From the NCBI GenBank assembly GCA_007449985.2, contig VIIQ02000336.1, positions 1-64,000 on the forward strand: DNA of 64,000 nucleotides, given 5' to 3'. This document shows, one piece after another, positions 1 to 64,000 of this stretch. This DNA is from Desmodesmus armatus. Lineage: Eukaryota; Chlorophyta; Chlorophyceae; Sphaeropleales; Scenedesmaceae. The notes under the pieces are model-generated. The model made no database searches, was not told the DNA's origin, and saw only the letters and a list, made by a program, of their open reading frames with translations. A program made the position numbers and the translations under genes. The stretch's first letter is position 1, and every line of letters begins with the position of its first letter.

Positions 1-79
1 TTGCCAGAGCCCTTGAGGGGTAGCTTCTGTTGCTTGACTCCGCTCTTGTAACTTGCTTACCCTGAAAAAAAAAAAAAAA
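1..79 (+). mobile_element. LINE-B 3' tail, truncated by window edge
   Basis: The stretch matches the last bases of the LINE-B 3' UTR found complete at 21404-21977: the GAGCCCTTGAGGGGTAGC block, the TTGCTTGACTCCGCTC block and TGTAACTTGCTTACCC, followed by A residues at 65-79. The upstream part lies outside the window. Non-coding. Confidence 0.8.
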
Positions 80-231
80 TCATGTGTGAGGGTGGTGGTG
101 CCCCCTCAAAGGGTGGCGATTGTCAGGTTGCGCCATTCTCTTGCAAGAGCCAATGAGGGGTGGCAGTGGTTGCTTGACTCCGCTCATGTAACAAGGCTAC
201 CCTGGAAAAAAAAAATAAAAAAAAGAAAATA
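80..231 (+). mobile_element. SINE 3' end, 5'-truncated
   Basis: Shares the SINE tail seen in the full copies at 13207-13690 and 27702-28181 (GTGAGGGTGGTGGTGCCCCC, then TTGCTTGACTCCGCTCATG and AACAAG-CTACCC), ending in an interrupted A-rich tail at about 206-230. The tRNA-like head is missing, so this copy is promoterless. It abuts an antisense LINE fragment. Confidence 0.8.
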
Positions 232-654
232 AGCGGCCACCCACTGGTAGCTGCTACTGTCCACAGGCCCCATGGCTTGCGTTATGGGGTCCTGCAGGTC
301 ATCCTGCGCAGGGCTTTTGATCTGCAGCTGCTGCTGTAGCTGCTGTTGCCTCTGCATCGTGACCACTGCTGCTGCTGCTGCAGCGCGCTGCCGTGGGAGC
401 TCTCTCTCCGTGGTGGGTCCATCCACGGCGCATGGTATGCTGCCATGAGGGCAGCTTCGCTGAAGCGCTGCCTACCGCTGCTGTCCCCTTGGCTCCCACC
501 GATGTGCCGCCTTGCTGCATTTTCTGGAAGGAGCGCTCTGTGCTGCTTCCATCCCTGCAGGCCCTCCTGTAGCGCCTCAGCGCCCAGGCGGTTGCGCCCC
601 AGCCGCGGGCACATGCCACTCCCGGAACCCATCCCCCTGTGGTGCTGCGCGCAA
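232..654 (-). pseudogene. LINE-C ORF fragment, antisense
   Basis: Read on the minus strand, this encodes broken pieces matching the late part of the LINE ORFs, for example an AAYHAPWM-like block and SSSYQWVAAY. These correspond to AAYDAPWM and SDWVAAYRRAADK in the intact LINE-B ORF (19310-21403). The reading frame is shifted several times. About 60 bp at its left edge are repeated at 3490-3550, so two LINE-C copies overlap here. It is a dead fragment; no domain is complete. Confidence 0.7.
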
Positions 655-893
655 TTTTTTTTTTTTTTTTTTTTGCGTGGAAGGATCAGTTACATTGGGC
701 GGGACCAAGCAACCTGTGGTTCACTCCATAAAAAGGTCCAGTGGGAGGATGGGGCAACCTGTTGTGACACCCACCCCACGGCACCCCTGTGCAGGGGACA
801 CCATCGCAGGGCCGTGCAGACAGCTCCGTGAGAAGCAGCCCCGAAGGGCATCCAGGGCCTGACCGTGCGCCCAGATTCCAATTACACCACAGC
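655..893 (-). mobile_element. LINE-C 3' tail element, antisense
   Basis: Poly-T (about 656-674) is followed by the reverse complement of the LINE-C tail (GATCAGTTACATTGGGCGGG and onward), which also occurs at 2510-2894, 5228-5635 and 6461-6774. Orientation is set by the poly(A) side. 5'-truncated. Confidence 0.75.
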
Positions 894-1428
894 AATCCGT
901 GGATCTACTGTGGGCTACCACAGTCCATAATTGTCACAAGGTGACAATGCTCATGGGCTGGCCTAAACATACTCCAACACTCTACACACACCATCAAGCA
1001 ATCAAGCCATTAACACTGTACGATAACAACCGCCCTAATGGAGGGTTGTGCATCATCTCACGGTACTCTTGCACAAACAACTATCAGATGTCACCACATA
1101 TACCATTGAAAGTCAATGAGGATCCACACCAACATGTCAATGGGATCCACATCCATACACACAACACACACACATGTATGCACAAGTACAACACTTGATT
1201 ACTAGTCAATGGCTACATAGAAAACAGATTTCACACACAAACATACGCACATCACACAAGTTGCATTCCAATGCACACCCAAGGCTGAACAAGACGCCTT
1301 AGTGCATGCCCTATGGCATGCCTACATGACAACATCAAACACACACACACATACACACGTGCCAAGCAGGTGTGCATGCCTATAGGTCAACTGCACATCC
1401 AAATGCAAGCAATGTAACTGATCACTTC

Positions 1429-1459
<31 letters not shown>

Positions 1460-2509
1460 CAAGCACTACTGCAACGGCAAAGAGGCTACTACTCCATGCA
1501 TCAATCATGTATACAACCAAGCACAACATCACACACTTAAACATCTCCACCTTAGACTTGAAGTGTCTCCTAAGATCAATATCACCAATCAAGTCAAGCC
1601 ATGAAGTCCACAAGCCCACGCAAGTTAGGTCATGTCCTTTGTCCATATATCAACAATTCACCCCTTTCCATCACCCTCCGACCATTGCCATCAAACATGT
1701 CCACAAACGGGCGATGCATCCACCCTTGTTCCACCCCACCGGTCCATTCCCATTCCATCCGTGTCAGCCACCTCAATCACATCCTCCAGAACCCTCATGG
1801 AACCCAATCAAGGCATGCGATGTACCCGTCCTTCATTCAAAACCCATCATAGCCACCAGTCCCGACTTGATACTTCAACACCGGCAAACTCAACCTGGTC
1901 CCACCTCAAACCACTACCCCATAACCTGAAAACATACCCAGAATCACCCTAAGTGCGATATGAGTCCGGTGCATAATCCCTCACAGGCCTGCCGTGCTGA
2001 TTGCAACGGCTATCTCGCCATCCTCCTGAACAGTGAAGATGGACCCCCACTTGTTCCAGAAGGAGTCAAGGGACAGCACAGGCGAGGGACCTCGTAGCCA
2101 TGCCAGAGGCACTTCTCCCTTCAAATACGGCGCCTTGCAATGTATGCATGTGTACGTGTTGGTGGTCTGCTGCTTGTGTGAGAGTAATCTTGTGTGGCAT
2201 GCCCGTGTACCAACTCCAGTGCATGCAAGGTCACACATGCGTGTTGCTTGTTGTAGGGTGGTGTTGCATGGACTGTGTGTGTTGGCTCGAGTGCACGCTC
2301 GCCAGCTACATGCTGTAGAGATTTGGTGTGGCGCGGTGGACTGTTTGTGCCCGATTAGCTGTGTGCATGCGCGTGCATACAGACTTGTGCGTGTGTGTCT
2401 GTTTGACTTGCCTGCTGACTTCTGGCTTTTTGTGTGCCAATGAGTAGCTGTCTTTTGCCTGTGTGTCTCTAATGGCTTTCATGATTTGTGTGTGGTGGTG
2501 TTGTATCTT
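894..2509. other. Gene-poor spacer with CA/TG-rich DNA and a possible copia remnant
   Basis: No convincing gene. The left part has (CA)n stretches near 1148-1168 and 1333-1360; 2130-2500 is TG-rich. On the minus strand near 1540-1650, codons read GDIDLRRHFKSK-like, followed by an AAGGTGGAGATG purine stretch. This vaguely resembles the end of a Ty1/copia polyprotein beside a polypurine tract. The resemblance is weak and no LTR was identified. A tail-only LINE-C insertion lies at 1412-1454. Confidence 0.35.
1401..1465 (+). mobile_element. Tail-only LINE-C insertion with target-site duplication
   Basis: AAATGCAAGCA at 1401-1411 is repeated at 1455-1465. Between the copies lie only 17 nt of the LINE-C 3' end (ATGTAACTGATCACTTC) and a long A run. 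This is a target-primed insertion truncated almost to nothing. Confidence 0.85.
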
Positions 2510-2861
2510 GGCTCTGTAGGGTTGCAGCATGTGAGTGTCTTAGCACTGCTTTGACATATGGATGGTGAGTCATTAGACCGGTCCATGGGCCTTGCCATAT
2601 TGGGCAAAACATGGTCTGTGACCTGCCGCAGTTGGTCTACGGACGGCTGTGGTGTATAGAGGACACTGGGCGCACGGTCAGGCCATGGATGCCCTTCGGG
2701 GCTGCTTCTCACGGAGCTGTCTGCACGGCCCTGCGATGGTGTCCCCTGCACAAGGGGTGCCGTGGGGTGGGTGTCACAACAGGTTGCCCCATCCTCCCGC
2801 TGGATCTTTTTATGGAGTGAACCAAAGGTGCTTGGTCCCGCCCAATGTAACTGATCACTTC

Positions 2862-2894
<33 letters not shown>
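2510..2894 (+). mobile_element. LINE-C 3' tail element
   Basis: Contains GGTTGCAGCATGTGAGTG near the start, TGGATGGTGAGTCATTAGAC, TTCGGGGCTGCTTCTCACGG, and the terminal TTGGTCCCGCCCAATGTAAC-TGATCACTTCC before a poly(A) run at about 2864-2894. Near-identical copies lie at 5228-5635 and 6461-6774 and an inverted one at 655-893. It is either a 5'-truncated LINE-C or a short non-autonomous derivative. No conserved ORF crosses it. Confidence 0.75.
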
Positions 2895-2896
<2 letters not shown>

Positions 2897-3696
2897 GCCC
2901 GCTGCCTGATGCACCTGCAGCAACCCCCTGACTGCTCACACTACTGCTCTGTGAGTCACCAGTGCTGCTGCTGCTGCTGATGGTGGTGGTAGTGCTGTCA
3001 GTACTGTCCTGAAAAAAAAAAAAAAAAAAAAAAAAAAGTACTGTCCTGACTGCTGACACCTGACTGGTACCGTAGCAACTGCTGCGTACCACCCATAGGA
3101 CTCCAGCAGCAGTAGCCGCATGTGCGTCCACATCTGCTGCTTTGCCAGCGGCGGGGCCACACGCTGTCATCATCAAGCAGCAACACCCGGCTGCTGCTGA
3201 CTGGGACGACTGCTCCGGCTGCACCAGTTGCCATAGCTGTGCAAACCACTGCCATGCTGCAACTGCCACAGGGCACTCCACAAACAAGTGCGTGAGGGTC
3301 TCCAGCTGCGGCTGCTGCTGGCACTGCTGTGCAGGGCAGATGAACTGCGCTGGGTCCGTCCTGCCTGAAGACAGCATGCGCCTTGCACCCACCTTCACCC
3401 TGCATGCAACAACCGCCACCCAAACGCCCGCAGCGACCGTGGCAGCCTTTTTTTTTTTTTTTTTTTTTTTTGCAGCCGTTTGTGCCCTGCCTCCTGTAAG
3501 CAGCCACCCACTGGTAGCTGCTACTGTCCACAGGCCCCATGGCTTGCGTTATCTTTTTTTTTTTTTTTTTTTTTTTTGGCTTGCGTTATGGGTCCTGCAG
3601 GTCGTCATGCGCAGGGCTGGATCTGCAGCTGCTGCTGCAGCTGCTGCGCGCAATGGTGCTGCAGCAGCGCTGTGTGGCCACTTTGGGCTTGAACTG
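2895..3696 (-). pseudogene. LINE-C C-terminal ORF fragment, antisense, with three homopolymer insertions
   Basis: Minus-strand translation recovers the LINE C-terminus: an ICPAQQC pair of cysteines, then LTHLFVECPVAVAAW (a CCHC-type knuckle), then LLLDDDSVW and GVLWVVRSS, all matched in LINE-A and LINE-B. Three homopolymer insertions break the frame at 3013-3037 (A25), 3448-3471 (T24) and 3553-3577 (C plus T24), each flanked by direct repeats (AGTACTGTCCTGA, GCAGCC, GGCTTGCGTTAT). Unlike LINE-A and B, the zinc knuckle here is compact. Confidence 0.8.
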
Positions 3697-4119
3697 CAGC
3701 ACGCCCACCGGCAGCAGGAGGCAGCGGCGGCAGAATGTGTCTGTTGCAGCCCACAGCAGCGTCTTACGCCTTGGTGATAGTTGGTAGAAGACTTAGGAGG
3801 CAGCAGGAGGCGACTGGTCCGCCACAGCAGCGACTTGATAGTTGGCATGGTTAGTAGTTGGGTTAGTGCTGGTGGCTTTGATAGTAGCAGACTTAGACGT
3901 CAAAAGCAGGTGCATGGTTGAGCCCTGGTTCTGCTTCGTGCAGGATGCGCTGCACAAGCGCCGCTCACATAATCATGTGGTGAGGGTGGTGGTGCCCCCT
4001 CAAAGGGTGGCGATTGTCAGGTTGCGCCATTCTCCTGCAAGAGCCAATGAGGGGTGGCAGTGGTTGCATGACTCCGCTCATGTAACAAGCCTACCCTAAA
4101 AAAAAAAAAAAAAAAAAAA
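3697..4119 (+). mobile_element. SINE, 5'-truncated (no tRNA-like head)
   Basis: Starts inside the SINE at the CCCACCGGCAGCAGG block, runs through the body (CTTGATAGTTGGCATGG, GTAGTTGGGTTAGTGCTGG) and the LINE-like tail, and ends with poly(A) at about 4098-4119. The A and B boxes are missing. It abuts the antisense LINE-C fragment. Confidence 0.85.
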
Positions 4120-4216
4120 CTGCAGCAACCCCACAGCGATCCCCAACCCCACACACTAGGGTCCACCTTTATGTCCCCATGCACCCACCAGGAACACTGG
4201 CGATCTTGGTGGTTGC

Positions 4217-4356
4217 TTTTTTTTTTTTTTTTTTTTTTTTTTTCAGGGTAGGCTTGTTACATGAGCGGAGTCAAGCAACCACTGCCACCCTCATTGGCTC
4301 TTGCAGGAGAATGGCGCAACCTGACAATCGCCACCCTTGAGGGGGCACCACCACCC
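4217..4356 (-). mobile_element. SINE 3' tail, antisense
   Basis: Poly-T at 4217-4243 is followed by the reverse complement of the SINE tail (CAGGGTAGGCTTGTTACATG and onward) to about 4356. 5'-truncated to roughly 115 nt plus tail. The 100 bp before it (4120-4216) are unassigned. Confidence 0.8.
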
Positions 4357-4798
4357 TCACCTTTGTGCGCTTCTGTGTGGCCCGGCAGCTGGCTTTCCTG
4401 CCGGCTACCCAGTTGACAGGGCTGTTGTGGGCTCAGCATTTGGCGGCTTCTGGCACTGTGCAAGCCAGCACGGCCAGCCGTACTTCAGTGCGGTCAACAC
4501 AGTGCATGATATGCTCGGCTGCCCCGCCCTTGTGCGGACAAACCATGCTGACGTCATTTCGCAGGGGTGGGAGGGGAGCAGCAGGTGCATGGTCGGGTCC
4601 TGGTGTCTGCTTTTTGGCAGGCTGCACTGCGACGTGCCGCCCGTGAGCATGTGGTGGGGGTGTCGGCTTGCGCCCCACAGGGTGGTGCCTGCCAGGTTGC
4701 GCCATCCTCTTGCCTGAGCTTGAGGGGTGGCTTCTGTGCTTGACTTCGCTCCTGTAACTTGCTCACTCCCAGACACACACACACACAAAAAAAAAAGG
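4357..4798 (+). mobile_element. LINE-A tail with unassigned upstream segment
   Basis: From about 4583 the sequence is the LINE-A 3' end (GGTGCATGGTCGGGTCCTGG, then TTGCCTGAGC and CTGTAACTTGCTCACTCCC), finishing in an (AC)n stretch and A10. The 4357-4582 part matches no other copy here. Its minus strand encodes a Cys/His-rich snippet (MVCPHKGG, then AEHIMHC) that could be an RT-associated zinc knuckle. The AC-rich tail is unusual among the copies in this window. Confidence 0.6.
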
Positions 4799-5227
4799 AT
4801 GGATGCAGCACCTGCGACACGTCCACCACACAGCAGGGCACCCACTGAAGGTTCTGAGGGGCTGGCATGCCCGCGTCAGATGCCTCCAGCCTGCCATCCT
4901 GCTGCACCCTAAAAACCTGACCCCCCCATCCCCTTCCTGTTGCACCCACTGCTGCTGCATGTCTGTCTGCCATGGGCCTGCGCTGCCCTCCTGCAGCGTG
5001 TGCTGCCACGGCGGCGGCAGCACCACTCCGTCCTGAGCCGGCTGCCCCGTCAGCAGCTGCTGCACCTGACCCAGTGTGGTACCTGCACCCCTGTTGAGAG
5101 GTGGAGGCAGGCTGCCTGCTGCAGACAGCATGACCCCGTCGGTGCTGCTGCCCACGCTGTGATTGCCCACCAGCAGCTCCAGCCGCAGCTGCTGAAAGCT
5201 CATAGCATCATGCTGAACATGCCTGTG
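4799..5227 (-). pseudogene. LINE-C ORF fragment, antisense
   Basis: Minus-strand reading gives LELLVGNHSVGS, GAGTTLGQVQQLL and GVVLPPPWQH, then VPCCVVDVSQV. These are the counterparts of LEPVLGNHSVAS, TTLGQVAER, GLVLPSAWQQ and APCCVVFAPL in LINE-A. It is continuous with 5636-6460 once the 408-bp insertion at 5228-5635 is removed. Region: post-RT, pre-knuckle part of the protein. Confidence 0.8.
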
Positions 5228-5635
5228 CCAAGATACAACAAGATATAGGGTTGCAGCATGTGAGTGTCCTAGCACTGCTTTTGACATGTGGATGGTGAGT
5301 CATTAGACCGGTCCATGGCCTTGCCATATTGGGGCAAACATGGACTGTGACCTGCCGCAGTTGCTCTACGGACGGCTGTGGTGTATAGGGGACACTGGGC
5401 GCACGGTCAGGCCCTGGATGCCCTTCGGGGCTGCTTCTCACGGAGCTGTCTGCACGGCCCTGCGATGGTGTCCCCTGCACAAGGGGTGCCGTGGTGGGTG
5501 TTTTTTTTTTTTTTTTTGGGGTGGGTGTCACAACAGGTTGCCCCATCCTCCCGCTGGATCTTTTTATGGAGTGAACCACCGGTGCTTGGTCCCGCCCAAT
5601 GTAACTGATCACTTCCAAAAAAAAAAAAAAAAAAA
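5228..5635 (+). mobile_element. LINE-C tail element inserted in LINE-C, with TSD
   Basis: TGAACATGCCTGTG occurs at 5214-5227 and again at 5636-5649, a 14-bp target-site duplication. The insert ends in TGATCACTTCC and A19 and carries the full LINE-C tail. Inside it, at about 5502-5519, a T-run is itself flanked by GGTGGGTGT repeats, so a second, younger tail-only insertion is nested here. Confidence 0.88.
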
Positions 5636-6460
5636 TGAACATGCCTGTGGATGCCCACCCGCTGGAAGGCCTCCACGTACGCTGCGTGGCGCTGCCGAAG
5701 CCTACCTTCCCTGACTGCTGCCTGCAGCGGCGCCTTCGACTGCTGCACCAGCACCGCCTCCCCTAGGCCTGGCAGTGCATGGCGCAGGTTAGCCTTCATG
5801 AAGAGCTTCCAGGCTGCCCGACGGGGATGCAGCAGCGCTGCTGCTGTGCGTGCCTGCATCGCTGCTGCATGCGCCCTGGCATCCACCTGTCCTGACCCTC
5901 CCATGGCGACTGACAGGCTGGCCACAGCTGCAGGAGGGCTCTCGTTCCACTGCTTGATGTGAGCCTCCCGAGCGCAGCCCTGCCCCATCACAAAGGCTGT
6001 CATGCGACGATGAATCCTGGCCATGAGGTCGGCTGGCACCGGCACAAACTGCGCGTGGTAGGTGAGGCAGGAGGCCATGACCTGCCGTGCCACTGCACAG
6101 CGCCCCACATACGTGAGATCCTGCCGCGCCCATTGCCGCACTCTTTTTTTTTTTTTTTTTTTTTTTTCAGGGCCGCACTCGCCACGAGATGGTCTGCAAC
6201 CGCTGTGTGAACAACGCTGCTGCATGCTGTTCCGCCCCTGCTGCTGACAACAGAATCCCTAGATGCCTGATGGGGTGCTGCGCTGTGTCGGGGAATGGGA
6301 TGCCGGTGCCTGGGTCAACACCCACAAACGGCTGCTGTACACCCACCTCCATCCCCTGACATTTGCCAACGTTCAGCTGCATGCTGCATGCAGCAGGGTG
6401 CAACCGACCCGTCTGGCATCAAAATGCTGTCTTCCTCCCCTGCTGCCTGAAGAGCCCTAC
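5636..6460 (-). pseudogene. LINE-C reverse transcriptase-distal fragment, antisense
   Basis: Minus-strand codons give LNVGKCQGMEVG (RT motif D), IRHLGILLS (motif E), then VRQWARQDLTYVGRCAVARQ, YHAQFVPVPADL and AAAMQARTAAALLHP, each with a clear LINE-A counterpart. RT motifs A-C are missing upstream, where another LINE-C tail (6461-6774) abuts. A poly-T plus CAGG insertion at 6144-6171 is flanked by GCCGCACTC and breaks the frame. Confidence 0.85.
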
Positions 6461-6774
6461 ACGTGGATGGTGAGTCATTAGACCGGTCCATATTGGGCAA
6501 ACATGGACTGTGACCTGCCGCAGTTGCTCTACGGACGGCTGTGGTGTATAGAGGACACTGGGCGCACGGTCAGGCCCTGGATGCCCTTCGGGGCTGCTTC
6601 TCACGGAGCTGTCTGCACGGCCCTGCGATGGTGTCTCCTGCACAAGGGGTGCCGTGGGGTGGGTGTCACAACAGGTTGCCCCATCCTCCCGCTGGATCTT
6701 TTTATGGAGTGAACCACCGGTTGCTTGGTCCCGCCCAATGTAACTGATCACTTCAAAAAAAAAAAAAAAAAAAA
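6461..6774 (+). mobile_element. LINE-C 3' tail element
   Basis: Third direct copy of the LINE-C tail (GGATGGTGAGTCATTAGACC to TGATCACTTC) with a 21-nt A tail. It lies between the broken LINE-C ORF and the first 147-bp satellite block. Confidence 0.8.
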
Positions 6775-7001
6775 AGCGATGGTGGTACGCAAAAATCATC
6801 TGGTTGGCTCTGATGAAAGACCAAAATATGTTCTTCAAGTGTACCAACATGCACCCCAATTGAGTCAGTGTGCGGCGCGTAGCGTTGGGTTGAGGGCGGC
6901 GGGTGCCGCGTGATGGTGCGCAGCGATGGTGGTGCGCAAAAAACATCTAGTTGGCTCTGATGAAAGACCAAGATATGTTCTTCAAGCATACCAACATGCA
7001 C
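6775..7001 (+). repeat. 147-bp satellite, block 1 (left flank of LINE-A)
   Basis: About one and a half units of the tandem repeat whose unit runs GCGATGGTGGT, GCGCAAAAATCATCTGG, TTGGCTCTGATGAAAGACC, TATGTTCTTCAAGCGTACC, AACATGCACCCCAATTGAG and GCGTAGCGTTGGGTTGAGGG. LINE-A is inserted within the array: ATGCAC at 6996-7001 recurs at 12850-12855, where the satellite resumes. Confidence 0.9.
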
Positions 7002-10000
7002 AGGCTGTTCCCCAGCGATCACCGCCGAGTGCTGGCTTGCCTGCAGCCGCCTGGGACCCCCGAGCAGGGCAAGGGGCGGTGGCGCTTCCCCAACCACATG
7101 CTGGGGGTGGAGGCCTTCAGGGAACCGTACCGTCGCCAGCTGCAGGATGCGATAGCAGCACTGGAACAGCGCAGCCCGCGTCTTGACCCAGCAGAGGAAT
7201 GGGAGCTGATCAAGAAGCTGGCTCAGAGTCTCTGCCAGCAGCTTGAGCAGCAGCTGAACAGGCAACAGAATCAGGAGCGCCAGCGTCTCTGGCAGCAGAT
7301 CGCTGCAGCACGCAACATCAGCCGCGCACTGGGGGATGCACAGGGGGTACGGGACCAGTTAGCCGCAGAGAAGGCCTTCACCGCCTTCGAGGCTGCTCAA
7401 TTGGAGCAGGAAGCAGCCGCTACAGAGCCGCTCTGGGAGGTATACGGGGAGCAGTCCACCTTCTTGTTCCACCAGGGGGGCAGGGCTGCCCAGGAGCCTC
7501 AAGCAATAGCTGAGGTGCAGCGGCCTGACGGGGTGACAGTAGCAGCGCAGGGAAGGGATGGGATAGCAGCAGTGGGGGAGCTGCTGGCAGACTTCTACGA
7601 TCCCGCCAAGGGTGGCTTGTTCTCATGCCACCCCACGGATCGGCAGCAGCAGGACCTCCTGCTGGCAGCCATTGATAGGAAGAAAAAAAAAACCAAAAAA
7701 AATTGATAGGAAACTAGACGAGGAGCAGCAGCAGCAGTGCAGTGGGGAAGGGGAGGAGGGCACCCTGACAGGGCAGGAGGCGCACGCAGCTCTGGCCAGC
7801 CTGCCACGGGGTAAGGCTCCAGGCAGTGACGGACTCACCTATGAGTTCTATACTGCCATGTGGGAGGTGGTAGGGGACCACCTCATAGCAGCTTTCAACT
7901 TTAGCTTCCAGCAGCCGGAGCTTAGACTGTCAGAGACGCAGCGGCTGGGCCTGATCACCCTCATCTACAAGGGGGGTGGCAAGCCCAGGGCAGACCCAGC
8001 CAGCTACAGGCCCATCACCCTCCTCAACTGCGATCTCAAGATCGTGGCCAAGGTGCTGGTGCACAGGTTGGGACCAGCCTGCGCCAGCGTCATAGACCCC
8101 ACACAGACCGCCTTCGTCCCAGGGCGGGACATTGCAGACAATGTGCTGCACCACCTGGAGGAAATCGACTTCCTCCAGGAGGTGCAGCGGCCGGGCTGCA
8201 TTGTCTTTTTGGACTTCGAGAAGGCGTATGACCGCCTCAACAGGGGGTGGTTGCTGCGCTGCATGGAGGCCATGCAGTTCCCTGAGAGCAGCAGGCGCTG
8301 GGTGCGCTTGCTGCTGGAGGGCACCATGGGTCAGATCATCTTCAACGGCGGTCACAGCAGCAGGGCGTTTGACATCCCCTCCGGCTGTGCACAGGGCAGC
8401 CCTCTCAGCCCGCTGCTGTACGTCATAGCAGCGCAGCCGTTAGCAGCCAGGTGCAGACAGCTACAGCGGGAGGGTGGGATCACCAGCATCGACATGCCGG
8501 GCGACCAGGGCCCCGCCCCCTGCTGCCACCAGCATGCAGACGACACCACCCTGCATGCGGCCTCACCGGCGGACGTGGGCACCCTGCTGCAGCAGGCCGT
8601 GGAGCCGTTCTGTGCAGCCAGCGCAGCAAAGCTCAACGTCGACAAGAGCCAGGGTATGGGGCTGGGACCTCACAGCAGCATGCAGGGTTTAGATGCAGCG
8701 ACGGGTATAGTGTTTGTGAACACGAGGGATGCCCCCATCAGGCACCTGGGCATACTGTTGTCTGTCGAGGGTGCGACACGCTTTGCAGAACAGCTTTTTG
8801 AGCAGCGGCTGCGCAACATTGGGCACAGGGCACGCACCTGGAGCAGGTATGACCTCTCACTGCTGGGCAGGTGTGAGGTAGCCAGGCAGGTGCTGGCCTC
8901 CTGTTTGGTGTACCATGCGCAGTTTGTGCCAGTACCTGAGCGCATCATGCGCCTCATCCAGCGCCGCATCTCAGCCTTTGTTCTGGGGCTGGGGTGCATC
9001 CGCAACACAGACAACAGGCAGCTGCGGTGGCGCCCAGCTCAGCAGGTGGCCAGCCTGCAGGCCAAGCAGGGGGGCATAGCCAGCGTCGATGTGCAGGCAC
9101 ATGTGACAGCCATGCAGGGGAAGGTGATGGCAGCACTGCTGCACCCCCACAAGCAAGCATGGAAGCAGTTCATGCGGGCCAACTTGGAGCGTGCAGGGGT
9201 GGGGGTGCGGGTGCTGCTACAGCAGCACTCCTCGGGGCAAGGAGCAGCAGCAATACGGCGGCGCCTCAACCCAAGGCACGCAGCGCACGTCGCCGCGTTC
9301 CAGTCGCTGGGGCTGCACAGGCGCGTCGCCCACGGCGACATGACGCTGGATCAGATCAAACTGGAGCCAGTGCTGGGAAACCACAGCGTGGCCAGCGCCG
9401 TCACGGGTGTGCTGTTCAGCTCTGCCCGCGAACTGCCCAGCAGTGTGCAGCCTCGCTCGGCAGACACAACCCTTGGGCAGGTGGCAGAGCGAGGCCTGTC
9501 CTTTCAGCCAGCGGTGGATGGCCTCGTGCTGCCGTCGGCATGGCAGCAGGCTCTCCAGCCGCCTGCAGATCAGCAGCAGCAGCAGCGGCAGCCGTCGCTG
9601 CAGCAGCAGTCACAGTGGGAAGTGGACTCAGGGGACAGGTGGGTGTGGCAGAGGATGGAGGACCGGGAGCAGTGGTACCGGGTGCAGCCAGATGGCAGCC
9701 TCCGCTGCCTCAACACAGATCCTGACGTGCCGCAGGGTGTGGTGTTCGCTCCTTGCTGCGTGGTGTTCGCTCCACTGGGCGGCCCTCGCAGGCAGCACAG
9801 GCAGCAGCAGCAGTCAGAGGCCACACAGCGGGAGCCCCTTGAGGCCTACTACCTGGTGGGGCGGTGGCCTGAGGTCCAGATTGACCCTAACGTGTGGGGT
9901 TTTGGGCCAGACACGGGGGTAGTGCAGTATTCAGTTAGAGACGTCACACGCAGGCTGGTGCAGCTCAAATGCAGGTCGCAGCCTGGATGGGTGCTGGACA

Positions 10001-11313
10001 GGGGGGTGCGGCCTCGGCCGTGGCGGGACAGCGAAGACAACCTGGCGCCCAGCACAGGTTTGCAGCAGCTGGAAGCGAAGCACAAGCGCAGCTTTGCGGA
10101 GATGATGCAGAGTGGCTTTAGCACAGGTAACAGCAGCAGCAGCAGCGGCCGCCACCGCATCACAACTGCTGACCAGATGGCAGCGTATGATGCTACGTGG
10201 ATGCACGACAGCCCGGCCCGGCAGCATGTCCTGCAGCGGGTTGCAGAGAGGGCTGATACAGCAGCAGGGTCACAGCCAACAGCTTGGCGGCAGCAGCAGG
10301 ACCTACAGCATGTCACCACCCCAACCGTGGATGACACAGAGGACCCCTTGGCCAGGGGGTTGCAGCCCGCTACAGAGGCCGACTCAGCGTGGGGAAAAGC
10401 GTACCGTCGGGCCGCTGACAAGCGCCTGCCACGGCTGCTGAGGGTGTTTGGATGGCAGCTGCTTCATGCCGCCGTCAGGGTTGGGGATAGTAGGGTATAC
10501 GCTGCCACCAACATGCAGGAGCTGCTGCAATGCTGCTGTCCGCAGCAACAGTGCCGGCTGGCGCCCCAGCAGCAGCAGCAGCAGCAGCCAGGCCAGGCGG
10601 GAGCACTGCAGTCTCAGCAGCAACAACAACAGGGGCAGGGCGGGACTGGGGGATCACAGCTGCTGCTGCAGCAGCTGCAGCAGCAGGGGCAGGGTGGGGA
10701 TGAGCAGCTGCAGCAGCAGCCGCAGCCACAGCCGGGACAGGCTGCGAACGGAGGGGCACAGCACCACCAGCAGCAGCAGCAGTCACAGCAGCAGGTTGGG
10801 ACCCAGCAGTAGCAGCTGCCGACTCCAGACAGCTATCAGCTTGAGTCTCTGTCTCACCTCTTTGTGCAGTGCCCTGTCGCGGTGGCCGTGTGGGCTTGGT
10901 TTGCAGGTGTGTGGCAGAGGGTGCAGCCGGGAGCAGCAGTGGACTTCAGCAGCGTTCGCATCCTACTGTTGGATGACAGCACAATGTGGAAGCCTCCACC
11001 AGCGCTGCAGCAGCTTTGGACATACCTGCGGCTGCTGCTGCTGGAGTCCTTCTGGGTGGTTCGGTGTGCCAGCGAGGGCCGACCGTACAGCAGTGTTGCA
11101 GTCATCCACAGGTTCAGGGCAGCATTGCAGCAGCAGCTCTCACAGGACTGGCTTAGGTCTCAGGGGGACATCCGCCTCAACTCTGGGGTGCCTCTGTCCT
11201 GGCTACGGGGCCGCAACCCCGTCCTGTCGCCAGAGCGGTTTGATGCTAAGTGGCAACAGCAGGGGGTAGTGTACACAGTGGCTGCAGGCGTGGGTCCCCG
11301 CCTTGCGTTCTAG
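7002..11313 (+). pseudogene. LINE-A ORF: reverse transcriptase and C-terminal domain, disrupted
   Basis: Would copy the element's RNA into the genome by target-primed reverse transcription. Motifs in order: YRPITLLN-D-KIVAKVL (about 8005), FVPGRDIADNVLHHL, motif A FLDFEKAYDRL (about 8205), motif B GCAQGSPLSPLL (about 8390), motif C HADD (8533-8544; the common residue before ADD is F or Y), motif D LNVDKSQGMGLG (about 8632) and RHLGILLS. C-terminal half: a long linker, CCCPQQQC, Gln-rich repeats, then HLFVQCP. Two lesions: a 20-nt A-rich insertion at 7682-7701 flanked by ATTGATAGGAA shifts the frame, and TAG at 10810-10812 interrupts a CAG run. After it the same frame is open to the true stop. 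Not functional as it stands. Confidence 0.9.
7671..7712 (+). mobile_element. Poly(A)-only insertion with TSD in the LINE-A ORF
   Basis: ATTGATAGGAA at 7671-7681 is repeated at 7702-7712. The 20 nt between are G, ten A, CC and seven A. Removing the insert and one repeat restores the frame IDRK-LDEEQ across the junction. Confidence 0.85.
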
Positions 11314-12018
11314 TGGGAGGGTGGCCATACGGGGGCTGGGATGTTCAGGAGCGGGGTTTGGGCAAGCAGGGGAGCTTTTTCTGTGTGGCATTTGTTGTGC
11401 TTCTCGGGTCTTGGCTACGTGTGTGCCTTACTCTGTATCATAGTTTTTTTTGTGTGCGCATCACACAGGGTCTAAGCGTTTGGGTTGTTCTCAGGGGGCG
11501 GCTGGCCGCTCTGGTGCCTTGTTTGGTTGGCACTGGAGCAACAATGTTAGTGTTTTGTTGGCTTAGGTGTGCCGGTGGGGTGGTGCACCACGCCGGGGGT
11601 GTTTGGGCCCTCTGCGCGCTGGCCTTTGTCCAGTCCAGCGGCCAGCCATGTGCTGTGTGGCCGCCGCTTGTTGGTTTTAGGGTGTTTCATCAGCCCCTCT
11701 GTCGGGGGGCTGGCTCTACACACCGGTGAGGTGTGTGAGTATGGTGACGCATCGGTGGTGCTTTCTCTCGGCTCTGCGTTCTGACTCGCTTGCGTTAGTG
11801 TTGCTCGCATGCTTTGTCCCTTTGCCGTTGCTTTTCTTTAGTCATTTTGCGGGTGCATGGTTTTATTTTTTTTTTTTATTTTTTTTTTCAAGGTAGGCTT
11901 GTTACATGAGCGGAGTCAAGCAACCACTGCCACCCCTCATTTGCTCTTGCAGGAGAATGGCGCAACCTGACAATCACCACCCTGTGAGAGGGCACCACCC
12001 TCCTCACCACATGATTAT

Positions 12019-12308
12019 AAAGGAGGGAAGGGGAGATGGAACTGCCGCTGCATATGCTGCCACTGTGCTGTCATTCCCTCATTACTGGATACTTTCACCA
12101 CATAGTGGTACTCTCCAGACCTAGTTAACTGCCGAAGCCGAAGCTTGGTATCACCACGCGTGAAGGGTAAACCACCGAAACCCCTTTGCCACTGCAAGCC
12201 GCTACAAGGGTGGGCGGACATCACAGCCTGGCCAGTGTCTTTGCCAGCATTCGATCCCCAGACCTTGCGATCTGAAGACCACCGACATATTGTAATGGGC
12301 TATCGGCG
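12019..12308 (-). mobile_element. Second tRNA-related element nested in the SINE
   Basis: GATTAT at 12013-12018 recurs at 12309-12314, and the SINE sequence resumes exactly there when compared with 13207-13690. On the minus strand the insert begins near TAGCCCATTAC (A-box-like), and about 45 nt on has GGGGATCGAATGC (B-box-like), preceded by TCTTCAGATCGCAAGGTCT, which resembles an anticodon-arm region. No poly(A) is seen. It may be a different SINE family; no second copy is in the window. Confidence 0.5.
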
Positions 12309-12568
12309 GATTATGTGAGGGGCGCTTGTGCGTAGCCTGCACGAAGCAGACACCAGGGCTCAACCATGCACCTGCTTTAACGTCTAAGTCTGCTACTATC
12401 AAAGCCTCCAGCACTAACCCAACTACTAACCATGCCAACTATCAAGTCGCTGCTGTGGGCGGACCAGTCGCCTCCTGCTGCCTCCTAAGTCTTCTACCAA
12501 CTAGCACCAAGGAGTAAGACGCTGCTGTGGACTGCAACAGACACATCCTGCCGCTGCCTCCTGCTGCC

Positions 12569-12641
12569 GGTGGGCGGGCTGGGATTCGAACCCAGATCTC
12601 CCCGGTATCAACCGGGTGCTTTAGCCATTAAGCTACCCCCC
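12569..12641 (-). promoter_or_regulatory. tRNA-like SINE head (Pol III A and B boxes), copy 1
   Basis: Minus strand: TAGCTTAATGG matches the A-box consensus and GGTTCGAATCC the B-box. D-arm GCTT/AAGC and T-arm CTGGG/CCCAG are perfect. The anticodon stem CCCGG/CCGGG closes a 6-nt loop TTGATA, one short of a real tRNA. So this is an internal Pol III promoter of a SINE rather than a working tRNA gene. Confidence 0.8.
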
Positions 12642-12849
12642 TGGTGCATGGTCGGGTCCTGGTGTCTGCTTTTTGGCAGGCTGCACTGCGACGTGCCGCC
12701 CGTGAGACCATGTGGTGGGGTGTCGGCTTGCGCCCTCACAGGGTGGTGCCTGCCAGGTTGCGCCATCCTCTTGCCTGAGCTTTGAGGGGTGGCTTCTGTT
12801 GCTTGACTTCGCTCTTGTAACTTGCTCACTCCAAAAAAAAAAAAAAAAA

Positions 12850-13206
12850 ATGCACCCCAATTGAGTCAGTGTGCGGCGCGTAGCGTTGGGTTGAGGGCGG
12901 CGGGTGACGCGTGATGGTGCGCAGCGATGGTGGTGCGCAATAATCATCTGGTTGGCTCTGATGAAAGACCAAAGTATGTTCTTCAAGTATGTTCTTCAAC
13001 TTGCTCACTCCAAAAACAAAAACAAAAAAAAGTATGTTCTTCAAGCGTACCAACATGCACCCCAATTGAGTCAGTGTGCGGCGCGTAGCGTTGGGTTGAG
13101 GGCGGCGGATGCCGTGTGATGGTGCGCAGGGATGGTGGTGCGCAAAAATCATCTGTTTGGCTCTGATGAAAGACCAAAATATGATCTTCAAGCGTACCAA
13201 CATGCA
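12850..13206 (+). repeat. 147-bp satellite, block 2
   Basis: Continues the array after LINE-A. It contains a tail-only insertion (13000-13029: CTTGCTCACTCC plus interrupted A tail, the LINE-A 3' end) flanked by AAGTATGTTCTTCAA at 12985-12999 and 13030-13044. A further tandem copy of AAGTATGTTCTTC sits just upstream. Confidence 0.9.
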
Positions 13207-13690
13207 AGGGGGGGTAGCTTAATGGCTAAAGCACCCGGTTGATACCGGGAGATCTGGGTTCGAATCCCAGCCCGCCCACCGGCAGCAGGAGGCAGCGGCA
13301 TAATGTGTCTGTTGCAGCCCACAGCAGCGTCTTACGCCTTGGTGCTAGTTGGTAGAAGACTTAGGAGGCAGCAGGAGGCGACTGGTCCGCCCACAGCAGC
13401 GACTTGATAGTTGGCATGGTTAGTAGTTGGGTTAGTGCTGGAGGCTTTGATAGTAGCAGACTTAGACGTTAAAGCAGGTGCATGGTTGAGCCCTGGTGTC
13501 TGCTTCGTGCAGGCTGCGCTGCACAAGCGCCGCTCACATAATCATGTGGTGAGGGTGGTGGTGCCCCCTCAAAGGGTGGTGATTGTCAGGTTGCGCCATT
13601 CTCCTGCAAGAGCAAATGAGGGGTGGCAGTGGTTGCTTGACTCCGCTCATGTAACAAGCCTACCCAGGAAAAAAAAAAGGAAAAAAAAAA
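13207..13690 (+). mobile_element. SINE, full-length reference copy
   Basis: A 484-bp element in the satellite, flanked by TACCAACATGCA at 13195-13206 and 13691-13702. Layout: tRNA-like head (13208-13280), unique body with GGCAGCAGGAGGCAGCGGC and TTAGTAGTTGGGTTAGTGC, then from about 13475 a tail starting GCAGGTGCATGGTTGAGCCC that aligns with the LINE-A/B 3' ends, and an interrupted A tail. Non-autonomous: head for Pol III transcription, tail presumably recognised by a partner LINE RT. It is the most complete copy in this window. Confidence 0.93.
13208..13280 (+). promoter_or_regulatory. tRNA-like SINE head (Pol III A and B boxes), copy 2
   Basis: Seven G residues (13208-13214) face CCCGCCC (13271-13277) as an acceptor-like stem. 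A-box TAGCTTAATGG at 13215-13225; B-box GGTTCGAATCC. The 6-nt anticodon loop argues against decoding function. Confidence 0.82.
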
Positions 13691-16157
13691 TACCAACATG
13701 CACCCCAATTGAGTCAGTGTGCGGCGCGTAGCGTTGGGTTGAGGGCGGCGGATGCCGCGTGATGGTGCGCAGCGATGGTGGTGCGCAAAATCATCTGGTT
13801 GGCTCTGATGAAAGACCAAGATATGTTCTTCAAGCGTACCAACATGCACCCCAATTGAGTCAGTGTGCGGCGCGTAGCGTTGGGTTGAGGGCGGCGGGTG
13901 CCGCGTGATGGTGCGCAGCGATGGTGGTGCGCAAAAATCATCTGGTTGGCTCTGATGAAAGACCAAGATATGTTCTTCAAGCGTACCAACATGCACCCCA
14001 ATTGAGTCAGTGTGCGGCGCGTAGCGTTGGGTTGAGGGCGGCGGGTGCCGCGTGATGGTGCGCAGCGATGGTGGTGCGCAAAAAACATCTGGTGGGCTCT
14101 GATGAAAGACCAAAATATGTTCTTCAAGCGTACCAACATGCACCCCAATTGATTCAGTGTGCGGCGCGTAGCGTTGGGTTGAGGGCGGCGGGTGACGCGT
14201 GATGGTGCGCAGCGATGGTGGTACGCAAAAATCATCTGGTTGGCTCTGATGAAAGACCAAAATATGTTCTTCAAGCGTACCAACATGCACCCCAATTGAT
14301 TCAGTGTGCGGCGCGTAGCGTTGGGTTGAGGGCGGCGGGTGCCGCGTGATGGTGCGCAGCGATGGTGGTGCGCAATAATCATCTGGTTGGCTCTGATGAA
14401 AGACCAAAATATGTTCTTCAAGCGTACCAACATGCACCCCAATTGAGTCAGTGTGCGGCGCGTAGCGTTGGGTTGAGGGCGGCGGATGGCGCGTGATGGT
14501 GGGCAGCGATGGTGGTATTTTTTTTTCCAGGGTGAGCAAGCGATGGTGGTACGCAAAAATCATCTGGTTGGCTCTGATGAAAGACCAAAATATGTTCTTC
14601 AAGTGTACCAACATGCACCCCAACTGAGTCAGTGTGCGGCGCGTAGCGTTGGGTTGAGGGCGGCGGGTGCCGCGTGATGGTGCGCAGCGATGGTGGTGCG
14701 CAAAAAACATCTGGTGGGCTCTGATGAAAGACCAAAAGATGTTCTTCAAGCATACCAACATGCACCCCAATTGAGTCAGTGTGCGGCGCGTAGCGTTGGG
14801 TTGAGGGCGGCGGGTGCCGCGTGATGGTGCGCAGCGATGGTGGTGCGCAAAAATCATCTGGTTGGCTCTGATGAAAGACCAAGATATGTTCTTCAAGCGT
14901 ACCAACATGCACCCCAATTGAGTCAGTGTGCGGCGCGTAGCGTTGGGTTGAGGGCGGCGGGTGCCGCGTGATGGTGCGCAGCGATGGTGGTGCGCAAAAA
15001 ACATCTGGTGGGCTCTGATGAAAGACCAAAATATGTTCTTCAAGCGTACCAACATGCACCCCAATTGATTCAGTGTGCGGCGCGTAGCGTTGGGTTGAGG
15101 GCGGCGGGTGACGCGTGATGGTGCGCAGCGATGGTGGTACGCAAAAATCATCTGGTTGGCTCTGATGAAAGACCAAAATATGTTCTTCAAGCGTACCAAC
15201 ATGCACCCCAATTGATTCAGTGTGCGGCGCGTAGCGTTGGGTTGAGGGCGGCGGGTGCCGCGTGATGGTGCGCAGCGATGGTGGTGCGCAATAATCATCT
15301 GGTTGGCTCTGATGAAAGACCAAAATATGTTCTTCAAGCGTACCAACATGCACCCCAATTGAGTCAGTGTGCGGCGCGTAGCGTTGGGTTGAGGGCGGCG
15401 GATGGCGCGTGATGGTGGGCAGCGATGGTGGTATTTTTTTTTCCAGGGTGAGCAAGCGATGGTGGTACGCAAAAATCATCTGGTTGGCTCTGATGAAAGA
15501 CCAAAATATGTTCTTCAAGTGTACCAACATGCACCCCAACTGAGTCAGTGTGCGGCGCGTAGCGTTGGGTTGAGGGCGGCGGGTGCCGCGTGATGGTGCG
15601 CAGCGATGGTGGTGCGCAAAAAACATCTGGTGGGCTCTGATGAAAGACCAAAAGATGTTCTTCAAGCATACCAACATGCACCCCAATTGAGTCAGTGTGC
15701 GGCGCGTAGCGTTGGGTTGAGGGCGGCGGGTGCCGCGTGATGGTGCGCAGCGATGGTGGTGCGCAAAAATCATCTGGTTGGCTCTGATGAAAGACCAAGA
15801 TATGTTCTTCAAGCGTACCAACATGCACCCCAATTGAGTCAGTGTGCGGCGCGTAGCGTTGGGTTGAGGGCGGCGGGTGACGCGTGATGGTGCGCAGCGA
15901 TGGTGGTACGCAAAAATCATCTGGTTGGCTCTGATGAAAGACCAAGATATGTTCTTCAAGCGTACCAACATGCACCCCAATTGAGTCAGTGTGCGGCGCG
16001 TAGCGTTGGGTTGAGGGCGGCGGATGCCGCGTGATGGTGCGCAGCGATGGTGGTGCGCAAAAATCATCTGGTTGGCTCTGATGAAAGACCAAAATATGTT
16101 CTTCAAGCGTACCAACATGCACCCCAATTGAGTCAGTGTGCGGCGCATAGCGTTGGG
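13691..16157 (+). repeat. 147-bp satellite, main array (about 16 units) with a 916-bp higher-order duplication
   Basis: Tandem units with 146-147 bp spacing (CACCCCAATT starts at 13701, 13847 and 13994). A segment of six units plus one 34-bp insertion event is repeated with a period of 916 bp: the diagnostic insertion junction lies at 14517 and again at 15433. Because 147 is a multiple of three, frames stay open through the array, giving a spurious 628-codon minus-strand frame. No promoter or codon signature of a gene. Confidence 0.95.
14506..14551 (-). mobile_element. 22-nt LINE-tail insertion with 12-bp TSD (in satellite)
   Basis: GCGATGGTGGTA at 14506-14517 is repeated at 14540-14551. Between are a T-run and CCAGGGTGAGCAA, the complement of the LINE-B terminus (TTGCTCACCCTGG-polyA). 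The same event is carried by duplication at 15422-15467, 28686-28731 and 31056-31101. Confidence 0.9.
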
Positions 16158-16396
16158 TTTTTTTTTTCTTTTTCCAGGGTAGGCTTGTTACATGAGCGGA
16201 GTCAAGCAACCACTGCCACCCCTCATTGGCTCTTGCAGGAGAATGGCGCAACCTGACAATCGCCACCCTTTGAGGGGGCACCACCACCCTCACCACATGA
16301 TTATGTGAGCGGCGCTTGTGCAGCGCAGCCTGCACGAAGCAGACACCAGGGCTCAACCATGCACCTGCTTTAACGTCTAAGTCTGCTACTCCATCC
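16158..16396 (-). mobile_element. SINE, antisense, 5'-truncated
   Basis: T-rich start, then CAGGGTAGGCTTGTTACATG and the rest of the tail, ending in the body at GTCTAAGTCTGCTACT. No head. It closes the main satellite array. Confidence 0.85.
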
Positions 16397-16550
16397 TTTC
16401 CACTGCTGCAACAGCAGTAGCGGCAGCAACAGTCCCAGGAGGAGGAGCAGGATGCAGGGGTGTCCCAGCCAACACAGCAGCAGCACCAGCCGCCGCAGGA
16501 AGCATCCAGGCAGACGCAGCGACAACAGCAACCACCAAGATCGCCAGTGG
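16397..16550 (+). other. Unassigned Gln/Pro-coding-like segment
   Basis: Plus strand reads as a Gln/Pro-rich stretch (SQPTQQQHQPPQEASRQT and onward) resembling the low-complexity parts of the LINE proteins. It matches no other copy in the window. Possibly LINE-derived. Confidence 0.3.
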
Positions 16551-17118
16551 CACTGGGGCAACAATGTTATTGTTTTTGTTTGCTTAGGTGTGGGGCGGAT
16601 TTAGCCCTGCATATTGGAGAGGTGTGCAGGTGTGGTGGTGCACCACGCCGGGGGTATTTGGGCCCTCTGCGCGCTGGCTTTTGTCGAGTACAGCGGCCAG
16701 CCATGTGCTGTGTGGCCGCCGCTTGTTGGTTCAGAGTGTTTCTTCAGCCCCTCTGTGGGGGGCTGGCTATGCACACCGGTGAGGTGTGTGAGTGTGGTGA
16801 CGCATCGGTGGTGCTTTCTCTCGGCTCTGTGTTGACTCGCTTGCGTTGGTGTTGCTCGCATGCTTTGTCCCTTTGCCGTTGCTTTTCTCTAGTCATTCTG
16901 CAGGTGCATGGTCGGGTCCTGGTGTCTGCTTTTTGGCAGGCTGCACTGCGACGTGCCGCCCGTGAGACCATGTGGTGGGGTGTCGGCTTGCGCCCTCACA
17001 GGGTGGTGCCTGCCAGGTTGCGCCATCCTCTTGCCTGAGCTTTGAGGGGTGGCTTCTGTTGCTTGACTTCGCTCCTGTAACTTGCTCACTCCCCCAAAAA
17101 AAAAAAAAAAAAAAAAAA
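16551..17118 (+). mobile_element. LINE-A 3' UTR and tail, 5'-truncated
   Basis: Begins at GGCACTGGGGCAACAATG (LINE-A 3' UTR, compare about 11528) and continues without the SINE to the LINE-A terminus CTGTAACTTGCTCACTCCC and poly(A) at 17096-17118. It shows the uninterrupted form of the site where the SINE sits in the 7.0-12.8 kb copy. Confidence 0.88.
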
Positions 17119-18057
17119 GACTATCGTAGACAATTTGCGGGTGCGTGTTGGAGCCCTGGTTGCTAGATGACAGCTCGGTGTGGCAGCCACCAGCGCAGCT
17201 GCGCCAGTTGTGGACTTACCTACGCCTGCTGCTGCTTGAGTCCTTCTGGGTGGTTCTTTTTTTTTTTTTCTTTTTTTTTTTTTTCCAGGGTGAGCAGGTT
17301 ACAAGAGCGGAGTCAAGCAACAAAAGCTACCCCTTAAAGGCTCTGGCAAGAGGATGGCCTGGTTCGGGTGGTTCTGGGTGGTTCTGGGTGGTTCGGTGTG
17401 CCAGTGAGGGCCGCCCGTACAGCAGTGCGGCTGTCACCCATAGGTTTAGGGCAGCACTGCAGCAGCAGCTCACGCAGGACTGGCTCAGGACACAAGGGGA
17501 CATCCGCCTGAACTCTGGGGTGCCTTTGTCTTGGCTCCGGGGCCGCAACCTGAGCTGCTGCCGGAGCGGTTCGCCGCCAAATGGCAGCAGCCGGGGGAGC
17601 TGTACGCAGTGGGGCACGGCACAGGGCCCAGCCTTGTGCTGCCAGGGGATGCTTGATGGGCCTCTTCTGGGAGTGGGGGTCCTTGGACGGGACATTTTGG
17701 GGCCACCAAAACATACAATCTACAACAAAATGGGGCTTGGTCCCGCCCAATGTAACTGATCACTTCAACAAAAAAAAAATGGGGGTGGGCTTCTGCTGCT
17801 GCGATGCAGTAGGGATGGGGGTTGGGTTTGGTTTCAGTGTTAGTGGTGAGTGGTTTTGTGCATACTTTGGGGGGCCGGTTCATGCTACCAGCCAAGGTTG
17901 GTGTGTACACCCGGCAGGGGGTGCTAGTGACTTAGCCATTGTGCCGCCTTGCGCGGCGTTCCGTTCCAGGCGAGTTTAGTAGCCGTGTGGTGTCACTATG
18001 CTTTTGTATAGTTTCTGCAGTACCGCCTGCGTGACAGCCGGCAGTGACTATCGTAGA
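17119..18057 (+). pseudogene. LINE-B C-terminus and 3' UTR fragment, rearranged
   Basis: Starts with a piece of LINE-B 3' UTR (GACTATCGTAGACAATTTGC) joined directly to ORF sequence (LDDSSVWQPPAQLRQLWTYL), so the order is scrambled. An antisense LINE-B tail of about 100 bp sits at 17250-17352 between GGGTGGTTC repeats. The ORF then resumes (CASEGRPYSSAAVTHRF) to the C-terminus. A 40-nt LINE-C tail is inserted at 17736-17775 between AAAATGGGG repeats. Ends inside the UTR at GACTATCGTAGAC. Confidence 0.8.
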
Positions 18058-18508
18058 CGTACCGCAGTGTTGCAGTCATCCACAGGTTTTTTTTTTTTTT
18101 TTTTCAGGGTGAGCAGGTTACAAGAGCGGAGTCAAGCAACAAAAGCTACCCCTAAAGGCTCTGGCAAGAGGATGGCGCAACCTGACCGGCGCCACCCTGT
18201 GAAGGGGCAAGCCACCACCCTCACCACATGGTCAGATGAGCGGCGCATTGCAGCGCAGCCTGCTGAAAGCAGACACCAGGGCTCCACCACGCACCCGCAA
18301 ATTGTCTACGATAGTCACTGCCGGCTGTCACGCAGGCGGTACTGCAGAAACTATACAAAAGCAAAGTGACACCACACGGCTACTAAACTCGCCTGGAACG
18401 GAACGCCGCGCAAGGCGGCACAATGGCTAAGTCACTAGCACCCCCTGCCGGGGTGTACACACCAAGCTTGGCTGGTAGCATGAACCGGCCCCCCAAAGTA
18501 TGCACATC
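18058..18508 (-). mobile_element. LINE-B tail and 3' UTR, antisense, with short LINE-A patch
   Basis: 18058-18086 is a patch matching LINE-A coding sequence (GCAGTGTTGCAGTCATCCAC). From the T-run at about 18088 it is LINE-B 3' UTR in reverse, as far as the site where a SINE is inserted (18507). Confidence 0.75.
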
Positions 18509-18927
18509 CCAGCCCGCCCACCGGCAGCAGGAGGCAGCGGCATAATGTGTCTGCAGCCCACAGCAGCGTCTTACGCCTTGGTGCTAGTTGGTAGAAGACT
18601 TAGGAGGCAGCAGGAGGCGACTGGTCCGCCCACAGCAGCGACTTGATAGTTGGCATGGTTAGTAGTTGGGTTAGTGCTGGAGGCTTTGATAGTAGCACAC
18701 TTAGACGTTAAAGCAGGTGCATGGTTGAGCCTGGTGTCTGCTTCGTGCAGGCTGCGCTGCACAAGCGCCGCTCACATAATCATGTGGTGAGGGTGGTGGT
18801 GCCCCCTCAAAGGGTGGCGATTGTCAGGTTGCGCCATTCTCCTGCAAGAGCAAATGAGGGGTGGCAGTGGTTGCTTGACTCCGCTCATGTAACAAGCCTA
18901 CCCTGAAAAAAAAAAAAAAAAAAAAGG
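18507..18927 (+). mobile_element. SINE lacking its tRNA head, in LINE-B 3' UTR
   Basis: Flanked by ATGCACA on both sides (about 18500-18506 and 18928-18934). It sits in the same LINE-B UTR position as the full SINE at 27702-28181 (TGTGCATACTTT site), but the head between GGGCTGGGA and the flank is gone. The simplest reading is one ancestral insertion, duplicated with its host, followed by loss of the head here. Confidence 0.75.
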
Positions 18928-19308
18928 ATGCACAAAACCACTCACCACTAACACTGAAACCAAACCCCAACCCCCATCCCTACTGCATCGCAGCAGCAGA
19001 AGCCCACCCCCATTTTGTTGTAGATTGTATGTTTTGGTGGCCCCAAAATGTCCGTCCAAGGACCCCCACTCCAGAAGAGGCCCATCAAGCATCCCTGGCA
19101 GCACAAGGCGGGGCCCTGTGCCATGCCCCACTGCGTACAGCTCCCCCGGCTACTGCCATTTGGCGGCGAACCGCTCCGGCAGCAGCTCAGGGTTGCGGCC
19201 CGGAGCCAAGACAAAGGCACCCCAGAGTTCAGGCGGATGTCCCCTTGTGTCCTGAGCCAGTCCTGCGTGAGCTGCTGCTGCAGTGCTGCCCTAACCTATG
19301 GGTGGACG
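18928..19308 (-). pseudogene. LINE-B 3' UTR and C-terminus, antisense
   Basis: Reverse complement of LINE-B from the UTR into the last codons (stop near 19098, then the VLPG, AAKWQQ and PLSWLRG region), ending at the CCTAACCTATGGGTG junction where a forward LINE-B begins. The two parts overlap in content, so this is an inverted duplication. Confidence 0.8.
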
Positions 19309-21977
19309 TGCAGCGCCGGGGGCGGGGGAGCGGCTGCTGCTGCAGCAGCACTCTTCTGGACAGGCAGCAGCAGCACAGCGGCGGCGCCTCGGCGCTAGAC
19401 ACGCAGCACACATTGCAGCGTTTCAGGCGCTGGGGCTGCACAGGCGGGTCTCCCACGAGGGCATGACAGTCGAGCAGATACAACTGGAGCCAGTCATAGG
19501 GAACTACAGCGTGGCCAGCGCTGTCACAGGTGGGCTGTTCACCTCTGTCCCCAGCTTGCCCAGCACTTTGGTGCCCCGCCTGGCGGGCACAACCCTGGGG
19601 CAGGTGGCGCCACGGCTGGCCTTTGTGCCAGCTACTGACGGCCTCGTGCTGCCAGAGGCATGGCAAGCGACTATGCAGGCGCCAGCGCAGCCGCAGTGGC
19701 GCTTGGACCCACAGCGCAGGTGGGCTCGGCAGCAGGGCGAGGATGCAGTCCACTGGTATGACGTGCAGCAGGACGGCAGCCTACGCTGCCTCGACGCAGA
19801 GCCAGACCTGCCACCGGACGCGGCGCTGTCGCCGTGCTGCGTGGTGTTTGCCCCCTTGGGCGGCCCCCGCGGACAGCACAAGCAGCGGCAGCAGCAGCCA
19901 GGGGGGGAGCCAAGGGACCCTCCGGCGGCATACTATCTGGTAGGGCGGTGGGATGAGATTCAGGTAGACCCCAACGTCTGGGGTTTTGGGCCTGACTTGC
20001 CACTGCCACGGTATTCGGTCAGAGAAGCCACCCGCAGGCTAGTGCAGCTCAGCTGCAGATCACAGCGTGGCTGGGTCCCAGCGGTGGGTGTACGGCCGCG
20101 CTTGTGGCGGGATAGTGAAGGCACCCTGGCACCGGGCTCCGCCCTGCAGCAGCTTGAAGGGAAGCACAAGCGCAGCTTTGGAGAGATGATGCAGGCGGGC
20201 TTCAACAGCGGCAGCTCCAGCCGCAGCATCACCACTGCCGACCAGATGGCAGCGTATGATGCCCCCTGGATGCACGCCAGCCCAGCTCGCCAGCATGTCC
20301 GGCAGCGAGTGACAGACAGGGCAGCTACGGCAGCAGGGTCGCAGCCGACAGCCTGGCGACAACAGCAGGACTTGCAGCACGTCGCTGCCCCAGCTGTGGA
20401 TGACAGCAAGGACCCTCTGGAGCGGGGCCTGCCGCCTGCTGCACCAGCCGACTCAGACTGGGTGGCAGCATACCGCCGGGCTGCAGACAAGCGCCTGCCG
20501 CGGCCGCTGAGAGTCTTTGGGTGGCAGATGCTCCATGCAGCCGTCATGGTTGGGGGCGGTAGGGTGTATGCTGCCACTAACATGCAGGAGTTGCTGAGGT
20601 GCTGCTGCCCGCAACCGCAGTGCCAACCGGGGCAGCAGCACCCTCCACAGCAGCAACAGCAGCAACAGCTGGGCCAGGCTGGGGGGGTGCAACACCAGCA
20701 ACAGCAGCAGGGACAGGTTGGGGAGGGAGGGCTGCTGCAGCCGCCGCCAACGCAGGCAGGCATGCTGCAGCAAGGGCAAGGTGGGGGTGGGGCAACACCC
20801 CAGCCGCAGCTGCGCAGCCAGGGGGGCGGTGGGGAAACACATCAGCTACTGCCACAGCAGCAGCAGCAGCTCCAGCAGCAATTGCAGGCTCCAGCTCCGA
20901 GCCCGGATAGCTACCAGCTCGAGTCTCTGTCCCACCTCTTTGTGCAGTGCCCGGTGGCAGTGGCCGTATGGGCGTGGTTTGCGCAGGTGTGGCACAGGGT
21001 GCAGCCAGGGGAAACGGTAGACTTTAGCAGCACCCGCATCCTATTGCTGGATGACAGCTCGGTGTGGCAGCCACCAGCGCAGCTGCGCCAGTTGTGGACT
21101 TACCTACGCCTGCTGCTGCTTGAGTCCTTCTGGGTGGTTCGATGTGCCAGTGAGGGCCGCCCGTACAGCAGTGCGGCTGTCACCCATAGGTTTAGGGCAG
21201 CACTGCAGCAGCAGCTCTCGCAGGACTGGCTCAGGACACAAGGGGACATCCGCCTGAACTCTGGGGTGCCTTTGTCTTGGCTCCGGGGCCGCAACCCTGA
21301 GTTGCTGCCGGAGCGGTTCGCCGCCAAATGGCAGCAGCCGGGGGTGTTGTACGCAGTGGGGGATGGCACCGGGCCCCGCCTTGTGCTGCCAGGGGATGCT
21401 TGATGGGCCTCTTCTGGGAGTGGGGGTCCTTGGACGGGACATTTTGGGCCCACCAAAACATACCATCTACAAAAAAATGGGGGTGGGCTTCTGCTGCTGC
21501 GATGCAGTAGGGATGGGGGTTGGGGTTTGGTTTCAGCATTAGTGGTGAGTGGTTTTGTGCATACTGTGGGGGGCCGGTTCATGCTACCAGCCAAGGTTGG
21601 TGTGTACAGCCCGGCAGGGGGTGCTAGTGACTTAGCCATTGTGCCGCCTTGCGCGGCGTTCCGTTCCAGGCGAGTTCAGCCGTGTGGTGTCACTTTGCTT
21701 TTGTATAGTTTCTGCAGTTCCGCCTGCGCGACAGCCGGCAGTGACTATCGTAGACAATTTGCGGGTGCGTGGTGGAGCCCTGGTGTCTGCTTTCAGCAGG
21801 CTGCGCTGCAATGCGCCGCTCATTTGACCATGTGGTGAGGGTGGTGGTCTGCCCCTTCACAGGGTGGCGCCGGTCAGGTTGCGCCATCCTCTTGCCAGAG
21901 CCCTTGAGGGGTAGCTTCTGTTGCTTGACTCCGCTCTTGTAACTTGCTTACCCTGGAAAAAAAAAAAAAAAAAAAAA
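19309..21977 (+). mobile_element. LINE-B, 5'-truncated, with intact 3' half
   Basis: Begins within the post-RT part of the ORF, runs through an uninterrupted C-terminal reading frame (stop at 21401-21403), the complete LINE-B 3' UTR, and poly(A) at 21957-21977. It is the reference for LINE-B 3' structure in this window. No RT motifs remain, so this copy is non-autonomous. Confidence 0.9.
19310..21403 (+). CDS. LINE-B C-terminal polypeptide (about 690 codons, partial)
   Basis: Open frame of LINE-B downstream of the RT. Recognisable blocks shared with LINE-A: LLLQQHSSGQ, LEPVIGNYSVASAV, TTLGQVAPRL, ALSPCCVVFAPLGGP, AAYYLVGRW, PNVWGFGPDL, HKRSFGEMMQAGF, WVAAYRRAADKRLPR, YAATNMQELLRCCC, a long Gln/Gly-rich insert, SLSHLFVQCPVAVAVW, LLLDDSSVWQ, LLLLESFWVVRCASEG and LRGRNPELLPE. 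The CCHC knuckle is split by the Gln-rich insert. The first codons at 19298-19309 come from the inverted neighbour. No autonomous function is expected without the RT. Confidence 0.85.
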   Translation, partial: AAPGAGERLLLQQHSSGQAAAAQRRRLGARHAAHIAAFQALGLHRRVSHEGMTVEQIQLEPVIGNYSVASAVTGGLFTSVPSLPSTLVPRLAGTTLGQVAPRLAFVPATDGLVLPEAWQATMQAPAQPQWRLDPQRRWARQQGEDAVHWYDVQQDGSLRCLDAEPDLPPDAALSPCCVVFAPLGGPRGQHKQRQQQPGGEPRDPPAAYYLVGRWDEIQVDPNVWGFGPDLPLPRYSVREATRRLVQLSCRSQRGWVPAVGVRPRLWRDSEGTLAPGSALQQLEGKHKRSFGEMMQAGFNSGSSSRSITTADQMAAYDAPWMHASPARQHVRQRVTDRAATAAGSQPTAWRQQQDLQHVAAPAVDDSKDPLERGLPPAAPADSDWVAAYRRAADKRLPRPLRVFGWQMLHAAVMVGGGRVYAATNMQELLRCCCPQPQCQPGQQHPPQQQQQQQLGQAGGVQHQQQQQGQVGEGGLLQPPPTQAGMLQQGQGGGGATPQPQLRSQGGGGETHQLLPQQQQQLQQQLQAPAPSPDSYQLESLSHLFVQCPVAVAVWAWFAQVWHRVQPGETVDFSSTRILLLDDSSVWQPPAQLRQLWTYLRLLLLESFWVVRCASEGRPYSSAAVTHRFRAALQQQLSQDWLRTQGDIRLNSGVPLSWLRGRNPELLPERFAAKWQQPGVLYAVGDGTGPRLVLPGDA

Positions 21978-22448
21978 CCTATGGGTGACAGCCGCACTGC
22001 TGTACGGGCGGCCCTCACACCGAACCACCCAGAACCACCCAGAACCACCCGAACCACGCCATCCTCTTGCCAGAGCCTTTAAGGGGTAGCTTTTGTTGCT
22101 TGACTCCGCTCTTGTAACCAGCTCACCCTGAAAAAAAAAAAAAAAAAAAAAAAAAAAACCCAGAAGGACTCAAGCAGCAGCAGGCGTAGGTAAGTCCACA
22201 ACTGGCGCAACTGCGCTGGTGGCTGCCACACCGAGCTGTCATCTAGCAATAGGATGCGGGTGCTGCTAAAGTCTACCGTTTCCCCTGGCTGCACCCTGTG
22301 CCACACCTGCGCAAACCACGCCCATACGGCCACTGCCACCGGGCACTGCACAAAGAGGTGCGACAGAGACTCGAGCTGGTAGCTGTCCGGGCTCGGAGCT
22401 GGAGCCTGCAATTGCTGCTGGAGCTGCTGCTGCTGCTGTGGCAGTTGC

Positions 22449-22452
<4 letters not shown>
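21978..22452 (-). pseudogene. LINE-B C-terminal fragment, antisense, with LINE-B tail insertion
   Basis: Antisense LINE-B ORF (VTHR, GRPYSS blocks), then a LINE-B tail in plus orientation with A28 (about 22057-22158) inserted at the GGGTGGTTC site. The ORF then continues in reverse (ESFWV, QLWTYL, LLLDDSS, VAVWAWFAQVW, HLFVQCP, poly-Gln) to 22452. The same tail insertion is seen in the copies at 17250 and 27147. Confidence 0.82.
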
Positions 22453-22483
<31 letters not shown>

Positions 22484-22870
22484 GGAGTGAGCAAGTTACA
22501 GGAGCGAAGTCAAGCAACAGAAGCCACCCCTCAAAGCTCAGGCAAGAGGATGGCGCAACCTGGCAGGCACCACCCTGTGAGGGCGCAAGCCGACACCCCC
22601 ACCACATGGTCTCGCGGGCGGCACGTCGCAGTGCAGCCTGCCAAAAAGCAGACACCAGGACCGACCATGCACCTGCAGAATGACTAGAGAAAAGCAACGG
22701 CAAAGGGACAAAGCATGCGAGCAACACCAACGCAAGCGAGTCAACACAGAGCCGAGAGAAAGCACCACCGATGCGTCACCACACTCACACACCTCACCGG
22801 TGTGCAGAGCCAGCCCCCCACAGAGGGGCTGAAGAAACACCCTGAAACCAACAAGCGGCGGCCACACAGC
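22453..22870 (-). mobile_element. LINE-A tail and 3' UTR, antisense
   Basis: Poly-T at about 22453-22482, GGGAGTGAGCAAGTTACAGG, then LINE-A UTR in reverse to GCGGCCACACAG. There it joins an internal SINE segment without poly(A), a chimeric border. Confidence 0.82.
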
Positions 22871-23022
22871 TCATTGGCTCTTGCAGGAGAATGGCGCAAC
22901 CTGACAATCGCCACCCTTTGAGGGGGCACCACCACCCTCACCACATGATTATGTGAGCGGCGCTTGTGCAGCGCAGCCTGCACGAAGCAGACACCAGGGC
23001 TCAACCATGCACCTGCTTTAAT
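22871..23022 (-). mobile_element. Internal SINE segment lacking both ends
   Basis: CTCATTGGCTCTTGCAGGAG to CACCTGCTTTAA in reverse: SINE tail/body without poly(A) and without head. The missing 3' end indicates recombination or template switching, not a simple insertion. Confidence 0.75.
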
Positions 23023-24773
23023 TATTTTTTTTTTTCTCAGGGTGAGCAAGTTACAAGAGCGGAGTCAAGCAACAGAAGCTACCCCTCAAGGGCTCTGGCA
23101 AGAGGATGGCGCAACCTGACCGGCGCCACCCTGTGAAGGGGCAGACCACCACCCTCACCACATGGTCAAATGAGCGGCGCATTGCAGCGCAGCCTGCTGA
23201 AAGCAGACACCAGGGCTCCACCACGCACCGCAAATTGTGTACGATAGTCACTGCCGGCTGTCGCGCAGGCGGTACTGCAGAAACTATACAAAAGCAAAGT
23301 GACACCACACGGCTAAACTCGCCTGGAATGGAACGCCGCGCAAGGCGGCACAATGGCTAGGTCACTAGCACCCCCTGCCGGGGTGTACACACCAACCTTG
23401 GCTGGTAGCATGAACCGGCCCCCCACAGTATGCACAAAACCACTCACCACTAATGCTGAAACCAAACCCCAACCCCCATCCCTACTGCATCGCAGCAGCA
23501 GAAGCCCACCCCCATTTTTTTGTAGATGGTATGTTTTGGTGGGCCCAAAATGTCCCGTCCAAGGACCCCCACTCCCAGAAGAGGCCCATCAAGCATCCCC
23601 TGGCAGCACAAGGCGGGGCCCGGTGCCATCCCCCACTGCGTACAACACCCCCGGCTGCTGCCATTTGGCGGCGAACCGCTCCGGCAGCAGCTCAGGGTTG
23701 CGGCCCCGGAGCCAAGACAAAGGCACCCCAGAGTTCAGGCGGATGTCCCCTTGTGTCCTGAGCCAGTCCTGCGAGAGCTGCTGCTGCAGTGCTGCCCCAA
23801 ACCTATGGGTGACAGCCGCACTGCTGTACGGGCGGCCCTCACTGGCACATCGAACCACCCAGAAGGACTCAAGCAGCAGCAGGCGCAGGTAAGTCCATAA
23901 CTGGCGCAGCTGCGCTTGTTGGCTGCCACACCGAGCTGTCATCCAGCAATAGGATGCGGGTGCTGCTAAAGTCTACCCTTTCCCCTGGCTGCACCCTGTG
24001 CCACACCTGCGCAAACCACGCCCATACGGCCACTGCCACCGGGCACTGCACAAAGAGGTGGGACAGAGACTCGAGCTGGTAGCTGTCCGGGCTCGGAGCT
24101 GGAGCCTGCAATTGCTGCTGGAGCTGCTGCTGCTGCTGTGGCAGTAGCTGATGTGTTTCCCCACCGCCACCCTGGCTGCGCAGCTGCGGCTGGGGTGTTG
24201 CCCCACCCCCACCTTGCCCTTGCTGCAGCATGCCTGCCTGCGTTGGCGGCGGCTGCAGCAGCCCTCCCTCCCCAACCTGTCCCTGCTGCTGTTGCTGGTG
24301 TTGCACCCCCCAGCCTGGCCCAGCTGTTGCTGCTGTGGAGGGTGCTGCTGCCCCGGTTGGCACTGCGGTTGCGGGCAGCAGCACCTCAGCAACTCCTGCA
24401 TGTTAGTGGCAGCATACACCCTACCGCCCCCAACCATGACGGCTGCATGGAGCATCTGCCATGCCATGCCTCTGGCAGCACGAGGCCGTCAGTAGCTGGC
24501 ACAAAGGCCAGCCGTGGCGCCACCTGCCCCAGGGTTGTGCCCGCCAGGCGGGGCACCAAAGTGCTGGGCAAGCTGGGGACAGAGGTGAACAGCCCACCTG
24601 TGACAGCGCTGGCCACGCTGTAGTTCCCTATGACTGGCTCCAGTTGTATCTGCTCGACTGTCATGCCCTCGTGGGAGACCCGCCTGTGCAGCCCCAGCGC
24701 CTGAAACGCTGCAATGTGTGCTGCGTGTCTAGCGCCGAGGCGCCGCCGCTGTGCTGCTGCTGCCTGTCCAGAA
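23023..24773 (-). pseudogene. LINE-B 3' half, antisense, with internal deletion
   Basis: Poly-T, full LINE-B UTR in reverse (to about 23575), then the C-terminal ORF in reverse. Near 24466 the sequence jumps from the GWQMLHAAV block to VLPEAW, deleting roughly 850 nt relative to 19309-21403. TGGCA is shared at both borders. It ends against satellite at 24774. With 20470-21957 it forms a long inverted repeat. Confidence 0.85.
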
Positions 24774-24896
24774 GAACATATTTTGGTCTTTCATCAGAGC
24801 CAACCAGATGATTTTTGCGCACCACCATCGCTGCGCACCATCACGCGGCATCCGCCGCCCTCAACCCAACGCTACGCGCCGCACACTGACTCAATT

Positions 24897-25086
24897 TTTT
24901 TTTTCAGGGTAGGCTTGTTACATGAGCGGAGTCAAGCAACCACTGCCACCCCTCATTGGCTCTTGCAGGAGAATGGCGCAACCTGACAATCGCCACCCTT
25001 TGAGGGGGCACCACCACCCTCACCACATGATTATGTGAGCGGCGCTTGTGCAGCGCAGCCTGCACGAAGCAGACACCAGGGCTGAC
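24897..25086 (-). mobile_element. Truncated SINE with TSD in satellite
   Basis: TGACTCAATT at 24887-24896 and 25087-25096 flanks poly-T and about 180 nt of SINE tail in reverse, ending at CAGACACCAGGGCTGAC. A clean 5'-truncated insertion. Confidence 0.88.
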
Positions 25087-25150
25087 TGACTCAATTGGGG
25101 TGCATGTTGGTATTTTTTTTTTTTTGGTACGCTTGAAGAACATATTTTGG

Positions 25151-25303
25151 GCTCATCTGACCATGTGGTGAGGGTGGTGGCTTGCCCCTTCACAGGGTGG
25201 CGCCGGTCAGGTTGCGCCATCCTCTTGCCAGAGCCTTTAAGGGGTAGCTTTTGTTGCTTGACTCCGCTCTTGTAACCTGCTCACCCTGAAAAGAAAAAAA
25301 AAA
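25151..25303 (+). mobile_element. LINE-B tail (153 bp) with 12-bp TSD in satellite
   Basis: AACATATTTTGG at 25139-25150 and 25304-25315 flanks GCTCATCTGACCATGTGGTG to GCTCACCCTG and an interrupted A tail. It shows LINE-B retrotransposition truncated to the terminal 135 or so nucleotides. Confidence 0.9.
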
Positions 25304-25795
25304 AACATATTTTGGTCTTTCATCAGAGCCAACCAGATGATTTTTGCGCACCACCATCGCTGCGCACCATCACGCGGCATCCGCCGCCCTCAACCCAACG
25401 CTACGCGCCGCACACTGACTCAATTGGGGTGCATGTTGGTACGCTTGAAGAACATATTTTGGTCTTTCATCAGAGCCAACCAGATGATTTTTGCGCACCA
25501 CCATCGCTGCGCACCATCACGTGGCATCCGCCGCCCTCAACCCAACGCTACGCGCCGCACACTGACTCAATTGGGGTGCATGTTGGTACGCTTGAAGAAC
25601 ATATTTTGGTCTTTCATCAGAGCCAACCAGATGATTTTTGCGCACCACCATCGCTGCGCACCATCACGCGGCATCCGCCGCCCTCAACCCAACGCTACGC
25701 GCCGCACACTGACTCAATTGGGGTGCATGTTGGTACGCTTGAAGAACATATTTTGGTCTTTCATCAGAGCCAACCAGATGATTTTTGCGCACCAC

Positions 25796-26039
25796 TATCG
25801 CTGTTGCACTCCACCACCGGCCCCAAGCCCAAGGCTGGGATGCCCCCTGTGCTGGTCCTGCCCAATGGGCAGTTTGAAATGACTGCACAAGTTGCAGCAG
25901 TGCTGAATCGTGTATATGCAGCTCACAAGCATGAGGCAGATGTTGCTTCCATCTTTGGTGGCACTGACGCCAAGCTGATTGTTGCATACACCAAGAATCG
26001 CTCCATTGGAGCACGCCTGATCAGGGCACGGCACTGAAA
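25796..26039 (+). pseudogene. Penelope-like element: C-terminal end of reverse transcriptase
   Basis: About 75 codons after the satellite: PPVLVLPNGQFEMTAQVAAV, then IVAYTKNRSIGARLIRARH and a TGA stop at 26035-26037. The ending resembles the conserved Penelope RT tail (a YxKxxxIxxxLxxAR pattern). The stop follows directly with no downstream endonuclease, which fits Penelope relatives with an N-terminal GIY-YIG or none. The hammerhead-bearing direct repeats that follow support the family. 5'-truncated, so inactive. The assignment rests on a short match. Confidence 0.5.
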
Positions 26040-26183
26040 CAGTGTGCTGACTGTCTGAAACTGTGGTCTGCATGCTTTACAGCATATCAGCAGGTGTTGA
26101 CACCACCACTCCCACACTGACAGTCACTGCACCTGTTATCTCTTGCATGCCAGTCCTATACTTGCATGCTGCGTGTGTTTTTC

Positions 26184-26236
26184 GAGCTTAGACCTGATGA
26201 GCCTTGAAGAAGGCGAAACTAGTCGTCTGTAAGTTC
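26184..26236 (+). ncRNA. Type I hammerhead ribozyme, copy 1
   Basis: Self-cleaving RNA motif. Stem I 3' strand CGAGCUUAGAC, core CUGAUGA, stem II GCCUU with loop GAAG and AAGGC, core GAA, then A-C-UA-G-U (minimal stem III) and the cleavage C. Predicted cleavage after 26224, followed by stem I 5' strand GUCU-GU-AAGUUCG. All conserved core residues are present; stem I pairs over 11 bp with a 2-nt bulge. Stem III has 2 bp, but ACUAGU is self-complementary, as expected for hammerheads that act as dimers in Penelope-like elements. Confidence 0.88.
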
Positions 26237-26403
26237 GTTCACTCCACACGCACAATACAATCCGCCTGCTGCCTGGGTCGCTGGTACTTCCCACATTGTC
26301 TGTACAACCACCGGTGTTGACACCACCACTCCCACACTGACAGTCACTGCACCTGTTATCTCTTGCATGCCAGTCCTATACTTGCATGCTGCGTGTGTTT
26401 TTC

Positions 26404-26456
26404 GAGCTTAGACCTGATGAGCCTTGAAGAAGGCGAAACTAGTCGTCTGTAAGTTC
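26404..26456 (+). ncRNA. Type I hammerhead ribozyme, copy 2
   Basis: Identical in all core and stem positions to copy 1 and 220 bp downstream; predicted cleavage after 26444. Cleavage at both sites would release a 220-nt monomer with 5'-OH and 2',3'-cyclic phosphate ends. Confidence 0.88.
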
Positions 26457-26529
26457 GTTCACTCCACACGCACAATACAATCCGCCTGCTGCCTGGGTCG
26501 CTGGTACTTCCCACATTGTCTGTACAACC

Positions 26530-26575
26530 CCTGATGAGCCTTGAAGAAGGCGAAACTAGTCGTCTGTAAGTTCGT
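26530..26575 (+). ncRNA. Hammerhead ribozyme, copy 3, lacking stem I 3' strand
   Basis: Keeps CUGAUGA, stem II, GAAA, ACUAGUC and the downstream stem I strand, but the upstream partner strand (GAGCUUAGAC) is replaced by UGUACAACC at the repeat border. It should not self-cleave in cis unless another copy supplies the strand. Confidence 0.75.
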
Positions 26576-27701
26576 TCACTCCACACGCACAATACAATCC
26601 GCCTGCTGCCTGGGTCGCTGGTACTTCCCACATTGTCTGTACAACCACTTCAAAAAAAAAAAAAAAAAAAAAAACTGGGCCAGGCTGGGGGGGTGCAACA
26701 CCAGCAACAGCAGCAGGGACAGGTTGGGGAGGGAGGGCTGCTGCAGCCGCCGCCAACGCAGGCAGGCATGCTGCAGCAAGGGCAAGGTGGGGGTGGGGCA
26801 ACACCCCAGCCGCAGCTGCGCAGCCAGGGTGGCGGTGGGGAAACACATCAGCTACTGCCACAGCAGCAGCAGCAGCTCCAGCAGCAATTGCAGGCTCCAG
26901 CTCCGAGCCCGGACAGCTACCAGCTCGAGTCTCTGTCCCACCTCTTTGTGCAGTGCCCGGTGGCAGTGGCCGTATGGGCGTGGTTTGCGCAGGTGTGGCA
27001 CAGGGTGCAGCCAGGGGAAACGGTAGACTTTAGCAGCACCCGCATCCTATTGCTAGATGACAGCTCGGTGTGGCAGCCACCAGCGCAGCTGCGCCAGTTG
27101 TGGACTTACCTACGCCTGCTGCTGCTTGAGTCCTTCTGGGTGGTTCTTTTTTTTTTTTTTTTTTCCAGGGTGAGCAGGTTACAAGAGCGGAGTCAAGCAA
27201 CAAAAGCTACCCCTTAAAGGCTCTGGCAAGAGGATGGCGTGGTTCGGGTGGTTCTGGGTGGTTCTGGGTGGTTCGGTGTGCCAGTGAGGGCCGCCCGTAC
27301 AGCAGTGCGGCTGTCACCCATAGGTTTAGGGCAGCACTGCAGCAGCAGCTCACGCAGGACTGGCTCAGGACACAAGGGGACATCCGCCTGAACTCTGGGG
27401 TGCCTTTGTCTTGGCTCCGGGGCCGCAACCCTGAGCTGCTGCCGGAGCGGTTCGCCGCCAAATGGCAGCAGCTGGGGGTGCTGTACGCAGTGGGGGACGG
27501 CACAGGGCCCCGCCTTGTGCTGCCAGGGGATGCTTGATGGGCCTCTTCTGGGAGTGGGGGTCCTTGGACGGGACATTTTGGGGCCACCAAAACATACAAT
27601 CTACAACAAAATGGGGGTGGGCTTTTGCTGCTGCGATGCAGTAGGGATGGGGGTTGGGGTTTGGTTTCAGTGTTAGTGGTGAGTGGTTTTGTGCATACTT
27701 T

Positions 27702-28181
27702 TTTTTTTTTTCAGGGTAGGCTTGTTACATGAGCGGAGTCAAGCAACCACTGCCACCCCTCATTGGCTCTTGCAGGAGAATGGCGCAACCTGACAATCGC
27801 CACCCTTTGAGGGGGCACCACCACCCTCACCACATGATTATGTGAGCGGCGCTTGTGCAGCGCAGCCTGCACGAAGCAGACACCAGGGCTCAACCATGCA
27901 CCTGCTTTAACGTCTAAGTCTGCTACTATCAAAGCCTCCAGCACTAACCCAACTACTAACCATGCCAACTATCAAGTCGTTGTTGTGGGCGGACCAGTCG
28001 CCTCCTGCTGCCTCCTAAGTCTTCTACCAACTAGCACCATGGCGTAAGACGCTGCTGTGGGCTGCAACAGACACATTCTGCCGCTGCCTCCTGCTGCCGG
28101 TGGGCGGGCTGGGATTCGAACCCAGATCTCCCCGGTATCAACCGGGTGCTTTAGCCATTAAGCTACCCCCCCCCCCCCATG
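27702..28181 (-). mobile_element. SINE, full-length, with 12-bp TSD
   Basis: TGTGCATACTTT at 27690-27701 and 28182-28193 brackets a 480-bp antisense SINE: poly-T, tail, body, tRNA-like head, and a C13-14 run (G-run on the sense strand). Same architecture as 13207-13690. Confidence 0.93.
28099..28172 (-). promoter_or_regulatory. tRNA-like SINE head (Pol III A and B boxes), copy 3
   Basis: Identical A box, B box and 6-nt anticodon loop to the heads at 12569 and 13208. The preceding G-run is longer here. Confidence 0.8.
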
Positions 28182-28594
28182 TGTGCATACTTTGGGGGGC
28201 CGGTTCATGCTACCAGCCAAGGTTGGTGTGTACACCCCGGCAGGGGTGCTAGTGACTTAGCCATTGTGCCGCCTTGCGCGGCGTTCCGTTCCAGGCGAGT
28301 TTAGTAGCCGTGTGGTGTCACTTTGCTTTTGTATAGTTTCTGCAGTACCGCCTGCGTGACAGCCGGCAGTGACTATCGTAGACAATTTGCGGGTGCGTGG
28401 TGGAGCCCTGGTGTCTGCTTTCAGCAGGCTGCGCTGCAATGCGCCGCTCATCTGACCATGTGGTGAGGGTGGTGGCTTGCCCCTTCACAGGGTGGCGCCG
28501 GTCAGGTTGCGCCATCCTCTTGCCAGAGCCTTTAAGGGGTAGCTTTTGTTGCTTGACTCCGCTCTTGTAACCTGCTCACCCTGAAAAAAAAAAT

Positions 28595-29069
28595 ATGTTC
28601 TTCAAGCGTATCAACATGCACCCCAATTGAGTCAGTGTGCGGCGCGTAGCGTTGGGTTGAGGGCGGCGGATGCCGTGTGATGGTGGGCAGCGATGGTGGT
28701 ATTTTTTTTTCCAGGGTGAGCAAGCGATGGTGGTACGCAAAAATCATCTGGTTGGCTCTGATGAAAGACCAAAATATGTTCTTCAAGTGTACCAACATGC
28801 ACCCCAATTGAGTCAGTGTGCGGCGCGTAGCGTTGGGTTGAGGGCGGCGGGTGCCGCGTGATGGTGCGCAGCGATGGTGGTGCGCAAAAAACATATGGTT
28901 GGCTCTGATGAAAGACCAAAATATGTTCTTCAAGCGTACCAACATGCACCCCGATTGAGTCAGTGTGCGGCGCGTAGCGTTGGGTTGAGGGCGGCGGATG
29001 CCGCGTGATGGTGCGCAGCCATGGTGGTGCGCAAAAATCATCTGGTTGGCTCTGATGAAAGACCAAAAT
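28595..29069 (+). repeat. 147-bp satellite, block with LINE-tail microinsertion
   Basis: About three units, including the copied 22-nt LINE-tail event (GCGATGGTGGTA repeats at about 28686 and 28720). Interrupted by LINE-A at 29070; GACCAAAAT at 29061-29069 is the left target duplicate. Confidence 0.92.
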
Positions 29070-30496
29070 TTTTTATTTTTTTTGTTTGGGAGTGAGCAAG
29101 TTACAGGAGCGAAGTCAAGCAACAGAAGCCACCCCTCAAAGCTCAGGCAAGAGGATGGCGCAACCTGGCAGGCACCACCCTGTGAGGGCGCAAGCCGACA
29201 CCCCCACCACATGGTCTCACGGGCGGCACGTCGCAGTGCAGCCTGCCAAAAAGCAGACACCAGGACCCGACCATGCACCTGCAGAATGACTAGAGAAAAG
29301 CAACGGCAAAGGGACAAAGCATGCGAGCAACACCAACGCAAGCGAGTCAACACAGAGCCGAGAGAAAGCACCACCGATGCGTCACCACACTCACACACCT
29401 CACCGGTGTGCAGAGCCAGCCCCCCACAGAGGGGCTGAAGAAACACCCTGAAACCAACAAGCGGCGGCCACACAGCACATGGCTGGCCGCTGTACTCGAC
29501 AAAAGCCAGCGCGCAGAGGGCCCAAATACCCCCGGCGTGGTGCACCACCATACCTGCACACCTCTCCAATATGCAGGGCTAAATCCGCCCCACACCTAAG
29601 CCAACAAAAACAATAACATTGTTGCCCCAGTGCCAACCAAGCAAGGCACCAGAGCGGCCAGCCGCCCCCAGAGAACAACCCAAACGCTTAAACCATGTGT
29701 GATGCGCACACACTCCAGAGGCACAACAACAACTATGATACAGAGTAAAGCACACACGTAGCCAAGACCCGAGAAGCACACCAAACCCCACACAGAAAAG
29801 GCCCTCCCGCTTTCCAAACCCCGCTCCCGAACACCCCAGCCCCCGCATGACCACCCTCCCTCTAGAACGCAAGGCGGGGGCCCATGCCTGCCGCCACTGT
29901 GTACAACACCCCCTGCTGTTGCCACTTAGCATCAAACCGCTCTGGCGACAGAACGGGGTTGCGGCCCCGTAGCCAGGACAGAGGCACCCCAGAGTTGAGG
30001 CGGATGTCCCCCTGAGACCTAAGCCAGTCCTGTGAGAGCTGCTGCTGCAGTGCTGCCCTGAACCTGTGGATGACTGCAACACTGCTGTACGGCCGGCCCT
30101 CGCTGGCACACCGAACCACCCAGAAGGACTCCAGCAGTAGCAGCCGCAGGTATGTCCAAAGCTGCTGCAGCGCTGGTGGAGGCTTCCACACTGTGTTGTC
30201 ATCCAGCAACAGGATGCGAACGTTACTGAAGTCCACTGCTGCTCCCGGCTGCACCCTCTGCCACACACCTGCAAACCAAGCCCACACAGCCACGGCGACA
30301 GGGCACTGCACAAAGAGGTGAGACAGAGACTCGAGCTGATAGCTGTCTGGAGTCGGCAGCTGCTGCTGCTGTGTCCCAACCTGCTGCTGTGACTACGATT
30401 GCTGCTGGTGGTGCTGTGCTCCTTCGTTCGCAGCCTGGCCCGGCTGCGGCTGCGGCTGCTGTTGCGGTTGCCCAACCCCACCCTGCCCTTGCTGCT
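29070..30496 (-). mobile_element. LINE-A, antisense, 5'-truncated, with TSD
   Basis: GACCAAAAT at 29061-29069 and 30497-30505 flanks a 1,427-bp antisense LINE-A: T-rich start, tail, full 3' UTR without the SINE, then the C-terminal ORF in reverse (stop near 29861; LRGRNPVLSPE, WVVRCASEG, LLLDDNTVW, HLFVQCPVAVAVW, then Gln/Gly-rich). Here the position of the amber codon in the 7.0-12.8 kb copy lies in a differing Gln-rich stretch. Confidence 0.92.
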
Positions 30497-31572
30497 GACC
30501 AAAATATGTTCTTCAAGCGTACCAAAAAAAAAAAATACCAACATGCACCCCAATTGAGTCAGTGTGCGGCGCGTAGCGTTGGGTTGAGGGCGGCGGATGC
30601 CGCGTGATGGTGCGCAGCGATGGTGGTGCGCAAAAAACATATGGTTGGCTCTGATGAAGGACCAAAATATGTTCTTCAAGCGTACCAACATGCACCCCAA
30701 TTGAGTCAGTGTGCGGCGCGTAGCGTTGGGTTGAGGGCGGCGGATGCCGCGTGATGGTGCGCAGCGATGGTGGTGCGCAAAAATCATCTGGTTGGCTCTG
30801 ATGAAAGACCAAGATATGTTCTTCAAGCGTACCAACATGCACCCCAATTGAGTCAGTGTGCGGCGCGTAGCGTTGGGTTGAGGGCGGCGGGTGCCGCGTG
30901 ATGGTGCGCAGCGATGGTGGTGCGCAAAAATCATCTGGTTGGCTCTGATGAAAGACCAAAATATGTTCTTCAAGCGTACCAACATGCACCCCAATTGAGT
31001 CAGTGTGCGGCGCGTAGCGTTGGGTTGAGGGCGGCGGATGCCGCGTGATGGTGCGCAGCGATGGTGGTATTTTTTTTTCCAGGGTGAGCAAGCGATGGTG
31101 GTACGCAAAAATCATCTGGTTGGCTCTGATGAAAGACCAAAATATGTTCTTCAAGTGTACCAACATGCACCCCAATTGAGTCAGTGTGCGGCGCGTAGCG
31201 TTGGGTTGAGGGCGGCGGGTGCCGCGTGATGGTGCGCAGCGATGGTGGTGCGCAAAAAACATATGGTTGGCTCTGATGAAAGACCAAGATATGTTCTTCA
31301 AGCATACCAACATGCACCCCAATTGAGTCAGTGTGCGGCGCGTAGCGTTGGGTTGAGGGCGGCGGGTGACGCGTGATGGTGCGCAGCGATGGTGGTGCGC
31401 AATAATCATCTGGTTGGCTCTGATGAAAGACCAAAATATGTTCTTCAAGCGTACCAACATGCACCCCAATTGAGCCAGTGTGCGGCGCGTAGCGTTGGGT
31501 TGAGGGCGGCGGGTGCCGCGTGATGGTGCGCAGCGATGGTGGTGCGCAAAAATCATCTGGTTGGCTCTGATG
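30497..31572 (+). repeat. 147-bp satellite, right-hand block
   Basis: About seven units. An A-run at about 30523-30534 between TACC repeats, and another copy of the 22-nt LINE-tail event at about 31068-31089. The array stops at CTCTGATG (31572), the right end of satellite in this window. Confidence 0.92.
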
Positions 31573-31710
31573 CCCATTGCTACAATTTCCAAGGTGTCGA
31601 GGTTAAGAAATAGTAGTGGAAGGTCACTGGCATACCTTGGACTAGATGTGGATTGCAGAGTTTGCTTGGTTTGGCATGTTGAGCATCCAGAAGTGACATA
31701 CAATATATAC
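31573..31710 (-). pseudogene. Possible LTR-retrotransposon integrase zinc-finger remnant
   Basis: Minus strand reads YVTSGCSTCQTKQT and then ASDLPLLFLNLDTLEIVAM. This is reminiscent of the CxxC half of an integrase HHCC finger followed by the LPxPxxPW-like linker. Only about 45 codons are seen and no LTRs were found. Tentative. Confidence 0.35.
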
Positions 31711-32984
31711 TAGGTTGTGTTCAGGTGTGAGTTTCCCCACTTCTGCATGTTTTCCCCAAGTCCAATGTTGTTGAAGGTTAGTGTCGGGTCAAGAAGGTCC
31801 AGGGAAGGTCCCAGCCAGTTTTCAAAGAAGCCAGGCCAAAGAAGCCAAGTGAAGCTCCTTCCCCTTCAATTAGTAAGGTTTGCTATTAGTCAAGGCAGTC
31901 GGGCCAAAGCAGCCCAGAGAGTGTCTTACCCTTCACAAAAAGGGTGATATTAGTCTTGTCTACAGGAAGTCCTATGGCGTTAAGAGACCAAGGTGGTGTC
32001 TCTGTATCTTTTTTTTTTAGGCCTGCTTTTTTTTGGTTTTACGTGTAATAGCATGCTTTTTTTTTTCGTGTAATAGACCGGTTGTCTTTCTGGTCCCCTT
32101 CTGTTCCGATCCATTCTCAGTGCTAAAGCACTCAGCAGCAAAGCTGCAAATCATCAGCAGGTTACTCATCTATATTCACAGGCAAAACAACAGCCCACCG
32201 GGTTCAAACACCCTGACAGCTATACACACTCGTTAACACCACATCACCCGGCCAGCAGTAAAGGGGGGTAGTGCCCTTGGTGCCTGAGCAGCGCAGCAAC
32301 AGCTGAGCAGGGTAGACTCCTCAGAACCTTACCCTCTCTCCTCCCTCTACCCCTTTGTTCTACAGGTCTACCACCTGTTGTGCTGCACTGGACCCGCCCA
32401 CACCGGCACCCCCACCTTTCAGGCTACACTGCAAAATCACAGAAGAAGGCGTCCGGTCAAGGAAGCAAGCAGGCGAGCACCACAACTCCAGCAAAACAGA
32501 GGCAATTCTCCCTCTTATAAAAGGACTACACAGCCCGACGCACAACATCCCACAAAAGCATGCACACCCACCAGTGGGTAGGGCCAGCCCCTAAAACCGA
32601 AAACCAAGACGTAACAACACTAGAAGGTGGCCCAATGCAGCACCAGCCACCTTGCTGGCCTACAACTTGAAGATGGCAAGTCGACGCGATAAAAACTTCT
32701 CAAAAAGACTTCCAAAAAGAAGGCGACGCAACATGAGGCGGCCGCCCTGGAAGCATACCAGCGGCTCCCCGCAGGACCTGCGGCAAACCACCGCCTGTGT
32801 GTGGAAGGCAAGCCAACCAAAGCAAGCAAGGCAAGAACCACCACCAGTCGACACAAAGAACACAGGACCAAAAAGCATGCATCACCAATCAAACAGATCC
32901 AGCTCCACCCCCCCCCCCCCCCGCCAATGCATTCTGCCCCTCCCCAAGTGTGCCCACGCCGCCAGCCCCACGGCACCAGGCCAC
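31711..32984. other. Spacer without recognised gene
   Basis: No supported coding region. Holds short T-runs (about 32010-32066), a pyrimidine-rich stretch at about 32335-32372, and a C-run at about 32907-32923. Possibly decayed mobile DNA. Confidence 0.4.
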
Positions 32985-33856
32985 AACAATTCCCCAGGCA
33001 GCACAAGGCAGGGCTGTGTGCCATCTCCCACTGCATACATCACCCCTAGCTGCTGCCATTTGGCAGCAAATCGCACTGGCAACAGGACGGGGTTGCGGCC
33101 CCGTAGCCAGGACAGGGGCACCCCAGAAATGAGGTGGATGTCCGCTTGAGTCTTGAGCCAATCCTATGACGGCTGCAGTTGTAAACTAAACAGCGGCTGC
33201 TCTAAATCTGTGGGATCCCAGCAGCGCTACTGCAAGGGTGGCCAGCCGCATGTAAGTCCAGAGTTGGCGCAGCAGTGCTGGCGGCAGCCACACTGAGCCG
33301 TTGTCCAGCAGCAGGATACGGACATTGCTAAACCCACCGCAGCACCTGGCTGCACCCTTTGCCACGCCCGTGCAAACCACGCCTACATGGCTACCGCCAC
33401 CTCCACTGCACCAAGATGTGGGACAGAGACTCAAGCTGGTAGCTGTTTGGGCCCTTGGCTAGAGGCTGCTGTTGCTGCTGCTGGGTTTTCCAGCCCCACC
33501 CTGGCCCTGCTGTTGCTGCGTGCTAACCTGGGATGCTTGATGCTGCTGCAAACCTAACCCAGCTGTTGCTGCTGTGGCGGCTGTGGAGGGTGCTGCTGCC
33601 CCAGCTGGCATTGTTGAGTGAGAAGGTCACAAGACCGAAGTCAAGCAACAAACGCCACGCCTGAAAGGTGGGGCAAGAGGATGGTGCAACCTAACAGAAA
33701 CACCATCCTCTGAGGGTGCAAGCACCCCCACCACAAGGCCACGTATCAAATCAAATCAAATCAAATCAAAGTTACACCTGTAGCTACGTATGCTGTGTGC
33801 CACAAGGCAATCCACAAAAAGCAGGCACCAGAGCCCAACCATGCACCTGCAAAATC
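32985..33856 (-). pseudogene. Degenerate LINE C-terminus and tail (fourth lineage), antisense
   Basis: Minus strand gives MPLSWLRGRNPVLLPVRFAA, KWQQLGVMYAVGDGT, then SNVRILLLDNGSVWLPPALL and RQLWTYMRL: clear but diverged LINE C-terminal blocks, with frame changes. 33612-33856 resembles a LINE 3' tail in reverse (AAGTCAAGCAACAAACGCCA, GGCAAGAGGATGG), separated from the ORF and older than copies A-C. A short ATCAA-repeat insertion lies inside it. Confidence 0.7.
33741..33803 (-). mobile_element. Short insertion ending in pentanucleotide repeats, with ACGTAT duplication
   Basis: ACGTAT precedes (CAAAT)4-CAAAGTTACACCTGTAGCT and follows it again before GCTGTG. In reverse this is a small fragment ending in TTTGATTTGATTTG repeats, the kind of 3' end seen in some RTE-like LINEs. 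The parent element is not in the window. Confidence 0.5.
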
Positions 33857-36068
33857 TAAAAAAAAACCAATGCCATGTTGTTTGCTGGTGGCTGCAAGTT
33901 GCAAGGACCTAGCCAGGTGCATGGACTGCCAGCCATCCTAGTGCGGCTGCGCCTCCGCATGCCATGCTGACTGGCATGTGGCGTGCCCGGGGTGTGCTAT
34001 AGTGTGCACATGCCCGTCCCAGGTGCAGCATCCCCCCCCCCCCGCTGTTGTTAACAAACGTTGTTGTCGTTGCTGATGATGAGGCTTGTGGTGGCCTGCA
34101 GTGGTGTCATGCCCACAGCAGTGCTGCCACTGCCATAAGTGCAGGCAGGCGCGTGGGAGGCTGCGCATGCAAGGCTAGCTGCCTGAAGCAGAGCTACGCC
34201 CCCCTTACCAGGCAACAACACTGTCTGACGTTGTGCCAGGGCTCTGCAGCGGCTCTGCAGGGCTGTTGCCAGGGTGCCAGCAGTCAAACATCGGGGCGCC
34301 CACGGTTGCTGCCAGGGTTGCTGCTGCAGATGGGTAACAGGGGGGGGGGATGTTGCTGCTAGGAACGCTGCCGCAGGTTGGTCATAGGGGGTGAGCTGGT
34401 GCTGCTGGGGTTGCTGCTGCAGATTCTGCTGCAGCTGTGTCGACCCACCATCCGTTGCTCCTCAAGCCCCAAGCGCGTTGGTGCTGCCAGGTATGTGGTG
34501 GCAGGCCTGTTGTGTTGTATGTCACCAAGCAGCCTGTCCGTGACAGCGTGCCAGGTGTGAGGCTAGACCTTGGGCTCCCGGCAGCTTCGGCTGTTGTGTG
34601 TGTGGCCAGCCGGTGGGGGTCCGCACCCCTTCCCATGCATGTGCTGTGTGCTCTCTCAAATCAGACCGTTGCTGTTTGGCTGCAAGCTGCAGTGTTTGGG
34701 CATCTGTAGCCAGTGCTCTGCAGCATGAATGCACAACAATCGGTAGCCATTCTGCAGCAATGCCTCTTGCACGCTGTGGTGGCGCGCCTCACCCGGTCAC
34801 CAGCCTGGCAGGCTGCTGTCTCAGATGCTGTCTCAGTTGGCCCCAGCCTGGCAGCAGCTGCAGGTTGTGCTCCCGGTGCACGATGGTGGGCTCTGCATCA
34901 GCAGCTGCTGCCTGCAGGCTGACATCCACTCTGCTTACATACCACAGGGGACAGACACAAGGCATAAGGCAGCACTGCTGGCGGTCGCACAGGAGTGAGG
35001 TTCACACGAGTTCGTAGAGTGTACAATCATCCATGTGCTCCTGCTGGGGCCGCCGGGATGCTACGTTCGAGGGCTTTTGCTCCTTTGGGTGCAACAAGAT
35101 TGGTTCATTGCTGACCCAGAGTAACAGCTGTACGGATCTTGGAAGGGACATATTGCAGGGAACGTCGGAAATGTAGCAGAGATTCTGAAAGAGCTTGAAG
35201 GCCAGTAAGACATCTTACCCCTTGCCCCCGCTGGGATCATGCGTTGCCCAACGCTCTCACAACGCTCCTCGTTTGTACATGGCTTGTGACGCTTCTTTAT
35301 CCTCAGCATCGATTACATTTTGTTGGCATGCAGGCACAGTGACGGGCATGTTAGCAGCTCACAGCCACCGCAGGACCTCCTGTGCTCACCTCATCATTGG
35401 TGCGCCACCCAGGGGGGGGGGGGGGGGGGGGGGGGGCAACTCTATGACCCCTTCACACGTGAAGGGTGGGAATGTGAAGGGGGTTGTCCCCTTAGCAGCG
35501 CTTTTTATCCCAACTCGAAGGCTGTGGCCCAGGTGTGAAGAGTAGAGGCCTAGGTCAGGTGCTGATCACCCTCGTGAGGGGGGGGGGGGGCGCAAGAGCC
35601 GGCCCAACTTCCCTCAACCCCAGCCGCCATCTTAGCTAGCCCCATGATACCTGTTCGGCTAAAACGAAAAGGCTGGCCCAGCTTTCAACTCAGATGCAAG
35701 CATTGAGCACTGCAGGCCCCTCCCCTAGGGGAGAACGCAATGCCATTTACTGCTCAAGTACGAGCCAACACAGGAAGCAACTGCCTATTGGTTTATCCAG
35801 GTTCTATTTCGTTCGAAGGGCTGACAAGCAGCTAGTACCAGCCTGCACATCGAATTTTACGTAGCGGTAAGGCCGCGTCCTGCAAAAACCTCCCCGACAG
35901 TAGCCGTATCGTCAAATTCACCAAGCCTCCAGCAGTTAATTGATCGCCGTTCGATTACCAAGCTTTTCCAAGGAACGTTTGCTTTACCTTCTTGCCTTGT
36001 TCCGATACCACTGTGACCTCCTAGCTGTTCGACGTTTCAGCACACAAGCTTAAGAGAAAACAATAGAC
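33857..36068. other. Gene-poor spacer with poly-G/poly-C tracts
   Basis: No supported gene. Poly-C at about 34031-34042, poly-G at about 34338-34349, a long poly-G at about 35412-35436 and another at about 35579-35591. 34050-34950 is rich in TGCTG. The last 200 bp before 36069 should contain the promoter and 5' UTR of the acetate transporter; no element was identified by eye. Confidence 0.4.
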
Positions 36069-37673
36069 ATGTCTGGTGCAGACATTGCTGTCGTGACCGA
36101 CAAGCGCTTGGCGCTTGCAGAGGCAGGTGGCATCGAGGAGAGCTGCCAAAACATGCCCCCAGTGCCCCGCGGCTCAGGCATCGGCAACCCCGCTCCCCTG
36201 GGACTGCTCTGTTTTGGCATGACCACTGGTGAGATTTGCAGCCCCCGGCTCGGTGGCCTCCGTGCCGGAGAATGGTTCAAACCATCTGGCACTGATGGCT
36301 GTTGCTGCACGCGGCCTGGGCTGTCGAAGGCCAGCTGCACATGCCAGAAAGCCATGACGTATCATCCACATTGCGTCGCGACTTTCACCCGGTGCTGTTG
36401 TGCATGCTTTGATGGTGATGCCAAAAGTTGACAGCAGGATGACAGCGCTGCTGCAGCACCTTCCAACCCCTTCACCTGTTTGCTGCTGCCCTGCCGCCTG
36501 TTGCCACCTGCAGTGATGCTGATGTTCATCACCACCACGTGGGCTGAGGATGCAACCATCGCAGCCGTGATTTCATATGCCATGTTCTATGGCGGTTTCG
36601 GCCAGATGGTCGCTGGTGTGTTTGAGGTGCGTATATACCCCTCACCTTGGCAGCTGCAAGCTGGTGGTCAGTGCACTGCCCTCAGCATGTGTCACCCACA
36701 CAACACATGAATGGAACAGCACCTGGGGCCTGGCCAGCCACTTTGTCATCGGCAAAGTACATTCTGCTCACGAGAGCTGGAGAGCATGTCCAGTGTGCAT
36801 CACGCACCATCACGACCACTTTATCTCGTCATTGCATACATCAGCAGGGTGCCCGTGCATGATTGCTGCCAGCCCTTAACACTCACTTTCCGCCCTGTGC
36901 CCTTCTGCCCGCAGCTGATCAAGGGCAACACCTTTGCCGGCACAGCCTTCTTCTCCTACGGTGCCTTCTGGATGGCCTTCTTTGTCATGAAGTACCTCAT
37001 CAAGACATCTACAGCCGTGGGCGGCGCCGCCGTGTACTCTGGACACTTCCAGGTGGGGTAGCAGGCACATGTGATTAGCAAGCTTGCATCCCTAGGCAGC
37101 GTGGCCCTTTATCCAGAGTAGTGGCGCCTTGGATGCACTCCCAGGCAGAATAACAGCCAAGAATTATGTTGGCTAGCATGCTAGAGTGATGCCGCAACAT
37201 TGGAACCCCTTGGCAGCAACGGGCCCAAATGCAAGCATCTGCAACTCGCCAGTCGGCATCGCTGGGCAGACAGTTCCCTTGTGGTGGCCCCCTGGATGCA
37301 AAAACACAAAGACCATGCTGTCATTGTCCTCTGTAACGTGTGCTAACGTGCATGTGGTTTCCCTGCCATCGCCTTTCCGCCTGCTTTCTTCCAGGTCGGC
37401 GAGACGCTGATCATGGTGCTGTGGGGCATCTTCACCAGCCTGTTCTTCGTGCCCACCCTGCGCAAGAACAGCTGCCTCATGTTTGTGTTTGGCTCCCTGA
37501 CGCTCACCTTCTTCCTGCTTGCTGGCGGCCAGTGGAGCAAGGCCTGCAACACAGCAGCAGGATACGTGGGCTTCATCTGCGGCTGCAGCGCCATCTACAC
37601 AGCATTCGCAGAGATCTGGCAGGAGAGCCTGGGCTTCAACATGCCTGGCCTGCGCCCTGTGCGCTTCATCTGA
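36069..37673 (+). CDS. GFY: GPR1/FUN34/YaaH-family acetate transporter
   Basis: Predicted membrane carrier for acetate or succinate. Exons 36069-36228, 36514-36626, 36915-37052 and 37395-37673; every intron is GT-AG and the joins keep frame, giving 229 residues, normal for the family. The family signature NPAPLGLLCFGMTT lies at residues 39-52. Six hydrophobic segments follow the family plan: VMLMFITTTW, AVISYAMFYGGFGQMVAG, FSYGAFWMAFFVMKYL, LIMVLWGIFTSLFFV, LMFVFGSLTLTFFLLAG and GYVGFICGCSAIYTAF. The start is the first ATG of the open exon, with a short cytosolic N-terminus. Chlamydomonas has several such genes (GFY family) linked to acetate use; membrane and substrate here are not shown. Confidence 0.93.
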
Positions 37674-40600
37674 GCACACAGGCCGGGCGCAGCGCGTGTC
37701 AGCTGAGCACACAGGGCTGGGCGCAGAGCATGCCTTCCCCTGCGCACGCGCGCAGGCGCAGCAGCACACGCCTGGCCCCCTTATGCGCGCAGGCGCCAGC
37801 AAGAACTGGTTGTATCGCTCCATCACACTGCCAAGTGTGGTGCACAGCAGCTGCAATGTATTGATTGTTTTGCATGTCATCGTCTTCAGGATACCTTGAT
37901 TACACGCTTGTGAATGCATTTTTGGTTTTGTACCAGGCTAGCTCTGGCTGCATTGCGCAGCAGCGTGCTGTCACTCATCTCACATGGACCCCTGTCCAGC
38001 TGCACACAGTGCACCTTTGCACCCCCTCCACGCAACCTCTGGGTCACGTCCTTGGTGGGCGCTTGGGATTGATTGATTTGCTAGGCAGCAGGTTCTGCAG
38101 GTCTGTGTGAGAGTGGCAGGTTGAGCGCAGGACGTTGCAGGGCAAGAGCAGTGTGGTTCTGCTGTAGTGGCCAGTGCATGGGGCTCCCGTCCATGTACCC
38201 GGGTGTTGCTGCTGTGATGCAGCGTGCTCGACAACCTGGGGTGACAGTAGGTTGGTGCTCCTGCACTGCCAGCCACAGCACATGTGGGTGCTGCACTCAG
38301 CGCAAGGTATCTCCAGCAAGCTCATGCCGTGCCTGGCACACCATCGTGGTGGTGCTTGCAGGCGTCCTGCAAGCAGTTGGCATGCGCTTGTTAATATTCT
38401 TTGTGTGCGTGTGTGTTTGGCAGAGGATACACGTGTAGCTAGCATATTGTGTGTGTGCCAATTCGGAAGCTTCAAGGCCTTTTGTACTTGGGAGGTGGCT
38501 GCGATGTGGCTTTCACTTGTTTGTTTGGGTGCGCGCACTAGCCCCTGGGGTGGAGGTCATTGCGCACGTCATGCATCTCACTGACACAGCAGCCTGAGAT
38601 GGCTGCAGCTGGCGCGCCCTCTTCCCATGGACACGCTGTTGACCCCATCCCACCAGTGCGTACCCACATCACTGCTATCGCTGCGTTTGGGTCGCTTCTT
38701 CGTTTCGCCAGGCGGCAATGACTGGCAGACCAGTCAGCAGCTGCTCCCTACAGATGTTCTGACCATGCCAGGGTATGGTCAGTGTCGCAGCACGTGCATG
38801 CCTGAGTTGTGCCGTGTGCGCGAGTGCAACAGGCATGCCACTGTGAGGTGGACACTGTTTGCTTGCGCTGTCCTGTCTAGCTCTTGTTATCCTACGGGAC
38901 ATGACTGCTATGGCAGCAGCACAGCTGTTGCGCATATTGATTGCAGCGCTTTTGATGCGGTGTGGGCTGTGCTCTTGACGGGGTGTTGACTGTGCCGAAT
39001 GTTTGGTTGTTGCGACAGCGGCCGCAGTTGGTAGGATGGCCGCAGTTTAAGCTTGTTGACAGAAGGCTTACCTGGATGGGTTTGGTTTTGGGTCTGATCA
39101 GAGTCGTCAAGACAAAGCACTCTAGATGAATGTCATGAAGTCCATCAACATCCGACCTCCATGTGGAGGTAATGCATCAGCCTAGTTGGCAGAGGTCAAA
39201 GTTGAGTGGTGCTGTACAGTTTGTAACTCAGCCCTGTGACTGACAAGCTGCTGCAATGTTATGCTGGCATCTCCGCAGTTGGACACCCACATGGCATTAT
39301 TCTGGCTAGAGCTCAATTGTGTTCCACTTCTATGGATGGGTTGCTCCTGGATTGATGAAGAAGCAGTGCTGAAGGATGGCTTGTTGTGTGCCTGCCTGTA
39401 TCAAATTCAAATGAGCTCCACGCAGTGTCGATTGTTGCTAGACCCATGTATGCATTGTGATTCAGCACCAAACCGACAAAGGCAGCAGCATGACCTTACT
39501 TGTTCAAAAAGGACAGCAACAAGAACGTGAACCATGATAACAAGCCAAGAGTGGGCATGCACCACAGTTGGGAAAGATGCACCTGGCAACTCTGCCAATT
39601 GGTCACCAATTGAGTTGTTGACGGTCAACTTCTTTGGCCTCACCCACAGGGTTTAACGAGCTAAGCTGCGGCTTGCGCTCCGCCAAAATGGGCAGCAGGC
39701 ACAAGGATTAAGGTAGAGGCCTGAACCCTCCCGGAACCCCAGGGACAACAACGCTGCCCGGCACTGAGTGCTGCTAACTTAGCCTGAGTCAGGCTTGCAG
39801 GCCGCTCGGCCTGATCTGGCAGGACTTGACTACCATGGCGGCCACCCAAGGGTGCAATTGTGACTGCACAGCTGGCCCCTGGGTGATGCACCCTACTTCG
39901 TAAAGAATCATAGTGTGTGCTTTAGAGGACGTGCTACATGGTACACATGCTCAGCAAAGTCTATACACAGTACTGTGGGCATCCTCAAGCTCAGCTTCAC
40001 CCATGCCGCATGCAGCATTACAAACAGCCCAATCAGAACATCACTCTATGCCTGTGGGGCTCCGAGACAGCCCAAATAATGTGACCATGCCCAAGTCAGT
40101 GCTGTGTGCTGTGTGCTGCGTGACGAGCTGAATCAAGTGAGCCCAGTCCATGACAGCAGACAGCCCTGAGGGCTCAACAGTGCCGCTGCAGGCACAGAAT
40201 GCAGAGACACCCCTGCACAAGGGCGACGGGGACTGGAGCGCCCTGCTGACTCAGGGCTTCCACCGCCGAGGCACTGAGTTTCGAAATTTTGGGCATGCTA
40301 TGACAGCATGTCCAAGGTAGGCATGTACACAGGACACTGCCGTAAGCTTGCTAAAGCACTGGTTGTGTCACACAACGGACCCTGTCAGTGAAGACATCGT
40401 GATGATGGTGGCAGCCGCCTTGCAGAGGAGGGGCGCTTGACATACACTTTGATAACCTTGCAAACAGGGCCTAGATACATTCAATCATTGATGTCATGAT
40501 GACAGCAGGAGCAGGCCTTGCACAAGCCAAGTGCTTCCATGCAACGCTTTTGAACCCACCACTGCCACACCGTAAAGTGCTGAACATAACAGAGTCAATA

Positions 40601-40865
40601 CCGCCAGGGTTCTTTGCACAAGCCTGTTTGCCTGCAAGACGGCCGTCAGTGACGCCGCCAAGGTGGCTCTCACAACAGGCCAGCGGCCATGCTATGTACT
40701 TGCTTCAATCTGCAACACAGGCACTCACTGCACAGTGCATTGCATACACTACAGAACAGTGCCGACAAAGCCTCTCACGCAACCACCCGCCTTACACACC
40801 AGAGTAGTGGTATGCCGACTGCTCAGGTGGCACAGGCTGTCCGGGCGTGCATTTCCCGCCTTGGC
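37674..40865. other. Intergenic region, no recognised gene
   Basis: 3' flank of the acetate transporter and of the convergent glycosyltransferase gene. It starts with an imperfect repeat of GAGCACACAGG-type and GGGCGCAG motifs (37672-37790), probably transporter 3' UTR. No splice-linked coding run, RNA gene or mobile element was recognised in the remaining 3 kb. Confidence 0.45.
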
Positions 40866-42236
40866 CTATTTGATAGATGTTGTTCCAGCGCCCAGACAGC
40901 CAAGCCCCAAGGCGCCCAAACCACTGGCTTTCGTGATGACGTGGTAGTCTGTCATACTGAACGTGAGCATGGCTCCCAGCGAGTGCTGGAGAGCCTCATC
41001 CATAGCTGCCTGCTGGCATGCTGCGCTGGGGTTGCTGCTGTTGGTGCCATGTGGCCGGTCCTGGTGACAGTCTGGATGAGTCATCTTTAGCTCATCGTCT
41101 GTTATCAGCTTGTCGCCATAAACCACCTTAGCCGCCTTCCGCAGCTGCTGTGAGTCTGAGTTGAGGTACCAGACAACCTTCTGTCCGGGCGCTGCATACG
41201 CCCTCTCCAGGAGCTGTGCGCACTCAAACCACTGAGCCCCGACCTTCAGGGTATCTGCTGCCGACTGCTCCTTCTCTGCCGACTTGAAGACCCCGTCACC
41301 CAGCCGGATTTGGATGCCGATCTTCAGCACACCAGGCTCCCGCAGGGCGTCCCAGTATTTCCTGTAGTAGTGCTGGATGGGTGCCACCGGCGAGCACATG
41401 AAGAAGAAGCCGCACATGAAGGCGTCCTGGGGGCTGACCCCATACTCCCAGAACTGCTGCTTGTGGAAGGGGTTGGTGGCCAGGGCCCAGGTCCTGCCCC
41501 TGTTGGTGGCTGCTAGGAGGTAGGCAGGGTCTGGGCTGACAGCTGTGCTGATGTTGCCGCGTTGGTAGACTGTCAGGTTTTGACCTGGGCCGTTGACTAG
41601 GTACAGCATCTGGTAGGTGTTGGGGTCTAATGTTGCGGGTAGGGACCGTTTGTTGCCTGGGTATCCCCTTTGTCCTTTGTAGGTGAACTTCAGGGGCTCG
41701 ACTGCTTCGTCTGGTAGGTTGTTCGGTCGGCTGGTCCAGTTGATGAGTGGCGCGTCACACATGGCTTGAAAGGATGGCACGTCACCGTATGCCACAGTGG
41801 CCAGCGCTCTGTTGGTGAGCACTGCATGCCAGAAGTGTGTCATGAGGCCAGTTAACCGGTCTGCTAGTCCTGCCTCCACAGCTACTGACACCAGGTATCT
41901 TGCTGGGAGCCTGCCAGCCTGCACGTCTGCATGCAGCTCGGCATACTGAGCCATCCACCCTGTTGCGCACCGCCCTGCTTGAGGAAAATACTTGAGGGTG
42001 GATGCTGGTAAGGAGAAATCAGCCCCAGGGTCGTCCAAAATTGATTCTTTGCTGCCTCCGACGAGTGTCCTGCCGTGCTGCAGGAATGTCCAACTCCCTC
42101 CTGCTGCTGCTGCTGCTGCTGGCTGATGGGTGCTTGGCCCACATTGTCCTAGCAGCTGCCAGCTCAACAGCAATACGAACAATGCAGCGATGAAGACCAC
42201 AACAGTGCTCATGGCATACGTGGGATACTTCATCAC
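40866..42236 (-). CDS. Type II membrane glycosyltransferase, fucosyltransferase-like
   Basis: Intronless 456-residue protein. Residues about 11-28 (VVVFIAALFVLLLSWQLL) form one signal anchor after a short N-terminus, the layout of Golgi glycosyltransferases. An Ala-rich stem follows. The catalytic part has GLADRLTGLMTHFWHAVLTN, matching the GLGNRxxxxxSAFxxAxLT pattern of donor-binding fucosyltransferases; IGIQIRLGDGVF, matching the IxIRxGD motif; WYLNSDSQQLRKAA; and a C-terminal SMTDYHVITKASGLGALG like the closing motif of that superfamily. NWT, NLT and NIS sequons fit a lumenal domain. Donor sugar and acceptor cannot be told. The first of two adjacent Met codons is used as start. Confidence 0.75.
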   Translation of the reverse strand: MMKYPTYAMSTVVVFIAALFVLLLSWQLLGQCGPSTHQPAAAAAAGGSWTFLQHGRTLVGGSKESILDDPGADFSLPASTLKYFPQAGRCATGWMAQYAELHADVQAGRLPARYLVSVAVEAGLADRLTGLMTHFWHAVLTNRALATVAYGDVPSFQAMCDAPLINWTSRPNNLPDEAVEPLKFTYKGQRGYPGNKRSLPATLDPNTYQMLYLVNGPGQNLTVYQRGNISTAVSPDPAYLLAATNRGRTWALATNPFHKQQFWEYGVSPQDAFMCGFFFMCSPVAPIQHYYRKYWDALREPGVLKIGIQIRLGDGVFKSAEKEQSAADTLKVGAQWFECAQLLERAYAAPGQKVVWYLNSDSQQLRKAAKVVYGDKLITDDELKMTHPDCHQDRPHGTNSSNPSAACQQAAMDEALQHSLGAMLTFSMTDYHVITKASGLGALGLGCLGAGTTSIK

Positions 42237-44195
42237 GGCTCCTGGCCAAAATCACGGATGGCGCGTATGCAAGTTGGCGCGCACTGGCACGCAAAGCTGT
42301 GGAGGAAGGAGCTGCAGTAAGGAAAGCTGTGGAGTCGAAGACATACGGGAACGCCTCTTTGATTTCTTAGCATAGGGAAGTGTGAAAAAACGGTTTGTCC
42401 GGTGTGCCTTTCAGTACTGTCCTGTACATCTCAACGACTGAACAACTCTATATTTGAGTAAGCTATGATGTTCCGCTACATTGACACCTGCAGCAGCAGT
42501 CACCATTAGCACTCCAACTGCCAACTGCCATGTAACCAGCTGTCTGCAGTCTTCTGACACTCTCAGACACTGTGGGAGAGTTTTTCTGCATGTCAATGTG
42601 CGCTCCTGCGGCCATGAAGATGCTTCAAGACTCAGCACGCAAACGTAATGCCAATGTGCAGGGGCATGTCATATGTTTTGGCTTGTACATATATGAGCCA
42701 GCTTAGTAGTTGCTCACAGCCTGCCATAGAGCTCACATTCGACCATCTGCCATGTTCAGAAGCTTTTGAATACCCATGAATATAATGGCAACAGGAATCG
42801 TCTACGGTGCTTGCAGGCCTAATCAGTGGGCTCTGTAAAGGTCCTCGTTGCTGCAGTGGCCTGCGCAGCAACAGCCACACGATTTGCCTTCCTGCTAAAT
42901 CAGTTCTGAAGCCAAGTCGTGAAGCGTTGGCGAAGCACAAGAAATACAGACCAACCATAGCTGAAGGATTGCCGCACCAAGCTTGAGCCATGCCATTTCA
43001 TCTCATGTCTGTACACTGTGTCCATTCAGTCATTCAACCACCTGTGGTTGCTGCAGTACCTCCTGATTACAACATAAGATGCCATGCAGCCAGTGGCATG
43101 CACTACACATTCGGAAGCAAAGCACATGACCACATGTTGGTGAGGTATGGGCACTGCTTGCTGTCAAACCACGCTAAAAGGGACAAACTCATGGCAGAGG
43201 TACATTTCTGCAGGAAAAGATACCTCTCAGACACTAACACCACCCGTCACATCACGAATAGCAGCAGGAGTGCAAAGGTCACACATTGCTGGCTGATGCC
43301 CTAGGGTCATTGAATCACTCACAGTCTAATCACTGCTGAGGCGGTTCCAAGCTGGACATGATCTGCAGAGCCAGCATACATCCTCAAGGACGTGAGCCGC
43401 AGCCTGTATCCAGCTGTTATACGGATGCCAGCATGAGGGGGCTTTACAGCCATCTACAGGTGCCACACTGGTTTGGTGCACAGCACACACCTTCAGCTAC
43501 CTCAGTCAGCACTTCCAGGTGCACAAAGTAGCAGTGTGTCACTTGTGTGAGACCACTAAGCGACACACTGACGCGGTACAGAAATATGCAGTACACCTTC
43601 CCTGCCAGAACTGCAGCCTTGATTGGGACGCTTGCTTTGGGCAGACGGCCGCCGGCTGTCACGCATCACCTCACCATGTACCACACGCACCCCCATGCAC
43701 CAAATCCTCGCACCATCACACAGGCGAAGCTGTTGACCATGTCATACAAGGCCCAGCTGTCATTGATGGCACACCGACGGATAGCCCAACGGCAGCGACC
43801 GCTGGTTGACTTTTTGTCAGGAATGCAACTCCAACCACCATCTGACCAGCCCAAGGCCTGACAAAGGAGCAGAGCTGCAGCTGCTGCAACCGCAACATGG
43901 GGCTGCACACCACACGGCTTACTCAGGGACTGGAATAGTAGGAGCGTACACAAACCAAAAATTCCACACCCCACCCTGCCTGTCTGCTGCTCACGGCACA
44001 ACCCACACCCACCACCCCACCCTGCCTGCCTGCTGCTCACGGCCTGTCCGCCAGGATGCCGTTCATTGCTGCTGCCAGCTCCTCCAGGACTCCAGGGCTG
44101 CACTGCCAGCTGACCTGCCAGCAGTGCTGCTGAGCTGGTGGCCCTCAGGGCCAGCAGCAGCAGCAGCCAGCTCAAACAGTCAGCCCCATCCAAAT
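42237..44195. other. Intergenic region, no recognised gene
   Basis: Upstream of the glycosyltransferase and downstream of the coiled-coil gene. At 43969-44042 the block CCACCCTGCCTG-CTGCTGCTCACGGC occurs twice. The last 200-400 bp on the right may be 3' UTR of the minus-strand gene. Nothing else supported. Confidence 0.45.
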
Positions 44196-47100
44196 TCACG
44201 CTCGCCAGCTGGCTGTCCCGCTGGCGCTGCTACCTTGCCGGCTGCAATGAAGCCGCCGCTGCCGCTTGTGCTGGTGGCACTGAAGCTGCCCCGCCTGCTG
44301 CTGAGGCTGCCATCTTGCTGAGTGCCAGGCCTGGCTGACAAAGTCAGCATCGCTGCTGGAGTTGAGCTCCTGCAGGGCGGCAGTCACAGCGTGCTGCAGC
44401 TGGCCCGCACTGGCACCAGACAGTGAGCCCGCTGCTGCCACAGCCGCCGCGGCTGCTGCTGCAGTGCTGCTGCTGCTGCTGCCACCAGTGGCATCCTCAG
44501 CCACGCTGAAGCTGCTCTTGGGGTGTGCTCCAGCAGGAGCGGCTGCTAGGTGCGAGGGCTGCTGCTGAGGGGCGGGGCGCGCTGTGCCAGCAGCTGACGC
44601 AGCAGGCGTGGCCTGTGGTGGTGGTGCAGCAGAGGCCAGGATGTCGCTGGCGGCTGAGGGTGACGGGCTGTGGCACACCTCCAGGCCCTGCAGCTGAGAG
44701 ATGGCAGGGGCCATGGCGTCAACCTGCTCCTGGGCGAGGCCTGCACAGGCAGCAGAGCGGCGGAGGAGCATGCGAACAATACGGGGTCAGCTTCTGCTTG
44801 GTGAACCGTCTTGGCATGTACTGGCCTATTGCTGGAGGTGGAGTAGACTGGCCGGCATGCGCGTAGCCACCTGCATCCTGCACTTTGACCAAGAAGTGAC
44901 ACTACACCGCAGCTGCATCACCCTATCAACCAGGCTGTATCTAGCCCCAATTCAGTGTTGCTAGCTGTGTCCAGGAGGTAACCGTGCCCCCTGCCAACAT
45001 CTACCATGCAGTGCGGCTGTCTGCTAAAAACTCAATCCTGCCGCACTCACCCAGGATCTCAGACAGGTACTGCTGGTCTGAGTGGCTCTGCTGACCCAGT
45101 TCTGCTGCTGCTGTGGCCTCCTCCAGCATCTTCTGCATCTCAGCCACCTACACATACATGCAGACAAGTACACGCACTCATCCAACGCAGCTCTGACCCC
45201 CCTGGTAAACTGCAACTGCTCTCCCCAGTCCCTCACCACACATACATGTCTGACATGTGTTCAGTGCAAGGACACGTACAGAGTAAGCTCATGCCAGACA
45301 GCCACTGACAGCACCGAGGGCGTCGTTGCAGGCACTAACCTCGCGCTCCAGGTCCAGGTACTGCTGCTGCTCCTCATGGCTGGCAAAGCCGTCAGGTGGG
45401 GGGCTGGCGGGCTGTGGGCTGCCTTGCTGGGAGCCTTCTTGCTGAGGCCAACCTGCACGTGCCAGCCAGTCAGCAGAGCAGGCAATGTCACACACTCTAG
45501 CCTAGCCTAGCAGCTGCTTTGGTGGAGCAGCCGGTGTGAACCCTGACCTGTGCCTATGCTGGGTCGAGGTACCAGCGTGGGTGCTGCCTCAACGGGCTCT
45601 TTGCTAAGTCCAATCGTGCAACACGAGCAGACTTCCAAGCCGCTGCTGCTGCTGCACCTAGCAGCCATCACTTCAAGCCTTGCCAGCAAGCGCCCATTCC
45701 GTTCCTGCTGGAGTGGTCACAGCCACAGCACACCACAGCATGGACCTACCTGCTTCTGCAGCAGCACGGGTGCAGCCTGCTGCACAGCCTCTGCTGGGGC
45801 TGCAGCTGCTGGGCTGCCTGCTGGGCTGTCCAGCTCGTCTAGGTCCGGGGCTGGCTCCCCGTCGCCCATGACGCTAGCTGCCAGCTGCTGCAGGCTGGCC
45901 ACCCCCTCCAGCTCGCACAGCTGGCTGTCGGTGTCAGCGCGCCACAGCTGCCCTCACGAACAGCCTGCGTGAGACGAATGCGGCGCACGGCATGGCAGGG
46001 CGTTGTGCACAGCTGTTGTGTGGCTGGAGAGTGTAGCGGGAGGTGGGAGCCTGATGCACTGCGGATGTATGCAACACAACTCAATGATGCAAGTGCCTTG
46101 AGCAAGGCTCCATGTCTCTCTCCCTCTCCCGCAACCTGGTGTCACGTGTGCAGTCATGCTTACCCATCCAGCACACTTGGCTTGTGCCAGCCTATGTGCC
46201 TGACGATTTACCCACATACAAAGCCGACGTCCACCCCGTGACCACATCCATCTGGCTTGGCTGGGTTCATCCCCTCAACGCCAACACACCTTCATGACCC
46301 TCCCCTCCTTAACCAGCTGTTGTGACACCAGCGTGGGTGCAAAGGTGCACTGCTTGCTCTTCTCAGCCTCCCGCTCTGCACGCTTCTCTGTCAGCTTCTG
46401 GTTGATGATGCTGCTCTCCTGGTACAGCACCTCGTAGGCAGGCGTGTCCTGCAGCAGCATGAACACAAACACACGTATAAACACATATAGACACAGGAAT
46501 AGGCAGGAGTAACTAAGCACACATTTCAGACTGGAACTGCGTGCGCGGCATGCTTGGACGGCAATGCCAATGCACAAACACAGGCACAGATCAGCTCAGC
46601 CTACCTGTGCCCCCACAAACCCCGTCCAGACGTCTGCACCCCCCCCTACCCGCCCCCCAGCTGGCCGTCTCTGCCTTGCTGTGAAGCACAACCGCCAAGC
46701 ATCAGCGGGCACTAAAGGCAGCCACCCATTACGTCAAGTATGGCATCCTCGCCCAACACGTTGTCAAGCCCTGCCCTTGGACCCACCTTGGGCCTGACCC
46801 TGCTTGCGAGCTGCTTGGAGCGCTGGTTGATCTGCGGCTTGTATGTCTCTGTGGGCACGTACTTCTTGGGTGGCGAGGGTGCCAGGTAGGCGCGGGGGCC
46901 CCGCCTGCTGGCCAGCACCTCCTCCATCACGCCACAGAAGCCATTCAAGGTCACCACTGTGCGCGCAGGGCAGCTGGTAGGGGTGGGCGGCAGGCTGCTG
47001 TCAGTAGCGTTGCTGCCTGCAGCTGCATGGAAAGCAACAGACCAGGTGTTAGGGCCTTACACGGAACATGGGGCTGCACAGCGTGACGCCGCCATGACAC

Positions 47101-50100
47101 GAGCATTCATGGACATACTGGCTGCATCATCACACCATGGCTGTTACTGCTGCTGTGCTTTTGAGCAGGGTGTCTTGCTGCAGCAGCTGCGCGGCTTGGC
47201 TGCAGTGCTGACTGCATGTGCCATACCTGCAAAGGTCTGCCCCGGTGGTGGCGGCATGAAGATGGTTGACCCTGAGGCGTTGCTGCTGTTGCTGTCGTTG
47301 TGCTTGAGCGCACGCTTCTGCATCAGCTTGGCGGCAGCCTCCAGGTCAGCACGCACCTGCACAGCCAGCAACAACCGGATCAGCGTCACTACGCTGCTGG
47401 GCACATGTACCACACCACACTGGGCGCATGCATGTCATGTGCACTGACAAAATCCTGCTGGCCGGGGTTTGCTGCTCGCCAAACACCGCGCTCACTGTTG
47501 CTGTGTCTTCAACAGCTGCCTGCCTCACCTGTGACTGTCGGCATCAATACTCCACGTAGCGAGCCCCCCCCCCCCCACCACACACGCAGTTGGCCAACAA
47601 GCCATCACTTGGCATCCAGCCAGTCGGCAATGCAGAATCATGACGAAGCCTTGATGCGCAAACACAGCTGCCCCGCTTCCTTGGTCACTTTCTCTGATAT
47701 TGTGGCAGTTGCGGAAACCCCCCACCCCACCCCTCACCTCATCATCCAGATCATCCAGCCAGTCAGGTGCTGTGCTGATGGTGGCCACAAGGTCATGCTG
47801 CCCAGGCCATCGACATCAAGGAACTCAAAGATCTGCATGTGCGGCATGACAGCATGCACGAGCTGAGGGGTGTACTATGTAGCTTGGATGCCAGCACAGC
47901 TTGTTCGTGTGGCCTTGCCATCAACATGCGTTGATGTCGTGCTGTATGTGATGCGCTTGTCCCAACAAGGCTGCCTGCCGTAGGGCTCCTGCTGCCGTTT
48001 TACATGAGTCCAACATGATCGCCTGAGAACTAGTCCAGTGTGTTATCCAAACCCCCCATGGCGCGGGCTCGCACCTGCTTGAAGCGCTTGTGCTGCAGCT
48101 GCTTCACCAGCTGCTTGCTGCCCTGCGCTGATTTACTGACAGTTGCCTCCTCACGCTGCCTGCGCTCCCGCTCAGCTGCAGCCGCCTTCTGCTTCTCACC
48201 CTGCAGGCAGTGGCAGCCACACCCGACGACCACACACCGTCAGTAATCAGCAACAAAGGCCCAACATCAGCACTAGCCAGTGCGTCAAGGGCTCATGAGG
48301 TGCCAGGTGGCTCTGTGCAGAGAGCACATCACGCAGGTTGTCCAGGTCGTCCAGCAATGCAACCAGCTGTCAGCCCCTCTCGCTGCCATGAAGCAGTCTT
48401 TGATTGTGCGCATGCGCAGCACCAAGCTGCATGCCTGCCCCCCCCCTCGCACCTGCTGCTGGCTGAGGTTGTAGAGGTAGTCGCAGACTGGCTGCTGGTT
48501 GGTGTTGCGGCTGAAGCGAGGGGCGCGTCCTGTCTCAGGGTGGAACAGGCGCTTGCCCGTGTTGGGATCCACTGAGTTCTGCAGGGTGCTGCGCGCCTCA
48601 GACAGCTTGTTTTGAAGCTGCAGGCCACACACACAGCAAAAACACGCAGGTGCAGAAGTTCAGAGCAGACATGTTGGACTGCTGACACTCGAGGCAATGA
48701 TTACTCGGCAACATTAGACCATCACCTTCAATGCAGTGAATGCTTGTCCTTGCGCATGGTGCCGCAGTGCCATGCCTACAGCCAGTTTGCTCTGCGCACC
48801 TTTTCGTAGCTGGCGTACAGCCTGTGGACCAGGGCTAGGTGGCGCTCCTCCCCTGAGGCATTGGGTGCCAGGCTGGAGCCCTCCTTCTGCAGGCTCTTGC
48901 GCAGGAACTCCCTGCTCATGGCGCTCTCGTTCAGCTTGGGCTGGAAGGTCACCTCCTCTGGGTACCAGTGCTGGTAGTCCTGCTGCCTGAGGGACACAGT
49001 GTGGCACCATGGTGAGCAGCAGGCACAACCGTCATCAACAGGTGCAGGGCAAGCATGAGTCCAGTGCTGCTACCATTTGACTGTTGCAAGACATCCACGC
49101 ATACATGATGGCGTGGGCGTCAGAGCCGCGGCGTGCAAATCTTTGCTGTTTGGCTCACTAACAATGACTGCCGACTGCTCAGCCCACAGTGCGTGCCACC
49201 AACCGCCCCACTCACTTTTGTTGCCGCCGGATGGCGTCCTGGTACAGCTGCTGGTGTGCACTGACGTTGAGGCTGCGCAGTGTCTGTGAGCGCTCCGTCA
49301 TGAGCCTCTCGCTGCGCCCGCTGATCTGCGGTTTGAAGGTGCACTCGCGCACTTCTGCCTCCTCCTTCTCCCGCCGCAGCATCTCCAGGCGCTCCTGAGC
49401 CTTTGTCATTTTCACTGCAGCGCGTTAGAGGCACCAGCAGACGAGCAGCATTTGCTGACAACACAAGACAAGCACCACCAAGCAAACAGCTGCAGTGCCT
49501 GGTGTTTGCAGCATATGTAAGTTTGCCACACCCTGCACATCGTCATGGGTGGGCCCAGACCTCTGTTCCTGCACATTACAGTCCTGCAGCATTTGGGCAT
49601 GCATGTTGCTGCAGGCAGAGCACCGCTAGTACGGCCTCATGCCACAGCCCAGCTAGTCCCGCTCAGTCGCCTCCATCCTGACCTTTGCTGAGCCGTTGCC
49701 AGGCAGGCACAGAGCCAACCTCATGTGGGCCCCAGACCGTCTGCGCGTGGCGTGAGATGACTGGGTGGAAGGTCACGCCCTGCACCTCCTCCATGTCCCG
49801 CTGCGCCTTCACACGCTGGGCCTGCAGCACATCAGCACCTGGTTCACTCAGCACTGCCGGCCAACTGTGCACAGTTGCTGGTACCAGCACAACCTGCACA
49901 TATGTTCGTTGAACCTGGGGCTGTTCAAATGCTAGCTGCTGCACAAACGAAGCACTGCATGCCATAGCAGCCTGCGCTTTGGGCGCACCTTGTCTCGCTT
50001 GCGTGCCAAGCTCTCCAGGCTTTCTGCATACAGCATCTCTCCGTAGTTGTCAAACGGCCCTGCGCTGCGGTCCCGCATCATCTCGCTGCTGATCCAGGAC

Positions 50101-51188
50101 ATGTTGGTCTTGTTCTGCTGGATGGAGTCTATCTCAGTCTGCTTGACTGTTTCCCGCCGCATATCCATCTTCTGGCGCAGCGCGATTGCTTGCTGGTACA
50201 GGCGGTGGAACACAGCCAGCCTGCAGGACAGACACACAGCGCCAGGCAACGGTGTGCAGTAGCGAATTGCGTGAACAAGCTATTGGACGTACATCCCAGC
50301 ACATGCTGATTGTGTGCACGCAGCCAGACACGCAGCTAGGCGTGCCAGCACCTCTGCCATGTCCAAGCAGCAAGTAGTCACCGGGGGCTCGCGATCATTT
50401 GGGCTGTGTGCTGCGGCATGCATGGTGCAATAGGCTGCCTGTTTTGCCAAGCTGCTGTGCAGCAACGCCTCCACTGGATGAAGCGGCACCTCTCAATGCA
50501 AGCAGTGACCAGTCATACTCTAGCACTTACCCATCATCGTCAGAACCAGCTTGGGAGCCACACCCCTGGATGCAATCAGCACACATACATGGCATACACA
50601 TGTCATACATGGCGTTCTGCAAGCATTCTTCAGACGCAACCACATCTGGTGGCCGCGTTGTGACTTCAATCGAATGCACCACAGCCCACAGCGACCACAG
50701 CATGTGTCATGCTCTGCCGATGCATGCACGGGCTGCTCTGTCCTGGTGCTCCGCCCGGCTGTGTCTGCTCACCGCAGCGCGCCTCTGTGCCTCCACTTTC
50801 AACAGGTTCTCCTCAAGGTGCATTGCCAGGCGTGGCACGACTGCAGTCGGCAGTCCGTGCTTGGTCACAAAGGCGTTGGCGACCTCCAGGGGAACATCCC
50901 CATGCCGCACCTCAATCCTGTCTGACTTGCCATCACCAATGTCGACTGTCGTCACCAACAGCAGAGGCGCCGGGTGATCTCCTGTCTGCAGGTGCTGCTG
51001 CTGCTGCTGTTGCTGCTCAAACTGGTGATCCTGCGCATACTGAGCATGCTGCTGGCTGGCGTGTGTTAGCAGGTCCTGCGACTGTGTCATACTTCTGAAA
51101 CCGTCTGCTGCAGCACCTCCTGAGCTGCTGGCATCCTGCTGTGCGTGATGCTGCTCGTAGCCACTGTAGTATGCGGGCGTGGGGTGAT
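44196..51188 (-). CDS. Coiled-coil protein with TFxPxI-type repeats, probable cilium/basal-body protein (5' end unresolved)
   Basis: Seventeen exons, in transcript order: 50773-51188, 50531-50565, 49989-50220, 49683-49821, 49216-49414, 48800-48986, 48453-48617, 48075-48200, 47738-47797, 47227-47356, 46787-46956, 46290-46448, 45750-45947, 45548-45596, 45340-45452, 45051-45147, 44196-44740. All borders are GT-AG and phases agree, giving about 1,006 residues. The N-terminal part has LLLVTTVDIGDGKSDRIEV then EVANAFVTKHGLP, a compact ubiquitin-like or unknown domain. Basic helices carry VTFHPVI, CTFKPQI, VTFQPKL, ETYKPQI and CTFAPTL. The C-terminal quarter is Ala/Ser/Gln-rich. The first exon(s), ending in phase 1, were not found. 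Repeats of this kind occur in flagella-associated proteins; the role is inference, helped by the C2CD3-like neighbour. I do not recognise a named orthologue. Confidence 0.82.
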
Positions 51189-52097
51189 CTGTAGGAGCAT
51201 GACATGTGTCCCAGCGCGACACGACTGCCTGTGAGAGACATCCTCCTGATGCCCGTGAGACTACAACTGGCCAGCACAAGCTGGTCGTGCCTGTTGGTGA
51301 TATGAATCTGACTATAAGATTCCCTGGTTTGGTGCAGCAAGCTCACCAGATGAGTGTGACAGTGTTGCCTCCATGCTCCTGCTGGGTGGGCTTTGCTGCT
51401 GTCAACACAACAGCCCAACCCAGGAAGCGGCAGACCAACCCGATACCGGTGCTATTATTTCCTTTGGTAGTGGGAGTCACGATATGGATTGTAGTAAGGC
51501 GACGACGTGGAGGAAGCTCAAGAGCAGTACGAGGGACCCTCTCAGATACTCGGTGTTCAGGAAGAGGAGGAGCTGCACGCTCCAAGAGGATGTTTGATAA
51601 GGCTATTCACGTACCGTGCAGCCACTTCGGTGGTAGGCTGCCTCGACAGCGACGTTGCAGTTGCTATGACAAAGCTTGTGAGTTTACTGTAGCTTGTGTA
51701 TTTTACTGAACTAAGCAATACAGCGTACATACAAATAATCCACAAGCTTTGGAAGGGTGATCAGCCGTGTGGTGCTTTTGAACATCACTGCTGTTGTCCG
51801 TCCACTCATTGTCAGAGTTTTGTCCTTTTTGTCAAATATGGGCCTGTTAATGGTTTCTGGTGAGCTTGGTGGGTCCATCTGTCAGCTGTTTGAACTTTGG
51901 CTTGATCATCAGTGCCTGTTTGAGCCCAGCTGAGCCTCAGGCTCTTGCCCTAACCTCTGCAGCTGTCATCTTTGCCAACTGAGAACTGCTTGAGGGTCTG
52001 ATCCAGCCCTTACTGTCTTTGTGTGTTGTTGTTGTGCAAAGCAGAGCAGTAGCACAGGAGCACGGGACCCTCACTCATCCTGTCATGCAGCAACACC
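51189..52097. promoter_or_regulatory. Divergent intergenic region between two probable ciliary genes
   Basis: About 0.9 kb separates the first resolved minus-strand exon from the C2CD3-like ATG. It should hold the missing 5' exon(s) of the minus gene (a possible donor GTACGT reads leftward from about 51629) and both promoters. 51700-52000 is comparatively AT-rich. I saw no clear X-box or TATA element. Confidence 0.5.
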
Positions 52098-55000
52098 ATG
52101 GGCCCAAAGGCACTTGCAGCGGGGAAACGTTCCAACACAGGCAGCAACAGCAAGGGCCCACCTGGTCCTGCCAAGGCGCATGTGCTGATCGCAGCCCTCA
52201 GCCTGCCTCCTGGCGTCCCAGGCGAAGTCAAGGGTGAGGTGGTGGTTTGCGTGGATGCCCTGCATTGGAAGTACAGGCAGCCTCCCTCTCAGGTCCAGCT
52301 GCGCATCTGCTGGTGGGGGGCACCAGAGGGGGCGGATGCGGTGGTGCCCTTCCACGCCAGCAGGGGCGCAGGAGCAGCATTCCCCATCACCTCGGGCCCC
52401 CGCTTCCTCGTCCGCTACCTGCGTGACATGGGGACGTTGTCAGTGGGCGTCGAGGAGTGCCCCAGCTCCCGTGTCATCGGCACAGCTAGCCTTGACACCA
52501 GCCAGGTGGATGTCTCCCGGCCCCTGGAGGTGTCAGTGCCCTGCCTGGGCGCCAACAAGCAGGTGCTGGCCACCGCAGACGTCAGTTTGCGCATACGCTA
52601 CAGCCAGCTGCTGTCCTCGTTTGAGATGGCAGAACACCTGGCCAGTGCTGATAAGGCCCTGCCGCTGTACCCACTGGCCTCAGTGCCCAACAGCAGGCAA
52701 CAGCCAACAGCAGCTGAAGCAGCTGCGGTCAGGGCAGCCGCTGCTGCAGCAGCAGCCACCACCACCGTAGTCACAGGTGCCGTACCATCAACGGTCAGGC
52801 TTGCAGACATGGCTCCAGCTGCAGCCGTAAGCAGGTAAGAGCTCTTGGTGTTTCATGTTGCACACGATTGCTTCACCAGCTGGTGGTGTTCGTGCCCCCT
52901 GACCACAGGCCGTGATACTGCGGCTGCGAGGGAACAGTTGGTCATGTCCAGCACGGCACATGTCACATCTGAAACCTGTGTTTGCACCATGCTGCAAGGG
53001 GCTGCTCCATAGTTGACCGCTAAATGTGTTGCGTGCTTACCTGTCCTCTGCAGGCATGCTCCTGCAGGAAAGACTGAACAGCAGCAGCAGCAGCTACAGC
53101 CGTTGACAGCAGGCTCAGCAGAGAAGCAGCAGGGCAGCCTGGATCCTGCAGAATCTGCCGACCCAGAACAACAGCAGCGATCAACAGCGCCCTGCAACAC
53201 ACTAGCAGCAACAGCATCAGCAGATGGACTGATTGTTGCAGGCGCCGCTGGCACGGCGGCTGGGCGGCAGCAGGAACAGCAACAGCAGCAGCTGCATGGT
53301 GACCCACTGCTGGAGGTCATCAGGAAAGCAGAGCAGCTGAAGCAGTCGCTGGATCAAGCTGCCAAGGCAGGCATCATGCTGGGCCTGCGGCCCTGCATGC
53401 AGCATCAACAGCCCGGGGCGCAGCTGTCTCCGGCCGTACCATTACTGCAGTCACAGCCACAGCAGCGGCAGCAGGCGTGCTCCCCTCTGGCAGGTGCATG
53501 GTCCCCTAGCCTCTTGGGTAGAGCCCGTGCACTACCCACGGCTGCATTTGCTGGTGTGGCGCACCCTCTGCTACTGGGGCCTGCTGCACCTGCACCCCCT
53601 CCCGCAGCCGCGCTCCCAGGGCCCTCAGGCAGCAGGGGCTACAGCCACAGCCTGTTGACGGCAGGGGAGTTGCTGGCAGCTCTGGCCCCTGCGCTGCCTG
53701 CAGGTCACTCTGCTGCTGCACCAGGCGACCAGCTGCATGACCAACATGCGGGCAGCCTTGGCAGGCACTCGACACGTGAGCACCGCCATCGTCGAAATGC
53801 AGCCTTGGCTGTAGCAGCTGCAGGAAGCAGCAGCGATGACGAATGCTCAAGCAGTACGAGCACCCGCACTGCCAGCAGCAGAGGCAGTGGGGGTAGCAGC
53901 CGTCGCCGTCGCCGGCGCAGCAGCAGCGGCAGCAGTAGCAGTGGCAGAAGCCACCACTCCAGCTTGTTGGCTGAGCTTGATGGCTTGGAGGAGTTGGAGG
54001 ACCTCTTGCTACAGGAATTGCTGAGCATCAGAGCACCGGCCGCCCCTGCCAGGCGCAAGGCAGCTGGAAAGAAGGCCAGTCCCCACAAAGGCAAAGCAGC
54101 TCCCGCCCAACAGCACCAGCAGCAGGACCAGCAGCAGCATGGGGACCAGCAGCCTGGCAAGCAGCTGACAGCTGCTGCAGGAGAGCATGAGCTCCTTGGG
54201 GCAGCCGTCGCAGCTGCTGCTGGCCAGGAGCAGGTGCATGGGCAGGAGGGCACTGAGCAGCAAGGGCAGTCGCTGCAGAAGGGCACTGCTGCTGGTGCCA
54301 GCCTGCATGTCGATCTGGTGTCGCTGCACGGCTTGCCTGCTGTGCCCCCCACACTCACAGCCGTTGTAAAGTGCGCAGGCCAGCAGCAAACCCTGGACAT
54401 CACAGCACTGGTGCAGCAGCTCAGCACACCGCAAGGTCAGCAGCAGGCAGGTGGGGCTGCTGCAGGTGGTGTCATCAGCAGCTGTGGCCAGCACAGCTGC
54501 AGCACCACGCTGGCAGTGCCTGCTGGCCTGTTGCAGCCGCTGCTGGCTGGGCAGCGTCCCTGCCTGGTGATGGAGCTGTGGGCGGGAGAGCCAGCTGCTT
54601 CACAGGTAAGAGCACTGAGCGTAAACGGCATGAGGTGGCCCGCCGGTTCCTCATGGGTGTAGAAGCTGCTGTTGCCTGACCCAGTCGCACCCACAAGCGC
54701 TGGGCGAGGGCATGGGGCTTTTTGAGGGTGACACGATCCAGCCTGGAAAGTTCTTGTGTGTTGCATGATGCTGAGTTTGACTTCGACTTGTTGTGTTGCT
54801 GTGGTCCTCACCACAGGCGAAAGCTGCAGCAGCAGTGGCGGCCAGCAGCCGTCTGCTGGGCATCGTGCGCGTGCCTCTCCAGGTGCCCTCACAGCAGCAG
54901 CAGCCGCAGCAGCAGGCACACGCAGCTCACATGCAGTACCTTACGGGTGGCGCCTACCCAGTGTATGACATCCTGCAGGGGCAGGCAGTGGGCACACTGG

Positions 55001-58000
55001 AGCTCAGCCTGCACCTGCTGAACCCAGCAGAGCCAGGGGAAACAGCAGCAGTAGAAGCCACTGCAACAGCAGTGGCTGGTGCAACAGCAAGGGCGGCAGC
55101 ACCGGGTGATGCGACAGCAGGGGCGGCAGCATCTGACGCATCAGGCGCTGTAGCGGCAGAAGGGCTGGCGGCAACGGTCGGTGTTGTGGGAGTGCGGCAC
55201 GTCATTGATGTCACACTTGTCAGTGCCAGTGGGCTGCCAAATGCAGCCGACCTGGCGGCGGCGCAGCAGCCGGTGCCTGACAAGCGCTTCATCAAGTACA
55301 GCTTCCCAGGTAGGTATGTCTTTGGCCTGCATTGTTCATGGTCAAGGACACGACCTGAAAGTGTTGACTTTGCTGCAGGCACACTGTTGCCAACCTTGAT
55401 GAGGGGTGCAGTTCACCACCGACTAGTCTTCAGTGTCCGTGTCAGAAATGTGCTGACGGTGCAGGAGAGTGGGAGTACCGCACTGAGCTGTGCTGTGCTG
55501 TACTGTGGTGCATCAGCACAGCCATGACAGCCCCTGTTTGCCTGTCGTAATGCTGCTGCCTGCTTGTGGAGTGCAGGCGACGAGCCCCTGTTCACGCAGG
55601 AGGTGGAGTGCATCTCCCAGCCTGTCGTTGCTGCTCATGCTCGCCACACGGTGCTGCTGCAGCCAGGCGAGAGCGTGGCGGAATGCTTTGCTGGCGAGCC
55701 AGGCACCCCTGAGGAGCTGCTGTTTGAGGTGAGCCTGCCCCACACAGAGGAAATGGGTGTCATCATCATTTCACACGTTGTCCAGCAGGGTCATTGCGAA
55801 AAGCATGTATAGGTGATTGTTGCATGCGTTTTCGGGTGTGACTGCAAGCCTGTTGTTCCTGACATGTTGCGCCGTTAGCGGCGCTGTTTCCCTCCGGCAT
55901 CACTGCACACGGTGCCTTTGTCACCAATTGATGACATTTTCTCAGCTATTCAGACAGCAGCAACAATGTCTGTGCTGTGCTGCACTGTGCTGTGCTGTGC
56001 TGTGCTGTGCTGTACCTCCCCTCCCTTCAGGTGTATGACAAGTGGTCAGATGACTCCGACAGCCTGGCTGCCGCTGGTAGCTTGCCCTTGCAGCAGGTGA
56101 GCAGCGTGTGGCTGCGCTTGTGAGTTCTGCAGGAGCATTGACGTCACCCAAGAGTTCGTGCCTAGTTCGCGTCTGCTGACAACGGTCAACACTGCAGCAC
56201 CAGCATCAGCACCAGCACCAGCACCATTTCGTCGCACTGGTCTTGAGTGGTGCATGACACTGCAAACTTCACTTGCCTGCCCCCACGCCTCTCTGCCTGC
56301 TTGTCTCTTTGCCTGCATGTGCAGGTGCTGAGCCTCTGTCAGGCGAGCAGCAGCACAGCAGCTGACGACACTCCCAGCACCACCACATTCCTGGTGCCCT
56401 TGTACCCTGAGGTGACAGCGGCACAGCCAGCAGCCCGGTCTGTGATGCTGCAGGTTTCAGTGTCTTACAGCTGCAGCCCGTGCTGGGCACTTGAGGGGCC
56501 TGAAGATGGGCTGCAAGCAGGTGGGCCTGAAGACAGCAGAGAGCCTGGGCCTGGCCGTCTGCAGCAGCAGCTACCTGAGGGGGACCCGCCTCAGCACCAG
56601 GATCAGGGGCAGGATCAGGGTCAGCTTGAGGTGGAGCAGCAGCTGCCCCATGGTGGTCGCGCCTCAGATCCTACGCCTGCTGACCCCCGGAAAACCCCCT
56701 TGCCGCCCTCAGGCCCTGGGGTTAACAGCAGCAGCCAGCAGTACCCTCCTATCACACATGACCATGAGGCAGCTGGGCAGCCACAGGACACCCATGCAGG
56801 GCCCCTTGACAGGACTGCTGTCCGGGTTGGGTGTGAGGCAGATGTGCCTGGTGCGGTTGCACCCGCAGCAGGGGCTGGCAGCATGACGCCCGCAGCAGCA
56901 GCAGCTGACCCGTTCCTCCTATGGCGGCAGAGCTGTGTGTGAAGGTCATACGGGCATGCGGCTTGCAGGTGAGGCTGCACACAGCCAGCAACGCCCTGTC
57001 TATGTGACGGACGGGCTGCTGCTGCCCCTGGGCGCAGGGCACGCTGCTGCCTACATTGGCAACTTGTGTTTGACAAACAAGCTGTACTTATTATTGCATT
57101 TATTGCAGACTCTGCTGCAAGCTTGTGGGTCTTAAAACCTTTTTGAGCATTTGGCACTGCGGTTGCTGCAAGATTGCAGTCTGTCTGTTGCTGCTGGATC
57201 CTTGTCATTCCTCATGATGCAGCAGTTGGGTTGTGCTAGGCTGTGCCAATGCGGCCTCTCACCATGCATGTGCCTGTGTACACTTATGTGTTGCACGCAG
57301 GCAGCTGTGAAGGAGGCTGAGGGCTGGCTGGGCAATGCCTCAGGGCTGCTGGGACGTGCGCGGCAGCTAGGCCCACACCCCTACGTCACAGTGGCCCTAC
57401 TGCCAGGGTCCAGCACAGTGCCTGCAGTTAGGACACCTTTCCAGGTGAGTAGCAGGCAACACACACGTGCGAGGTGGCGATTGCGTGCTGCATGCTACCC
57501 ATGCACGCTTTATGCCAACACACACAGGTTTGTGCAGAAGCTTGGAGCTGAAGCTGCTGTGTTCTGCTGCACACTCTTTGTGCAGCAGAGCCTTGCTTTG
57601 TGTGTCACCTCGTATGTAGCATCAGCACACCCAATCCACCCTGGCCGTGCTGTGTGCATGGTATGATGTCTGCATCCCTGCAGGCCCAGACCTTCTGCCC
57701 TCAGTTCCATTATCAGCACGTGCTGTCCATCAGGCTCGACCCCAGCACCCTCGCAGCACTGGCCAGCTCAGATGCCTGTGTGGAGCTGTGGCACCACTGC
57801 CCTAGGTCACAGGCAGTGGTGGCAGCACTGTCACGCGGCTTGAGCAGCAGCTACGCCATGGCAGGCCAGCAGCAGGTGTTCCTAGGCAGTGCCACCCTGC
57901 CCCTACAGGGGCTGCTGACCCACCCCCAGGTACCTAGCATACACTAATTGGCCGACAACTGCTTTCGTAGCTTGTTGTTAGGGTTGTGTGCATACAGTAG

Positions 58001-61000
58001 TCATGCCTGCAAGCAGGCTGTTTTGGTTAGGGCCTGTACAAGCAACAGCTGCCTGAGCGGTCGGACAGATGGGTCCCTGAACTCTGAAAGTTCAGCTGAC
58101 AGGAGCACTGCAGGTTCGAGCGTATGCCTGAAACCTACACCACCGGAAGGCACCCAAGCAGCACACAGTGCTGCCACCGGCTGCATTCCTCCAGCTCCAG
58201 GTTGCTTCCTGGAGCTGAGCGTGTTGCACACACTCAACTGCATGCTGGCTGCCTCGTGCAGGGCATATGTCGCTGGGTCGTGCTGCGGTCTCAGCTGGGT
58301 GCCCCAGTTGCAGCCGTGCAGCTGGAGGTGTGCTTCACACACATTGGTGGCACGCCTGTGGACAGCAGCCCAGCTGCGATGCCGCCTCTACTCAGGTAGG
58401 CACCACCCCTCACTGGCTCCTGACCCGGAACTGACATACGAGATACCTGACCGCCTGTCATGCTGCACGCGAACGAGGGGTTGCTGCAGTCAGGTTTGCG
58501 GTCCGTCAAGTGCCGGGCTGGCTAGGCGAAACGGGGGCATCACATGCGCGCACATGTGTGCCGTCAAGACACGCACACATGTGCATCAGTAATATGGAAG
58601 CAGGACAACGGATGCATGAACGGCATGGCAGCAATCCTGCCACCGTGAGAGTGAAGTGAGTCCACGCGCCTTTCACGTCTCCATCCTAACGCAGTGCTGC
58701 TTTGCTGTCATCGTGTATGCGTCTGCATACAGGCACCCCGAGTGGCTGCAGCTGCTGCCGGCTGCTGCGGCGAGCCGGCTGTCAGGCTATGCAGCGTTGC
58801 CGCCGCCTGGGTTCACGGGCCAGTGGGTGCGGCTGAGCGTGCACGTTGAGGAGCTGCTGCTGTCGGGGGGTGATGATGCGGCATTGGAGCGACCTAAGAT
58901 CGCAAGCTACCTCGCCACATTCAGGCTGCCAGGTGCGCAGCCGGGGGCGGGGGGGGGGGGGGGGGGGTCTGTGTGTGTAGGGGGGTCTGTCACAAGTTCA
59001 TGCTTTCACCGCTGGGTGGTACTCTGCACACATTTTTTACTGGAGTTGGTCATGCTGCGCGATGTCGACAACAGGATGTGAGCAGGGCAACCAGGCAACG
59101 AGCAGTCTCAGCCTTCGCTTGGAAACACCCTCACTGCTGCGCATGTATGTGTGTGTGGTGGGCAGGGCTGCACAATCACCTGCTTGGACCAATCACCGCG
59201 CTCACCACCCTTTCTATCCCTTCCCACCCCTTCCTATGCCTTCTCACCCCTTCATCTTTTCACCCGTTCCTTCCCCTGCAGGCAGCTCATGCGAGCACTC
59301 CACTCACACAAAGGCCTGCAGCAGTCATGCAGCCACTTCCAACCTCCTGGCGCGCAGCTGGCACGTTGACTGGAAGTTCTGCAGCCACGCCTGGGCTGTA
59401 GCAGATGCCAGGCTGGCTGCAGCACTGCTGGGCTACCCCCTGGCCCTGGCCGTGCACAAGCAGGAGCCCAGCAGGCAGGGGGCCGCTGCTCAAGGGCAGC
59501 AGGGGCTGCTGGTGAAGGGCAGGGGCCAGGTTGCCGGTGGGGTCAAGGGGGCAGAGGGCCCAGCATTGGTGCCGTGCGGCAGTGCTGAAGTGGACTTGTC
59601 ACCGCTGCTGGCGAAGCGGCCCGGCAGCAGCGCACCAGGCTGCAGGTGGGTAGTGATGGGCTGTCGTTCGTCAGGCTGCACTGGCAACAGGCAGCAGTGA
59701 ACAGCATGTGGCAGGATCACACTGTGCTGCATGTTCATGCCTGCAGCCCCCTAGCACCAGGGCCCCCTGGTGCCAGCATGTGTGTGTGGTCATCCAGCTG
59801 ATTGGCGCATCCTTTTGTTGAATTGAGCTGACGCATCCATGTGCATCAGGATCGCTGTGATGCTGGCACAAGCTGAGCTAGTGCGGAATAAGCATCCACA
59901 GCAAATGTGCTTGCAAAGTGCACACACAGCACCCCCCTCCCCCATCCACCTCCCCCCATCCACCCAAGATGTGACATTGCTCCATCCACCCAAGATGTGA
60001 CATTGCGTGTTGCCACCACTCACTGCCTCCCCCCCCCCCCCCCCCACACACACGCCCTCCCTCAGGTGGCTGAGTGGCACGTACCCTGTGATCCACCCGC
60101 TGTCCAAGGCCCTGGGGAACACCCGGCTGCGGCTCAAGGTGATGCTGGAGCTGGAACCGCAGGACAAACCCAGCACGGCCTGGCTGGAGGCCCACCCCCA
60201 CGCACACTGGCAGCCCTCAGGCGCACTGGCAGCCATGACAACCACAGCACCAGCAGCAGCAGCAGCAGCCCAGCCAAGCACAGCTGCAGCACCAGCAGCA
60301 GCGGTGGAGACACCGAGTGCTGCTGAGCACCTGCCAGCCGCCACAACAGGTATGGCGGTGGCAGTACCAGGGGATGTGGTGGACATGCACCAGCAGCAGC
60401 AGCAGCCTGCTGAGCTGGTGGAAGCATCAGGGGATGCCACATGTCCTGCCGAAGCTCAAACAGCAGAGGGAAAGACGGGGCCGCCGCAGCAGCAGCAGCA
60501 GCAGGACTCTGTGAGCCATGCAGCAAGTGCGGGTCTGGACGCCAGCTCTTGCGTTGCTGTTGTCGCTGGGGCCAGCTGCACAGGGGCCAGCAGCGGCAAT
60601 GCGGAGCTTTCCACACTGCAGCTGCCAGCAGTGAGCAGCACTTCGTCTGGGGGTAGGGTGCCTGGAGCAGTGCGACTGCGGGCAGAGGTGGCACATGTCA
60701 CAGCGCCTGCAGGAGCAGCAAGCCCAGGGGCGACGCTTGATGCTGGGGAGGCTGCTGGTGCCACCAGCCCCGTACCTGCAGAGCCCCCAAACCAACTGAT
60801 GCTGCTGCCAGGAGCTGCAGCAACAGCAGTGGCAGAAAGCGCACACGCAGGGCAGCAGCATTCCCAGCAGATGCAGCTGGGGCAAGCGCTGCAAGTGTTT
60901 GATGGACGTGTGAAGCTGTGTGATGTGCGGGTGTGTGTGGAATGTGCCCTCAACCTGGAGCTGCCTGACTTACAGCAGGGTGAGCGGAGGGGGGGGGGGG

Positions 61001-63849
61001 GGGGGCTGTGCAAGAATGACGCGCATGGTGAAGGGGTGCTGTGCATGCTCGTGCGTGGTACCCAAGAAGAAGCCAGGCTCACACCACCCTAAGTCGTGCA
61101 CGGCAAGATGCCTCAGGCACCCTGATATCACAACTGTCGGCAACGCTCCCTGCGTGCTGCTCATGCTCATGCACTCAACCTGCCCCAAGCCCACACATCC
61201 ACACATAAACTGTATGCTGCAGTCGTACGCCAACACCATGGCAAGCTGCGCGCCCCCACCCTGTCCTTTCGTACAAATCTGCTTGCATGTCGGCACATTC
61301 GGTACACACGGTACTACATATTCCACAACGTTCAGTTTGATGCAAATGCTGCAGGGTGGCTACCAGCGCTGTATGTTCGCTACGAATGGCCACTGGGTGG
61401 CGCTGGCGTCACCACCCCTCTGGTGACGGCCACCCGCAGCCCGCTGGCCGGGTGCAGCCAGGCGGTGAAGTGGTTCCACTGCTTGCACCTGCCGCTGGCA
61501 CTGCAGTCCGGCCTTGAGCAGCAGCAGCTGGAGACACAGCTGGTCGGAGCTGCTGCTTCTGCCGCTGTTGGCCCCAGCCCAGCGGCTGTGGTTTTCCAGG
61601 TGAGAGAATGGCTTGGCACCGGCACTGTTTTGAGACCCTTATGATGACCTGCTTATGCTTTTTACATGGACAACACCATCACGGTCCCATTCAAAACGCC
61701 ACATATTGGCTGGGCTTGTGATGTTTTCCAGGTGCAATTTGCAGTCCTGCAATTTGCATGCACTGCATGTTGGTGATTGTTCTGCTAGAGTTGTTCCTTT
61801 CCACTGGCTGGTGCTGCGTCTCTCAGCAAACCTCACAGGCAGTGCTATGGTTGGTGGTGGTGATGAAAGGCCATTGCTGCTGCTGCTGCTGCCGTGGTGC
61901 TGCTGCAGGTGTGGTGCCGCCCTGTGCCTGAGGCGCATGCTGCTGAGCTGCCGCCGCTGTACGCTGGGCTGTCGGCGGTGCCTGCTGAGTCTGATGGCCT
62001 GCTGGGCTGTGCAGTGCTGGACCTGTCGGCTCTGCAGCTGCTGGGGTCGGTGGACGGCTGGTACAACATCACAGACATGCACCAGCAGCTGAGGGGGCAG
62101 ATGAAGGTGGGTGGGCAGGTATCAAGCAGGGCAGGCTGCCCAGCTGAGGCTGTCAACACAGAAGCACACCATTGTGTAGTACAAAACATTATGCCCTAGG
62201 TCTAAGAGCTGTTGCAGGGGGTTGTGGGTCGAGACCAGTGTAATTGGAAGGTATGCAGTGTGCTCCATTTTGCCGACCGGGACATGTCACATACTATGAT
62301 AGTACCTGCACGAGTGCACGAGTAGGGGTGTGTAGACACTGCTCCGGGAGGACATCCAGCCAATGCATCAACCATCCAGTTGCGACTTTCCAAAGTGTCT
62401 GATGCCATCGCCTGGTGCTGAGGTGGCCTGGGGTTGTGATTGCCTGCCGTCGCCTTGCAGATCAGCCTGACTCCCCTGAAGCCCCTGGATGCGCCACCCA
62501 GGCCTCTGCCACACTCACCCAACGGCGTGCAGCAGGTGCTGCCAGCATGGCCGGACGGCGTCTCAACTGCTCCCCTCAGCACGCCTGCGACCACAGCCAT
62601 GCTGCACGCGGGCTTGGCGCAGCTGCAGCAGCAGCTTGATCAATTGCAATACCCAGCCCACCAGCAGCAGCAGCAGCAGCACCATCAAGTGCTCCTGGAG
62701 CCAGAGTGGAGTGAGTCAGCCACCACAGCTATGCTCCAAGGTAGCCTGGAGGACAGTCTGGCGCAGCTGCAGCACCACCTGCAGCACATGGAGCACCAAC
62801 ATCCGGAGGGCTCCTCCAGCGTCAGCGGGCACCACCAGCGATGGAGTTTGGGGGAGTTTGGGGGAGCCCGAGCTGCGGGTATGGATGAGGTGATGCTGCC
62901 TGGCAGCAGCAGCATGCAGGAGTCAGCAGGTGCTGTGCAGGAGCTGTCTGATGCGGCGTTCATGGCCCTGGCAGCAGAGAGCACGGCGGCGGCAGAGGCA
63001 GCAGCGGCGGCGGTTGAGGCGGTTGCGGGAGCAAGCGGCCAGCCTGTGCCGGCGTCTGACAGCTTGCTGGAGGTGCTGAGGTCGAACTTGGAGGTATGCT
63101 GTGCTGGTGGTTGCTACCAGGCGCACACAGCAGCAACGCAGCATTGTTGAACTTGGCAAGGGTGTTGTTGGATGCACCGTTGTGAGCTGTCTGTCGTTTT
63201 CAAACCCAACTGACGCTCAAAAGGGCCATAGTGATAGTCACATGTGACAGGCGGTCCTCAAGTACACGCATCGGTGGCACTGCTGATTGGTGCGAGTTTT
63301 TTGCTGTTGATCTGGCAGGAACTCGACAAGCTTTCGGAAGCTCTGCAGGAGCGCATCAGTCGCACTGAGTTGCCAGACTCGCCAACAGGTAAATTGATGC
63401 GCTTTTTCCAGACAAGCACGCTGGTATGGCTGCAAACAGCAGCAGCAGAGCGCTTTTTCCAGACAAGCACGCTGGTATGGCTGCAAACAGCAGCAGCAGA
63501 ACAGCAGTCACTGAGTGCTGTGTTGCTGTGCTTTTCTGACTGATGTGTGATTTCAACTGCTTGTAGGCCCCAAGAGCTGCATTCTGAAGGCTCTGGACAG
63601 CATGGTGCCGTCAGCGGATGCCCCAGGCAACCAGCAATCAGCAGAGCAGCTCACAAGCACTACTGCTGCAGCTGCCTCAGCTGATCGAGTGCAGTCATTC
63701 AGGCACGTCCGCACCCTGTCGGATGACGAGGAGTACCTCGTTGCGCCAGCAGGCATAACGGAGAGCGAAGCAGACACCGACGAACTCATGGGCAGAGTAG
63801 ATTGGGCACTGGCAGCCAACTCTGACGAGGAACATGATGTACCTCCTGG
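52098..63849 (+). CDS. C2CD3: C2CD3-like multi-C2-domain centriole/basal-body protein (C-terminus beyond window)
   Basis: C2CD3 elongates centrioles and builds distal appendages needed for cilia. Exons: 52098-52834, 53054-54605, 54817-55309, 55379 to about 55440-55490, 55577-55728, 56031-56096, 56325 to about 56880, about 56921-56968, 57301-57444, 57684-57929, 58262-58395, 58733-58932, 59282-59645, 60066-60979, 61355-61599, 61909-62106, 62461-63093, 63319-63388, 63567-63849 and probably more; about 2,380 residues so far, near the vertebrate length. The N-terminus has LRICWWGAPEGADAVVPF and RFLVRYLRDMGTLSVGV, matching the family's N-terminal C2. Later C2-type blocks: VIDVTLVSASGLPNAADL, LFEVYDKWSDDSDSLAAAG, LCVKVIRACGLQAAVKEAEG with HPYVTVALLPG, ALYVRYEWPLGG, and VLDLSALQLLG with GWYNITDMH. 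Linkers are Gln/Ala-rich. A frame break near 56,900 is reported separately. Confidence 0.85.
55975..56013 (+). repeat. TGTGC pentanucleotide microsatellite in a C2CD3-like intron
   Basis: Imperfect then perfect CTGTG/TGTGC units just before the acceptor CTCCCTTCAG at 56030. Unlikely to be coding. Confidence 0.8.
58943..58967 (+). repeat. Poly-G tract in a C2CD3-like intron
   Basis: An almost pure G run eleven bases after the donor at 58933. A similar G run lies at about 60989-61007, again just downstream of a donor (60980). Both can form G-quadruplexes in DNA or pre-mRNA. Confidence 0.85.
63399..63500 (+). repeat. 51-bp tandem duplication in a C2CD3-like intron
   Basis: GCGCTTTTTCCAGACAAGC starts at 63399 and again at 63450; each unit runs to GCTGCAAACAGCAGCAGCAGA. 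Each carries a CTTTTTCCAG that looks like a 3' splice site. Confidence 0.85.
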
Positions 63850-64000
63850 GTGGGTGTGCAGCTGCAATATTGTGTGCTTTCTGCCCAGGAGTTCGAGTCA
63901 AATCCGTTATCCCAGCCGGTTTGTGATCCTGCCCTGCTTAGTCTCTTGACGTGGTGACTGCCCTGCCCCTCATGTCTGCAAGCGCTTGCGTGAGCAACCT

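Follow-up and report, generated by a model that had tools for sequence, protein, structure and literature searches.

Tandem hammerhead motifs at the truncated 3' end of a Penelope-like element in Desmodesmus armatus, and what the ends of its other genomic copies suggest

A stretch of 64,000 nt from the genome of the alga Desmodesmus armatus, analysed here as a whole and referred to as the window, contains a tandem array of hammerhead ribozyme motifs directly behind the end of a reverse transcriptase (RT) frame, which raises the question of what such a unit could contribute to the element that carries it and whether its tandem arrangement matters. Hammerheads in the pLTRs of Penelope-like elements (PLEs) have already been published, and minimal type I hammerheads in particular are described in the literature cited in the consulted part of PMC7761336 (Cervera and de la Pena 2014; Lunse, Weinberg and Breaker 2017); what is new here lies in the element's other genomic copies.

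The array follows the C-terminal end of a PLE RT frame that belongs to a 5'-truncated copy (25801-26037, stop codon at 26035-26037; this and all other features of the element are on the plus strand): the 100% match to the element present at other loci begins at 25801, and the frame ends with ...IGARLIRARH. The terminal unit (pLTR) of 220 bp is repeated directly, at 26093-26312 (unit 1) and 26313-26532, the two copies being 100% identical over the 217 nt (26313-26529) that we delimit as unit 2. The partial unit 3 (26530-26648, 119 bp), which begins CCTGATGA, matches unit positions 101-219 at 100% and thus starts at the CUGAUGA box, without the 5' strand of stem I. The two 220-bp repeats and the third copy cut at stem I that the initial annotation had noticed are therefore present, spanning 26093-26648.

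The motif in each full unit comprises CUGAUGA, a 5-bp stem II (GCCUU/AAGGC with a GAAG loop), GAAA, the palindrome ACUAGU as a loopless stem III, and the site GUC|GUCU, with cleavage predicted at 26224/26225 and 26444/26445. Stem I consists of 4+7 bp with a 2-nt bulge, followed by an internal loop and an 8-bp distal helix. The core, the 5-bp stem II and the 11-bp stem I with its bulge were recovered in both full units just as first described, and the distal helix is an addition to that description. Including this helix, hammerhead 1 extends over 26169-26252 (core 26194-26224) and hammerhead 2 over 26389-26472 (core 26414-26444); a third core, lacking that arm of stem I which lies on its 5' side (26531-26561), is missed by the full descriptor. 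At the level of sequence, all the features of a type I hammerhead (CUGANGA, stem II, GAAA, an NUH site and stem I) are thus confirmed.

Scanning the window with the structural hammerhead descriptor gave exactly two sites, and 100 Markov-1 sequences of 64 kb gave none; the pattern CTGATGAN{10,20}GAAACTAGTC occurs three times in the window, with 0.00 occurrences expected from 100 shuffles. The covariance-model hit that the initial annotation had called for did not reach the cut-off. An Rfam scan of the window gave no hammerhead family at the gathering score, and with an E-value threshold applied to 1,100 bases, RF02275 matched the two full units (26180-26246 and 26400-26466) at 23.3 bits (E = 0.0043), compared with a cut-off of 52; the score for the third copy was 15.9 bits (E = 1.1). 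By the initial annotation's own standard, such a result formally refutes the motif, but we consider it indecisive because the consensus of RF02275 includes a loop on stem III, which is absent here.

Because stem III has no loop, a single molecule cannot close it. The proposal that two ribozymes share one ACUAGU helix holds in part, as judged by folding: two strands can exchange arms and form a nested double hammerhead around one common 6-bp stem III, at a predicted -62.4 kcal/mol, but the cofold optimum of -64.4 kcal/mol, which keeps the ACUAGU helix, pairs the core GAUG away. For one strand, the predicted optimum (-30.0 kcal/mol) hides the core by pairing GAUGA with UCGUC, and the hammerhead stems without stem III reach -28.3 kcal/mol. 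The fold evidence for an active dimer form is thus equivocal.

The genome (G000, 115.8 Mb in 831 contigs) yielded at least 44 matches to the unit when the best 40 of 146 candidates were scored. With a limit of three mismatches, the 31-base core was matched 68 times, 44 of these matches being perfect, compared with none for the reversed control. In the copies read, the units lie at the 3' end of one multicopy element, and most of these copies are 5'-truncated. Locus L031 contains an RT frame of 730 codons and an overlapping frame of 408 codons upstream. At L031:6135-9208, the overlap between the RT frame and the upstream frame is ~340 bases and the RT frame has no early ATG; a frameshift or an intron may join the two.

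The RT of this locus (P0002) matches RVT_1 weakly (E = 4.8e-4, below the cut-off); a PDB sequence search with P0002 gave no match, and a PDB profile search gave five weak matches, the best of which (E = 1.4e-4) is an RNA-directed DNA polymerase. At least 82 homologues of the RT were found among the 7,997 candidates scored, and the precomputed Pfam annotation names GIY-YIG for none of them. Among the eight of the 82 that were scanned with Pfam, P0080 has a C-terminal GIY-YIG domain above the cut-off and P0077 a GIY-YIG-like stretch below it (E = 0.0053). P0002 is 24-25% identical to both; its alignment with P0080 ends at residue 654, and that with P0077 runs through the last residue of P0002 (VAYTKNRSIGARLIRARH / VAFRRNRSLRDILVHARH), directly before the GIY-YIG-like stretch of P0077. 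The RT therefore looks Penelope-like, with the C-terminal endonuclease missing, and no Pfam match to GIY-YIG was found in P0002 or P0003, the two frames examined in the L031 copy, whose first ORF is 5'-truncated. Both findings bear out the first reading of the frame end as that of a Penelope-type RT without a C-terminal endonuclease.

In C426 and C753, the unit directly precedes the 5' region of the element, so that longer copies bear it at both ends, as pLTRs do. With a Penelope-type RT, pLTRs at both ends and tandem or partial-tandem copies, the element qualifies by its sequence as Penelope-like; it seems to be devoid of an endonuclease domain and seems to have two overlapping ORFs, an organization of the Athena/Coprina kind. 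In the L031 copy that was scanned, with its 5'-truncated first ORF, the features found are those neither of a canonical EN+ Penelope nor of Chlamys/Naiad, in which the GIY-YIG endonuclease is N-terminal.

The initial annotation had also suggested that the tandem order could serve the element. Among the 68 core matches in the genome, only those of the window locus lie within 300 bp of each other, which gives no support to the tandem order as a working feature. The best explanation, as we read the sequence, is that the window array is a product of RT template switching. The locus is in itself an unremarkable dead copy.

The 3' ends of the copies converge on ACAACC(AC), as predicted by internal initiation of reverse transcription. 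We propose ACAACCAC at the end of unit 1 (26304-26311) as the RT initiation site on the basis of these ends, with equivalents at 26524-26529 in unit 2 and 26641-26648 in unit 3. Among the 47 places that long loci cover, 42 have ACAACC after the core; beyond this motif, the match to the internal continuation ACTGTTTCG extends for 0, 1, 2, 3, 4, 5 and 10 letters in 4, 6, 16, 6, 7, 2 and 1 cases, respectively, that is, for at least one further base in 38 of the 42. The 10-letter case (C426) is the element itself continuing, and two of the 42 places are unit junctions inside the window. Internal initiation has been shown for a lizard PLE, according to the consulted part of PMC11167929. One tRNA-like repeat (…GTACCCAATCC…) contains or adjoins several unit copies, namely those in L038, L039 (C546:724843, C656:258111), L037 and L032, which suggests that this repeat is a preferred target.

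For the 5' ends, 76 places were listed, comprising the 68 core matches and eight matches to the 34 post-cut bases without a core within 60 bases. We read 51 of these (47 in long loci and four as 50-base pieces) and dropped six whose end is masked by the edge of a contig or locus or by a later insertion (C470, C557, C605, C819 and two in C426), leaving 45 ends. For C536, the end was taken behind a later insertion, and for C545:1381296, the end of unbroken identity was used (BLAST ran four bases further across a mismatch); the 45 include some junctions within rearranged copies rather than insertion ends (the window's unit 2, C753:36055 and C53). Single positions scattered over the region before the unit account for 28 of the 45, and two more ends lie early in the unit.

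Ten of the 45 ends fall within four bases inside stem I, at the equivalents of A26190-C26193: seven at A26190 (C403, C624, C820, C755:9081, C545:1381296, C630 and C821), two at G26191 (C219 and C666:500773) and one, the window's third unit, at C26193. The last six flank bases seen are identical in C820 and C821, which may be one event, reducing the cluster to nine; for nine ends in four bases, three null models obtained by smoothing the data give P values of 5e-5 to 1e-4. These ends are the basis for proposing TTAGACC (26188-26194) as an initiator and A26190 (A26410 in unit 2) as the RNA start. The motif fits the sequence YYANWYY, which we take to be the initiator consensus, and TATACTT, a TATA-like motif at 26157-26163, 33 bases 5' of A26190, may have a promoter role. 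We rejected TTAG|ACC as a splice acceptor on the grounds that no 10-mer is common to the 60-base 5' flanks of eight of the ten cluster copies, those compared.

Exactly at the predicted cut site, at the equivalent of G26225, lie two of the 45 ends (C53:131190 and C757:16363; P = 0.035-0.054 under nulls smoothed from the data), and one lies in stem II (C250). Taken alone, the count of cut-site starts is suggestive, not proof. A start near the cut is possible for five post-cut places, namely C53 and C757, both of which were read, and C149:24892, C179:72037 and C133:59033; C149 and C179:72037 have no ACTAGTC upstream within the mismatches allowed. In pattern bins with differing mismatch limits, 15 copies start in the first ~28 bases 3' of the cut and 22 in the next bin, and the starts in the 28 bases 5' of the cut are C250 and possibly C133. 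Two of the 45 ends (C345 and C572) share the start ACTTGCATGC, which we do not treat as a hot spot, since the letters upstream of it could be unit sequence that has diverged.

We lean, by a modest measure, towards the view that the window contains the truncated 3' end of a PLE whose terminal unit combines a promoter, a dimer-type minimal hammerhead and an RT initiation site, with the putative starts, jumps and cutting that this entails. The sequence itself shows the unit with its ribozyme motif, the kinship of the RT, the absence of a C-terminal endonuclease, a fixed 3' end and a cluster of 5' ends, and these are the points of departure of this view. Transcription would start at A26190, inside stem I of the ribozyme, so that RNAs born in the unit would have a stem I of only 4 bp (AGAC/GUCU) and RNAs coming from upstream a full stem I. 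RT would begin internally at ACAACC(AC) and, at an RNA 5' end, could jump to the ACAACC of another RNA, resulting in an array of 2.5 units. Two ribozymes might pair through ACUAGU as a double hammerhead, cleaving some transcripts at GUC|GUCU, and a small number of the cleaved RNAs would have been inserted as DNA; the element could in this way retain the 5' end of its own RNA even though read-through or tandem RNA is cleaved.

For the window array, read from the 3' side, a first RNA would have been copied from ACAACCAC to a 5' end near CCTGATGA, producing unit 3; a jump to the ACAACC of a second RNA would have added unit 2, which ends GGTGTTG, and another jump, to ACAACCACC of a third RNA, unit 1 and the end of the ORF up to 25801. 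In L042, AGACC...ACAACCAC is joined to an internal ORF position by a junction like that of the window array. In C53, an inverted piece extending from the cut site to ACAACCAC is joined to the ORF. Running counter to this best explanation, the window's third unit starts at the C26193 equivalent, three bases off the main cluster, the unit match in C753 begins upstream of the proposed RNA start, and the predicted one- and two-strand optimum folds hide the core.

More tentatively, the promoter might fire inside its own stem I, in which case unit-born RNAs would carry a crippled hammerhead and stay whole, read-in RNAs would be complete and would be cut, and the short insertions would record both kinds of end. 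If true, short insertions would be in vivo evidence of PLE hammerhead cutting. If the 5' ends of insertions record RNA ends, PLE-rich genomes could be searched for transcription starts and ribozyme cutting without RNA data, and such records would make the question testable by counting.

The AGACC ends could, rather than marking RNA starts, be places where RT stops after copying the ribozyme core, on account of a bound protein or RNA structure. Such stops would fit the common 5' truncation, with 28 of the 45 ends scattered singly, and the observation, from the consulted part of PMC11167929, that the protein of the lizard PLE influences cutting by the ribozyme and is believed to bind the RNA close to where RT begins; we nevertheless consider them rather unlikely, given that the position fits the initiator motif and that the last 12 of the 97 upstream bases are unpaired in the predicted fold, so that no hairpin abuts the stop. 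The array itself could have been made by rolling reverse transcription of a retrozyme-like circular RNA of 220 nt, as the identity of the two tandem units over 217 bp would allow. This is highly improbable in view of the register of unit 3, which begins CCTGATGA right after ACAACC rather than in step with a circle, the lack of any other locus with core matches this close, and the RT frame carried by long copies.

A different doubt concerns the ribozyme, which may be an inherited, inactive remnant here, with the two cut-site starts being chance truncations, a possibility that we take seriously while not favouring it. The P values of 0.035-0.054 and the frequency of starts just 3' of the cut are compatible with chance, and the ribozyme is dispensable in vitro in the lizard PLE, where, in the consulted part of PMC11167929, ribozyme mutants insert normally and no reads end at the cut site. 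On the other side, 44 of the 68 core matches are perfect, which says little about selection because the copies compared are mostly 97-100% alike, and the starts per 28 bases fall, in the 3' to 5' direction, from 15 to at most ~2 across the cut site.

Interpreted as a PLE terminal unit with a promoter, a hammerhead and an RT initiation site, the unit can be compared with several known systems, here as they appear in the consulted parts of the papers cited. As in the minimal hammerheads of PLEs (PMC7761336), the ribozyme lies in the pLTR, has almost no helix III and would be expected to cut as a dimer; relative to those hammerheads, compared by description only, it may be distinguished by the loopless ACUAGU stem III, the long stem I with its distal helix, and the RNA start inside stem I that the copies suggest. 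With the endonuclease-lacking Athena, Coprina and Terminons (PMC6431247, PMC3846280), the element shares an RT without GIY-YIG, two ORFs and a hammerhead near the 3' end; unlike them, it shows no telomere-like arrays in the 61 loci (L001-L061) searched with seven repeat patterns, from which the telomere repeat of the host may differ. A rotifer Penelope pLTR contains a TATA box and an initiator-like sequence, and inverted, shorter 5' pLTRs have been described in rotifer PLEs (PMC3846280). The lizard Poseidon PAc (PMC11167929) likewise has a pLTR with a hammerhead, internal RT initiation at an AC-rich site and tandem copies, but possesses a C-terminal GIY-YIG domain, which was not found in the element studied here. 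The retrozyme NbRZ1 (PMC12029980) resembles the unit in having a terminal repeat with a promoter, an adenosine start, to which transcription of the retrozyme LTR has been mapped, and a hammerhead; it differs in being LTR-type and non-autonomous, with a ribozyme inside the transcript that cuts in cells, whereas the start proposed here is inside stem I.

Beyond this genome, an RT search of viral contigs gave 52 candidate stretches, none of them confirmed, and a search of genome contigs reduced 94 candidates to two distant relatives, L076 and L077, in which the structural descriptor detected no hammerhead. Both are relatives of the PLE RT (27-28% identity) on MAG contigs named Enterovibrio and Saccharibacteria and are probably eukaryotic contamination. 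The hammerhead pattern had 14 matches in viral contigs, of which 12 were rejected for having 0-1 stem II pairs; the viral contigs L067 and L069 contain one identical hammerhead-like sequence of another kind, with a 6-bp stem II and a 9-pair stem III.

The window element is embedded in a nest of repeats. A 312-nt inverted repeat with 100% complementarity (24000-24311 and 26688-26999) encloses it, and tandem arrays of a 147-bp repeat occupy 13691-16159, 25304-25803, 28715-29069 and 30536-31572, with higher-order periods of 181, 328 and 475 bp. The 5' junction of the element lies where one such array ends, and in C820 and C426 the copy is flanked on its 3' side by the same 147-bp repeat. The window also has three tRNA-like sequences, nearly identical to each other, that match the Rfam tRNA family (12571-12642, 13208-13278 and 28101-28172) and are possibly part of a repeat. 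Elsewhere in the window, we identified a C2CD3-type C2 domain (52098-52838), which points to a eukaryote, and a different retroelement with an open frame of 1,066 codons (7612-10812; RVT_1, E = 7.9e-31).
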